DNA of 64,000 nt, taken from positions 744,001 to 808,000 of the forward strand of contig NZ_CP055481.1 of the NCBI RefSeq assembly GCF_013705725.1, written 5' to 3'. Within the stretch, counting starts at the first letter, position 1. Each line of letters starts with the position of its first letter. Shown here piece after piece: positions 1-64,000 of this stretch. The DNA is from Klebsiella sp. RHBSTW-00484 (GTDB taxonomy: Bacteria; Pseudomonadota; Gammaproteobacteria; Enterobacterales; Enterobacteriaceae). The notes beneath the pieces were generated by a model. The model did no database searches and was not told where the DNA came from. It saw nothing but the letters and a program-made list of their open reading frames with translations. The position numbers and the translations under genes are program-made.

Positions 1-1735
<1,735 letters not shown>

Positions 1736-1866
1736 TTACTAATTTAGCCGTCACGGGTAAAAAGGGAAAAGGGGAGTGCGACGATTGTGATGGGATTCAA
1801 AGAACGGCGCAGGAAGACTTCCCTCACCCCGGAGGGGAGAGGGAGAAGGGCGGGATTGTGCGACGA

Positions 1867-1911
1867 ATAAAAAAGCGGTGCCGAACGGTCCCCTCTCCCC
1901 TGCGGGGAGAG
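1867..1911. repeat. Left copy of palindromic repeat (interrupted by IS)
   Basis: This 45-bp segment matches 11806-11850 at 41 of 45 positions in the same orientation. It includes a hairpin of CCCTCTCCCC type. Its continuation (GGTTAGGGTGAGGGG) lies beyond the IS at 3112-3126. A further palindrome of the same type (CCCTCACCCC...GGGGAGAGGG) begins at about 1821. The repeat class resembles the high-copy REP-like palindromes of enterobacteria; no family name is claimed. Confidence 0.8.
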
Positions 1912-1926
1912 ATACCGTCTTGCCGG

Positions 1927-2889
1927 TTATCCTGCAAGTGGTATTTCAGCGTTAAATTCATGCCCGGATTTCACCACACCATAAGCCAGCTGCAGTAATT
2001 TCCTCATTCCTGCACACACTCGCTCTTTCCCTGTCTTACCCCGGGCTGCAAGCCTTTCCATCAGGTTTTTCACCACCTTATTGCATCTTCCTGCCACTAC
2101 CGCTGGCATATACAGTGCGCTACGCAGCTCTGCATGGCCCACTTTCGACAGCCTGCTTTTCCCTTTCCACATCCCTGACTCACAACGACGAGGATTCAAA
2201 CCAGCATACGCCACCAGTGCCTTGCTGTTGCTGAACCGTCGCAGATTTCCTGCGAACGCCAGCAGGCTCACACTCAGCATGTCTCCTATTCCGGGGATAC
2301 TTTTCAGTAGCTCCCGGTCCCGCTTCAGGTCTGGGTTATCATCGATATGCCGGTTGATTTTATTGCGGGTTTCTTCAATCAGCTCATCCAGCATCGTAAC
2401 GTGTTCATTCAGGGAAGGAACGATGACTTCATCTGCTGCCTCAAGGCGGTTCATCTCCATCTGACGCATCTCTTCCAGGTTACGCAGGTGGCGTACCAGA
2501 GCCGTCAGTTGTCGTTCGCTCAGCGGCGCAGGATGCCAGGGGGCCGGCTGATACAGAGCGCAGTAGCGCGCTATCAGCGCCGCGTCGCTTTTGTCCGTTT
2601 TATTGCGGGTCAGTTCAGTGTTTGCGAACGCATGGATACGTGCCGGGTTTTCAAGGCTGACGCAGCAGCCATTATCGGCCAGCAGGGTGGCCAGTTCAGT
2701 GCTGTAGCAACCTGTTGCCTCCATGCAGACATGACAGTGACCAAAACGCGCCAGCCAGTTCAGAAATTCGCGGCATCCGGCTGGGGTATTGGCGAATTTT
2801 TTGGTTTTGTACTTCTGGTTTGGCAGCAGGACAGCAACGTCGAATTTGAGTTTGGCGATATCAACGCCGACAGGGACAAGATTCATCAT
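1927..2889 (-). CDS. IS110-family transposase (DEDD/serine recombinase)
   Basis: This 320-residue protein has the length typical of IS110/IS621 enzymes. The N-terminal RuvC-like domain shows GVDIAK with D10, MEATG with E57, and NKTDKSD with D99 and D102, the DEDD set. The C-terminal Tnp domain has the helix-hairpin motif SIPGIGDM at about 197, NPRRCESG with candidate catalytic Ser238, and RLSKVGH at about 246. All key residues are present and the frame is intact, so it is probably active or recently active. Family members use the bridge RNA to join donor and target. The ATG lies just downstream of the non-coding RNA region of the element. Confidence 0.93.
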   Translation of the reverse strand: MMNLVPVGVDIAKLKFDVAVLLPNQKYKTKKFANTPAGCREFLNWLARFGHCHVCMEATGCYSTELATLLADNGCCVSLENPARIHAFANTELTRNKTDKSDAALIARYCALYQPAPWHPAPLSERQLTALVRHLRNLEEMRQMEMNRLEAADEVIVPSLNEHVTMLDELIEETRNKINRHIDDNPDLKRDRELLKSIPGIGDMLSVSLLAFAGNLRRFSNSKALVAYAGLNPRRCESGMWKGKSRLSKVGHAELRSALYMPAVVAGRCNKVVKNLMERLAARGKTGKERVCAGMRKLLQLAYGVVKSGHEFNAEIPLAG

Positions 2890-2914
2890 GGTACTCCGTA
2901 ACCTTATGAATATT

Positions 2915-3105
2915 ATCGCCGGACCATCCTTATATGTGGGTGCTCAGGGCACAGGATACCGTTCGGTCTTGAGGCGACAGGGAAACAGGTTACCGGGGCA
3001 TAATCTCTCCCGCGGGCTCAGGGGCTCCAGGGCTGGGTGATGCTCACCGGTAACCTCCCGATGATCAGTCGGGGATCTTCTCCGCCGGAACGGAGAAGGT
3101 CAAGA
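2915..3105 (-). ncRNA. Predicted bridge RNA of the IS110-family element
   Basis: The region upstream of the transposase (read on the minus strand) folds in series. First comes a hairpin CTTCTCCG/CGGAGAAG (3077-3098), then CCCGA/TCGGG (3057-3073). Next is a 10-bp stem AGGTTACCGG/CCGGTAACCT (3047-3056 with 2987-2996) enclosing a 50-nt loop, then a GTGC/GCAC hairpin (2940-2952). In the large loop GGGAGAG (3005-3011) is complementary to the right target half CTCTCCC, and AGCCCT (3029-3034) resembles the left half ending AACCCT. Downstream ACGGTATC (2955-2962) equals the transposon right end, and ATAAG (2929-2933) complements its left end CTTAT. This is the arrangement of target- and donor-binding loops. 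Exact RNA ends are guesses. Confidence 0.75.
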
Positions 3106-3113
3106 CATAAGGG

Positions 3114-4706
3114 TTAGGGTGAGGGGGCAACAGGCGCACGGCGCGCCAGCCCCGGCGCCTGCCACATTGACGTCGTCAATCCGCTATCCACCAGACCGAG
3201 CTGCTCGGCGTATACCGACTGCCATTTCACCATCATCTCCTGATACAGCTCGCGATGCGCCGGGTTTGGCGTGAATACCCGATGCCAGCTCACCAGCTTT
3301 TCTCCCGCCGCAGCCATATCGCTGTACAACCCGGCCCCGGCCCCGGCGGCAATCGCGCAGCCCAGTGCGGTCGCTTCACGAACCTCGGGCACCCGCACCG
3401 GCAGCCCGGTCACGTCGCTAAGTATCTGGCTCCACAGCGCCCCTTTTGAACCGCCGCCAGCGAACACCAGGCTGTCGAACTTCACGCCGGAAAACTGCGA
3501 AATCTGCGCCAGATTGCAGGCGGAAACAATCGCCGCGTTCTCTTCCAGCGCGCGGAATAGCGTCGCTTTATTACATTTTTCCGGGTCGATGGAGAGGTTA
3601 ATAAACGACGGCGCGGCGTGGTACCACTGCTTAAAATGCATGGCATCGGAGAAAATGGGCATCACCCCGTGGGAGCCCGCTGGAACGCGGCTGGCCATCT
3701 CTTCCAGCAGCGAATAAGCATCCACGCCGAGTCGCTCGGCAACCAGCTTCTCTTCCGCACAGAAGGCATCGCGGAACCAGCGCATGGTCAGACCGGTAAA
3801 AAAGCTGATGGATTCCGCCTGCGCCATACCGGAGATCACGTGCGGGTTAACGCGGATATTCATCTCCGGGTCGGTGCGCACTTCCGGCAGATTGACCACC
3901 TGCTGCCAGAAAGTACCGCCGAGCACCGCAGTCTGCCCGGCGCGCACCACGCCAAGGCCGAGACAGCCGAGCTGGACGTCGCCGCCGCCCATCACCACCG
4001 GCGTGCCTGCGCGCAGTCCGCTTTGTTGGGCCGCCGCATCGGTCACCGCGCCGAGCACGGTACCGGTCTCTTTCACCGGCGAGAGAATATCGGCCCGCAA
4101 CCCGGCCATATCCAGCAGTGCCGGACGCCAGTCGCGGCTGAACAGGTCGAGCATGCCGGTGGTCCCGGCGTTTGAAGGATCGACCGCCAGCTCACCGGAG
4201 AGCTTCGCCGCCAGCCAGTCGCTAATCATGGTGATGGTTGCCGCTTTGCGGTAGATATCCGGGCGATGGTGGGCTAGCCACAGCAGGCGCGGCATAGCGC
4301 TGAGCGCCAGAGTCTGCCCGGAAACGCCGTAAACCTCGGATTCAAAACGGTAGTCGTGGATCTCTTTAAGCTCCGCCACCTCGCGGCTGGCGCGAGCGTC
4401 AACGTTGGCGCAGGCCCAGATGGCCTCGCCGTTGCGGTCGTAAAGCACGATGCCTTCGCGCATTGAACAGCAGGCCACGGACTGAATATCCGCCGGGGAG
4501 AGATGGGCGGTGGTCAGTGCCTGACGGATGCACTGGCAGGCTAGCTGCCAGTTGAGGGTAAGATCGAACTCCATCGAGCCGGGAACGTTGTCGATGCTCA
4601 GGTGTTTCCATTCGGCCTGGCCGACCGCAATCTGGCGGCCATTGAGATCGAAAATCACCGCCCGAATGCTGCCGGTCCCGGCATCTAACGCTAACAGGTA
4701 ACTCAT
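3114..4706 (-). CDS. lsrK: Autoinducer-2 kinase LsrK
   Basis: A 530-residue FGGY-family kinase, the same length as E. coli LsrK. The N-terminal phosphate-binding motif [16 protein letters not shown] lies at residues 5-20, [16 protein letters not shown] around 238-253, and the adenosine motif [15 protein letters not shown] near 420. It phosphorylates imported 4,5-dihydroxy-2,3-pentanedione (AI-2) in the cytoplasm. Phospho-AI-2 then inactivates the repressor LsrR. It follows lsrR by 37 nt in the same direction. The last residues (APVAPSP) and the stop codon are encoded by the palindromic repeat, and the IS core lies two bases after the stop. Confidence 0.95.
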
Positions 4707-4743
4707 GACATGCGCCTCGCTATTGTTGCGCGGCGCAGGACCG

Positions 4744-5715
4744 TTATGAGGCCAGCGTGAGCACCGCGCGTGCTGTTGTCTCTTCCGTTACCAGGCCATT
4801 AATCCGCTTGCCAATAAGGGCCGCGTAAATCGCCTGCGCTTTTTCTGTGCCCCCGGCAACGCCGACGATAGTCGGCAACTGCGCCAGTTCATCGAGGGTC
4901 ACGCCGAGCAGTTCCCGATGGATCTCCAGCCCCTCGACCGGTTTGCCGTCGGCCTGCAGGAAATAACCTAAAATGTCGCCCACTGCGCCTTTACGGGCGT
5001 ACATCAGCTGTTCGCCTTCGCTGATATAGCCGGAACGCAGGATGGTCGCGTCGCGGCGCTGATCGATCGCGCCAATGCCGACCACCGCCACATCTGCCGC
5101 CGTGGCCGCGAGGATCACGTCGCGGACGCTGGATTCCCGGCGCAGGATCTCCGCCACATCGGCTGATGACACCCTGAGCGGAGCGGGGATCATGCTGATG
5201 CTACAGGCCGCATCCAGCTGGCCGATGCCGGTCATATAGGGGCCGACGCCGCCGGAAAGCGTCACCAGCCGTACCTGCTGCGAGCCGATAAACCCGCTCA
5301 GATGCTGTAGGCAGCTCATGGTCGCTTCGCCAAAGCCCACTGCCAGCAGCTGTCCAGGCTCAAGTACGCCCATTAACGATTGCGCCGCGCCAATCCCCAG
5401 CCGGGTGTTCATCGGCGGGGTATTCAGCGCGGGCAGTACGCGGGCGATTTTCAGGCCGAAGCGCTGTTGGAGTTCGGTCTCCAGCGCCAGACAGCCTTCA
5501 TAGCGTGAGTTAATCTGTACCCGGATCACCCCGGACTGGCGGCCTTTCTCCAGCAGGCGGGAGATCTTTAACCGCGGCAGTCCTAAACGCTCGCCGATGT
5601 CGTTTTGCGTTAAGCCATCGTGGTAGTAACACCAGGCCACCCGCGCCACCAGCTCTTCCTCGGCTAACGCCAGCCCGGCGTAGCGGCTCTCTTCCGTAAT
5701 GCGTTTTTCGCTCAT
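4744..5715 (-). CDS. lsrR: lsr operon transcriptional repressor LsrR
   Basis: This 323-residue protein of the SorC/DeoR-like sugar-binding regulator family has an N-terminal helix-turn-helix ([20 protein letters not shown], about 33-52). The C-terminal ligand domain contains [35 protein letters not shown] and [13 protein letters not shown]. In E. coli the orthologue represses the divergent lsr operon and its own unit until phospho-AI-2 binds. It is divergent from lsrA across about 220 bp and co-directional with lsrK. The N-terminus differs from E. coli, but the start at 5715 is the only sensible ATG. Confidence 0.94.
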
Positions 5716-5934
5716 AAATTGAACTCTTATAAAAATTTAGATCATATGTTCGTTATTGCGTGGTCGGAAAATGTGAGCCGACTGGCAAAACCGATCTTTC
5801 GTTGTTCTCTGGTTTTATCCAAACGATCTAAAGCATAAAACTGTGATCTTTGCACGGTTGTAAATATAGTTCACCGTCTACGCTTTTGAACATTATTAAA
5901 TTAAAAAATCTTTTGTTCAAATCGGGGCGTGATA
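5716..5934. promoter_or_regulatory. lsrR/lsrA divergent control region with two inverted repeats
   Basis: This AT-rich spacer separates lsrRK from lsrACDBFG. Two perfect 8-bp inverted repeats are visible: TTTAGATC (5736-5743) with GATCTAAA (5825-5832), and TTTGAACA (5885-5892) with TGTTCAAA (5914-5921). A CRP-like half-site TGTGA lies at 5842-5846. In E. coli this interval is bound by LsrR and CRP; assignment of particular repeats to LsrR is inference. Confidence 0.55.
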
Positions 5935-7422
5935 ATGAAGCCACTGCTTGAAGCTCGCCAAATCTGCAAACAGTTCTCCGGCATTACTGTACTCAAGCGC
6001 ATTGATTTCACGGTGTTTTCCGGCCAGGTACATGCGCTGATGGGCGGTAACGGGGCGGGGAAATCGACGCTGATGAAGATCATCGCTGGGGTGGAAACGC
6101 CCGACAGCGGTGAGTTGATCCTCGGCGGACGCACTTTTGCGCGCCTCAATCCTGCGCAGGCCCATCAGCAGGGCGTGTATCTGGTGCCGCAGGAACCGAT
6201 GCTCTTCCCCAACCTGACGGTGCGGGAAAACATTCTCTTTCGTCTGCCGAAGCGGGCTGATAACGAGGCTCGCTTGCAGGAAAAGCTCCAGCAGCTCAAC
6301 TGCCAGCTTCAACTTGATGCGGCGGCCAGCACTCTGGAAGTTGCCGATCAGCAGATGGTAGAGATCCTGCGTGGGTTAATGCGCGATGCGCAGATCCTGA
6401 TCCTCGATGAGCCCACCGCCTCGTTAACGCCGGGAGAAACCGAGCGGCTGTTTCGCCAGATCCGTTCCTTGCAGGGGCTCGGCGTTGGGATCGTTTTTAT
6501 CTCGCATAAACTCCCCGAGATCCGCCAGGTCGCCAGCCACGTATCGGTCATGCGCGACGGTGCGGTGGTGCTGAGCGGGGAAACCGCGCAATACGGCGAC
6601 AACCAGTTGATCGGCGCGATGACGCCCGTTGGGCGCGACCATACGCTGAGCGACACGCAAAAGCTGTGGCTGGCGCTGCCGGGCAATCGCCGCACTCAGG
6701 CGCAGGATTTTCCGGTGCTGCGGGTCGAGGATCTGACCGGGGAAGGTTTTATCGATCTCAACCTTGAGATCCACGCCGGGGAGATCGTCGGCCTCGCCGG
6801 GCTGGTCGGATCCGGTCGCACCGAATTTGCCGAAACGCTGTATGGCCTGCGTCCGGTACGCGCCGGTCGGGTGTGGCTGGAAAACCGTGATATCAGCCGT
6901 GACAGCACCCGCAACCGGCTGGCCAGTGGGCTGGTTTATCTGCCGGAAGACCGTCAGGTCTCCGGGCTGTTTCTCGATGCGCCAGTGCGCTGGAACACGG
7001 TGATGTTTAACCAACCGTCGCTGTGGCAGCAGAACAAGCGCGAAGCAGCGGTAGTTGAGCGCTATCACCGGGCGCTGGGGATCAAAATGACCGATGGCGA
7101 TCGCCCGGTGCGTACGCTCTCCGGCGGCAATCAACAGAAGGTGCTGCTGGCGCGCTGCCTGGAGGCTAACCCATTGCTGCTGATCGTCGATGAGCCAACG
7201 CGCGGGGTGGACGTTTCCGCCCGCGCCGACATCTATCAACTGCTGAAAAGCGTGGCCGCACAGAACGTGGCGGTGCTGATGATCTCCAGCGATCTTGATG
7301 AGTTTGTTGGTCTGGCGGATCGGGTGCTGGTGATGCATCAGGGCAGGCAGAGCGGCGAGCTTTCGCAGCAGGCGGTCACCGTCGACCGGATGATGACCCT
7401 GGCCTTCGGAGGACAGCCATGA
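5935..7422 (+). CDS. lsrA: AI-2 ABC transporter ATP-binding protein LsrA
   Basis: A double-ATPase importer subunit of the sugar type, about 495 residues. The first cassette has Walker [10 protein letters not shown] near residue 41 and [11 protein letters not shown]. The second has the degenerate GLVGSGRTE, signature LSGGNQQK and [11 protein letters not shown]. It energises AI-2 uptake with LsrC and LsrD at the inner membrane. ATG at 5935 is preferred over GTG at 5929 because it begins the conserved protein and has GGGG about 8 nt upstream. Its stop overlaps the lsrC start (ATGA), indicating translational coupling. Confidence 0.95.
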
Positions 7423-8453
7423 AAACGTTACTCAAGAATCGCGAACTGAGCGCTTTTCTCGCCATCGTGGTGCTGTTTGCCGGGCTGGTGGCGCTCAACC
7501 CTGCCTATTTCAGCTTGCAAACCCTGGCAATGATCTTCGCCAGCTCGCAAATCCTCTGCCTGTTGGCGCTGGGGGCGACGCTGGTGATGCTGACCCGCAA
7601 TATCGATGTCTCCGTTGGCTCCACCGTCGGCCTGAGCGCTATCGCGGTGGGCGTGGCGTTGAACAGTGGATATGGGCTGATGACGGCCATCGCCTTTGCG
7701 CTGGCGATCGGCGCGCTGGCCGGAGCGTTTAACGGCCTGCTGGTGGTGGGACTGCGCATCCCGGCGATAGTCGCCACGCTCGGCACCCTCGGGCTTTATC
7801 GTGGGGTGATGCTGCTGTGGACCGGCGGCAAGTGGATTGAAGGCCTGCCGAACAGCCTGAAGGCGCTATCGGAACCGGCGTTTATCGGCATCTCGCCGCT
7901 GGGGTGGCTGGTGCTGGCACTGCTGCTGCTGGGCGGCTGGGTACTTTCACGTACCGCCTTTGGCCGCGATTTTTACGCCGTCGGCGATAACCTTGCCGCT
8001 GCTCGCCAGCTCGGGGTGGCGGTGAACCGTACGCGGATGCTGGCTTTTACCCTTAACGGCATGCTGGCGGCCTGCGCCGGGGTTGTTTTCGCCGCGCAGA
8101 TTGGTTTTGTGCCGAATCAGACCGGCAGCGGACTGGAGATGAAAGCCATCGCTGCCTGCGTTCTTGGCGGAATTTCCCTGCTTGGCGGCACCGGCACGCT
8201 GCTCGGCGCTTTCCTCGGCGCGTTTTTCCTCACCCAAATTGACACCGTGCTGGTGCTGTTTCGCCTCCCGGCGTGGTGGAACGACTTTATCGCCGGTCTG
8301 GTGCTGCTCGGCGTACTGGTGCTTGACGGACGACTGCGTCAGGCGCTGGCTCGCCATCAGCGGGCGCTGAAGTACAGCCGCTTTCAGCCCGGCAATAAAG
8401 GGGGCAAGCGCGTAGCTCCCTTTCCCGAACGTAAAAACAAAGAGGTGGCGTAA
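7419..8453 (+). CDS. lsrC: AI-2 ABC transporter permease LsrC
   Basis: A 344-residue BPD_transp_2 (RbsC-like) inner-membrane permease, with about ten hydrophobic segments and the family motifs [37 protein letters not shown] and [20 protein letters not shown]. The tail is basic and cytoplasmic. It forms the channel with LsrD. Its first four bases overlap the end of lsrA, and the lsrD start codon follows its stop immediately. Confidence 0.95.
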
Positions 8454-9452
8454 ATGAAGCTCAACTGGGAAAGCGCGCTGCTGGCGTTACTGGTGCTGGA
8501 GATCCTGCTGTTCGGCACGCTGAATCCGCGCATGCTGGATCTCAATATGCTGCTGTTCAGCACCAGCGATTTTATCTGCATTGGTATCGTGGCCCTGCCG
8601 CTGACGCTGGTGATTATCAGCGGCGGGATTGATATTTCTCTCGGTTCGACCATCGGTCTGTGCGCCATCGCGCTGGGGGTGATAATGCAGGCGGGCTGGC
8701 CGATGAGTCTGGCAATTCCGCTGACGCTTCTGCTCGGCCTGCTGTGCGGGCTGCTGAACGCGGCGCTAATCCACTACACCGGCATTAGCCCGCTGGTGAT
8801 TACGCTTGGCACTCTGTACCTCTACGGCGGCGGCGCGCTGCTGCTCTCTGGTATGGCGGGAGCGACCGGCTACGAAGGCATCGGCGGATTCCCGGATAGC
8901 TTTACCGCCTTCGCCAACCTAACGCTGTTCGGCCTGCCGATACCGCTAGTGCTGTTCGCCGTGATTACTTTTCTCTTCTGGCTGCTGGCCCATCGCGGGC
9001 GCTTTGGCCGCCATCTGTTTCTGCTCGGACAAAATCCGCGCGCCGCGCGCTATGCGGCGCTGTCCGTGAACGGCATGCCGTACGTGCTGTATGGCCTGGT
9101 CGGCGTGGCCTCGGCGATTGCCGCGCTGGTAATGGTTTCCTATTTCGGCTCGGCGCGCTCGGATTTGGGCCGCGACCTGCTGATGCCAGCGCTGACCGCA
9201 GCGGTGCTCGGGGGAGCCAATATCTACGGCGGTTCCGGCTCTATCATCGGCACCGCGCTGGCGGCGCTGCTGGTGGGTTATTTACAACAAGGTTTGCAAA
9301 TGGTCGGCATCCCCAACCAGGTGTCGAGCGCGCTGTCAGGGGCGCTGTTGGTTGTGGTGGTGATGGGGCGCTCGCTGAGCCTGCACCGTGAATGGGTGCG
9401 GATGAGCTGGCGGCGTCTTTTCTCGCGTAAAACAATCGGAGCACAACAATGA
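8454..9452 (+). CDS. lsrD: AI-2 ABC transporter permease LsrD
   Basis: A 332-residue partner permease of the same fold as LsrC, with [40 protein letters not shown] and [22 protein letters not shown]. It lies in the inner membrane as the second half of the AI-2 channel. ATG directly follows the lsrC stop, and its own stop overlaps the lsrB start by four bases, so the genes are tightly coupled in lsrACDBFG. Confidence 0.95.
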
Positions 9453-10462
9453 AAGCAAAACGTATCCTGCAGGTCAGTGCGCTGGCGCTGGCGATGAGCG
9501 TCATCACCGCTCAGGCGGCAGACCGCATCGCCTTTATTCCTAAGCTGGTTGGCGTCGGCTTCTTTACCAGCGGCGGCAACGGTGCGAAAGAGGCGGGCAA
9601 AGCGCTTGGCGTGGACGTTACCTACGACGGCCCGACCGAACCGAGCGTTTCCGGCCAGGTGCAGCTGATCAACAACTTCGTCAACCAGGGCTATAACGCG
9701 ATCATCGTCTCTGCCGTATCGCCGGACGGCCTGTGCCCGGCGCTGAAGCGGGCGATGCAGCGCGGAGTCAAGGTTCTGACCTGGGACTCTGACACTAAAC
9801 CGGAGTGCCGCAGCATCTACATCAACCAGGGCACGCCGCAGCAGCTCGGCGGCCTGCTGGTGGAGATGGCGGAAAAACAGGTGACGAAACCCACCGCCAA
9901 AGTGGCGTTTTTCTACTCCAGCCCAACGGTCACCGACCAGAACCAGTGGGTGAAAGAGGCGAAAGCCAAAATCGAAAAAGAACATCCGCAGTGGGAAGTG
10001 GTGACCACCCAGTTTGGCTATAACGATGCCACGAAATCACTGCAAACCGCCGAGGGGATCTTAAAAGCGTATCCGGATCTCGACGCCATTATCGCTCCTG
10101 ATGCCAACGCGCTCCCGGCGGCGGCCCAGGCGGCGGAGAACCTTAAGCGCCAGGGCGTGGCGATCGTCGGTTTTAGTACTCCGAATGTGATGCGCCCCTA
10201 TGTGGAACGCGGCACTGTCAAAGCCTTCGGTCTGTGGGACGTGGTGCAGCAGGGCAAGATCGCGGTTAACGTCGCCGATCGTCTGTTGAAGAAGGGCGAT
10301 CTTAACGTTGGCGACAGTGTCGAGGTAAAAGATCTCGGCACCCTGAAAGTCGAGCCAAACAGCGTACAGGGCTACCAGTATGAAGCGAAAGGCAACGGCA
10401 TCGTGCTGCTGCCGGAGCGGGTGGTGTTCACCAAAGAGAATATCAATAACTACGATTTCTGA
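9449..10462 (+). CDS. lsrB: Periplasmic AI-2-binding protein LsrB
   Basis: A 337-residue type-1 periplasmic binding protein. The signal peptide is about residues 1-23 (hydrophobic core ending ITAQA before ADRIAFIPK). The mature domain shows the LsrB signatures [35 protein letters not shown] and TWDSDTKPE, and a later [15 protein letters not shown] segment. It captures AI-2 in the periplasm for LsrACD. It is encoded after the permeases, as in E. coli. Confidence 0.96.
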
Positions 10463-10473
10463 TGGAGGATGAG

Positions 10474-11361
10474 ATGGCTGATTTAGACGATATCAAAGAG
10501 GGAAAAAACTTCGGCTTAGACCGTCCGCAGCAGAACACGCTCTATACGCTGAAGGGCTGCGGTTCGCTGGAGTGGGGGATGCAGTCGCGTCTGGCGCGCA
10601 TTTTTAACCCGCAGAGCAACCGTACGGTAATGCTGGCGTTCGATCACGGCTATTTTCAGGGGCCGACCACCGGGCTGGAGCGTATCGACCTCTCTATCGC
10701 GCCGCTGTTTGAAGAAACCGATGTGCTGATGTGTACTCGCGGCGTGCTGCGCAGTCAGGTGCCTGCGGCGACGAATAAGCCGGTGGTGCTGCGCGCCTCA
10801 GGCGGTAACTCGATTTTGAGTGAACTCTCTAACGAATGCGTGGCGGTGGCGATGGAAGACGCGCTGCGCCTTAACGTCTGCGCGGTGGCGGCGCAGGTCT
10901 ATATCGGCAGCGAGCACGAGCATCAGTCGATCAATAACATCATCAAGTTGGTGGATGCCGGGAACCGCTACGGGATGCCGGTGCTGGCGGTGACCGGCGT
11001 GGGTAAAGAGATGACCCGCGACGCCCGATACTTCTCGCTGGCCAGCCGTATTGCCGCCGAGATGGGCGCGCAGTTTGTGAAAACCTATTTTGTTGAGGAA
11101 GGCTTTGAAAAAGTGACCGCCAGCTGCCCGGTGCCCATTGTCATTGCCGGGGGCAAAAAGCTGCCGGAGCTGGAAGCGCTGGAGATGTGCTGGCGGGCGA
11201 TAGATCAGGGCGCATCCGGCGTGGATATGGGGCGCAATATCTTCCAGTCCAGTGCGCCGCGCGCGATGCTCAAAGCAGTGAAAAAAGTGGTGCACGAGAA
11301 TCTGAGCGCCCGCGAGGCGTATCAGTTCTGGCAGGAGGAAAAACAGGGAGAGCTGAAATGA
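10474..11361 (+). CDS. lsrF: 3-hydroxy-5-phosphonooxypentane-2,4-dione thiolase LsrF
   Basis: About 295 residues in the class I aldolase-like fold (DeoC/FbaB type). Motifs include [20 protein letters not shown] and [15 protein letters not shown], then [11 protein letters not shown] with the candidate Schiff-base Lys and [16 protein letters not shown]. In the lsr pathway it transfers an acetyl group from the isomerised phospho-AI-2 product to CoA. Start 10474 ([10 protein letters not shown]) matches E. coli and has GGAGG upstream; an in-frame ATG at 10462 overlaps the lsrB stop and is less likely. Its stop overlaps lsrG. Confidence 0.95.
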
Positions 11362-11654
11362 ACGTGACGCTGGTGGAAATTAATATCAAACCGGAGCGGG
11401 TCGATGAGTTCCTTGAGGTGTTCCGCGCCAACCACGAAGGAGCATTGCAGGAGCCGGGCAATCTGCGCTTTGACGTCCTGCAGGACCCGGAGGTGAAGAC
11501 GCGCTTTTTTATTTACGAAGCCTATAAAGATGATGAGGCGGTGCTGGCGCACAAGAAAACTCCGCACTATCTGGCCTGCGTGGCGAAGCTGGAAGAGATG
11601 ATGTCGCAGCCGCGGCAGAAACGCAGCTTTATCGGCCTGCTGCCGGTGGTGTGA
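11358..11654 (+). CDS. lsrG: (4S)-4-hydroxy-5-phosphonooxypentane-2,3-dione isomerase LsrG
   Basis: A 98-residue antibiotic-biosynthesis-monooxygenase (ABM) fold protein beginning [18 protein letters not shown], with [14 protein letters not shown] and [12 protein letters not shown] [12 protein letters not shown] motifs. It isomerises phospho-AI-2 before LsrF acts, removing the inducer. ATG overlaps the lsrF stop (ATGA). It is the last gene of the operon here; E. coli has tam next, which is absent. Confidence 0.94.
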
Positions 11655-11659
11655 GGGCC

Positions 11660-11866
11660 GGGAAATGTCCCCTCACCCCGGCCCTCTCCCCGGGGGGAGA
11701 GGGGGAAAAACGGAGCCGTCGGTTAAATAGGGTGCGGGGAGAGGGAGAAAAGCGGAGCCGTCGGTTAAATAGGGTGCGGGGAGAGAGGGTAAAGCAGAGC
11801 AGTGGATAAAAAAGCGGCGCTGAACGGTTCCCTCTCCCCTGAGGGGAGAGGGTTAGGGTGAGGGGA
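11660..11866. repeat. Cluster of palindromic repeats between lsrG and ygjK (right flank of lsr block)
   Basis: The interval contains CCCTCACCCC...GGGGAGAGGG palindromes. A 42-bp unit starting CGGAGCCGTCGGTTAAATAG is repeated in tandem (11711-11752 and 11753-11794, a few differences). The unit at 11806-11865 matches the split copy at 1867-1911 plus 3112-3126 in the same orientation. The final 10-bp-stem hairpin (11830-11852) lies between convergent lsrG and ygjK and probably also terminates transcription. Confidence 0.8.
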
Positions 11867-11871
11867 AAGCG

Positions 11872-15323
<3,452 letters not shown>

Positions 15324-15346
15324 TTAATTTTTAAGAAAAAATATTA

Positions 15347-16945
<1,599 letters not shown>

Positions 16946-16959
16946 TCATCTCAACAGGT

Positions 16960-16995
16960 AAAAAAATCCCGCCTGCCGATGTGGTGCAGGCGGGA
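16960..16995 (-). terminator. Rho-independent terminator after the second YgjI-like permease
   Basis: Read on the minus strand, the stem CCCGCCTGC/GCAGGCGGG is followed by a run of seven T. It separates the ebg unit from ygjI-ygjJ-ygjK, so ygjI needs its own promoter. Confidence 0.85.
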
Positions 16996-17005
16996 AGTCT
17001 GGTGC

Positions 17006-18454
<1,449 letters not shown>

Positions 18455-18532
18455 TTAGCTGGCCCGGATTTGGGGCTGGAACCGGGACGGCCTGCGGGCG
18501 CACCCGCTGGCCTCTTGTTGCTTAACGCAGGC

Positions 18533-22089
<3,557 letters not shown>

Positions 22090-22106
22090 CTAAATGGATA
22101 TGGTGT

Positions 22107-22172
22107 ATTTTAGTAAAACTTTTACTAAATAAAACCACCGGAGGCGATTTACTTTAACTCGATCACAAAATG
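22107..22172 (-). promoter_or_regulatory. EbgR operator and CRP-like half-site upstream of ebgA
   Basis: 22107-22130 is an almost perfect LacI-type palindrome with half-sites TTTAGTAAAA and TTTTACTAAA. A TGTGAT-like CRP half-site on the minus strand lies near 22158-22168. The same pair of elements occurs upstream of ygjI. Assignment to EbgR rests on position and the LacI-type dyad. Confidence 0.7.
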
Positions 22173-22194
22173 AGCGTCGTCTGGTTGGGGGAAT

Positions 22195-22320
22195 AGAAAA
22201 ATCCCGGGTTGCGGCGTAAACGCCTTACCCGGGCTACCGTTTTGCAGACGGCGGTGAACCCGTAGCCCGGGCAAGGCGCGTGAAGCGCCGCCCCCGGGAG
22301 CAGAGCGCAGAGGATTTAGC
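22195..22320. repeat. REP/BIME-like palindromic repeats between ebgR and ebgA
   Basis: Two inverted GC-rich units, CCCGGGTTGCGGC...GCCTTACCCGGGCTAC and GTAGCCCGGGCAAGGCGC...CGCCCCCGGG, face each other. The same arms recur at 27110-27320. They sit between ebgR and ebgA and may end ebgR transcription. Confidence 0.75.
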
Positions 22321-22333
22321 GTCAGAAACGGGA

Positions 22334-23389
<1,056 letters not shown>

Positions 23390-23502
23390 TCAGTAAATTT
23401 CCGCCGTATTATTCATCATCAGCACGGCGTTTTCTCTGATGTAAATCGTGATAGAACTAACACTCCTGTCAATATTATGCGGAAGCGTTGACGATATTTG
23501 TT

Positions 23503-23524
23503 ATCTTTTACTAAAATTTTACTT
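23503..23524. promoter_or_regulatory. Possible EbgR half-operator between ebgR and ygjH
   Basis: The half-site TTTTACTAAA (23506-23515), identical to the right arm of the ebgA operator, lies in the divergent ebgR/ygjH region and just before the ygjH ribosome-binding site GGAGG. The second arm is poor, so binding would be weaker; a role in EbgR autoregulation is inference. Confidence 0.35.
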
Positions 23525-23532
23525 GGAGGTAA

Positions 23533-23868
<336 letters not shown>

Positions 23869-23875
23869 GCAGGAT

Positions 23876-23903
23876 GCCCTCTTCCCCGGTGGGGAAGAGG
23901 GCA
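23876..23903. terminator. Bidirectional hairpin between ygjH and patA
   Basis: GCCCTCTTCCCC/GGGGAAGAGGGC forms a 12-bp stem with a four-base loop between the convergent genes. It is flanked by short A/T stretches and probably terminates both. Confidence 0.7.
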
Positions 23904-23908
23904 AATAG

Positions 23909-25350
<1,442 letters not shown>

Positions 25351-25528
25351 CTTCGGCTCAGGCCAGGAAAATCGGGATAAACGCAACGTGAAATCGTGAT
25401 TGTGCAAAATTTAATCTCACGGCGATATTATTGGCATGTTTTACTCCTGAAGGCGCAAAACGATGCAGGAAAGGGCTTCCGCCGCATGCTTTGCGGCGGT
25501 GCAGGATGCCCTGCGGTGGGGCAGAAGG

Positions 25529-26086
25529 TTAGTCGAGCTGGGAAATCTCCATTGCTGCGCGGTCAATCACGCCGATAATTTGCTTCAATTGCGCTTCAGT
25601 AATTTCCTGCTGATTGACTCTTAAATCCAGTACCGCTTTGAAGTTTTCCAGCGCCCGCTTCATCTGCGGATTTTTACGCAGTTCACAACCCACCATGCGG
25701 GCTTGCAGCCTGGCCTGGATATGCTCCAGATGTTCCTGGTTTTCAGCATGTAGCTGGCTGCCCTCGGCGGTAATAGCGATTTTTTTGCGCCCGTTTTCGT
25801 CTGCAACGCTGATCAAACCCTGGTCCTGGAGGAGGTCGAGCGTCGGGTAGATAACGCCGGGACTTGGGCTGTAGTTACCCTGGGTCAGGGTTTCAATCTC
25901 TTTGATTAGCTCGTAACCGTGGCTGGCGTTGCGGGTGAGGATATCGAGGATAACCAGACGCAACTCGCCGTGACCAAAGAAACGCTGACGGCGTCCGCCT
26001 CCGCCTCTGCGGCCATGCTCGCCGTGTTCGCCGTGTTCACCGTGGCGTCCACGTGGCCCACGTCCTTCTTCGTGATGATGTCTCAT
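25529..26086 (-). CDS. yqjI: PadR-family metal-responsive regulator YqjI
   Basis: 185 residues. The N-terminal 35 residues are rich in His, Gly and Arg, including three consecutive GEH units, a likely metal-binding arm. A PadR winged helix follows (ILTRNASHGYELIKEIE, SPGVIYPTLDLLQDQGLI) and a C-terminal dimerisation helix (EHIQARLQARMVGCELRKN). In E. coli YqjI represses itself and the divergent yqjH, with nickel or iron modulating binding. Symmetric TATATCTA motifs lie on both sides of the intergenic region. Confidence 0.93.
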   Translation of the reverse strand: MRHHHEEGRGPRGRHGEHGEHGEHGRRGGGGRRQRFFGHGELRLVILDILTRNASHGYELIKEIETLTQGNYSPSPGVIYPTLDLLQDQGLISVADENGRKKIAITAEGSQLHAENQEHLEHIQARLQARMVGCELRKNPQMKRALENFKAVLDLRVNQQEITEAQLKQIIGVIDRAAMEISQLD

Positions 26087-26326
26087 GTTTTGTTCCTGTG
26101 TTGTTTTGATATATCTAATTTATATCTAAAAAATATTTTATGGCAACCATGGAATTGATTTATTTTTTATAATATTGATATTTAATGGTTTATTTTGGTT
26201 TTTTGACTTTTGTGGCGTTTTGTTATGCTTATATCAAAAAATGCTTGCATTCTTTTTTAATGCCAATCATTATCATTTGCAAGATTTTTAGATATATCTA
26301 TTTACTGTTCACGAAGGCGACTGAAA
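26087..26326. promoter_or_regulatory. yqjI/yqjH divergent promoter region with YqjI-like operators and Fur box
   Basis: This is a very AT-rich 240 bp. The palindrome TAGATATATCTA lies at 26289-26300, and related GATATATCTA/TATATCTA copies at 26108-26127 near the yqjI start. TGCCAATCATTATCATTTGC at 26261-26280 matches the Fur consensus at about 14 of 19 positions. This fits joint control by YqjI and Fur, as known in E. coli. Confidence 0.65.
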
Positions 26327-27100
26327 ATGACAACGACAAATCAACCTAAATATCCGCAACGCGTGCGTAACGAGCTGCGTTTTCGTGAGTTAACCGTGCT
26401 GCGCATCGAGCGTATCGGTCGCGCTTTCCAGCGCATCGTGCTGGGTGGAGAGGCGCTGAATGGCTTTGTTTCCCAGGGGTTTGACGACCATACCAAGCTC
26501 TTTTTCCCCGAAGCGGGATCTGCGTTCACCCCGCCAGAGGTGACGGATGAAGGCATTAACTGGGGTGAGGGCGTGCGCCCGGCGACCCGCGACTATACGC
26601 CGCTGTACGATGCCGGGCGTCATGAGCTGGCGTACGACTTCTTTATTCACGATGGCGGTATCGCCAGCAGCTGGGCGCTGGCGGCGAAAGTCGGCGATAA
26701 GCTGGTGATCGGCGGTCCGCGTGGTTCGCTGGTGGTGCCGGAGGATTACGCCTGGCAGTTGTACGTCACCGATGAGTCCGGAATGCCCGCGCTGCGCCGC
26801 CGCCTGTTAGGGTTACAGCAGCTCCCGACGCGCCCGCAGGTGACGGCGATCGTGACCATTGGCGATGAGTCTTACAAAGATTATCTGGCGGATCTCAACG
26901 GCTTTAATATTGAGTGGGTGGTGGGGCATAACTCATCTGCCGTGGCTGAGCGCCTGGCGCAGGTGGTGGTTCCGGCGGAAGACTATTTTATCTGGGTGAC
27001 CGGGGAAGGGGCGGTGGTGAAATCGCTGCTGGCGCGCTTTGAAGGTGAAAAGATTGACCCGCAGCTGGTGCGTTCTCAGGCCTATTGGCACAGTAAGTAA
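26327..27100 (+). CDS. yqjH: NADPH-dependent ferric-chelate reductase YqjH
   Basis: 257 residues of the siderophore-interacting protein (SIP/ViuB) family. The N-terminal FAD-binding barrel has RDYTPLY and a C-terminal SIP domain ends FEGEKIDPQLVRSQAYWHSK. The motifs ASSWALAAKVGDKLVIGGPRG and WVTGEGAVVKSLLARF are typical. It reduces ferric siderophores such as ferric enterobactin and dicitrate in the cytoplasm to release iron. The upstream Fur box and YqjI sites agree with this. Confidence 0.94.
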   Translation: MTTTNQPKYPQRVRNELRFRELTVLRIERIGRAFQRIVLGGEALNGFVSQGFDDHTKLFFPEAGSAFTPPEVTDEGINWGEGVRPATRDYTPLYDAGRHELAYDFFIHDGGIASSWALAAKVGDKLVIGGPRGSLVVPEDYAWQLYVTDESGMPALRRRLLGLQQLPTRPQVTAIVTIGDESYKDYLADLNGFNIEWVVGHNSSAVAERLAQVVVPAEDYFIWVTGEGAVVKSLLARFEGEKIDPQLVRSQAYWHSK

Positions 27101-27104
27101 GTGC

Positions 27105-27325
27105 GGAGAAAACCCGGGTTGCGGCTAACGCCTTATCCGGGCTACGAAATTCGCACCCGTGCAAATCCGTAGCCCCGCTAAGCGCAGCGCGAGCGGGGGA
27201 GTTATCCGGGGCGGCAGATTTGCACGATGCTTTTCCCGGAGGCGGCGCGGTGCGCCTGTCCGGGCTACCTGTCCACAAGATTGCAGTGGACCTGTAGCCC
27301 TGCTAAGCGCAGCGCCACCGGGAGG
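27105..27325. repeat. REP/BIME-like palindromic repeats between yqjH and the dha operon
   Basis: Several inverted GC-rich units are present, e.g. CCCGGGTTGCGGC...CCTTATCCGGGCTAC (27113-27148), GTAGCCCCGCTAAGCGCAGC (27171-27190) and GTAGCCCTGCTAAGCGCAGC (27294-27313). They share arms with the cluster at 22195-22320. They lie between convergent yqjH and the ATP-dependent kinase gene. Confidence 0.75.
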
Positions 27326-27330
27326 TTCTC

Positions 27331-28980
27331 TTATCTTTCCGCCAGCGCTTTAAATACCATTGCCACCGCGTGGGCGCCGGGGTCCATATTTCCGCGCAGG
27401 CTATCGCTGTTCAGATACGACGCGCGCCCGGCGTTGGCTTTGCTGGCGTGAAGGGTACGATCTGCGCCCGCCTGCGCCGCCGTGAAAGCAGCTTGCAGGT
27501 TTGCCGGTTTCGCCAGCAGCGCTGTCAATGCCGGTTGCAGGGCGTCGATCATGGTACGGTCGCCTTCATCCGCGCCGCCGTAAAATTTCATCTGCGCCAG
27601 ACCGGTGTTCAGCGCTTCGGCGACGTTCGCTCCCTGCTCCAGCTTCTGCCCGGCGGCGGTGAAGAAAATCGACATCAGCACGCCGCTGGAGCCACCCATC
27701 ACTACGGTCAGGCGCTCGCCAATTAAGGCAAATAGCGTGGCGAGGTTATCCAGCGGCAGCTGCTGGCGCTGTAATAAATCGGCGATGTCTCGCGCCCCGG
27801 CAGCGAAAGTGGAACCGGTATCTCCGTCGCCGACTTTGGCATCCAGCGCGTTGAGATCCGCTTCCAGACTGGACAACGTCCCGGTCACCTGCTCGACATA
27901 ACTCGCAACCACGCTATTCTGTGAAGGTTCAAACTCTACGCGAGTGCTGCGCAGCGATGACGGCATCACGTTGATTTCACGCGGCTGCACCGGCGTCTGC
28001 CAGCCTGCGGTTTCTACCGCAGAAAGCAGCGCTTTCTCGATGCTCTCCTCCAGCACGATGGCGGTGAGGGAGAAGCCTTTCATATCCAGCGCGGTCACCA
28101 GCGAGGCCGGGCCAATCAGCCAGTCGATACGCTGGCGCAGCGGAGTATTCGCCAGCTCACGGGTCAGAATCGCCATTTCGGCAATCGACACGCCGCCGAG
28201 GTTGTTGATCATCACCGCCAGACGGCCGGTTTCCGGCAGGGCGGCGGTGAGTTTCTCAACCATCAGGCCTACGATTTTCGCGCTGTTCTGGGTAGCGATA
28301 ACCGAAGCGCCCGGTTCGCCGTGGATCCCCATCCCCAGTTCGGCCTGGTCGGGATGATGGCGCGGCGTTGATTCCGCATCCTGCGGCAGATGGCAGCTGG
28401 AGAGCGCCAGGCCAAGGCTGACGGTATGGTTGGCAGCATACTGCGCCTCACGCAGCACGGTTGCCAGATTATGACCGCGTTCGGCAAAGTAGCCCGCCAC
28501 TTTATGCACCAGGATCGTCCCGGCGATGCCGCGTGGATGTTTGTTATCCGGCAGCGAAATATCATCACCGACGATCAGCATTTCAACGTTATAGCCGAGG
28601 CGACGTGCTTTCTCCGCCGCAAGGCCGAAGTTCAGGCGATCGCCGGTATAGTTCTTCACGATCAGCAGGCAGCCCGCTTCGCCGGTCACCGCCTGAATGG
28701 CGGTCAGTACCGCATCGACGCTCGGCGAAGCAAATAGATCGCCGCAGACGGCGGCGGTCAGCATCCCTTTACCAACAAACCCCGCGTGGGCCGGTTCGTG
28801 ACCGGAACCGCCGCCGGAGATCACCGCGACGTTATTTTTGTCGAGATCGCGGCGCACCACCACGCGAATGGCGGGATCGCTCTCCAGCCGGGCCAGATTG
28901 TTCCACGGGCTGGCGATAATGGTCCCTTCAATCACTTCGTTGACGAGGTTGGCGCGCTGATTAAAAAAGAATTGAGACAT
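27331..28980 (-). CDS. dhaK: ATP-dependent dihydroxyacetone kinase
   Basis: 549 residues with two domains. The N-terminal DhaK domain has ISGGGSGHEPAH and H220 in GMGIHGEPG, the residue that binds the substrate covalently in the Citrobacter enzyme. The C-terminal DhaL-type nucleotide domain (about 360-549) has AKVGDGDTGSTFAAGA and GGSSGVLMSIFFTAAG. It phosphorylates dihydroxyacetone with ATP. It is the last gene after dhaKLM, 68 bp behind dhaM, so the cell encodes both PTS- and ATP-driven kinases in one unit. Confidence 0.95.
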   Translation of the reverse strand: MSQFFFNQRANLVNEVIEGTIIASPWNNLARLESDPAIRVVVRRDLDKNNVAVISGGGSGHEPAHAGFVGKGMLTAAVCGDLFASPSVDAVLTAIQAVTGEAGCLLIVKNYTGDRLNFGLAAEKARRLGYNVEMLIVGDDISLPDNKHPRGIAGTILVHKVAGYFAERGHNLATVLREAQYAANHTVSLGLALSSCHLPQDAESTPRHHPDQAELGMGIHGEPGASVIATQNSAKIVGLMVEKLTAALPETGRLAVMINNLGGVSIAEMAILTRELANTPLRQRIDWLIGPASLVTALDMKGFSLTAIVLEESIEKALLSAVETAGWQTPVQPREINVMPSSLRSTRVEFEPSQNSVVASYVEQVTGTLSSLEADLNALDAKVGDGDTGSTFAAGARDIADLLQRQQLPLDNLATLFALIGERLTVVMGGSSGVLMSIFFTAAGQKLEQGANVAEALNTGLAQMKFYGGADEGDRTMIDALQPALTALLAKPANLQAAFTAAQAGADRTLHASKANAGRASYLNSDSLRGNMDPGAHAVAMVFKALAER

Positions 28981-29048
28981 AACGGATCCTGGATATTGAG
29001 CAAAAAACCGGAGGGCTGGCCCCCGGCAGCGAAAAGGTGGGTGGCAAG

Positions 29049-30461
29049 CTACCCGCGAATAATGCGTTTGCCGGGGACATCAAGGGTGACGGTATCGCCG
29101 TTTTGCAACGTGTTCAGCGCTTCCCCCTGCTGGCAAAGCATGGCGATGCTGGCCTGACGGGCGATAATCGCGCCGTGAGAAAGTTCGCTGCCCGCCTGCA
29201 GGCAGATGCCCTTGACCTGACGGGCGTCGAGTTGCAGCACGGTAGAAGGGAAGATATCGTCGGCAACGAGAATTGTTGGCCCGCTAAATTGCGGCAACGG
29301 CTCACTGCGGCCCTGAAGGTGGCGCAGCGTGCGATGCAAAATATCTTCAATATCAATATAGCGCGCTTGCAGGTAGGCATCGTCGAGATGGCGATATTGC
29401 TGGCTTAAATCGACCAGCACCTGATACCACGCCCACTCAGCGCAACACTGTTCATCGCGCACGATATCGCAGGCGGCTTCGAATAAATCAGGGTCGTCGA
29501 GCAGGGTATGATGCCCGGAGAAGATTGCCGCGATATCGGCGCAATATTTCTCTTCCGCCTGCGTGGTCAGCGCGCTAAGGTCTTCCAGCGTCTGGTCGAT
29601 GGCTCGTTTCAGGCGCAGTTGCTGCTGGCCAGTATCGCCGCAATTTTCCCGCTCTACCGCAGCATGCGGCTGCGGATACCGCGCTACGCGGCCCTGTACG
29701 CGAGCGGCGGTAGCGGGCTGAAGCGCAGGCGATGCGCCCGTTTGCTCGCCGAAGTTGTCTGCCGCCAGTGCCTGAAATGCCGCCAGCGCGGCGTCGGCGT
29801 CTGGGCCGCGGGCCAGAAGCCGTAAGGTATCGTTGCAGCGAACCTGGAGCAGGGCGATTTGGTTGAGGCTATCCGGGGTCACGCATTTCCCCTCTTTTTC
29901 CAGCACCAGCTCGGCATTGAACCCGGTTAGCGCGGCGACCAGCTTTGATGCCGGGCGAACGTGCAGGCCGTTGTGGTTTTTAATGACCACCGAAACGGAG
30001 CGCGCATCGGTCAGCGCGGCGACGGTGGAAGAGGATTGCGGTTGCGATGGTAATCCCAGCTGTACGCGCTTTGCCTCCAGCGCATTCATGGCGTCTTCGA
30101 TCACCTTATCGATATTGGCTCCGGCAGCGGCGCTGACCGTTGCCGCCAGGGTGCCTTCGACCAGCGGTGCGGCACACAGCCGAACCTTCGCGGCAATCGC
30201 CGGATCGAGCAGATCCAGTGCGGTTTCGGCGCTGAGGAGGGCGCTGCCGATATCCATCATCACCAGCACATGATCGGTGTCGGCAACGGATTCAATCGCT
30301 TCCATGACTTTAATCGGATCGGTGCCGATCGGGCTTGTAGGATCGTCAATCCCGGCGGCGATCGCCAGCTTACAGCCGTCGTTCATTAACATCTGCCGGG
30401 CCAGTTCTCCGACACCTTCGCCCAACTGGGCGCTATGAGAAACAATAACCAGGTTTACCAT
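29049..30461 (-). CDS. dhaM: PTS-dependent dihydroxyacetone kinase phosphotransferase subunit DhaM
   Basis: A 470-residue three-domain phosphocarrier. An EIIA-like domain (1-130) has H9 in VSHSAQLGEGV. The HPr-like domain (about 155-240) has H167 in NHNGLHVRPASKL. A truncated enzyme I N-terminal part (about 255-470) has H429 in SELSHGAIIARQ. Phosphate passes from the general PTS to these histidines and then to ADP bound on DhaL. All three active histidines are present. It overlaps nothing and follows dhaL by 10 nt. Confidence 0.95.
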   Translation of the reverse strand: MVNLVIVSHSAQLGEGVGELARQMLMNDGCKLAIAAGIDDPTSPIGTDPIKVMEAIESVADTDHVLVMMDIGSALLSAETALDLLDPAIAAKVRLCAAPLVEGTLAATVSAAAGANIDKVIEDAMNALEAKRVQLGLPSQPQSSSTVAALTDARSVSVVIKNHNGLHVRPASKLVAALTGFNAELVLEKEGKCVTPDSLNQIALLQVRCNDTLRLLARGPDADAALAAFQALAADNFGEQTGASPALQPATAARVQGRVARYPQPHAAVERENCGDTGQQQLRLKRAIDQTLEDLSALTTQAEEKYCADIAAIFSGHHTLLDDPDLFEAACDIVRDEQCCAEWAWYQVLVDLSQQYRHLDDAYLQARYIDIEDILHRTLRHLQGRSEPLPQFSGPTILVADDIFPSTVLQLDARQVKGICLQAGSELSHGAIIARQASIAMLCQQGEALNTLQNGDTVTLDVPGKRIIRG

Positions 30462-30471
30462 CGCGTTTTCC

Positions 30472-31104
30472 TTACTCTTTTGCTGCCGCTGCCAGCATTT
30501 GAACCATAAACATCACCGAGGTTGCTCCCGGATCCTGATGTCCAATGCTGCGCTCGCCGAGGTAGCTGGCGCGGCCTTTGCGGGCCTGCATGGTGATCGT
30601 GGCGTGGACGGCGGCTTGTGCCTGTTCGCAGGCGGCATCCAGCGCGCTTTGTATCGACAGGTGCTGCTCGCTCGACTGGCGCAATGATTCCGCCACTGGC
30701 AGCCAGACGTCGCACATGGTTTTATCCCCCGGCTCCGCTTTGCCGCGATTGACCACGCCGTCCGCACCTTCGCGGATCGTTTGATAAAGCTCATCCAGGG
30801 TCAGGCTTTGATGGGCCTGGGTCACCTGGGCGGCGCGAATAAAGAAGGTGCCGAATAGCGGGCCGCTGGCTCCGCCGACGTTGGAGAGCAGCGTCATGCC
30901 GGTGTTCTTCAGAATGAAGCCAATGTCTTTATCGGCAATGGACGGCAGCTTTTCTACCACCTTGCTAAAACCACGATGCATATTCAGGCCGTGGTCGGCG
31001 TCGCCAATTTCTCTGTCCAGACCGGTTAAAAAATCACTCTCTTTGGTGAAGATTTCGCCGCAGCGATAGAGCCAGTCTACGATTTGCGTTCTGCTTAATG
31101 ACAT
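30472..31104 (-). CDS. dhaL: Dihydroxyacetone kinase ADP-binding subunit DhaL
   Basis: 210 residues of the DhaL fold, an eight-helix barrel that holds ADP and two Mg ions. Aspartates occur in GLDREIGDADHGLNMHRGF, and the nucleotide loop in LLSNVGGASGPLFGTFF. C-terminal SYLGERSIGHQDPGATS is typical. ADP acts as a fixed cofactor rephosphorylated by DhaM. It sits 10 nt after dhaK and 10 nt before dhaM. Confidence 0.95.
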   Translation of the reverse strand: MSLSRTQIVDWLYRCGEIFTKESDFLTGLDREIGDADHGLNMHRGFSKVVEKLPSIADKDIGFILKNTGMTLLSNVGGASGPLFGTFFIRAAQVTQAHQSLTLDELYQTIREGADGVVNRGKAEPGDKTMCDVWLPVAESLRQSSEQHLSIQSALDAACEQAQAAVHATITMQARKGRASYLGERSIGHQDPGATSVMFMVQMLAAAAKE

Positions 31105-31114
31105 GTCGTGCTCC

Positions 31115-32185
31115 TTATTTTCCCCAGTTTAGCGCCGGGGTGTGAACCGGGGCGTCCCATAATGCCAGCGTCTCGTCATCGGCTTTGAGCAGGGTGATGG
31201 AAAAGCCCACCATATCCAGAGAGGTACAGTAGCTGCCGATAAGATTGCGTTTGATAACGATGCCGGTTTCCTCGCAGCGCTGCGCCAGGCGGCTGTAGAC
31301 GCCGTACAGTTCTGATAGCGGCGTCGCGCCGAGGTTGTTGACCAGGGCGATGACGCGATCGCCTTTTTGCAATGCTTTTTTCGCCTGCGGTACGTCCTGC
31401 CATGCGCCTTTGACGTTATCCCACTGGCGCAGCGTGCGGCTGTAGGTGCCGTTCTCCAGTAGGGTTTCGAACATTTCATCGACGGTGCGATCGAGGGAAG
31501 TGAAGCGGCGGCGATCGATGCCCGGCTCGCCGTGAATACCCACGCCGAACTCCATTTCGTCATCCTGTAATTCGAATGAGGGCTGCCCGGCGGCCGGGAC
31601 AGTACAGGCGCCGAGCGCGATACCGATAGAGTGACCGAGGTTGTTGAGACTACGTCCCAGTTCGGCGCAGTCTTGCAAAGAGTCGCCGCGTTCAGCCGCC
31701 GCGCCAACCAGCTTCTCAATGAGCACGGTATTGGCAACACCGCGACGCCCGGCGGTGTAAAGGCTGTCTTTTACCGCCACATCGTCATCGATCACAACGG
31801 TGGTAACCTTCACACCGCTTTCATGCAGTAGTTCGGTGGCGGTTTCGAAGTTAAGAATGTCGCCGGTATAGTTTTTGATAATCAGCAGTACGCCTTCGCC
31901 GCCGTCGATGTTCATGGCGCATTCGAACATTTTATCCGGCGTAGGGGAGGTAAAAATCTCACCCGGGCAGGCACCGGAGAGCATCCCCTTGCCGATATAG
32001 CCGCAATGCATCGGCTCATGACCGCTGCCGCCGCCGGAGAGCAGCGCCACTTTTCCCGCGACCGGGGCATCGGCACGGGTCACGTAGACCGGGTCCTGGT
32101 GAAGCGTGAGTTCAGGGTGCGCTTTCGCCAGGCCAGCTAATTGTTCACTCAGTACATCTTCGACACGGTTAATCAGTTTTTTCAT
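31115..32185 (-). CDS. dhaK: PTS-dependent dihydroxyacetone kinase substrate-binding subunit DhaK
   Basis: A 356-residue protein, with H56 in LLSGGGSGHEPMHCG and H218 in FGVGIHGEPGIDRRR, the two histidines that activate and covalently bind dihydroxyacetone. There is no kinase domain; phosphate comes from DhaL. It is first gene of the leftward dhaK-dhaL-dhaM-kinase operon. A pair of candidate DhaR sites lies 147-192 bp upstream. In E. coli DhaK and DhaL also bind DhaR and set its activity. Confidence 0.95.
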   Translation of the reverse strand: MKKLINRVEDVLSEQLAGLAKAHPELTLHQDPVYVTRADAPVAGKVALLSGGGSGHEPMHCGYIGKGMLSGACPGEIFTSPTPDKMFECAMNIDGGEGVLLIIKNYTGDILNFETATELLHESGVKVTTVVIDDDVAVKDSLYTAGRRGVANTVLIEKLVGAAAERGDSLQDCAELGRSLNNLGHSIGIALGACTVPAAGQPSFELQDDEMEFGVGIHGEPGIDRRRFTSLDRTVDEMFETLLENGTYSRTLRQWDNVKGAWQDVPQAKKALQKGDRVIALVNNLGATPLSELYGVYSRLAQRCEETGIVIKRNLIGSYCTSLDMVGFSITLLKADDETLALWDAPVHTPALNWGK

Positions 32186-32782
32186 TGCTTATTCTCCGTC
32201 GGAGGTTGCCGATGCGGCCTCTCTGCTGACGGAGGCGGTCATCGTGTAGGGGTACCGCCTGACGATATGCGATATCCGGCGATGTATTGATTCTGGCTGA
32301 GTTAGCGGAAAAAAAAATCGTCATAAAACGGGTTTCATTACGGAACGCGATTGTCATTTTATGTTCCTTAATGAAACATTTTTAATCAGGGAAATGGAAA
32401 AATGCGACGCAAAGCTATTTTTCTACCTTGCTTTACATACCCGGAAGGCGCTGGCAAAGAAATAGTTTTTGCTGCTAATGCTGCCTGTACTGGTGGAAAA
32501 CACGACCAGTCATTCGGTTTCAGACCTGTTTTTATGCCAAACGAGCGGATCGGGATCGCAATCCCAGCGTTTGATGTGAATTTACGTTCCAATATGAAAC
32601 GATAATTTTTGTTATCCGTTTCATATCGGGACAAAAATGCGAAACATTTTTTTGCCCGCCGCTCGCCCTACAGTGATGACATCGCTCAGGTAGCGCTTTC
32701 GTTCCCGCTCTTAATTCGAGGCTGGAAGAAGAAATGCCGGGGCTCATCATGTAAAACATGCACTTATTTGAGGGTGAACGGA
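32186..32782. promoter_or_regulatory. dhaK/dhaD divergent control region with four DhaR-like dyads
   Basis: A 597-bp gene-free stretch. Two pairs of a 15-bp dyad (consensus about GTTYCAWNATGAAAC) are present: 32332-32346 with 32363-32377 near dhaK, and 32586-32600 with 32618-32632 near dhaD. The members of each pair are 31 and 32 bp apart start to start. The same motif pair recurs before dhaB1. A 67-codon frame at 32402-32605 overlaps one site and is not considered a gene. Confidence 0.6.
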
Positions 32783-33880
32783 ATGCTAAAAGTTATTCAA
32801 TCTCCAGCCAAATATCTCCAGGGTCCAGATGCCTCCACTCTGTTTGGTCAGTACGCTAAAAACCTGGCGGACAGCTTTTTCGTGATTGCCGATGACTTCG
32901 TGATGAAGCTGGCGGGAGATAAAGTGTTGAATGGCCTGAACAGCCACAATATCAGCTGCCATGCTGAGCGCTTTAACGGTGAGTGCAGCCATGTTGAAAT
33001 CAATCGCCTGATTGCCATTCTGAAACAGCACGGCTGTCGCGGCGTAGTGGGTATTGGCGGCGGGAAAACGCTCGATACGGCAAAAGCGATTGGTTACTAC
33101 CAGAAGCTGCCGGTGGTGGTGATCCCAACGATTGCCTCCACCGATGCGCCAACCAGCGCGCTGTCGGTTATCTACACCGAAGCCGGTGAGTTTGAAGAGT
33201 ACCTGATTTACCCGAAAAACCCGGATATGGTGGTGATGGATACGGCAATTATCGCTAAAGCGCCGGTACGTCTGCTGGTGGCCGGGATGGGTGATGCGCT
33301 TTCAACCTGGTTTGAAGCGAAGGCCTGCTATGACTCCAGAGCCACCAGTATGGCGGGTGGTCAGTCTACGGCGGCGGCCTTGAGCCTGGCGCGCCTGTGC
33401 TATGATACGTTGCTGGCGGAAGGGGAAAAAGCCCGTCTCGCCGCTCAGGCCGGGGTCGTCACCGATGCGCTGGAGCGTATTGTTGAAGCGAATACCTACC
33501 TCAGCGGTATCGGCTTTGAAAGCAGCGGTCTGGCCGCGGCGCACGCCATTCACAACGGTTTCACCATCCTCGAAGAGTGCCATCATTTGTACCACGGCGA
33601 AAAAGTTGCTTTTGGCACCCTGGCGCAGCTGGTGCTGCAAAACAGCCCAATGGAAGAGATCGAAACCGTGCTGAACTTCTGCCAGAAAGTTGGCCTGCCG
33701 GTGACGTTGGCGCAGATGGGCGTGAAAGAGGGTATCGACGAGAAAATTCAGGCGGTAGCGAAAGCGACCTGCGCTGAAGGCGAAACCATCCACAATATGC
33801 CGTTCCCGGTCAGCGCCCAGAGCGTGCATGCGGCGATTCTGACCGCTGACCTGCTTGGGCAGCAGTGGCTGGCGCGTTGA
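32783..33880 (+). CDS. dhaD: Glycerol dehydrogenase (NAD-dependent)
   Basis: 365 residues from ATG 32783 with GAGGGTGAAC upstream; the longer frame from 32609 lacks family support. It is an iron-containing-alcohol-dehydrogenase-fold enzyme of the GldA group, with GIGGGKTLDTAKAIGYY for NAD, IASTDAPTSALSVIYT, and metal-ligand histidines in SGLAAAHAIHNGF and LYHGEKVAFG. It oxidises glycerol to dihydroxyacetone for DhaK. It is divergent from dhaKLM and sits between two control regions, matching the Klebsiella dha regulon. Confidence 0.95.
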   Translation: MLKVIQSPAKYLQGPDASTLFGQYAKNLADSFFVIADDFVMKLAGDKVLNGLNSHNISCHAERFNGECSHVEINRLIAILKQHGCRGVVGIGGGKTLDTAKAIGYYQKLPVVVIPTIASTDAPTSALSVIYTEAGEFEEYLIYPKNPDMVVMDTAIIAKAPVRLLVAGMGDALSTWFEAKACYDSRATSMAGGQSTAAALSLARLCYDTLLAEGEKARLAAQAGVVTDALERIVEANTYLSGIGFESSGLAAAHAIHNGFTILEECHHLYHGEKVAFGTLAQLVLQNSPMEEIETVLNFCQKVGLPVTLAQMGVKEGIDEKIQAVAKATCAEGETIHNMPFPVSAQSVHAAILTADLLGQQWLAR

Positions 33881-33914
33881 TTTATCGTCGGCCTGCCCGG
33901 CCTGGCTAAAATAT

Positions 33915-33951
33915 CCCTTCGGCGGTTTCCGTCGAAGGGTTTGTCGTTTTT
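33915..33951 (+). terminator. Rho-independent terminator after dhaD
   Basis: CCCTTCG...CGAAGGG hairpin (33915-33939) with U-rich tail TTTGTCGTTTTT, between dhaD and dhaR. Confidence 0.7.
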
Positions 33952-33963
33952 AACACAGCGGAA

Positions 33964-35883
33964 ATGGATATGACGGCGCAGACTCAACGCTTTCCTTCGG
34001 TGATAACTCAGTCATGGCATCGTTGCAGCAAGTTTATGCAGCGGGAAACCTGGCAGGCGCCGCATCAGGCGCAGGGACTGACCTTTGAATCGATTTGCCG
34101 GCGCAAGACCGCGCTGCTGACGATTGGTCAGGCGGCGCTGGAAGATGCCTGGGAGTTTATGGATAGCCGTCCCTGCGCGTTATTTATTCTTGATGAGTCC
34201 GCCTGTATTCTCAGCCGCTGCGGCGATCCGCAGACTATTGCCCAACTGGCGGAACTGGGGTTTCTCGACGGCAGCTACTGTGCAGAAAGCATTATCGGCA
34301 GTTGTGCGCTCTCGCTGGCCTCAATGCTCGGACAGCCGGTGAAAACCTCTGGCGATCAGCATTTTAAGCAGGTTCTGCATGGTTGGTCGTTCAGCTCCAC
34401 GCCGGTGTTTGATAACCACGGACGCCTGTTTGGCTCCATTTCGCTGTGTTGCCTGATTGAAGAGCAGGCCACGTCGGATTTATCCCTGACCCTCGCCATC
34501 GCGCGGGAAGTCGGCAACTCTCTGCTCACCGATAGCCTGCTGGCCGAGTCGAACCGCCATCTTAACCAGATGTATGGTCTGCTGGAGAGCATGGATGATG
34601 GGGTAATGGCCTGGAACGAGCAGGGCGTTTTGCAGTTTCTTAACGTGCAGGCCGCAACGCTGTTGCACCTCGATGCGCAGGCCAGCCAGGGGAAAAATAT
34701 CAATGACCTGGTGACGCTTCCGGCTCTGCTGCGTCGGGCAATTAAGCACGCGCGCGGGCTGAATCACGTTGAAGTCACCTTTGAGAGTCAGCATCAGTTT
34801 ATTGATGCGGTAATCACCCTCAAACCGATTGTTGAAGAGCAGGGCAACAGTTTTATTTTGCTGCTGCATCCGGTTGAGCAGATGCGCCAGCTGATGACCA
34901 GCCAGCTTGGCAAAGTGAGCCATACCTTTGAACAGATGTCGGCAGACGATCCGGAAACACGACGGCTGATTCATTTTGGCCGCCAGGCGGCGCGCGGCGC
35001 TTTTCCTGTGCTGCTGTGTGGTGAAGAAGGTGTGGGTAAAGAGCTGCTCAGCCAGGCGATTCATAATGAGAGCGAGCGGGGCGGTGGACCGTATATCGCG
35101 GTCAACTGCCAGCTGTATGCCGACAGCGTATTGGGTCAGGATTTTATGGGTAGCGCGCCGACGGACGATGAAAACGGACGTCTTAGCCGTCTTGAGCTGG
35201 CCAACGGCGGGACGCTGTTTCTGGAAAAAATCGAATATCTGGCACCGGAGCTGCAATCCGCGCTGTTGCAGGTTATCAAGCAGGGTGTGTTAACCCGCCT
35301 GGATGCCCGTCGCCTGATCCCGGTGGACGTTAAAGTCATTGCCACCACCACCGTTGACCTTGCCAATCTGGTAGAGCAAAACCGCTTTAGCCGCCAGCTT
35401 TACTACGCGCTGCATTCGTTTGAGATCGTCATTCCGCCGCTGCGGGCAAGGCGCAACAGTATTCCATCGCTGGTACATAATCGCCTGAAGAGCCTGGAAA
35501 AACGGTTTTCATCGCGCCTGAAGGTGGACGACGATGCTCTGGCGCAACTGGTCGCCTACTCCTGGCCGGGCAATGATTTTGAACTGAACAGCATTATCGA
35601 GAACATTGCTATCAGCAGCGAAAACGGCCATATCCGCCTGAGCAATCTGCCGGAGTATCTGTTTGCCGAGCGCCACTGCACCGATGTCAGTTCGTCGCTA
35701 CTACCCGCCAGCCTGACCTTTAGCGCTATCGAGAAAGAGGCGATTATCCATGCCGCTCGCGTAACCAGCGGACGGGTGCAGGAGATGTCGCAGCTACTGA
35801 ATATTGGCCGCACCACGCTATGGCGCAAGATGAAACAGTACGATATTGATGCCAGCCAGTTTAAGCGCAAGCATCTGGAGTAG
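33964..35883 (+). CDS. dhaR: dha operon transcriptional regulator DhaR
   Basis: 639 residues. A GAF-like N-terminal sensor (about 50-190) is followed by a PAS-like segment (about 200-300), an AAA+ central domain (about 325-560) and a C-terminal Fis-type helix-turn-helix (GRVQEMSQLLNIGRTTLWRK). Walker A GEEGVGKE is at 353-360. The sigma-54 contact motif GAFTGA is absent (FMGSAPT near 394) and the Walker B pair is EK instead of DE (GGTLFLEK, 415-422). This fits the E. coli orthologue, which activates a sigma-70 promoter and is controlled by DhaK and DhaL. It overlaps the adenosyltransferase gene tail-to-tail by 23 bp. Confidence 0.94.
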   Translation: MDMTAQTQRFPSVITQSWHRCSKFMQRETWQAPHQAQGLTFESICRRKTALLTIGQAALEDAWEFMDSRPCALFILDESACILSRCGDPQTIAQLAELGFLDGSYCAESIIGSCALSLASMLGQPVKTSGDQHFKQVLHGWSFSSTPVFDNHGRLFGSISLCCLIEEQATSDLSLTLAIAREVGNSLLTDSLLAESNRHLNQMYGLLESMDDGVMAWNEQGVLQFLNVQAATLLHLDAQASQGKNINDLVTLPALLRRAIKHARGLNHVEVTFESQHQFIDAVITLKPIVEEQGNSFILLLHPVEQMRQLMTSQLGKVSHTFEQMSADDPETRRLIHFGRQAARGAFPVLLCGEEGVGKELLSQAIHNESERGGGPYIAVNCQLYADSVLGQDFMGSAPTDDENGRLSRLELANGGTLFLEKIEYLAPELQSALLQVIKQGVLTRLDARRLIPVDVKVIATTTVDLANLVEQNRFSRQLYYALHSFEIVIPPLRARRNSIPSLVHNRLKSLEKRFSSRLKVDDDALAQLVAYSWPGNDFELNSIIENIAISSENGHIRLSNLPEYLFAERHCTDVSSSLLPASLTFSAIEKEAIIHAARVTSGRVQEMSQLLNIGRTTLWRKMKQYDIDASQFKRKHLE

Positions 35884-36391
35884 TTTCTTCGATTCTGGCC
35901 ATCGAGAAGAGCGCATCGGACAAGCGGTTGATGTAGCGCTTGAGATCATCGCGCACGGCAAGCGTTCTGCCCGCTGCCGCCAGAATACGCTCCAGCCGAC
36001 GCGCCAGCGTTCGCGCGACGTGCAGCTGCGCGGACGCCAGGTTTTTCCCCGGGATGACAAACTCTTTGAGCGGGCCGCTTTGCGCCATATTGCGGTCAAT
36101 TATCTTCTCAAGAGACTGAATATCCTCGGTATTAATCGTCTGCGTTAAGCGAGCGAGACCTTTCTCATCGCTGGCGAGTTCCGCGCCCAGCACAAACAGC
36201 ATCTTCTGCATGGCGTGCAGATCCTGGCGTAATTCTACCTGGCGCGTGCTGGCATAGCAGACGCCAAGCTGTGAAATCAGTTCATCCACCGTACCGTAGG
36301 CGTTAACGCGAATGTCGTCTTTGTCGATACGGCTGCCGCCAAACAGCGCGGTGGTACCTTTATCGCCGGTTCGGGTATAGATGCGGTACAT
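35861..36391 (-). CDS. orfW: PduO-type ATP:cob(I)alamin adenosyltransferase (OrfW)
   Basis: A 176-residue protein that begins MYRIYTRTGDKGTTALFGG, the family ATP-binding signature, with RVNAYGTVDELISQLG, FVIPGKN and the conserved RRLERILAAAGRTL segment. It forms adenosylcobalamin, the cofactor of glycerol dehydratase. The start codon follows the gdrB stop without a gap. It is in the leftward orfY-dhaT-gdrB-orfW unit. Confidence 0.94.
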   Translation of the reverse strand: MYRIYTRTGDKGTTALFGGSRIDKDDIRVNAYGTVDELISQLGVCYASTRQVELRQDLHAMQKMLFVLGAELASDEKGLARLTQTINTEDIQSLEKIIDRNMAQSGPLKEFVIPGKNLASAQLHVARTLARRLERILAAAGRTLAVRDDLKRYINRLSDALFSMARIEETTPDACA

Positions 36392-36745
36392 TTATTTTAT
36401 CTCGCTGAAGGGAAGCACTTTGACCAGTTGACCGGCATTGACGCCGAGCGTGCGGATTTGCCCGATTCCGGCGGCAATGTGTCCGCGGACCAGCGCCCGT
36501 ACCTCGGGCAACTGGGCATGCGTTAAGGCAATATCACCCGTTGCGTTGAGGCCGAGACCAACGCGCAGCGTCGAACTTTTGGCTGCCAGTTTACTCAACG
36601 CCAGCGCGCAATCATTCCCGTCGTAACAGATAGCCCGGCACGGGACGCCTTGTTCCTCCAGCCCCCAGCATAGCTCATCAAGCTCACGGGTATCCTGCCA
36701 GCATGAGTGATAAAACAGATGTACGCTCGGTGATGAAAGTGACAT
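36392..36745 (-). CDS. gdrB: Glycerol dehydratase reactivase small subunit GdrB (OrfX)
   Basis: 117 residues of the DDR beta-subunit family (SVHLFYHSCWQDTRELDELCWGLEEQGVPC, VGLGLNATGDIALTHAQLP). With GdrA it releases damaged cobalamin from inactivated glycerol dehydratase in an ATP-dependent way. A strong GGGGGG stretch precedes the ATG. It is separated from gdrA by several kilobases, the usual split in Klebsiella and Citrobacter. Confidence 0.94.
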   Translation of the reverse strand: MSLSSPSVHLFYHSCWQDTRELDELCWGLEEQGVPCRAICYDGNDCALALSKLAAKSSTLRVGLGLNATGDIALTHAQLPEVRALVRGHIAAGIGQIRTLGVNAGQLVKVLPFSEIK

Positions 36746-36764
36746 TGCGTCCCCCCTTTATTTA

Positions 36765-37928
36765 TCAGAAAGCCTGGCGGAAGATTTCGGTGATCTCTTT
36801 CTCATTACCCTTGCGCGGGTTCGAGAACGCATTTCCGTCTTTCAGCGCCATTTCCGCCATGTAAGGGAAATCGGCCTCTTTCACACCCAGTTCTTCCAGA
36901 TGCTGCGGAATACCGATATCGGCAGAGAGGCGGGCGATGGCGCGAATGGCCTGCTCGGCAGCGTCCATCGTTGACAGTCCGTCAGTGTTTTCCCCCATAA
37001 ATCCGGCGATATCAGCAAATTTTTCCGGGTTGGCAATCAGGTTATAGCGTGCAACGTGGGGTAGCAGAACGGCGTTCGCTACCCCATGTGGCATGTCGTA
37101 CAGGCCGCCGAGCTGGTGTGCCATGGCGTGAACATAGCCGAGGTTGGCGTTGTTGAAGGCCATACCCGCCAGTAGAGAGGCGTAGGCCATGTTCTCGCGG
37201 GCTTTCAGATTGCTGCCCAGCGCCACCGCCTGGCGTAAGTTACGGGCGATTAGGCGAATCGCCTGGATTGCTGCGGCATCGGTCACCGGGTTGGCATCTT
37301 TGGAAATATAGGCCTCCACGGCATGGGTCAGGGCATCCATTCCGGTAGCGGCAGTCAGCGGTGCTGGTTTGCCGAGCATTAGCAGCGGGTCATTAATGGA
37401 GACCGACGGCAGGTTACGCCAGCTGACAATGACGAATTTCACTTTTGTTTTGGTATTGGTCAACACGCAGTGGCGGGTGACTTCGCTGGCGGTACCAGCG
37501 GTGGTATTCACCGCCACGATCGGCGGCAGCGGGTTGGTCAGGGTTTCAATACCTGCGTAGTTGTAAAGCTCGCCTTCGTGAGTAGCCGCGATGCCAATCC
37601 CTTTACCACAGTCATGCGGACTGCCGCCGCCGACGGTGACGATAATATCGCACTGCTCTCTACGAAAGACCTCCAGACCGTCGCGCACGTTGGTATCTTT
37701 TGGATTTGGCTCGACGCCATCAAAAATCACCACTTCAATACCCGCTTCACGCAGATGTTCGAGCGTTTTATCTACCGCACCGTCTTTAATTGACCGCAGA
37801 CCTTTATCGGTCACCAGCAGCGCTTTTTTCCCGCCCAGCAGTTTGCAGCGCTCGCCAACCACGGAAACGGCATTGGGGCCAAAAAAATTCACGTTTGGCA
37901 CCAGGTAATCAAACATACGATAGCTCAT
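36765..37928 (-). CDS. dhaT: 1,3-propanediol dehydrogenase DhaT
   Basis: A 387-residue group III iron-dependent alcohol dehydrogenase, with NAD site VTVGGGSPHDCGKGIG, and iron ligands in MDALTHAVEAYIS and YVHAMAHQLGGLYDMPHG. It reduces 3-hydroxypropionaldehyde to 1,3-propanediol with NADH, restoring redox balance in glycerol fermentation. AAGAAGG precedes the ATG. It follows orfY and precedes gdrB by 19 nt. Confidence 0.96.
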   Translation of the reverse strand: MSYRMFDYLVPNVNFFGPNAVSVVGERCKLLGGKKALLVTDKGLRSIKDGAVDKTLEHLREAGIEVVIFDGVEPNPKDTNVRDGLEVFRREQCDIIVTVGGGSPHDCGKGIGIAATHEGELYNYAGIETLTNPLPPIVAVNTTAGTASEVTRHCVLTNTKTKVKFVIVSWRNLPSVSINDPLLMLGKPAPLTAATGMDALTHAVEAYISKDANPVTDAAAIQAIRLIARNLRQAVALGSNLKARENMAYASLLAGMAFNNANLGYVHAMAHQLGGLYDMPHGVANAVLLPHVARYNLIANPEKFADIAGFMGENTDGLSTMDAAEQAIRAIARLSADIGIPQHLEELGVKEADFPYMAEMALKDGNAFSNPRKGNEKEITEIFRQAF

Positions 37929-37950
37929 AATATACCTTCTTAGATTTGAA

Positions 37951-38379
37951 TTATAATTCAGAGAAACAATTCAGTGCAGTTTCAGCTAATAATCTGTCCT
38001 GTTCAACGGTACCACCGCTTACGCCAACAGCACCGATTAGTTCACCGTTAAATATGACAGGCAAGCCGCCGCCAAAAATAACGATTCGCTGTTGGTTAGT
38101 TAGCTGTAAACCATAGAGTGAAGCACCTGGCTGTACCGCATCAGTAATTTCATGAGTGCCCTGTCGCAGGCAGCAGGCGGTATAAGCTTTATTAAGTGAA
38201 ATATCACAGCTGGTGACAAACGCGTCGTCCATGCGTTGCATCAGCAGCGTGTTTCCGCCGTGATCCACCACGGAAAAGACCACCGGGACGTTGATTTCAA
38301 GCGCTTTAGCCTCGACGGTTAGCGCCATTTTCTTTGCTGCCGCTAGCGTGATAGTGGTGATTTGTTGACTCTTATTCAC
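37951..38379 (-). CDS. orfY: GlcG/HbpS-like heme-binding-domain protein of the dha regulon (OrfY)
   Basis: 142 residues with a GTG start at 38379. AGGAG lies 5-9 bases upstream, and the ATG farther up (38394) would place that site inside the coding region. The protein is a single GlcG-type domain (VVDHGGNTLLMQRMDDAFV, QPGASLYGLQ, VIFGGGLPVIFNGELIGAVGVSGG). It is a regular member of dha and pdu clusters; a role with cobalamin or heme has been suggested, but function is not established. First gene of the leftward unit. Confidence 0.88.
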   Translation of the reverse strand: MNKSQQITTITLAAAKKMALTVEAKALEINVPVVFSVVDHGGNTLLMQRMDDAFVTSCDISLNKAYTACCLRQGTHEITDAVQPGASLYGLQLTNQQRIVIFGGGLPVIFNGELIGAVGVSGGTVEQDRLLAETALNCFSEL

Positions 38380-38774
38380 AATATCTCCTGTCAAGGTATA
38401 GGGCTGAGGTCGCGAAAAACATCACGCTTCAGACATTATTTTATCGTTGGTTTTTCTTTATTCTCGCGCTGTAGGTTATTAAGTCAATAGTGCGAAAAAA
38501 GTGTCAGGAGTCAGTTTATTCTTGGTGTCAGATGTTTATTGATAATGATCATTTAACCTGGTCACATTTCGTTGTGACTGCTCTAAATTTACGTTTCATA
38601 ATGAAACTCTCAAGTTTTATTTTGTATCAGATTGGAACGTAATTAATTTTATTTTTTTATTATTCAGCTCATTTAAAGTTCCGCTATTGCTGATTCACAC
38701 TATCTCAGGAGAGTTTAATACCTCCTGCGGTATTGCCCGGCGTTCCTATTATTTATCTTTTGAGTCAACGAGCT
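38380..38774. promoter_or_regulatory. orfY/dhaB1 divergent control region with DhaR-like dyad pair
   Basis: 395 bp without a gene. A perfect 15-bp dyad GTTTCATAATGAAAC lies at 38593-38607 and a degenerate copy at 38624-38638 (read on the minus strand), 31 bp apart. The rest is AT-rich. Near the dhaB1 start two overlapping hairpins are possible: CAGGAG/CTCCTG (about 38705-38726) and ATACC/GGTAT (about 38718-38733). Confidence 0.6.
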
Positions 38775-40442
38775 ATGAGAAGATCAAAACGATTCGAAGT
38801 CCTTGCCCAGCGAGCAGTCAATCAGGATGGGCTTATTGGTGAATGGCCGGAAGAGGGGCTGATCGCCATGGAAAGTCCATACGATCCGGCATCGTCGGTG
38901 AAGGTAAAAAACGGTCGGATTGTTGAGCTGGACGGCAAGAGCCGCGAACAGTTTGACATGATTGACCGCTTTATTGCCGACTACGCGATTAACGTTGCGG
39001 AAACCGAACGCGCCATGCAGCTCGACGCGCTGGAAATCGCCCGAATGCTGGTGGATATCCACGTTAGCCGGGAAGAGATTATTGCCATTACCACCGCCAT
39101 CACCCCGGCGAAAGCGGTGGAGGTGATGGCGAAAATGAACGTGGTGGAAATGATGATGGCGTTGCAAAAAATGCGCGCCAGACGCACTCCTTCCAACCAG
39201 TGTCACGTCACTAATCTGAAAGATAACCCGGTGCAGATTGCTGCGGATGCCGCCGAAGCCGGGATCCGCGGATTTTCTGAGCAGGAAACCACTGTCGGTA
39301 TCGCCCGCTATGCGCCGTTTAACGCTCTGGCGCTGCTGGTCGGCTCCCAGTGCGGTCGCCCTGGTGTGCTCACGCAATGTTCCGTCGAAGAAGCCACCGA
39401 GCTGGAACTGGGAATGCGTGGATTAACCAGCTATGCCGAAACGGTGTCGGTATACGGTACGGAGTCGGTGTTTACCGATGGCGATGACACGCCGTGGTCG
39501 AAAGCCTTTCTCGCCTCGGCCTATGCTTCCCGCGGGCTGAAAATGCGCTACACCTCTGGCACTGGCTCGGAGGCGCTGATGGGCTATTCAGAAAGTAAAT
39601 CGATGCTGTACCTGGAGTCACGCTGCATTTTTATCACCAAAGGCGCGGGGGTGCAGGGGCTGCAAAACGGCGCGGTCAGCTGTATCGGGATGACCGGCGC
39701 GGTGCCGTCGGGGATCCGTGCGGTACTGGCGGAAAACCTGATAGCCTCGATGCTCGACCTCGAAGTGGCCTCAGCCAATGATCAAACCTTCTCGCATTCC
39801 GATATTCGCCGCACCGCCCGCACGCTGATGCAGATGCTGCCCGGCACCGACTTTATCTTCTCCGGCTATAGCGCCGTGCCGAACTACGACAACATGTTTG
39901 CCGGGTCGAACTTCGATGCCGAAGACTTCGATGATTACAACATTTTGCAACGCGATCTGATGGTCGACGGTGGCCTGCGTCCGGTAACTGAAGAGGAAAC
40001 CATCGCTATTCGCAATAAGGCTGCGCGCGCCATTCAGGCGGTGTTCCGCGAACTGGGCCTGCCGCTGATTAGCGATGAGGAAGTAGACGCCGCCACCTAT
40101 GCCCACGGCAGCAAAGATATGCCCGCGCGCAACGTAGTGGAGGATCTGGCCGCCGTGGAAGAGATGATGAAGCGCAATATCACCGGGCTGGATATCGTCA
40201 GCGCATTAAGTAGTAGCGGCTTCGAAGATATCGCCAGCAACATTCTTAATATGCTAAGGCAGCGTGTGACCGGCGATTACCTGCAAACCTCCGCCATTCT
40301 GGATCGCCAGTTTGAAGTGGTCAGCGCCGTCAATGATATCAATGATTATCAGGGACCTGGCACCGGCTATCGCATCTCTGCCGAACGTTGGGAGGAAATT
40401 AAAAATATCGCGGGCGTGGTACAACCAGGCTCGATTGAATAA
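38775..40442 (+). CDS. dhaB1: Glycerol dehydratase large (alpha) subunit DhaB1
   Basis: 555 residues from ATG 38775, equal to the known Klebsiella subunit; the open frame extends 14 codons further up without support. The sequence [60 protein letters not shown] and [16 protein letters not shown] is typical of the B12-dependent diol/glycerol dehydratase TIM barrel. It converts glycerol to 3-hydroxypropionaldehyde by a radical mechanism. First gene of the rightward dhaB1-B2-B3-gdrA-glpF operon. The Shine-Dalgarno is weak. Confidence 0.97.
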
Positions 40443-40453
40443 GGCGGTACACA

Positions 40454-41038
40454 GTGGAATGTACAACTGAACGTAAACCTGTTTTCACTTTGCAGGTTAG
40501 CGAAGGAGAGGCGGCAAAAGCCGACGATCGCGCGGATGAAGTGGTGATCGGCGTCGGTCCGGCTTTTGATAAGTATCAGCATAAAACGCTGATTGATATG
40601 CCGCATGAAGCGATCCTGAAAGAACTGGTCGCCGGGATTGAAGAGGAGGGGCTGCATGCGCGAGTGGTGAGAATTCTGCGCACCTCGGATGTCTCCTTTA
40701 TGGCCTGGGATGCGGCGAACCTTAGCGGTTCCGGTATTGGCATTGGTATTCAGTCGAAAGGAACTACGGTTATTCATCAGCGTGATTTACTGCCGCTGAG
40801 CAACCTTGAGTTATTCTCTCAGGCACCGCTGCTGACGCTGGAAATCTATCGGCAGATTGGTAAGAACGCTGCGCGCTACGCACGTAAAGAGTCGCCCTCG
40901 CCGGTACCGGTGGTGAATGACCAGATGGTGCGGCCGAAATTTATGGCTAAGGCTGCGTTGTTTCATATTAAAGAAACCAAACACGTGGTGCAGGATGCCG
41001 CGCCTGTCACGCTGCACATTGCATTAGTAAGGGAATAA
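40454..41038 (+). CDS. dhaB2: Glycerol dehydratase medium (beta) subunit DhaB2
   Basis: 194 residues from GTG 40454, 11 bases after the dhaB1 stop; GTG is also the start in Klebsiella homologues. The core ([56 protein letters not shown]) is strongly conserved and helps to bind adenosylcobalamin. The first 20 residues are more divergent. Confidence 0.96.
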
Positions 41039-41040
41039 GG

Positions 41041-41466
41041 ATGAACGACAACATTATGACCGCTCAGGATTACCCGTTAGCGACCCGCTGCCCGGAGAAA
41101 ATCCAGACCCCAACCGGGAAGCCGTTAACCGATATTACCCTTGAAAATGTGCTAGCGGGACGCGTGGGACCACAGGATGTACGTATTTCTCAGCAAACGC
41201 TGGAGTATCAGGCGCAGATAGCTGAGCAGATGCAGCGCCATGCTGTGGCACGTAATTTCCGGCGCGCGGCGGAGCTGATTGCTATTCCGGATGCCCGCAT
41301 TCTGGAGATCTACAACGCGTTGCGTCCGTTCCGTTCTTCTGTTGCAGAACTACTGGCCATTGCTGATGAGCTGGAGCACACCTGGCACGCCATGGTGAAT
41401 GCCGGGTTTGTTCGCGAGTCGGCAGAGGTGTATCAGCAGAGAAATAAGCTGCGTAAAGGCAGCTAG
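41041..41466 (+). CDS. dhaB3: Glycerol dehydratase small (gamma) subunit DhaB3
   Basis: A 141-residue protein, same length as the known subunit, mostly helical, with DYPLATRCPEKIQTPTGKPL, DVRISQQTLEYQAQIAEQ and LRPFRSSVAELLAIADELEH. Completes the (alpha-beta-gamma)2 dehydratase. ATG lies two bases after the dhaB2 stop. Confidence 0.96.
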   Translation: MNDNIMTAQDYPLATRCPEKIQTPTGKPLTDITLENVLAGRVGPQDVRISQQTLEYQAQIAEQMQRHAVARNFRRAAELIAIPDARILEIYNALRPFRSSVAELLAIADELEHTWHAMVNAGFVRESAEVYQQRNKLRKGS

Positions 41467-41479
41467 TGACGGAGGGGGT

Positions 41480-43291
41480 ATGCCGTTAATTGCAGGGATT
41501 GATATCGGCAACGCCACCACGGAAGTGGCGTTGGCGCAGCATGGCCGGTTTATCGCCAGCGGGATTGTCGCCACCACGGGCATGAAAGGCACGCGGGACA
41601 ATATTGCCGGGGTGATAGCCTCCCTGCAGCAGGCGCTGGATAAAACGACCTGGTCGCTTAAGGACGTGGTGAAAATCTGCATCAATGAAGCTGCGCCAGT
41701 GATTGGCGATGTTGCCATGGAAACAATCACCGAAACCATCATTACTGAATCGACAATGATTGGTCATAACCCGCAAACGCCAGGTGGTATTGGCGTCGGA
41801 GTGGGAACCACGATCGGCATAGATAAACTGGCGTCGTTGAGCAGCGATCGGTTTACGCAGGGCTGGATCCCGCTGATTGGTGAAGAGATGGATTTTCTTG
41901 AAGCGGTCTGGTTGTTGAATGAGGCGCTGGATCGCGGCGTCAACGTGGTAGCGGCGATCCTGAAAAAGGACGATGGCGTGCTGGTCAATAATCGTCTGCG
42001 CAGAACGTTGCCGGTGATCGATGAAGTGACGTTGCTGGAGAAGGTTCCGGAGGGCGTACAGGCGGCGGTGGAAGTTGCGGCCCCGGGGCAGGTTGTTCGG
42101 GTGCTGTCGAATCCCTATGGCATCGCCACCTTCTTTGCCCTGACGCCGGAGGAAACCCAGACGATCGTCCCGATCGCAAGAGCGCTGATCGGCAACCGCT
42201 CTGCCGTGGTACTGAAAACCCCGCAGGGCGATGTGCAATCGAGAACGATCCCAGCGGGAAGGATCTTTATCAGCGGAGAAAAGCGCAGTGGTGAAGCCGA
42301 TGTGGCGAAAGGGGCGCAGGCCATTATGCAGGTGATGAACGCCTGTGCGCCTGTTCGCGATATTCGCGGTGAAGCCGGTACCCACGCGGGCGGTATGCTG
42401 GAGCGCGTACGTAAGGTGATGGCCTCACTGAGTGGGCACAACATGAGCACGATACATATCCAGGATCTGCTAGCTGTCGATACCTTTATTCCTCGCAAAG
42501 TGCTGGGCGGTATCGCCGGGGAATATTCGATGGAAAACGCCGTCGGTATTGCGGCGATGGTGAAATCCGATCGACTACAGATGCAAACGATCGCCAGTGA
42601 ACTGAGCATGCGGCTGAATACAGCTGTTGAAGTGGGGGGTGTGGAAGCCAACATGGCAGTGGCTGGGGCGCTGACGACGCCAGGTTGCGCTGCACCGCTG
42701 GCGATCCTTGATTTAGGCGCAGGTTCTACCGATGCCGCCATTATCAATAGTGAAGGAACGGTGAAAGCTATTCATCTGGCCGGGGCGGGGAATATGGTCA
42801 GCCTGCTGATTAAAACGGAGCTTGGTCTGAGCGATCCGTTTCTGGCAGAAGAGATTAAAAAATATCCGCTGGCAAAAGTGGAGAGTCTGTTCAGTATTCG
42901 TCATGAAAACGGTGCGGTGGAGTTCTTTCGCGAACCGCTGAGCCCGTCGGTATTTGCCAAAGTTGTGTATCTCAAAGATGGCGAACCGATCCCTATCGAT
43001 AACCAGACTTCGCTGGAGAAAATTCGCCTGGTGCGTCGGCAGGCAAAGGAGAAGGTCTTTGTGACGAACTGCCTGCGTGCGTTGCGTCAGGTCTCGCCTG
43101 GTGGTTCCATTCGCGATATTACCTTTGTGGTGCTGGTCGGTGGTTCATCGCTGGATTTTGAAATTCCACAGATGATCACTGAAGCGTTGGCGCATTACGG
43201 CGTTGTTGCCGGGCAGGGCAATATTCGTGGGACGGAAGGGCCGCGAAATGCCGTAGCGACCGGGCTGGTGTTATCCGGGGAAGCGGGTTAG
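41480..43291 (+). CDS. gdrA: Glycerol dehydratase reactivase large subunit GdrA (OrfZ)
   Basis: 603 residues from ATG 41480, 13 nt after dhaB3, preceded by GGAGGGGG; the upstream in-frame ATG lies inside dhaB3. An ASKHA/Hsp70-like ATPase with MPLIAGIDIGNATTEVAL, the phosphate motif ILDLGAGSTDAAI and FVVLVGGSSLDFEIP. With GdrB it exchanges inactivated cobalamin on the dehydratase. It is slightly shorter than the 607-residue K. pneumoniae protein, with differences concentrated at residues 20-60 and 110-140. Confidence 0.96.
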   Translation: MPLIAGIDIGNATTEVALAQHGRFIASGIVATTGMKGTRDNIAGVIASLQQALDKTTWSLKDVVKICINEAAPVIGDVAMETITETIITESTMIGHNPQTPGGIGVGVGTTIGIDKLASLSSDRFTQGWIPLIGEEMDFLEAVWLLNEALDRGVNVVAAILKKDDGVLVNNRLRRTLPVIDEVTLLEKVPEGVQAAVEVAAPGQVVRVLSNPYGIATFFALTPEETQTIVPIARALIGNRSAVVLKTPQGDVQSRTIPAGRIFISGEKRSGEADVAKGAQAIMQVMNACAPVRDIRGEAGTHAGGMLERVRKVMASLSGHNMSTIHIQDLLAVDTFIPRKVLGGIAGEYSMENAVGIAAMVKSDRLQMQTIASELSMRLNTAVEVGGVEANMAVAGALTTPGCAAPLAILDLGAGSTDAAIINSEGTVKAIHLAGAGNMVSLLIKTELGLSDPFLAEEIKKYPLAKVESLFSIRHENGAVEFFREPLSPSVFAKVVYLKDGEPIPIDNQTSLEKIRLVRRQAKEKVFVTNCLRALRQVSPGGSIRDITFVVLVGGSSLDFEIPQMITEALAHYGVVAGQGNIRGTEGPRNAVATGLVLSGEAG

Positions 43292-43350
43292 TTATTCAAA
43301 ATAGCAGATAACATATTCATTATTTTATCTTTTTTATTCAGGATCCGACT

Positions 43351-44148
43351 ATGAGCCAGACATCAACCTTACGCGGGCAGTGCATTGCGGAGTTTCTCGG
43401 TACCGGTTTACTTCTCTTCTTTGGCGCAGGCTGCGTTGCCGGGCTGAGAGTGGCGGGGGCCAGTTTCGGTCAGTGGGAGATCAGTATTATCTGGGGACTT
43501 GGCGTGGCGATGGCTATCTATCTGACCGCAGGCGTTTCCGGGGCGCATCTGAATCCGGCGGTTACCATTGCGCTGTGGCTGTTCGCCTGTTTTGAACGGC
43601 GTAAGGTTGTACCGTTTATTATGGCGCAGATGGCTGGGGCGTTCTGTGCGGCAGCGTTGGTCTACGGATTGTATCAAAACCTCTTTCTTGATACTGAGCT
43701 GGCGCAGCATGTTGTACGCGGTAGTGTGGAGAGCCTTAATCTGGCAGGCGTATTTTCAACCTACCCGAATCCACATATTACCTTCGCGCAGGCTTTTGCC
43801 ATTGAAACCACTATTGCTGCGATCCTGATGGCGATGATTATGGCATTAACGGATGACGGTAACGGCATCCCGCGAGGCCCACTGGCACCGCTGCTGATTG
43901 GCTTGTTGATTGCGGTAATTGGCGCGTCGATGGGGCCACTGACCGGCTTCGCCCTTAATCCAGCTCGTGATTTTGGCCCGAAGATTTTTGCCTGCTTGGC
44001 AGGTTGGGGTGAGATTGCGTTTACTGGTGGGCGAACGATACCTTATTTTCTGGTGCCGCTGTTGGCGCCGGTGGTAGGAGCCAACATCGGGGCTTTTTTA
44101 TACCGTAAGCTGATTGGTCGTCACTTGCCGTGTGAATGTAACTTGTAA
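43351..44148 (+). CDS. GlpF-type glycerol channel of the dha regulon
   Basis: 265 residues, MIP family, six membrane segments and two NPA half-helices: GAHLNPAVTIALWL near residue 68 and GFALNPARDFGPK near 203. The Asp after the second NPAR marks the aquaglyceroporin branch. It lets glycerol diffuse across the inner membrane. It lies 59 bp after gdrA in the same direction and is probably the last gene of the operon. A separate glpF linked to glpK is expected elsewhere in the genome. Confidence 0.93.
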   Translation: MSQTSTLRGQCIAEFLGTGLLLFFGAGCVAGLRVAGASFGQWEISIIWGLGVAMAIYLTAGVSGAHLNPAVTIALWLFACFERRKVVPFIMAQMAGAFCAAALVYGLYQNLFLDTELAQHVVRGSVESLNLAGVFSTYPNPHITFAQAFAIETTIAAILMAMIMALTDDGNGIPRGPLAPLLIGLLIAVIGASMGPLTGFALNPARDFGPKIFACLAGWGEIAFTGGRTIPYFLVPLLAPVVGANIGAFLYRKLIGRHLPCECNL

Positions 44149-44310
44149 CCTGAGGATGAATTCCACATCGTTATTAGTGCATAAAAGCACCACGCAAGCG
44201 TTTGACTGAGGTCTGAATCAAATAAAGGCAACGTTCCCTTTGATATCCCGGCTGACTTGGGGTCATATTAGAAAGGTGTCTTTTACGCGGTTAATTTTAA
44301 GGATAAGAGC

Positions 44311-44610
44311 ATGCCAACAGTCATTGATAAAGCATTAGATTTCATTGGTGGTATGAACACATCGGCATCAGTGCCGCATTCAATGGATGAAAGTACGGCG
44401 AAGGGAATTTTAAAGTATTTGAATGAGTTGGGGACTCCGGCGAGCGCCGCTGACGTGATGGCACGCGGCGAGAAGGAGGGGTGGAATACCGAGTTTACGA
44501 ATAAAGTGGCCGGATGGGCGGAAAAAATCGCATCTGGTAACCGTATCGTTATCAAAAATCCTGAGTACTTCTCTTCTTATATGCGCGAACAGCTCCAGGA
44601 ACTTGTGTGA
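44311..44610 (+). CDS. yoaC: YoaC-like DUF1889 protein
   Basis: A 99-residue soluble protein closely resembling E. coli YoaC (VIDKALDFIGGMN, STAKGILKYLNELGTPASAA, IVIKNPEYFSSYMREQL). No function is known; the fold is a small helical protein. AAGGA precedes the ATG. In E. coli yoaC is elsewhere on the chromosome, so its place beside the dha regulon is a rearrangement or accessory copy. The 160 bp before it holds no recognised element. Confidence 0.85.
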   Translation: MPTVIDKALDFIGGMNTSASVPHSMDESTAKGILKYLNELGTPASAADVMARGEKEGWNTEFTNKVAGWAEKIASGNRIVIKNPEYFSSYMREQLQELV

Positions 44611-44636
44611 GCTAGCCGGTCAAAAAATTCTAACCC

Positions 44637-44665
44637 GACGCTTTCACCCTTGAGGTGAAGGCGTC
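44637..44665. terminator. Hairpin downstream of yoaC
   Basis: GACGCTTTCACC/GGTGAAGGCGTC forms a 12-bp stem (one G-T pair) with a five-base loop, 27 bases after the yoaC stop. No long T run follows on the plus strand; an A/T stretch lies on the left side. Confidence 0.5.
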
Positions 44666-44753
44666 AATCAGCGTTACCATTTTTTCCATTCACGATCCAA
44701 TCTCTCCTGAATACCGGCGCATGCCTGGCGACGACATCCTGGATGTTACCCAT

Positions 44754-44785
44754 AAAAAAAGGACTCGCGATTTCTCGCAAGTCCT
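44754..44785 (-). terminator. Rho-independent terminator of ileX
   Basis: On the minus strand GGACTTGCGA/TCGCGAGTCC forms a stem eight bases after the tRNA CCA end and is followed by seven T. Confidence 0.85.
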
Positions 44786-44792
44786 TGATATT

Positions 44793-44868
44793 TGGTGGCC
44801 CCTGCTGGACTTGAACCAGCGACCAAGCGATTATGAGTCGCCTGCTCTAACCACTGAGCTAAGGGGCC
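44793..44868 (-). tRNA. ileX: tRNA-Ile2 (anticodon CAT, modified to lysidine)
   Basis: 76 nt with encoded CCA. The acceptor stem is GGCCCCT/AGGGGCC. The D-loop AGCTCAGTGGTTAGAGC, anticodon loop CTCATAA (anticodon CAT) and T-loop GGTTCAAGTCC are all regular. A CAT anticodon beside mug and rpoD identifies the minor isoleucine tRNA that reads AUA after lysidine modification. The 3' end faces the yoaC/dha side. Confidence 0.95.
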
Positions 44869-44992
44869 GTGGCGAGGGATTATAAAGTAACTGATGCCCG
44901 CAATCCAGCCTAAAACGCACGGCTGCTGTTTTTATAAACAATGTATTTTCAATCCTTTATAATTAGCTTTTAGGTATTGAGCTGGGGAAAAC

Positions 44993-45499
44993 ATGATTAA
45001 CGATATTTTGGCGCCGGACCTGCGGGTGGTCTTTTGCGGTATAAATCCCGGGAAGTCTTCTGCCCATACCGGTTTTCACTTTGCTCATCCTGGCAATCGC
45101 TTCTGGAAGGTGATTCATCAGGCCGGGTTTACTGACCGCCTTCTGAAGCCTGAGGAGGAGCTACAGCTGCTGGATACCCGCTGCGGGATCACCATGTTAG
45201 TTGAGCGCCCGACGGTGCAGGCCAGTGAGGTTGAACTGCTGGAGCTGCGCAGCGGTGGGCGAGAGCTGGTCAGAAAGATGGAAGAGTATCAGCCGCGCGC
45301 GCTGGCGATTCTCGGCAAACAGGCCTTTGAGAAAGCGTTTCAGGCCCGCGGCGCACGCTGGGGAAAGCAACAGGTGACTATCGGCGCGACGGAGGTATGG
45401 GTGTTGCCAAATCCCAGCGGCCTCAACCGCGCGACGCTGGATAAACTGGTCGAAGCCTACCGGGAGCTTGATGATGCGCTGGCGACGCGAGGGCTTTAA
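44993..45499 (+). CDS. mug: G/U mismatch-specific DNA glycosylase Mug
   Basis: 168 residues of the TDG/Mug branch of uracil-DNA glycosylases. Active-site motif [20 protein letters not shown] (with the catalytic Asn) is near residue 17 and the intercalating loop LPNPSGLNR near 140. It removes uracil and ethenocytosine opposite G. Its stop overlaps the stop of the convergent nitroreductase-like gene. Confidence 0.96.
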
Positions 45500-46611
45500 T
45501 TGTTTTCAAGGCTGGTAAACGCGCTGATATTGCGGCGAATTTTATTATTTTCGCCGTAGTCGTCAACGTAGCCTGCGCGAAGGATCATTTGCGGCGGCTG
45601 GCTAAGTCCCAGCGTTTGCGACAGCTGTTTTCGGAAAGCATCTTTTTCCAGCATTTGGCTGACCGGCTGAATGGAGATACCGTACTGGACGGCATCCAGC
45701 CAGAAGGACTCCAGATTCATTCCGCTGCGAATGGTTGCCGAAAATGTTTCTTCGCCGCTGATGACAAAAAATCCAGCGCTCTGCGCCACGCTATTTTCTA
45801 TCTTCTTGATGCTTTCGGTGGCGAAGGCTTCACTTTTAGCTTTTTCGCGATCGAATAACGAGTAATAGAGCAGCTTTTTAATTCCCGATAAGCCTAGTTG
45901 CTCTGCAGGCAGCCCGTCTTTAAGCTGGCTGGCCTCCTCGTTGGAAAAGCGCAGCCATAGCGCAAACTCATTTCTTTTATGCTTATCAAGAGCCTGAGCT
46001 TTTGCCGCCTCCACGGCGTAACCTGCCAGTTTATTAAACCCAGCGGTGCCGCGTGGGTAATAGGCTAAATACGGCTGGTGTTGCTCGAGCAGGGTCGCGA
46101 GGTCTTTGGGCGCAATAGCGTTATTCTGATAGGGTCGCTTATCGGTGTGTCGCCGCTCCATTAATTTTAGCTCGGTGGGCTGTTTGAGAGGGGAGCGCTT
46201 ATTGTCGGAACGTAGCGTAATGTGGGCAACATTACCGCTGTTTGCTGAAGATAAAATATCTATTTCTGCCTGTATCCCAAATGCGGTGGCAGCCTGACGG
46301 AAGTTCTCCAGAAACGCGCCCAGAGATATCCAGGCTTCGCGCCCTGTGGGGTCGATACGAGGGAGGGCTTTGCTGCGGTCGAAAGCCAGCGTGAAGCGTT
46401 GCTCGTTTTTATTATAGGTCAGGCTCCACGGCTGAACATTGTGCGCATTAGGAGCCAGAGAAGCGTAATACAGGATCTCGCGTTGTTCACTTTCAAGAGG
46501 AAAAGGAAGTGAAGTATCTTTAGTTAGATGCAGGGGCTTCGCTTTATGATAAGAATATACAGAGATAACCACGATGCATATCAGTAGACTGAGCAATATT
46601 TTCTTTATCAT
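45496..46611 (-). CDS. Membrane-anchored nitroreductase-like (Acg-type) FMN-binding protein
   Basis: 371 residues. The N-terminal segment (residues 4-20) is a single hydrophobic helix, an anchor or uncleaved signal. The rest shows Acg-type nitroreductase features: [52 protein letters not shown], and [13 protein letters not shown]. Close relatives bind FMN; substrates are unknown. It is co-transcribed with the TetR gene (4-nt overlap). The base composition is lower in GC than mug and rpoD. It is not present at this place in E. coli. Confidence 0.75.
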
Positions 46612-47252
46612 TTACTTGCCCCTTTTTCTATCATGACTAATAAAGCTTCAAAAGCGAACTCAAGAAAGTATTTCCGGTCTTTCTCAAGATGACGTAAAAG
46701 ATAGGCTTCTTTGCTTGATGATTTTTCCACTAATCCGGTCAGACACAGCCAGAACAGCATCATGACATCTGCAATGGGGGCATTTAGCCTAATCTCTTTT
46801 TTTTCTACGGCCCTGGAGATTTGTATGGCGATAATATTATTAATCTCTTCTCCGAGCATATGGATATTCGTCAATACTTTATTGTTTTTCATCTCTTTTT
46901 CAGAGCAGCTTATTTTCCCTGTTATGCCTGGGAAATAAACGATGCCGGAATCGTGAAGAGCCATCAGCGCATGACAGAATGTGTAATAAAAATCGCGAAA
47001 TGGTTGTTGTTTATTGGATATTTGTACTACTTCCTGATGAAATCGCTCCATTCCATCAAGGATAAGATGGTCCAGAATATCCTGCTTGCTTTCAAAATAG
47101 GTATAAAGCGTCGTTTTACTAAAGCCCACTTCATGCGCTATCTCATCCATAGTCGTACCTTCTATGCCTCGGCTTAGAAATAATGTATTAGCCGTAGCCA
47201 GAATAACCATTCGATTAAAATCAGCTAGCTGAATTTTACGTTTGCTTTTCAT
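46608..47252 (-). CDS. TetR/AcrR-family transcriptional regulator
   Basis: 214 residues. The N-terminal TetR helix-turn-helix (ATANTLFLSRGIEGTTMDEIAHEVGFSKTTLYTYFESKQDILDHL) covers about 18-62. The C-terminal ligand domain is not like any subfamily I can name. The coding region is AT-rich. It is first gene of a two-gene unit with the nitroreductase-like protein, so it probably controls that gene in response to an unknown compound. The 190 bp upstream are AT-rich with no clear palindrome. Confidence 0.85.
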   Translation of the reverse strand: MKSKRKIQLADFNRMVILATANTLFLSRGIEGTTMDEIAHEVGFSKTTLYTYFESKQDILDHLILDGMERFHQEVVQISNKQQPFRDFYYTFCHALMALHDSGIVYFPGITGKISCSEKEMKNNKVLTNIHMLGEEINNIIAIQISRAVEKKEIRLNAPIADVMMLFWLCLTGLVEKSSSKEAYLLRHLEKDRKYFLEFAFEALLVMIEKGASK

Positions 47253-47443
47253 ATGATTTCCCTATTATTAGTATCCGTTTTGTGCATTAAATGCTATCTG
47301 TGAACTAATAGTACAAATGTAAAACTATGAGTCCAGCTGTTTATCTATGCGGAATTAGATAATAAGAATATGGCCTGTATATATATTGAAAATTATTGAG
47401 ATGTGGTATTTGTATTTATTGAGGAAATGTTTATTTTTAGGTA

Positions 47444-47475
47444 TAAAAAAAGCCAGTCATTTGACTGGCTTTTTG
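47444..47475 (-). terminator. Rho-independent terminator of rpoD
   Basis: AAAGCCAGTCA/TGACTGGCTTT hairpin with flanking A and T runs, 17 bases after the rpoD stop on the minus strand; symmetrical enough to work in both directions. Confidence 0.9.
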
Positions 47476-47491
47476 CAGTACGCGGCGATAA

Positions 47492-49336
47492 TTAATCGTC
47501 GAGGAAGCTACGCAGTACTTCAGAGCGGCTTGGATGACGCAGTTTACGCAGCGCCTTTGCTTCGATCTGACGGATACGTTCGCGGGTAACGTCAAACTGT
47601 TTACCTACTTCTTCCAGCGTGTGGTCGGTATTCATATCAATACCAAAACGCATACGCAGGACTTTCGCTTCACGGGCGGTGAGGCCTGCCAGAACGTCGT
47701 GAGTGGCAGCACGCAGGCTCTCAGTGGTGGCAGAGTCCAGCGGCAGCTCGAGGGTGTTATCCTCGATGAAATCGCCCAGATGCGAATCTTCATCGTCGCC
47801 AATCGGCGTTTCCATGGAGATAGGCTCTTTGGCAATTTTGAGCACTTTACGAATTTTATCTTCCGGCATCAGCATGCGCTCGGCCAGCTCTTCTGGCGTC
47901 GGCTCGCGACCCATCTCTTGCAGCATCTGGCGTGAAATACGGTTGAGCTTGTTGATAGTCTCAATCATATGCACCGGAATACGGATGGTGCGCGCCTGGT
48001 CCGCGATAGAGCGGGTGATTGCCTGACGGATCCACCAGGTTGCGTAGGTGGAGAACTTGTAACCGCGACGGTATTCAAACTTATCTACCGCTTTCATCAG
48101 GCCGATGTTGCCTTCCTGAATCAGATCGAGGAACTGCAGACCACGGTTGGTGTATTTCTTGGCGATAGAGATAACCAGACGCAAGTTCGCTTCAACCATC
48201 TCTTTCTTCGCACGGCGGGCTTTCGCTTCACCGATAGACATGCGACGGTTGATGTCTTTGACCTGCTCAATGGTCAGGCCGGTTTCTTGTTCGATCTGCT
48301 GCAGTTTCATCAGGCCGCGCTGAACGTCGTCTTTAACGTCAAGCAGCTTCTCTGACCACGGTTTGTTCATGGCGATGGCCGCGTTGAACCAGGTTTCGCT
48401 GGTTTCGTTGCCAGTGAACAGCGTGATGAAGTTTTTCTTCGGCATTTTGCACTGTTCAACGCACAGTTTCATGATGATACGTTCTTGCGTACGAACGCGG
48501 TCCATCATGCTACGCATGCTGCCAACCAGGTAATCAAATTGCTTCGGTACCAGACGGAACTGCTTGAAGACTTCTGACAGTTTGAGAATTTCTTCCTGCG
48601 CTGCGGCGTGGCTACGACCTTTCGCTTTGATGGTATCGCGGGTCAGTTCGTACTGTGTACGCAGCTCACCGAATTTCGCGCGTGCCAATTCAGGGTCGAT
48701 GCTGTTGTCGTCATCGCTGCTGTCGTCGTCTTCTTCTTCATCTTCGTCTTCGTCGTCATCCCTTTCTTCTTGAGAGAGTTCAGAACCGACGTGCGTCGCC
48801 GTTGGCGCCATCTCTTCTTCGGCGTTCGGATCGACGAATCCGGTGATGAGATCGGACAGACGCGCTTCTTCTGCTTCAACGCGATCGTACTGCTCAAGCA
48901 GATAGGTAATGGCTTCCGGATATTCAGCAACGGAGCACTGAACCTGGTTAATCCCATCTTCAATACGTTTGGCGATGTCGATTTCGCCTTCACGCGTCAG
49001 CAGTTCGACGGTACCCATCTCGCGCATGTACATACGCACCGGGTCAGTTGTACGGCCGATTTCAGATTCAACGCTGGAGAGAACCTGTGCAGCAGCCTCT
49101 TCCGCATCTTCGTCGGTATTGTTGCTATTTTCAGCAAGCAGCAGATCATCGGCATCCGGTGCTTCTTCCATCACCTGAATGCCCATATCGTTGATCATTT
49201 GGATGATGTCTTCGATCTGGTCGGAGTCGACGATATCTTCCGGCAGATGGTCATTGACCTCGGCATAGGTCAGATAGCCTTGCTCCTTACCACGTTGGAC
49301 AAGAAGCTTCAGCTGTGACTGCGGGTTTTGCTCCAT
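47492..49336 (-). CDS. rpoD: RNA polymerase sigma-70 factor RpoD
   Basis: 614 residues from ATG 49336 ([20 protein letters not shown]). Region 1.1 is at the N-terminus, region 1.2 ([20 protein letters not shown]) near 96. An acidic run in the non-conserved region (about 190-210) precedes region 2 ([37 protein letters not shown]), region 3, and region 4.2 helix-turn-helix ([20 protein letters not shown]). It is the main housekeeping sigma factor. Third gene of the rpsU-dnaG-rpoD operon. Confidence 0.98.
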
Positions 49337-49486
49337 AAGACGGTATCCACACTTAATTCGTTTGATTGGTGTAAGCAGACGAGCTGCCAACATTTAAAGC
49401 GAGGGCGTACTTATATTATTGCCGCTGCGCCTCTGCGCGGCTGTCGGGGGCTTCCCGAACGGTATTCGGCAGTTAAGCCGTTAAAT

Positions 49487-51232
49487 TCATTTTTTTGCCA
49501 GTTCCTGACTGATAGTCCAGAGTTCCCGGCGTTCCTCACTGCTTAAACCGTGTGTGCGATCGCGAGCTATCAGCTCTTCCTGTCGCAGCTCAAGCAGTGA
49601 ATCAAACATATGGTTGAGCGAGTCGGTGAAGGTTTTTTCAGCGATATCTTTATCTGCTATATCGTCCCACATCGACAGTTTTTCAAGGGTCACGGCTTCA
49701 TTTTTGCCGCGATACTGCTCTAAAAGTTGCCCGGTGGTCAGTCCCGGCTGAGATAAACACGTTTTGACCAGTTCGTTAAATAAGCCAAGTCCGGGCATTT
49801 TACTTGGGTCCAGCCCTTCTAACGACGGTACTCGCGGGGCCAGATCCGGGTTTTGCACCAGCAACCCTATAAGTATACGCATGGTCGTGCGTTTTAGCTG
49901 CGGAGCAGGGCGTTGTGGGCCATTTTCGGACTGTTTTGGCATTAAACGTTCAAGCTGCGCATCATCTAAAATTCCCAGCTTGTTACCTAACTCCTGGCGC
50001 AGATAAATGCGCAGCGTTTCACCCGGCACCTGGGTTATCAGCGGTAGCGCTAAAGTGCTTAGCTGTGCACGCCCGTCCGGAGTGCTCAAGTCCACCTGCG
50101 GCAGCAGGCTGTTGAACAAAAACGTGGAGAGCGGCTGAGCCTGCTCCATCCGCGCTTCAAATGCGGCTTTTCCCTCTTTACGCACTAGCGTATCCGGGTC
50201 TTCGCCATCCGGCAGAAACATAAAACGCAGTTGACGTCCATCGGTCATATACGGCAGCGCCGTTTCCAGCGCTCGCCAGGCGGCATCGCGGCCTGCCCGG
50301 TCGCCGTCGTAACAGCAAACGACCTGATTGGTAACCCGGAACAACAGCTGAATATGATCTGCGGTTGTCGACGTACCTAACGACGCGACAGCGTAGTTAA
50401 TATCGAACTGCGCCAGCGCAACCACGTCCATATAACCTTCGACCACCAGCAGACGAGACGGTTCAGCGTTATCCTGCTGCGCTTCATAAAGGCCGTACAG
50501 CTGGCGGCCTTTATGGAAAATATCGGTTTCCGGGGAGTTCAGGTACTTCGGCAAGGCATCGCCCAGCACGCGACCACCAAAACCAATCACCCGGCCTCGC
50601 TTATCGCGGATGGGGAACATCACCCGTTCGCGGAAGCGGTCGTAGCTGCGTCCCTTATCGTTGGTGACCAGCATGCCTGCATCAATTAGCGACTGACGAT
50701 TTTCTTGATTGCCGCCAAAACGTTTTAAGACGTTGTCCCAACCGGGAGGGGCATAACCAATCGCAAAGCGTGTAATCACCTCGCTGCTTAAACCACGTTG
50801 TGCCAGATACTGGCGCGCGGGGTCAGCGGCGGGTTGCATCAGAGACTGTTGATAAAACGTGTTCAGACCATCCATCAACTGATAAAGATTCTGCCGCTGA
50901 TGGCGCTCAATTTGGCTGGGCCCATTACCTGCTTCATACGGCACTTCGAGATTGTGCATGGCGGCAAGTTCTTCGACCGTTTCCACGAACTCGAGTTTGT
51001 CGTAGTTCATCAGGAAGTCGACAGCGTTGCCGTGCGCACCGCAGCCAAAGCAGTGATAAAACTGTTTTTCACCGTTGACAGTGAAAGAGGGGGTTTTTTC
51101 GTTATGGAACGGACAGCACGCGTGATAATTCTTGCCCTGCTTTTTCAGCTTTACCCGTGCATCGATCAGATCGACGATATCGGTACGCGCCAGCAGGTCA
51201 TTAATAAAAACGCGAGGAATTCGTCCAGCCAT
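49487..51232 (-). CDS. dnaG: DNA primase DnaG
   Basis: 581 residues from ATG 51232 (MAGRIPRVFINDLLARTDIV). The zinc-binding domain has CCPFHNEKTPSF and FYHCFGCGAHGNAVDFL. The TOPRIM catalytic core has LLVVEGYMDVVALAQ and CYDGDRAGRDAAWRAL. The C-terminal helicase-binding domain is complete. It makes RNA primers for replication. It is 150 bp before rpoD, room for the internal rpoD promoters known in E. coli. Confidence 0.98.
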   Translation of the reverse strand: MAGRIPRVFINDLLARTDIVDLIDARVKLKKQGKNYHACCPFHNEKTPSFTVNGEKQFYHCFGCGAHGNAVDFLMNYDKLEFVETVEELAAMHNLEVPYEAGNGPSQIERHQRQNLYQLMDGLNTFYQQSLMQPAADPARQYLAQRGLSSEVITRFAIGYAPPGWDNVLKRFGGNQENRQSLIDAGMLVTNDKGRSYDRFRERVMFPIRDKRGRVIGFGGRVLGDALPKYLNSPETDIFHKGRQLYGLYEAQQDNAEPSRLLVVEGYMDVVALAQFDINYAVASLGTSTTADHIQLLFRVTNQVVCCYDGDRAGRDAAWRALETALPYMTDGRQLRFMFLPDGEDPDTLVRKEGKAAFEARMEQAQPLSTFLFNSLLPQVDLSTPDGRAQLSTLALPLITQVPGETLRIYLRQELGNKLGILDDAQLERLMPKQSENGPQRPAPQLKRTTMRILIGLLVQNPDLAPRVPSLEGLDPSKMPGLGLFNELVKTCLSQPGLTTGQLLEQYRGKNEAVTLEKLSMWDDIADKDIAEKTFTDSLNHMFDSLLELRQEELIARDRTHGLSSEERRELWTISQELAKK

Positions 51233-51342
51233 AAGCCCCTGTTTTTTGATGACTATAAACGAAAATAAGCCGCGCATTCCTTTCGGAAGCACGGCCTTAC
51301 AACTACAACTCGGTCTGAATTGAGAGCTGAGCCCTCAATAGA

Positions 51343-51794
<452 letters not shown>

Positions 51795-52808
51795 ATGCGT
51801 GTACTGGGTATTGAAACATCCTGCGATGAAACCGGCATCGCCATTTACGACGACGAAAAAGGTCTGTTAGCCAACCAACTGTATAGTCAGGTGAAATTAC
51901 ACGCTGATTACGGTGGAGTTGTGCCCGAACTGGCTTCCCGCGATCACGTGCGTAAAACCGTGCCGCTGATCCAGGCGGCGCTAAAAGAAGCGAGGCTGAC
52001 GGCAAAAGATATTGATGCCGTCGCGTATACCGCAGGCCCGGGTCTGGTTGGCGCACTGCTGGTAGGCGCAACCGTCGGACGTTCGCTGGCGTTTGCATGG
52101 AACGTCCCGGCGATCCCAGTGCATCATATGGAAGGGCATCTGCTGGCGCCGATGCTGGAAGATAATCCGCCGCAATATCCGTTTGTTGCGCTGCTGGTCT
52201 CCGGCGGCCACACACAGCTGATTAGCGTTACCGGCATCGGTCAATATGAACTGCTGGGCGAGTCGATTGACGATGCGGCGGGTGAAGCTTTCGATAAGAC
52301 CGCTAAACTGCTGGGGCTCGATTATCCTGGCGGCCCGATGCTGTCGAAGATGGCCTCGCAGGGTACCGAAGGACGTTTTGTCTTTCCTCGCCCAATGACC
52401 GACCGTCCGGGACTGGATTTTAGCTTCTCTGGCCTGAAAACCTTTGCCGCGAACACCATTCGCAGCAACGACAATGACGATCAAACCCGCGCTGACATTG
52501 CCCGTGCTTTTGAAGATGCAGTGGTGGATACATTGATGATCAAATGCCGTCGTGCGTTGGATCAAACCGGTTTTAAGCGTCTGGTGATGGCGGGGGGCGT
52601 TAGCGCTAACCGTACGCTGCGCGCGAAGCTGGCGGAGATGATGAAAAAACGCGGGGGGGAAGTGTTCTATGCTCGCCCTGAGTTCTGCACCGATAACGGT
52701 GCGATGATTGCCTACGCGGGTATGGTTCGCCTGAACTCCGGTACAAAAGCTGAGCTTGGCGTGACCGTTCGCCCTCGCTGGCCGTTGGCGGAGTTACCGG
52801 CAGCGTAA
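51795..52808 (+). CDS. tsaD: tRNA N6-threonylcarbamoyladenosine transferase TsaD
   Basis: 337 residues, ASKHA fold ([20 protein letters not shown]), metal-binding [19 protein letters not shown] and [12 protein letters not shown]. It transfers the threonylcarbamoyl group to A37 of ANN-decoding tRNAs with TsaB and TsaE. Divergent from rpsU as in other enterobacteria. Confidence 0.98.
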
Positions 52809-52812
52809 TTTT

Positions 52813-52840
52813 GCCGGGCCTACGGTTTTGTAGGCCCGGC
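52813..52840. terminator. Palindrome between tsaD and ureG
   Basis: GCCGGGCCTAC/GTAGGCCCGGC, an 11-bp stem with a six-base loop, between two convergent genes and next to short A/T runs. It resembles REP units (GTAGGCCCGGC) and probably acts as a bidirectional terminator. Confidence 0.65.
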
Positions 52841-52865
52841 AAACGAAGCGCCAGCGGGCAATAAA

Positions 52866-53483
52866 CTACACCCGCAACATCCCTTTCTCTTCCAGAAAAG
52901 CAATGATCTTCGCCAGGCCGTCACCAGCTTTTAAATTGGTAAATGTCCACGGACGCTCGCCGCGCATGCGCATGGTATCGCGCTCCATCACTTCCAGAGA
53001 CGCGCCCACATAAGGTGCGAGATCGGTTTTATTGATCACCAGAAAGTCAGATTTGGTGATCCCCGGCCCGCCTTTGCGCGGGATCTTCTCTCCTTCCGCC
53101 ACGTCGATCACATAGATAGTGAGATCCGCCAGCTCCGGGCTGAAGGTGGCGCTCAGGTTATCGCCGCCGCTTTCCACGAAGATAAGATCGAGGTTGCCGA
53201 ATTTTTCGCTCAGGGCTTCCACTGCGGCGAGGTTCATCGATGCATCTTCACGAATAGCAGTGTGCGGGCAGCCGCCGGTTTCAACGCCGACAATCCGCTC
53301 GGGCTCCAGGGCTCCGGCTTCGGTGAGGATCCGTTGATCCTCTTTGGTATAGATGTCGTTGGTCACCACCGCTAGCTGATATGTGTCGCGCATCGCTTTG
53401 CAAAGCGCTTCCAGCAGCGCTGTTTTACCGGAGCCGACCGGGCCGCCGACGCCGACGCGCAGCGGTTGCTTAATCGTGTTCAT
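52866..53483 (-). CDS. ureG: Urease accessory GTPase UreG
   Basis: 205 residues, SIMIBI GTPase with P-loop [17 protein letters not shown] at about 12-28, metal-binding GGCPHTA (CPH motif) and [13 protein letters not shown]. It powers nickel insertion into the UreABC active site together with UreD and UreF. Last gene of ureDABCEFG; 8 nt after ureF. Confidence 0.97.
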
Positions 53484-53491
53484 ACCTTCTC

Positions 53492-54166
53492 CTAAGAACG
53501 GAATAGTCGGGAATATTGGGTTTCATGCCGGGCGGAGGCGATGGCGGCAAGCGGCGTGGCCGAGCCGATAGCGCTGTCTGGCGCGGCCAGGGCACTGTCC
53601 ATATCCGCCGCGTAGCGGTCGCATAGGAGCAGAATCAGCTGCTGGGCGGCTTGCTGGCCAAAAGGCACTAGCTTGACGCCTGCCATCACCGCGCTCTCAA
53701 TCCAGCTGTAGCCGAGGCTAAGAGCCAGGTCGGGGATGGCGATTTGCCAGCGCACGCCGAGCCATGCCATGCCGGTAAGTTGGCTTTGCTGACACAGTTT
53801 GCGCCATTCGGGCGGGCAGTCCGGTTGCCAGTCGGCGAGCAGGCGGGTGAAGGCTGCACCGCGATTGCGCTCTTCATCACGCAGCTCACGAGTTTCCCGG
53901 CAGGCGAGCAGATAAGCCGTCAAGCGCTGCGCTGCGGCCAGATCGCTCGCTTCGCAGGCATGATAAAGCCGGGCGAACAGCGGCAGGTCGACGGTAAAAA
54001 AGCTCTGTTCCATCTGCCGCAACTGCCAGCGCTCAAAGGCGGCAGTATCCGGCACCCAGCCTGCTTCCACCGCCCACTCCAGCCCTTGAGACCAGCTATA
54101 GCCGCCGACCGGCAGACTGCTGCTGGCAAGCTGCATTAGCCGCAGACGTTTTTCCGGCGTCGGCAT
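53492..54166 (-). CDS. ureF: Urease accessory protein UreF
   Basis: 224 residues from ATG 54166 ([20 protein letters not shown]); the frame is open farther up but only inside ureE. All-helical protein with [18 protein letters not shown] and [17 protein letters not shown]. It recruits UreG to the UreD-apoenzyme complex and acts as its activating partner. Starts one base after the ureE stop. Confidence 0.95.
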
Positions 54167-54167
54167 G

Positions 54168-54638
54168 TTAGTGGCTGTGCCCATGATCGTGGTGGTGGTG
54201 ATGGCCGTGCGACTCGCTGGCGTAAGCTCCGGCTTCCGGTTCAAACGGCAGGTGAGCGAAATCAACGGCCAGACCAAACTGGCGCAGCATATCGTCCAGC
54301 ACGTGATCATGATGATAGCGTAGCTCGCCGGGCATGATTTGCAGCGGCACATGGCGGTTTCCAAGGTGATAGCAGGCTTTTGCCAGCACAAAGGGGTCAT
54401 CGCAACGCACCACTGAAACGGCTTCATCGGCGGCGATCACCTTGATAAATTCGCTGCCGTTTTCGTTGCTAAGAATATCGCCGCCGCGCAGCAGCAGGCC
54501 GCGCGGCAACAGCAGGCCCGCCTGGCGGCCATCATTAAGCGTGACTTTAATGCGGCTTTTCACCCGCACATCAATCGGCAGCGTGACGCTGGCAGTAGCC
54601 TGTGCCGGAGCGTCCACGCGTTGGGTCAAATAAAGCAT
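54168..54638 (-). CDS. ureE: Urease nickel metallochaperone UreE
   Basis: 156 residues. N-terminal peptide-binding domain and C-terminal metal-binding domain ([16 protein letters not shown] [18 protein letters not shown]), ending in a His-rich tail [14 protein letters not shown], a nickel store typical of Klebsiella UreE. Delivers nickel for urease assembly. 9 nt after ureC. Confidence 0.96.
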
Positions 54639-54647
54639 TTTTACTCC

Positions 54648-56351
54648 TTAAAACAGGAAATAACGTTGCGCCATCGGTAACACGTCCGCCGGTTCGCTGG
54701 TGATCAGTTCGCCGTCGATACGCACCTCGTAGGTTTGCGAATCAACGGTAATATTGGGCAGCAGTCCGTTGTGGCGCATATCGGTTTTTTGTACTGTGCG
54801 GCAGCCTTTCGCTACTGCCGTCATGCTGTGCAGGTTCAGCTTTTCAGCGACGCTGTTTTCCGCCGCCGCCTGCGACAGGAAGGTCAAACGGCAGTGGTGA
54901 CGAGCGCTACCCAGCGCGCCGAACATCGGGCGGTAATGCACCGGCTGCGGCGTCGGGATGGAAGCGTTGATATCGCCCATCGGCGCGATGGCGATCATGC
55001 CGCCTTTGACCACTGTCGCCGGTTTCACGCCGAAGAACGCCGGGGACCACAGCACCAGATCCGCCAGTTTGCCCGCTTCAATCGAACCGACTTCATGGGC
55101 GATGCCGTGGGTCAGCGCCGGGTTAATGGTGTACTTGGCGATATAGCGCTTCACGCGGTAGTTATCGTTATCCCCGTTCTCTTCCGCTAACGGGCCGCGC
55201 TGGACTTTCATGCGGTGCGCCACCTGCCAGGTACGCAAAATCACTTCGCCGACGCGGCCCATGGCCTGCGAATCGGACGAGGTGAGGGAGAACGCGCCGA
55301 GGTCGTGCAGGACGTCTTCTGCGGCGATGGTTTCCCGACGAATACGCGATTCGGCAAACGCCACGTCCTCGGCGATATCCGGGTCGAGGTGATGGCAAAC
55401 CATCAGCATGTCCAGGTGCTCGTCAATGGTGTTGACGGTATAGGGCAGCGTCGGATTGGTCGACGACGGCAGAATATTGGGATGCGCGCAGGCGGTAATA
55501 ATATCCGGCGCATGGCCGCCGCCCGCGCCTTCGGTATGGAAAGTGTGGATAGTGCGCCCGCCAATAGCCGCCAGTGTATCTTCCACGAAGCCGGACTCAT
55601 TGAGGGTGTCGCTGTGCAGCGCGACCTGAACATCCATCTCGTCGGCGACGGTCAGCGCGCAGTTGATTGCCGCCGGTGTTGCGCCCCAGTCTTCGTGGAT
55701 TTTCAAGCCGATAACGCCTGCCGCAACCTGCTCGCGCAGCGCATCCGGGTTCGAACCGTTGCCTTTGCCCAACAGGCCGATGTTGACCGGCAGGCTGTCT
55801 GCCGCCTGCAGCATTCGCGAGATGTACCACGGCCCTGGCGTACAGGTTGTGGCGTTAGTTCCCGCCGCCGGACCGGTACCGCCGCCGATCATCGTGGTGA
55901 CGCCGGAGACCAGCGCCTCTTCCGCCTGTTGCGGGCAGATCCAGTGAATATGGGTGTCGACGCCGCCTGCGGTGACGATCTTACCTTCCGCAGCAATAAT
56001 TTCCGTCGCCGCGCCGATAGGGATCGTGACGTTGGGTTGAATGTCCGGATTTCCCGCTTTACCGACAGCGAAGATCCGTCCGTCTTTGACGCCGATATCG
56101 GCTTTGATGATCCCCCAGTGATCGATAATCAGCGCGTTGGTCAGCACCAGATCCACACATTCGGCGGCAAGCATCTGCCCCTGGCCCATACCGTCGCGGA
56201 TCACTTTGCCACCGCCAAATTTGACCTCTTCGCCGTAGGTAGTGAGATCGTCTTCAACCTCGATCCACAGCTCGGTGTCCGCCAGGCGCACTTTGTCGCC
56301 GGTGGTGGGGCCGAACATATCGGCCCAGGCCTGACGCGAAATCTCACTCAT
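54648..56351 (-). CDS. ureC: Urease alpha subunit UreC
   Basis: 567 residues from ATG 56351 ([18 protein letters not shown]), overlapping the ureB end by 8 nt. Amidohydrolase-type barrel with nickel ligands in [10 protein letters not shown], the carbamylated Lys in [35 protein letters not shown], the flap His in [14 protein letters not shown] and the Asp in [14 protein letters not shown]. It hydrolyses urea to ammonia and carbamate. All catalytic residues are present. Confidence 0.98.
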
Positions 56352-56664
56352 CGCTAGCCTCCAGATTGCCCATGACCTCGCCGCGAAAACCATACACCGC
56401 GCGGGTTCCGGCAAGTGCCACCAGCTCCACCTCGCGTTTTTGCCCCGGCTCGAAGCGCACCGCGGTTCCGGCGGCGATATTCAGACGATAACCGGTGGCC
56501 TGTTGACGATCGAACTTCAGCGCTGGGTTAACCTCGGCGAAGTGGTAATGCGATCCCACCTGAATCGGTCGGTCGCCATGATTCTCAACGGTAATGCGGC
56601 AGGTCGCGCGGCCAACGTTAATGGCTATCTGGCCGGGCTTTACCTGATACTCTCCTGGGATCAT
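56344..56664 (-). CDS. ureB: Urease beta subunit UreB
   Basis: 106 residues beginning [19 protein letters not shown], with [20 protein letters not shown] and [17 protein letters not shown]. Structural subunit of the (UreABC)3 enzyme. Separate from UreA, as usual outside Helicobacter. 10 nt after ureA; overlaps ureC. Confidence 0.97.
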
Positions 56665-56674
56665 CGTGGCTGCC

Positions 56675-56977
56675 TCAGATTATCGGGTTATGGACGGTGA
56701 CCAGCTTCGAGCCGTCCGGAAAGGTGGCCTCAACCTGGATGTCGGGGATCATTTCCGGCACACCTTCCATGACCTGATCGCGGCTCAGGACGTGACGTCC
56801 GTCTTCCATTAGCGTCGCGACGCTCTGACCATCGCGCGCGCCTTCCATAATAAAGGCGCTGATCAGGGCCACGGATTCGGGGTAGTTGAGCTTCAGACCG
56901 CGGGCCAGACGACGCTCTGCCACCAGCGCGGCGGTAAACAGCAACAGCTTGTCTTTTTCTCTGGGTGTTAGTTCCAT
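56675..56977 (-). CDS. ureA: Urease gamma subunit UreA
   Basis: 100 residues ([57 protein letters not shown]), the normal length of the gamma subunit. Smallest part of the urease trimer. 9 nt after ureD. Confidence 0.97.
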
Positions 56978-56986
56978 AGTATTCTC

Positions 56987-57811
56987 TTAGGTCAGCCAGA
57001 TTCGGGGAAGTAGCGGAGATTTACCGGTCAGATGCGGGCGCATAAATTGCCAGATATCGCGCATTGCCCGCTGGCAAAGCAGATTATCGTCACTTAAAAA
57101 GCGGACCGTCATCAGGCCATCGATAAGCGTGGCTCCGGCGTAATTAGCCAGTGGGATAAGCCTTTCGCGCACGCCGTCCAGCAGCGTTTCGTTTGCCGGG
57201 TAGAACAGCAAGGTGCCGACCCACGGCTGCTCAGCGACGCTTGCCAGCTGTCCGTCGGCCAGACTCAGGCGCTCAATCAACCGCGGGGAGCCGTCGATCC
57301 ACACTTCCAGCCGATTGGTTATCGCGCCGTGGCTAAAGTCTTCGCCAATCACCGGACGGCCAAGGCATAACAGATCCCAGGCCAGCAGCGTGCTGGAGGC
57401 GGTGAGGTGAAACGTGGTGTGCAGAGATGCGATGGCGCCGGGAAAGAAGATCGCATCCTGCGGCAGCCATTCGAGTGTTGCGTTTTCGGCCAGCGCCAGG
57501 GTTTGCTCAAGCCGTGCCTGAGCGCCGCTGCTGCGATAAAACTTGCTGGCGCCGGGCATGGTGATCAACGTATGGCAACCAGGCTCAATGGTGACGCTAA
57601 TGGTCAGTTCATCGCCGCCGACGATGCCGCCGGGGGGATGGAGTAAATAGAGGTGGCAGGTCTCTTCTTCAGGATAAAAAGGGCGTTGAACGGTGAGGGG
57701 ACCGACATGACGACGAGAGGCGAGCGTTGTTTTCCCGCCGAGAAATTGAAACTGCAGGTCCAGCGTGGCCTGCCAGCCTTTTTTGGTCTGTGATAACACG
57801 GTGCCGTGCAA
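56987..57811 (-). CDS. ureD: Urease accessory protein UreD
   Basis: 274 residues if started at TTG 57811, which has AGGGG seven bases upstream. GTG 57799 gives 270 residues and aligns with the K. aerogenes N-terminus, so the start is ambiguous. The core (HVGPLTVQRPFYPEEETCHL, LHPPGGIVGGDELTI, GASKFYRSSGAQA) is typical. It binds the apoenzyme and channels nickel from UreG. First gene of the operon. Confidence 0.94.
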   Translation of the reverse strand: MHGTVLSQTKKGWQATLDLQFQFLGGKTTLASRRHVGPLTVQRPFYPEEETCHLYLLHPPGGIVGGDELTISVTIEPGCHTLITMPGASKFYRSSGAQARLEQTLALAENATLEWLPQDAIFFPGAIASLHTTFHLTASSTLLAWDLLCLGRPVIGEDFSHGAITNRLEVWIDGSPRLIERLSLADGQLASVAEQPWVGTLLFYPANETLLDGVRERLIPLANYAGATLIDGLMTVRFLSDDNLLCQRAMRDIWQFMRPHLTGKSPLLPRIWLT

Positions 57812-57881
57812 TGTCGCGCCCCTGCAAAATCAAGATAAAACAGCAGGGATGAGTATTGATCGGGGGCTAAGCATCACGGTC

Positions 57882-57896
57882 ATATGAAAAGCTTAT
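57882..57896 (-). promoter_or_regulatory. Candidate NAC binding site upstream of ureD
   Basis: On the minus strand ATAAGCTTTTCATAT fits ATA-N9-TAT, close to the NAC consensus ATA-N6-TNGTAT (one mismatch), about 70-85 bp before the ureD start. NAC activates urease under nitrogen limitation in K. aerogenes. Confidence 0.5.
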
Positions 57897-57897
57897 G

Positions 57898-57938
57898 CCC
57901 GTCATACTTCAAGCTGTGGCCGCGTTGGCTACGTGATG
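57898..57938. repeat. Fragment of a CGTCATACTTCAAGCTG repeat
   Basis: The string CCCGTCATACTTCAAGCTG...GCGTTGGCT resembles a palindromic intergenic repeat that I recall as widespread in enterobacteria. Only one copy is in the window, so the repeat status rests on memory. Confidence 0.4.
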
Positions 57939-57944
57939 CAAAGG

Positions 57945-58565
57945 TTATTTCTGCTCTGGTGTTTTCTTCTTCTTTTTGAGGCGGGACCAGATTCGGGTCT
58001 CCTGGCGACGCCACAGGCGCTGAATGTTGTCATGATGGCGTAGCAGGATCAGGCACGAAAGCATCGACACCGGGAAGGTGTATTGCGGTTTGAACCACCA
58101 TACGTAGAACGGCGCGATAAGCGCGCTGACGATGGCGCCGAGAGAAGAGTAGCCGCTGAGCAGAATGGTGAGTAGCCAGGTCCCCGCCATCACGCCGGTG
58201 AGATCCCAGCCGATAGGGGCAATAGCACCAAAAGCGGTTGCCACGCCTTTGCCGCCGCGAAAATTAAAGAATACCGGCCAGATGTGACCCACGCAGGCGG
58301 CAATCGCTACCAGGCCAAGCCAGAACGGGGTCAGGCCCAATGCCCACGCGCCCCAGACGGGCAGCATGCCTTTCAGTACGTCAAAAATAAGCACCGCTAC
58401 GGCTGCTCTCTTGCCGCCTATTCGCAGGACGTTGGTCGCCCCAGGATTGCCGGAACCGTTATCGCGAGGATCGGGCAGGCCAGCGAGGCGGCACACCAGA
58501 ATGGCGCTGGAGATTGAGCCGCAGAGGTAGGCGAGGATAACCAGTCCAGGCGCGATTGCACTCAT
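57945..58565 (-). CDS. plsY: Acyl-phosphate glycerol-3-phosphate acyltransferase PlsY
   Basis: 206 residues from ATG 58565 ([20 protein letters not shown]), matching the E. coli start. Polytopic inner-membrane enzyme with [25 protein letters not shown] and [11 protein letters not shown] loop motifs. It acylates glycerol-3-phosphate from acyl-phosphate at the first step of phospholipid synthesis. The C-terminal tail is lysine-rich ([12 protein letters not shown]). Confidence 0.96.
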
Positions 58566-58786
58566 CAGCTGTTCCATTTTGAAAGTGTCGGTTTATCCCC
58601 GTGATCCTTCGCACAGTCGGCGCGTCGGTTTGCCGGGACGCATAGTGGCGCTATGTTCCCGAAGGCTTGCTGCGTCGCTGCTTTCCCGCAACGCAAATTA
58701 TTTAGGGGATGTCTTTGCATCTGTGGATAATACGCATAATTCGCCGGAAGTGGTATCCGGTTTAGCCAAAAAGCAGGCAGGTCGTG

Positions 58787-59170
58787 ATGGATATTGTATT
58801 TATAGAGCAACTTTCGGTAATCACCACTATTGGTGTTTATGACTGGGAACAAACCATCGAACAGAAACTGGTGTTCGATATCGAAATGGCGTGGGATAAC
58901 CGCAAAGCGGCAGTCAGTGATGATGTCAGCGATTGTCTCAGCTATGCGGACATCAGCGAGCTGGTGATTAACCATGTTGAGGGCGCGCGTTTTGCTCTTG
59001 TCGAACGCGTGGCGGAAGAAATTGCCGACCTGCTGCTGGAAAAGTTCCAATCTCCATGGGTACGTATTAAAGTCAGCAAGCCTGGCGCGGTGGCCCGGGC
59101 AACGAACGTTGGCGTCATTATTGAGCGTGGCCTTAATCTGAAACAAAACTTTTCAGGTCATACTTGTTAA
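58787..59170 (+). CDS. folB: Dihydroneopterin aldolase FolB
   Basis: 127 residues from ATG 58787 (MDIVFIEQLSVITTIGVYDW); the GTG one codon earlier is disregarded. T-fold enzyme with CLSYADISELV and RIKVSKPGAVARATNVGV, the catalytic Lys in the latter. It makes 6-hydroxymethyl-dihydropterin in folate synthesis. The C-terminus (NFSGHTC) is a few residues longer than in E. coli. Divergent from plsY across 221 bp with no recognised operator. Confidence 0.96.
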   Translation: MDIVFIEQLSVITTIGVYDWEQTIEQKLVFDIEMAWDNRKAAVSDDVSDCLSYADISELVINHVEGARFALVERVAEEIADLLLEKFQSPWVRIKVSKPGAVARATNVGVIIERGLNLKQNFSGHTC

Positions 59171-59238
59171 ACAAATTGCGTTTATACCGGTCATAGTTCC
59201 TGGTTTTTTTCATTTTACTTTTTAAAGGGTTTAATTGG

Positions 59239-60060
59239 ATGAGCGATATACACTCGCTGCTGGTGGCGGCAATATTGGGTGTGGTTGAGGGGTTGACAGA
59301 GTTTTTACCCGTTTCCAGTACGGGTCATATGATTATTGTCGGTCACCTTCTCGGTTTTGAGGGGGATAAAGCAAATACTTTTGAGGTGGTGATTCAGCTC
59401 GGTTCAATTCTTGCCGTTGTCGTGATGTTCTGGCGTCGTCTGTTTGGCCTTATAGGCATTCATTTTGGCAGACCTCCAGAGCATGAAGGCCAGGGCAGCG
59501 GTCGTTTATCGCTTATTCATATTCTTCTTGGGATGATCCCGGCGGTGGTGCTGGGGCTGATTTTCCATGACTCCATTAAGTCTCTTTTCAATCCGGTTAA
59601 CGTGATGTACGCGCTGATTGTTGGCGGCGTGCTGCTGATCGCGGCGGAAGTGCTGAAACCAAAACAGCCGCGCGCAGTCGGCATTGACGATATGACCTAT
59701 CGTCAGGCGTTCGTGATCGGTTGCTTCCAGTGTCTGGCTCTGTGGCCGGGCTTCTCGCGTTCCGGGGCGACCATTTCTGGCGGGATGCTGATGGGCGTAA
59801 GCCGCTATGCGGCTTCTGAGTTCTCGTTCCTGCTGGCGGTGCCGATGATGATGGGCGCAACCGTGCTGGATATGTACAAGAGCATCGGTTTCCTGAGCGT
59901 TAGCGATATTCCGATGTTTGCCGTTGGCTTCATCACCGCGTTTATCGTCGCGCTGATTGCGATTAAAACCTTCCTGCAGCTGATTAAACGTATCTCGTTT
60001 ATTCCGTTCGCTATCTACCGTTTTGTCGTCGCGGCAGCGGTCTACGTGGTCTTCTTCTGA
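59239..60060 (+). CDS. uppP: Undecaprenyl-diphosphatase UppP (BacA)
   Basis: 273 residues, inner-membrane protein with the two catalytic repeats [18 protein letters not shown] (about 17-34) and [16 protein letters not shown] (about 172-187). It recycles undecaprenyl pyrophosphate for cell-wall synthesis and gives bacitracin resistance when abundant. Convergent with cca; a hairpin terminator overlaps the cca end. Confidence 0.97.
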
Positions 60061-60069
60061 TAAGACCTG

Positions 60070-60107
60070 GCCCTCAGTCTTGCGGCTGAGGGCAACGTTT
60101 TTCTTTC
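60070..60107 (+). terminator. Rho-independent terminator of uppP
   Basis: GCCCTCAG/CTGAGGGC hairpin (60070-60093) followed by TTTTTCTTT. It starts inside the cca stop codon region on the other strand. Confidence 0.8.
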
Positions 60108-61315
60108 CACTGTGCTACGGCTTTAATCCGCCGACGCGTCAGCTCTTCGCGAATCTCAATCCCCTGAAAACCTTCAGCCACCACCTGTTTCGTCGACACC
60201 GATTTGGCCACTTCCCAGGCTTCAAGCAGCAAGCGGCCCTGAGGGTAATCGCAAGCCTCAAAACCGGCGCGCCCGCGCACGTCGGCTTCGCTGGTCAAGG
60301 CGATTTGCCTGACCCGCTGCGGTTTGCGCCAGGCGTCAATGTTATCGAACAGTTTGACCAGCGTTTTTGGCTGTAGCATCGGCAGGGTATGAATCAGATC
60401 GTGGAATTCGGCGACCAGCTTTGCCAGGTCGCGAATCTCGTTCGGTACCCGCAGGCGAACGCAGACCTGTTCGACCAGCTTAACGCCTGCCGGACCGTGG
60501 CCATGATGGCGCGGCCAGAGCTCTTTCGGCGTCAGCCCTTTCCCGAGATCGTGACACAGGGTGGCGAAACGAACGTCCACTTCAGGGGAGAGCATTGCCG
60601 CCATCGTGACGGTCATCAGGGTATGCAGACCGGTGTCGATTTCCGGGTGCCATTTGGCAGGAGCCGGCACGCCGTACAGGGCATCGATTTCAGGGAAGAG
60701 AACCCTGAGCGCGTGACAGTCGCGTAACGTCTGAAAGAAAACCTGGGGATTACGGGTGGTGAGGGCGCTCTCCGTCTCTTTCCACACCCGCTCGGGCGTG
60801 AGGTGCGCAAGTTCACCGGCATCGGCCATCGTGCGCATCAGGGCCATAGTTTCATCAGCGATGCGAAAGCCCAGATGCGCATAGCGGGCGGCAAAACGCG
60901 CCACCCGCAGAACGCGCAGCGGATCTTCGCTAAAGGCGGGCGAGACGTGACGCAGCAGGCGCAGGCGTAAATCATCCTGGCCGCGATAGGGGTCGATAAT
61001 CTGGCCGTCAGCATCCTGGGCCAGCGCATTAATTGTTAGATCGCGGCGCTGCAGGTCTTGCTCAAGGGTGACGTCAGCCGCGGCGTAGCAGGTAAAGCCG
61101 GTGTAACCGGAACCGGATTTCCGCTCGGTACGCGCCAGGGCATACTCTTCACGGCTTTGCGGATGAAGGAACACGGGAAAATCGCGGCCTACCTGCTGGT
61201 AGCCCGCGTCGAGTAATTGCTGAGGCGTAGCGCCAACTACAACCCAATCTCTGTCTTTGACCGGTAGCCTTAATAACGCATCCCGAACCGCACCACCGAC
61301 CAGATAAACCTTCAC
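60074..61315 (-). CDS. cca: Multifunctional CCA-adding enzyme Cca
   Basis: 413 residues with a GTG start at 61315, as in E. coli. Class II nucleotidyltransferase: [22 protein letters not shown] with the catalytic DRD, the neck motifs [12 protein letters not shown] and [16 protein letters not shown], and a C-terminal HD phosphohydrolase domain ([14 protein letters not shown]). It adds and repairs the tRNA 3' CCA and has 2'-phosphatase and phosphodiesterase activity. Confidence 0.97.
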
Positions 61316-61375
61316 GCCTTACTCTCCCGTATTCGTTTTCTCACGATGATACGTAAGTCTGGCAGAGAAGACGAA

Positions 61376-61996
61376 TTAGTTCATCCAGCGGTCTTTGCGT
61401 TTGCGGCTCGGCACCAGGTGTGGCAACACCAGACCGAGGAGCAGGCCGACGCCGAGCACGCCGCCGCCATACATAAACCACTGCATGATAATGGTGCGCT
61501 GTTTGTCATCTAATTGCAGATTGGCGGCGCTCACCTTCTTCTGCGCGACAACCAGCTCGTTTTTCAGCTTTTGGTTCTCTTCTTTCAGGCCGTTGATCAC
61601 AGCATCGCTACCGGCGACTTTTTTTTGCATGTCCGCCGTACGCTGGTTCCAGGTGGTATCGATGTTGTTCAGCTTATCGGTCAGGGTTTTGACCTGGTTT
61701 TCCAGGTCCGGCACGCGGATGCGGATGCTGGGCTCATTGCTCAGCTCTTTCAGCGGGATCCAGGCGGTACGACCGCTGCTGTCGCGCACTTGCGCATAGC
61801 TGGTGCTGTCGTTGGTTTGCAGCACTGCGACTTCTTCCCCGGCGTTGATGGTACCCACGAGACGATAATTATCGCCCGGACCACTGCGAACCCAGGTATT
61901 CAGTTCATCAGAAACGTAACGCTTTTCTTCCGCGTGAACCGCCGTGGCGGCGCTAAGCGCCAGCAAAGTAAATGTAATAAGGCGTAATTTTGGCAT
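61376..61996 (-). CDS. ygiM: SH3-domain envelope protein YgiM
   Basis: 206 residues. Signal peptide 1-22 (LITFTLLALSAATAVHA), SH3b domain (YVSDELNTWVRSGPGDNYRLVGTINAGEEVAVL, about 25-90), a coiled coil (about 95-165), a membrane helix near 168-190 and a basic tail RKRKDRW. E. coli YgiM is an inner-membrane protein exposed to the periplasm; its role is not clear. Divergent from ygiF. Confidence 0.93.
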   Translation of the reverse strand: MPKLRLITFTLLALSAATAVHAEEKRYVSDELNTWVRSGPGDNYRLVGTINAGEEVAVLQTNDSTSYAQVRDSSGRTAWIPLKELSNEPSIRIRVPDLENQVKTLTDKLNNIDTTWNQRTADMQKKVAGSDAVINGLKEENQKLKNELVVAQKKVSAANLQLDDKQRTIIMQWFMYGGGVLGVGLLLGLVLPHLVPSRKRKDRWMN

Positions 61997-62210
61997 CAGG
62001 TCATCGTTTGGTCATAAAAAGTTGAACGATAGTAGTGGCATCACCGTAGTGACGCAAAGTTTTCCGCCACAATCGGAATCATCCAGGAGGTGGCCCGGCA
62101 AAATGCGCATTGCATGGCGATTCGCCGCAAAATACTATTTACTGACAAGAAATATCGTCGTTAGTTCGCCGTATTTTCCCGGCACAGCATATAAGCGGAA
62201 GAATTCAGTC

Positions 62211-63509
62211 ATGGCTCAAGAAATCGAATTAAAGTTTATTGTCGCCCAGGATGGCGTAGACGTACTGCGTCAGCATCTTAACGGGTTAGAGGCAAAGCAC
62301 ACGCCCGCAGGTCAATTGCTGAATATTTACTACGAAACGGCGGATAACTGGCTGCGTCGTCACGATATGGGGTTGCGTATTCGCGGCGACCAGGGGCGTT
62401 ATGAAATGACGCTGAAAATCGCTGGTCGCGTGGTGGGCGGGCTACATCAGCGTCCGGAATACAATATTGCGCTGGAAAAACCAGAACTGGCGCTGGAGAA
62501 GCTCCCTGCCGAAGTCTGGCCGCAGTGCGAGCTGCCGACCGAGCTTGCGCAGAACGTACAGCCGCTTTTTAGTACCGATTTCGAACGTGAAAGATGGGTA
62601 GTGAAAGAAGGCGGTAGCGAGATTGAAATTGCCCTCGATCGGGGGGAAGTCAAAGCTGGTGAGCATCAGGAGCCTATCTGCGAGCTGGAACTGGAGCTGC
62701 TGTCTGGCGATCCGCAGGATATTCTGACCCTTGCCCATCGCCTGCTGGATATCGGCGTGCTGCGTCAGGGAAGTCTGAGCAAAGCGGCTCGCGGCTATCA
62801 TTTGGCGCAGGGCAATGAAGAGCGTCCGCTAACCGCATTATCTGTTTTGCGTGTGACGTCGAAGGCCAGCGTGGAGCAGGCGCTGGAGGCGGCGCTGGAA
62901 AACGCGCTGGCGCACTGGCTCTATCATGATGAAGTCCTCAATCGCGGCAATTCAAAAGCGAAAGCCGAGATTTTTCATGCGATTGCCCGCGTTCGGCATA
63001 CGCTGGTGTTGTTTGGCGGCATTGTCCCTCGTAAGGCAACGACCCAACTTCGTGAGCGCTTGAACGAAGCTGAAGCTGCGTTGTTGGAGGAAAAGAACGC
63101 CCAGGCAGCGCTGTTTAATGTTGCCTGCGTAGGCGCTAAGCTGGCGCTTACCGAGTGGCTGGTGAATCGCGGCTGGCGTCCCTTTATGAACGCTGCCGGT
63201 GAACAGAAAATCAGCGGTTCTTTCAAACGTTTTGCTGATATTCAGCTCTCTCGGGCGGCGGCTGAGCTGAAAAATTCGATTGCGCAGCCGTCAGCCGATG
63301 AGTATGTCGGTCAGCTTCCGCGCCTGGCGCGCGAAATCGACAGCGTTCAGCTTCTGGCTGGTGCGTATGCAGATGTTGCCGCGCCGTGGTTGGAGAGCTG
63401 GCAAGAAATCCACCGGGCGATTGAGCATAACGACAGCAGCGTCCTCGAATATTTCCGTCGCCAGGCGCTGGCAGCAGAGCCGTTCTGGCTGCATAGTGGA
63501 AAACGATAA
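62211..63509 (+). CDS. ygiF: Inorganic triphosphatase YgiF
   Basis: 432 residues from ATG 62211 ([11 protein letters not shown]); the open frame further upstream is not supported. The N-terminal CYTH domain has the EIELKF signature and basic/acidic tunnel residues ([26 protein letters not shown]). The C-terminal CHAD domain (about 215-430) is His- and Arg-rich. E. coli YgiF hydrolyses inorganic triphosphate. It is followed by glnE after 23 bp, as in E. coli. Confidence 0.95.
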
Positions 63510-63532
63510 TTTCAGGCCAGGGAGCCCCTAAG

Positions 63533-64000
63533 ATGCCGCTTTCTTCGCAATTACAGCAGCACTGGCAGACGGTCATAGACCGGCTACCGGCGGATTTTCC
63601 AGTATCCACATTAAGTGAGCAGGCGCAGTCGGTGATGGCATTCAGCGATTTCGTCGAGCACAGTCTGGTCGCCCAACCGCAATGGCTAGCGGAACTTGAA
63701 AGCTCGCCGCCTGAGGCGCAGGAGTGGCGTCATTACGCCGACTGGCTACAGACGCGTCTTGCAGAGGTGAATGATGAAGCTACGTTGATGCGCGAGCTGC
63801 GCCAGTTTCGCCGCTGGATAATGGTGCGTATCGCCTGGGCCCAGTCGTTATCGCTGGTCAGCGAAGAGAGCAGTTTGCAGCAGCTAAGCGTGCTGGCGGA
63901 GACGCTGATTGTCGCCGCCCGCGACTGGCTTTACGTTGCCTGTTGCCGCGAATGGGGGACTCCGTGCAATGCTGAAGGTTCGCCGCAGCCGCTGTTGATT
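63533..64000 (+). CDS. glnE: Glutamine synthetase adenylyltransferase GlnE (5' part)
   Basis: ATG 63533 opens [20 protein letters not shown] and runs off the right edge after 156 codons. The position after ygiF and the start of the adenylyl-removase half ([21 protein letters not shown]) identify the bifunctional adenylylating and deadenylylating enzyme of glutamine synthetase. About five sixths of the gene are outside. Confidence 0.95.

Follow-up and report, generated by a model that had tools for sequence, protein, structure and literature searches.

Natural reprogramming of guide RNAs and the covariation of guides with their targets have already been reported in general terms (PMC11208160, PMC11187229), the relevant neighbour here being IS621 of E. 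coli (Durrant et al. 2024, PMC11208160; Hiraizumi et al. 2024, PMC11208158), for which five recombinase residues (D11, E60, D102, D105 and S241) are reported as essential and in which, according to the same report (PMC11208158), the right donor guide (RDG) pairs through A157-U158 and C162-G165, with a non-canonical pair at G161 and U159/U160 flipped out. The other piece of background is a chromosomal repeat, TMECO (earlier PIT), presented by Holder et al. 2015 (PMC4666352) as an intrastrand triplex motif that is frequent in certain enterobacteria and comes in two types according to its second loop (type A, TTA; type B, CCG), with five inverted pairs in E. coli K-12, in each of which a type A member is joined to a type B one; its authors state that transposase or integrase remnants were never found around TMECO sites. 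The 64-kb stretch of Klebsiella sp. RHBSTW-00484 analyzed here (the window) very probably harbors a bridge-RNA-guided IS110-group element which targets an arm of exactly this repeat and has been mobile recently, and, with reprogramming and covariation already on record, this element joins a known kind.

The element, intact and IS621-related, lies on the minus strand at 1912-3109 (left end 3109, right end 1912) and measures 1198 bp between two CT cores, the one on the left-end, bridge RNA side at 3110-3111 (-), with CCTAACC (3112-3118) as the left target half ahead of it, and the one on the right-end side at 1910-1911 (-), with CTCCC (1905-1909) as the right target half behind it. Its recombinase gene (1927-2889, -) encodes 320 aa with the DEDD_Tnp_IS110 (PF01548) and Transposase_20 (PF02371) domains, that is, a DEDD RuvC-like domain together with a domain holding the catalytic serine, and the protein matches the NCBIfam equivalog for IS110 above its cut-off as well as the PDB entries of IS621 (8wt6, E 6.4e-79) and ISCro4 (9t56, E 2e-78). 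Once an offset of two additional residues in the chain of the PDB entry is taken into account, D10, E57, D99, D102 and S238 align with D11, E60, D102, D105 and S241 of IS621, and all five are invariant in a three-way protein alignment. The non-coding ends are markedly unequal, with 220 nt upstream of the recombinase gene (the leader) vs. 15 nt downstream of it. Rfam, searched at gathering thresholds, gave no match at the element; elsewhere in the window, at 55922-56199 (+), it gave one to the 5' ureB sRNA family (81.9 bits).

Ten copies of the element, all identical and all 1198 bp between the cores, are present in the genome (6.9 Mb, 28 contigs), and the observation made in a preliminary description of this DNA is borne out. 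Over 5.9 kb, the DNA is 86% identical to K. pneumoniae and K. aerogenes records, in keeping with the genus. The identity of the copies is what makes recent movement probable. Every copy sits in the same repeat and at the same base, CCCTCACCC-NNN-CC|CT|CTCCC, with outer flanks that differ from copy to copy and a CT core on both sides of each, the variable triplet being TAA at five sites (L001-L005), CAG at one (L006) and CGG at four (L007-L010). The repeat itself is the published TMECO/PIT one, its type A and type B loops (TTA and CCG) appearing as the TAA and CGG variants on the C-rich strand, which reads CCCTCACCC-(TAA or CGG)-CCCTCTCCC-loop-GGGAGAGGG; nine of the ten sites are therefore of type A or B, the tenth being the CAG one, and, while CCCTCACCC-NNN-CC and CTCCC are found in 10/10, several of the sites have an imperfect far arm. 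When the repeat is followed by eye from one side of the insertion to the other, L003 and L007 correspond to the E. coli motifs no. 7 (type A mm) and no. 3 (type B mm) as given in PMC4666352. The preliminary description was thus right in that the target is a different palindrome from the E. coli REP, the repeat not being a new one, as it had been described in E. coli as TMECO/PIT. It had also taken CCTAACC-CT-CTCCC to be the pattern into which other copies should have inserted, which holds for 5/10 copies only, the other five being found in CCCGGCC (four) or CCCAGCC (one), so that this expectation is partly contradicted, by variants that are close to the actual guide. Among the matches listed in a literature search that covered papers outside subscription, none linked the TMECO/PIT repeat with insertion sequences.

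Unoccupied targets are plentiful: the genome holds 68 free sites of the 21-nt pattern (TAA 27, CGG 21, CGA 8, CAA 4, TAG 4, CGC 2, AAA 1 and CAG 1) vs. 0 for the reversed control pattern, and the window contains two free 14-nt sites vs. 0.03 expected, namely a type A arm CCTAACC-CT-CTCCC at 11844-11857 (-) and a type B arm CCCGGCC-CT-CTCCC at 11677-11690 (+). The surrounding region (11661-11865) is a cluster of triplex-motif arms, in which these two intact sites, one of either type, lie in inverted orientation. The two common types seem to be used equally (TAA 5/32 and CGG 4/25 occupied; p = 1.0), and the types used at all (TAA, CGG, CAG) are occupied at 10/59 sites vs. 0/19 for the other types (p = 0.11).

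The copy in the window lies between lsrK (3114-4706, -; named after database records) and a gene which, going by its protein sequence, we take to be fadH. In this gap, the element is absent and the repeat region uninterrupted in all six of the relatives read (L127-L132; 18 relatives were found): at this place L131 reads CCCCCTCACCCTAACCCTCTCCCCGCAGGGGAGAGGGG, just as the flanks of the window copy do on the two sides of the element, L127 and L128 retain CCTAACCCTCTCCCC as well, L129 has CCCTCGCCC ahead of it, and L130 and L132 have one base altered (CTAAGCCT). Insertion at the CT cores has cost no target sequence and has brought no duplication beyond the core, as seen both in the copies of this genome and in the empty sites. 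The reading frame of lsrK runs into the triplex motif, its stop codon being the TAA that forms the loop in the type A repeat (3112-3118), and, as the insertion took place two bases downstream of it, lsrK has been left whole.

Whether the leader encodes a structured RNA was approached with a covariance model built from the leaders of 13 relatives (alignment A2; hand-picked, one per guide type, the window being excluded), the consensus of which comprises a 5' hairpin, a second hairpin, a target loop and a donor part. This held-out model has a single match in the 64 kb, at 2923-3110 on the minus strand (155.6 bits, E 1.2e-44; model positions 1-187), with the guides of the window element falling in its loops, which is where the preliminary description had placed the RNA and agrees with the check it had proposed; the same model also detects the IS621 leader in an E. 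coli record (L070, E 1.2e-5). Among the 49 pairs of the 13-leader alignment, 18 have changed on both sides, none of the five measures was reached by any of 500 shuffles, and sliding the pairing partners brings the share of paired cells down from 95% to 33-49%. No pair with changes on both sides was seen in the donor-part helices 6 and 7 of that alignment, for which covariation accordingly lends no support. Folded alone, the leader of the window element does moderately better than shuffles (z -2.26), with 7/200 shuffles folding equally well. As in a bridge RNA, the predicted fold has two internal loops, one for the target and one for the donor, the 5' sides of which match the bottom strand and the 3' sides the top strand.

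The four guides, each present exactly once in the 220-nt leader, are all found on the minus strand. On the 5' side of the target-binding loop lies the left target guide (LTG; CCCAGCC+CT, CCCAGCCCT; 3029-3037), and on its 3' side the right target guide (RTG; GGGAG+AG; 3005-3011), which pairs 7/7 with CT+CTCCC, just as the preliminary description had claimed for GGGAGAG and the right target half plus core. The left donor guide (LDG; ACGGTATC; 2955-2962) is identical to the right end of the element (8/8, the first core base included), which that description had likewise recognized, and the RDG (ACATATAAG; 2929-2937) forms 7/7 pairs with the left end (CT+TATGT) if two bases are skipped. Two of the earlier guide assignments needed amendment: AGCCCT, thought to be one wobble away from AACCCT, gives way to a guide of 9 nt (CCCAGCC+CT), with one mismatch and one wobble to CCTAACC, and the RDG is longer than the ATAAG given there, and bulged. 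The RTG matches all ten sites perfectly beyond the core (5/5). The LTG is perfect (7/7) for one site in ten, the CCCAGCC one of L006, and scores 6/7 (one mismatch) with CCCGGCC and 5.5/7 (one mismatch and one wobble) with CCTAACC. How readily such matches turn up by chance was estimated from 50,000 first-order Markov sequences of the composition of the leader: an RTG alone appeared in 1,999 of them (4%), an LTG alone in 6,168 (at most one mismatch to the CGG form) or 20,588 (at most two to the TAA form), i.e., 12-41%, an LDG in 183 and an RDG in 415, the ordered LTG-RTG pair (CGG form, at most one mismatch) in 49, and the ordered LDG-RDG pair in none. On their own, the target guides carry little weight as evidence and the donor guides more, and the ordered pairs hardly arise by chance.

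A further comparison comes from the loci of relatives (Fukatsuia, Sodalis, Pectobacterium, Crenothrix, Xenorhabdus and others), the leaders of which are the same or similar and hold different target loops, these loops mostly matching their own flanks. The set compiled for this purpose comprised 48 rows and 18 guide types with 16 distinct left guides (right-half scores being at hand for 10 types), guide positions being fixed by the alignment with no per-locus optimization; each row is a different combination of left flank, guides and right half, so that the same left flank occurs in more than one of them (L020, L021, L034), IS621 was entered by hand from L070, the nested copies L020 and L024 were retained, and one guide type consists of nested Fukatsuia rows in which no right guide is readable. 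A locus with too short a leader (L113) and homologues whose second hairpin falls off the search pattern (L040, L043, L052, L056 and other distant loci) were left out. The left guide-target match amounted to 5.57/7 vs. 3.12 permuted (sd 0.25) and the right one to 3.95/5 vs. 1.96 permuted, both with p<=1e-5 in 100,000 permutations that take the guide types as independent, though related elements are not fully so; leaving out the Serratia siblings described below, p was 1e-5 (left) and 2e-5 (right). No foreign guide outscored the own one for the left target in 16/18 types (ties allowed; exceptions G161 and G204b, the latter scoring 2/7 with its own target) and for the right target in 9/10 types. 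G161 (L076, L122) has a left half of 2/7 at two different sites (CCTTAAC and CTTCAAC) and a right half of 5/5. Half of the Fukatsuia rows (6/12) score at most 3.5/7 on the left, some of them being nested or rearranged copies. At ~1235-1270 of L024 (Candidatus Fukatsuia), the left flank holds, a few bases ahead of the junction, a left target guide belonging to a different copy (TTTGCGCC-CT), which looks like an insertion of the element into the guide sequence of its own kind, and L020 shows a related nested arrangement.

The Serratia-type siblings sit in the same repeat as the window element. The genome G391, which has the genus label of G135 and is therefore probably a Serratia, has six copies (82% protein identity) with the left guide CCTAACC, all six of which sit at CCTAACC (four) or CCCAACC (two) with the right half CTCCC, and, of its 265 sites of the 21-nt pattern, 111 are TAA and 0 CGG, the remaining ones being mostly CAA among the 100 of 265 sites listed. 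Serratia silvae (L062) carries a shortened remnant copy with the guide TCTAACC and the flank TCTAACC (the same 85 bases as in L112 of G135), meaning that the single guide base separating it from G391 is changed in its site too. The programmable left guide spans exactly the TTA/CCG second loop by which type A and type B motifs are divided, and the CAG triplet of the window guide is one mismatch away from either the TAA or the CGG type. This might tempt one to think that the target guide follows the repeat alleles of its host, CAG being evened out for both arms in Klebsiella and TAA suiting the Serratia-type genome, a reading that we consider doubtful, if worth keeping in mind. Over the ten sites of the window genome, the own guide (CAG) and the Serratia guide (TAA) tie with a mean of 5.85/7 each, which lowers the odds of such a reading, the worst site scoring 5.5/7 for CAG vs. 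4.5/7 for TAA. The notion of CAG as a clear optimum was rejected, as other triplets rank higher when all 64 are scored against the 78 sites (68 free and 10 occupied): CAG comes 5th by mean Watson-Crick pairing, 11th at <=1 non-Watson-Crick pair, 3rd at <=2 and 7th with wobbles free, with TAA at 2, 2, 21 and 13 under the same four criteria, and the reading is, for that reason, offered as a conjecture. A further genome, G417, holds 247 CGG-type and 209 TAA-type exact sites, apparently a very large pool of unused targets, and a leader search in it gave only a 24-base match.

Could the recombinase, or a triplex-prone structure of the repeat, be what selects the target, with the RNA match being incidental, as has been proposed for REP-landing IS3-family elements? 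All ten copies do sit in a repeat which forms an intrastrand triplex in vitro (PMC4666352), and REP targeting occurs outside IS110 too (PMC1525189). According to the former report, however, double-stranded DNA gave no triplex signal and support in vivo was likewise absent, and proteins that are ~55-61% identical and share the same RNA scaffold go to unrelated targets mostly matching their own loops, just as the one-base guide difference between the Serratia siblings is mirrored in their sites. Selection by the recombinase or by the structure of the repeat is quite unlikely in our view. The repeats being numerous and similar, one might also suppose that homologous recombination or gene conversion between them, rather than RNA-guided transposition, has spread the copies; yet all of the junctions fall at the same base, with a CT core on both sides and outer flanks that differ per site, and the orthologous gaps of relatives read without any element sequence, which leaves this explanation very little room.

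An even less credible alternative would be that the element belongs to the IS1111 group, with its RNA downstream. The DEDD recombinase is indeed common to both groups (PMC11208160), but the long non-coding end with the RNA model (2923-3110) lies upstream and the short right end downstream, and the sole subterminal inverted repeat seen in the element is one of 5 bp (AAGAC/GTCTT), as opposed to the 7-17 bp and the downstream RNA of IS1111-group members. The double-guide logic of IS621, which the preliminary description had read into this locus, is upheld by the single kind of target, the empty sites, the held-out model, the catalytic residues and the guide matching across relatives.

Under the RNA-guided, IS110-group reading preferred here, the element would be excised as a circle, in which the right end, the CT core and the left end are joined, and this junction would complete promoter-like boxes (TTGC-N19-TATCTTAT) that would drive transcription of a ~180-nt bridge RNA. 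In all 11 distinct subgroup junctions printed, TATCTTAT or TATCTTGT (spanning the core) is preceded, at a distance of 19 bases, by a TTGC box, and the IS621 junction has TTGCAG as well; the boxes match the sigma-70 consensus poorly (3/6 and 4/6, by eye), and we regard them as a putative promoter of the bridge RNA, the start of which may be guessed from their position to lie near 3101-3104 (-). The recombinase would then be bound by the bridge RNA, the donor loop (ACGGTATC / ACATATAAG) reading the circle junction and the target loop (CCCAGCC+CT / GGGAG+AG) reading CC-NNN-CC-CT-CTCCC, i.e., the TMECO/PIT repeat arm, and recombination at the CT cores would leave the element inserted.

As to its spread, no match to the element DNA was found by megablast in 72,556 plasmid records or in 20,395 E. 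coli records, and no relative was confirmed in viral contigs, where two DNA patterns gave 0. A DNA search of 99 genomes matched three, the own one included, with the two others at 65-68% only; a genus search yielded 1/20 genomes (the own one) at E<=1e-80, and a family search 10/295 at E<=1e-60 and 2/392 at E<=1e-140. A protein search gave 2,775 proteins at E<=1e-60, the best 120 of which include relatives of 94% and 90% on short contigs and of 85% and 84% in records named Cedecea and Enterobacter. Ten sites with mismatches, along with siblings in which one to three guide bases are changed, amount to a natural mismatch-tolerance experiment for bridge RNAs, a mobile element is now known for a triplex-motif repeat reported without transposase or integrase remnants, and the compact recombinase-guide set (320 aa, ~180 nt) lends itself to comparison with IS621 and ISCro4.

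Set against what has been described, the element shares 47% protein identity with IS621-named records and, judging by the published accounts of IS621 (PMC11208160, PMC11208158), the same catalytic residues, the CT core, an RNA in the left end with the target loop before the donor loop, a target in a chromosomal repeat, and a bulged RDG geometry (a 2-nt bulge here), differing in the repeat, in the guides, and in an extra hairpin (CCCCGACUGAUCAUCGGG) before the target loop in its subgroup, which could not be seen by eye in the L070 leader. The seekRNA elements ISEc21 and ISEc11, as portrayed by Siddiquee et al. 2024 (PMC11187229), also have an RNA with one match per target strand, but go to other targets, ISEc11 being, moreover, of the IS1111 type with its RNA downstream. 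The TMECO/PIT motif (Holder et al. 2015, PMC4666352) is the landing site of the element and not a part of it. Both G391 (82% protein identity) and the truncated S. silvae copy (L062/L112) have the RNA scaffold, the TM/PIT repeat and the right guide of the window element, and differ in the left guide, which is CCTAACC or TCTAACC vs. CCCAGCC here. What this locus adds to the known systems is a target repeat that has been identified, a single guide with ten natural sites, and a pair of siblings in which a single-base change of the guide is matched by that of the site.
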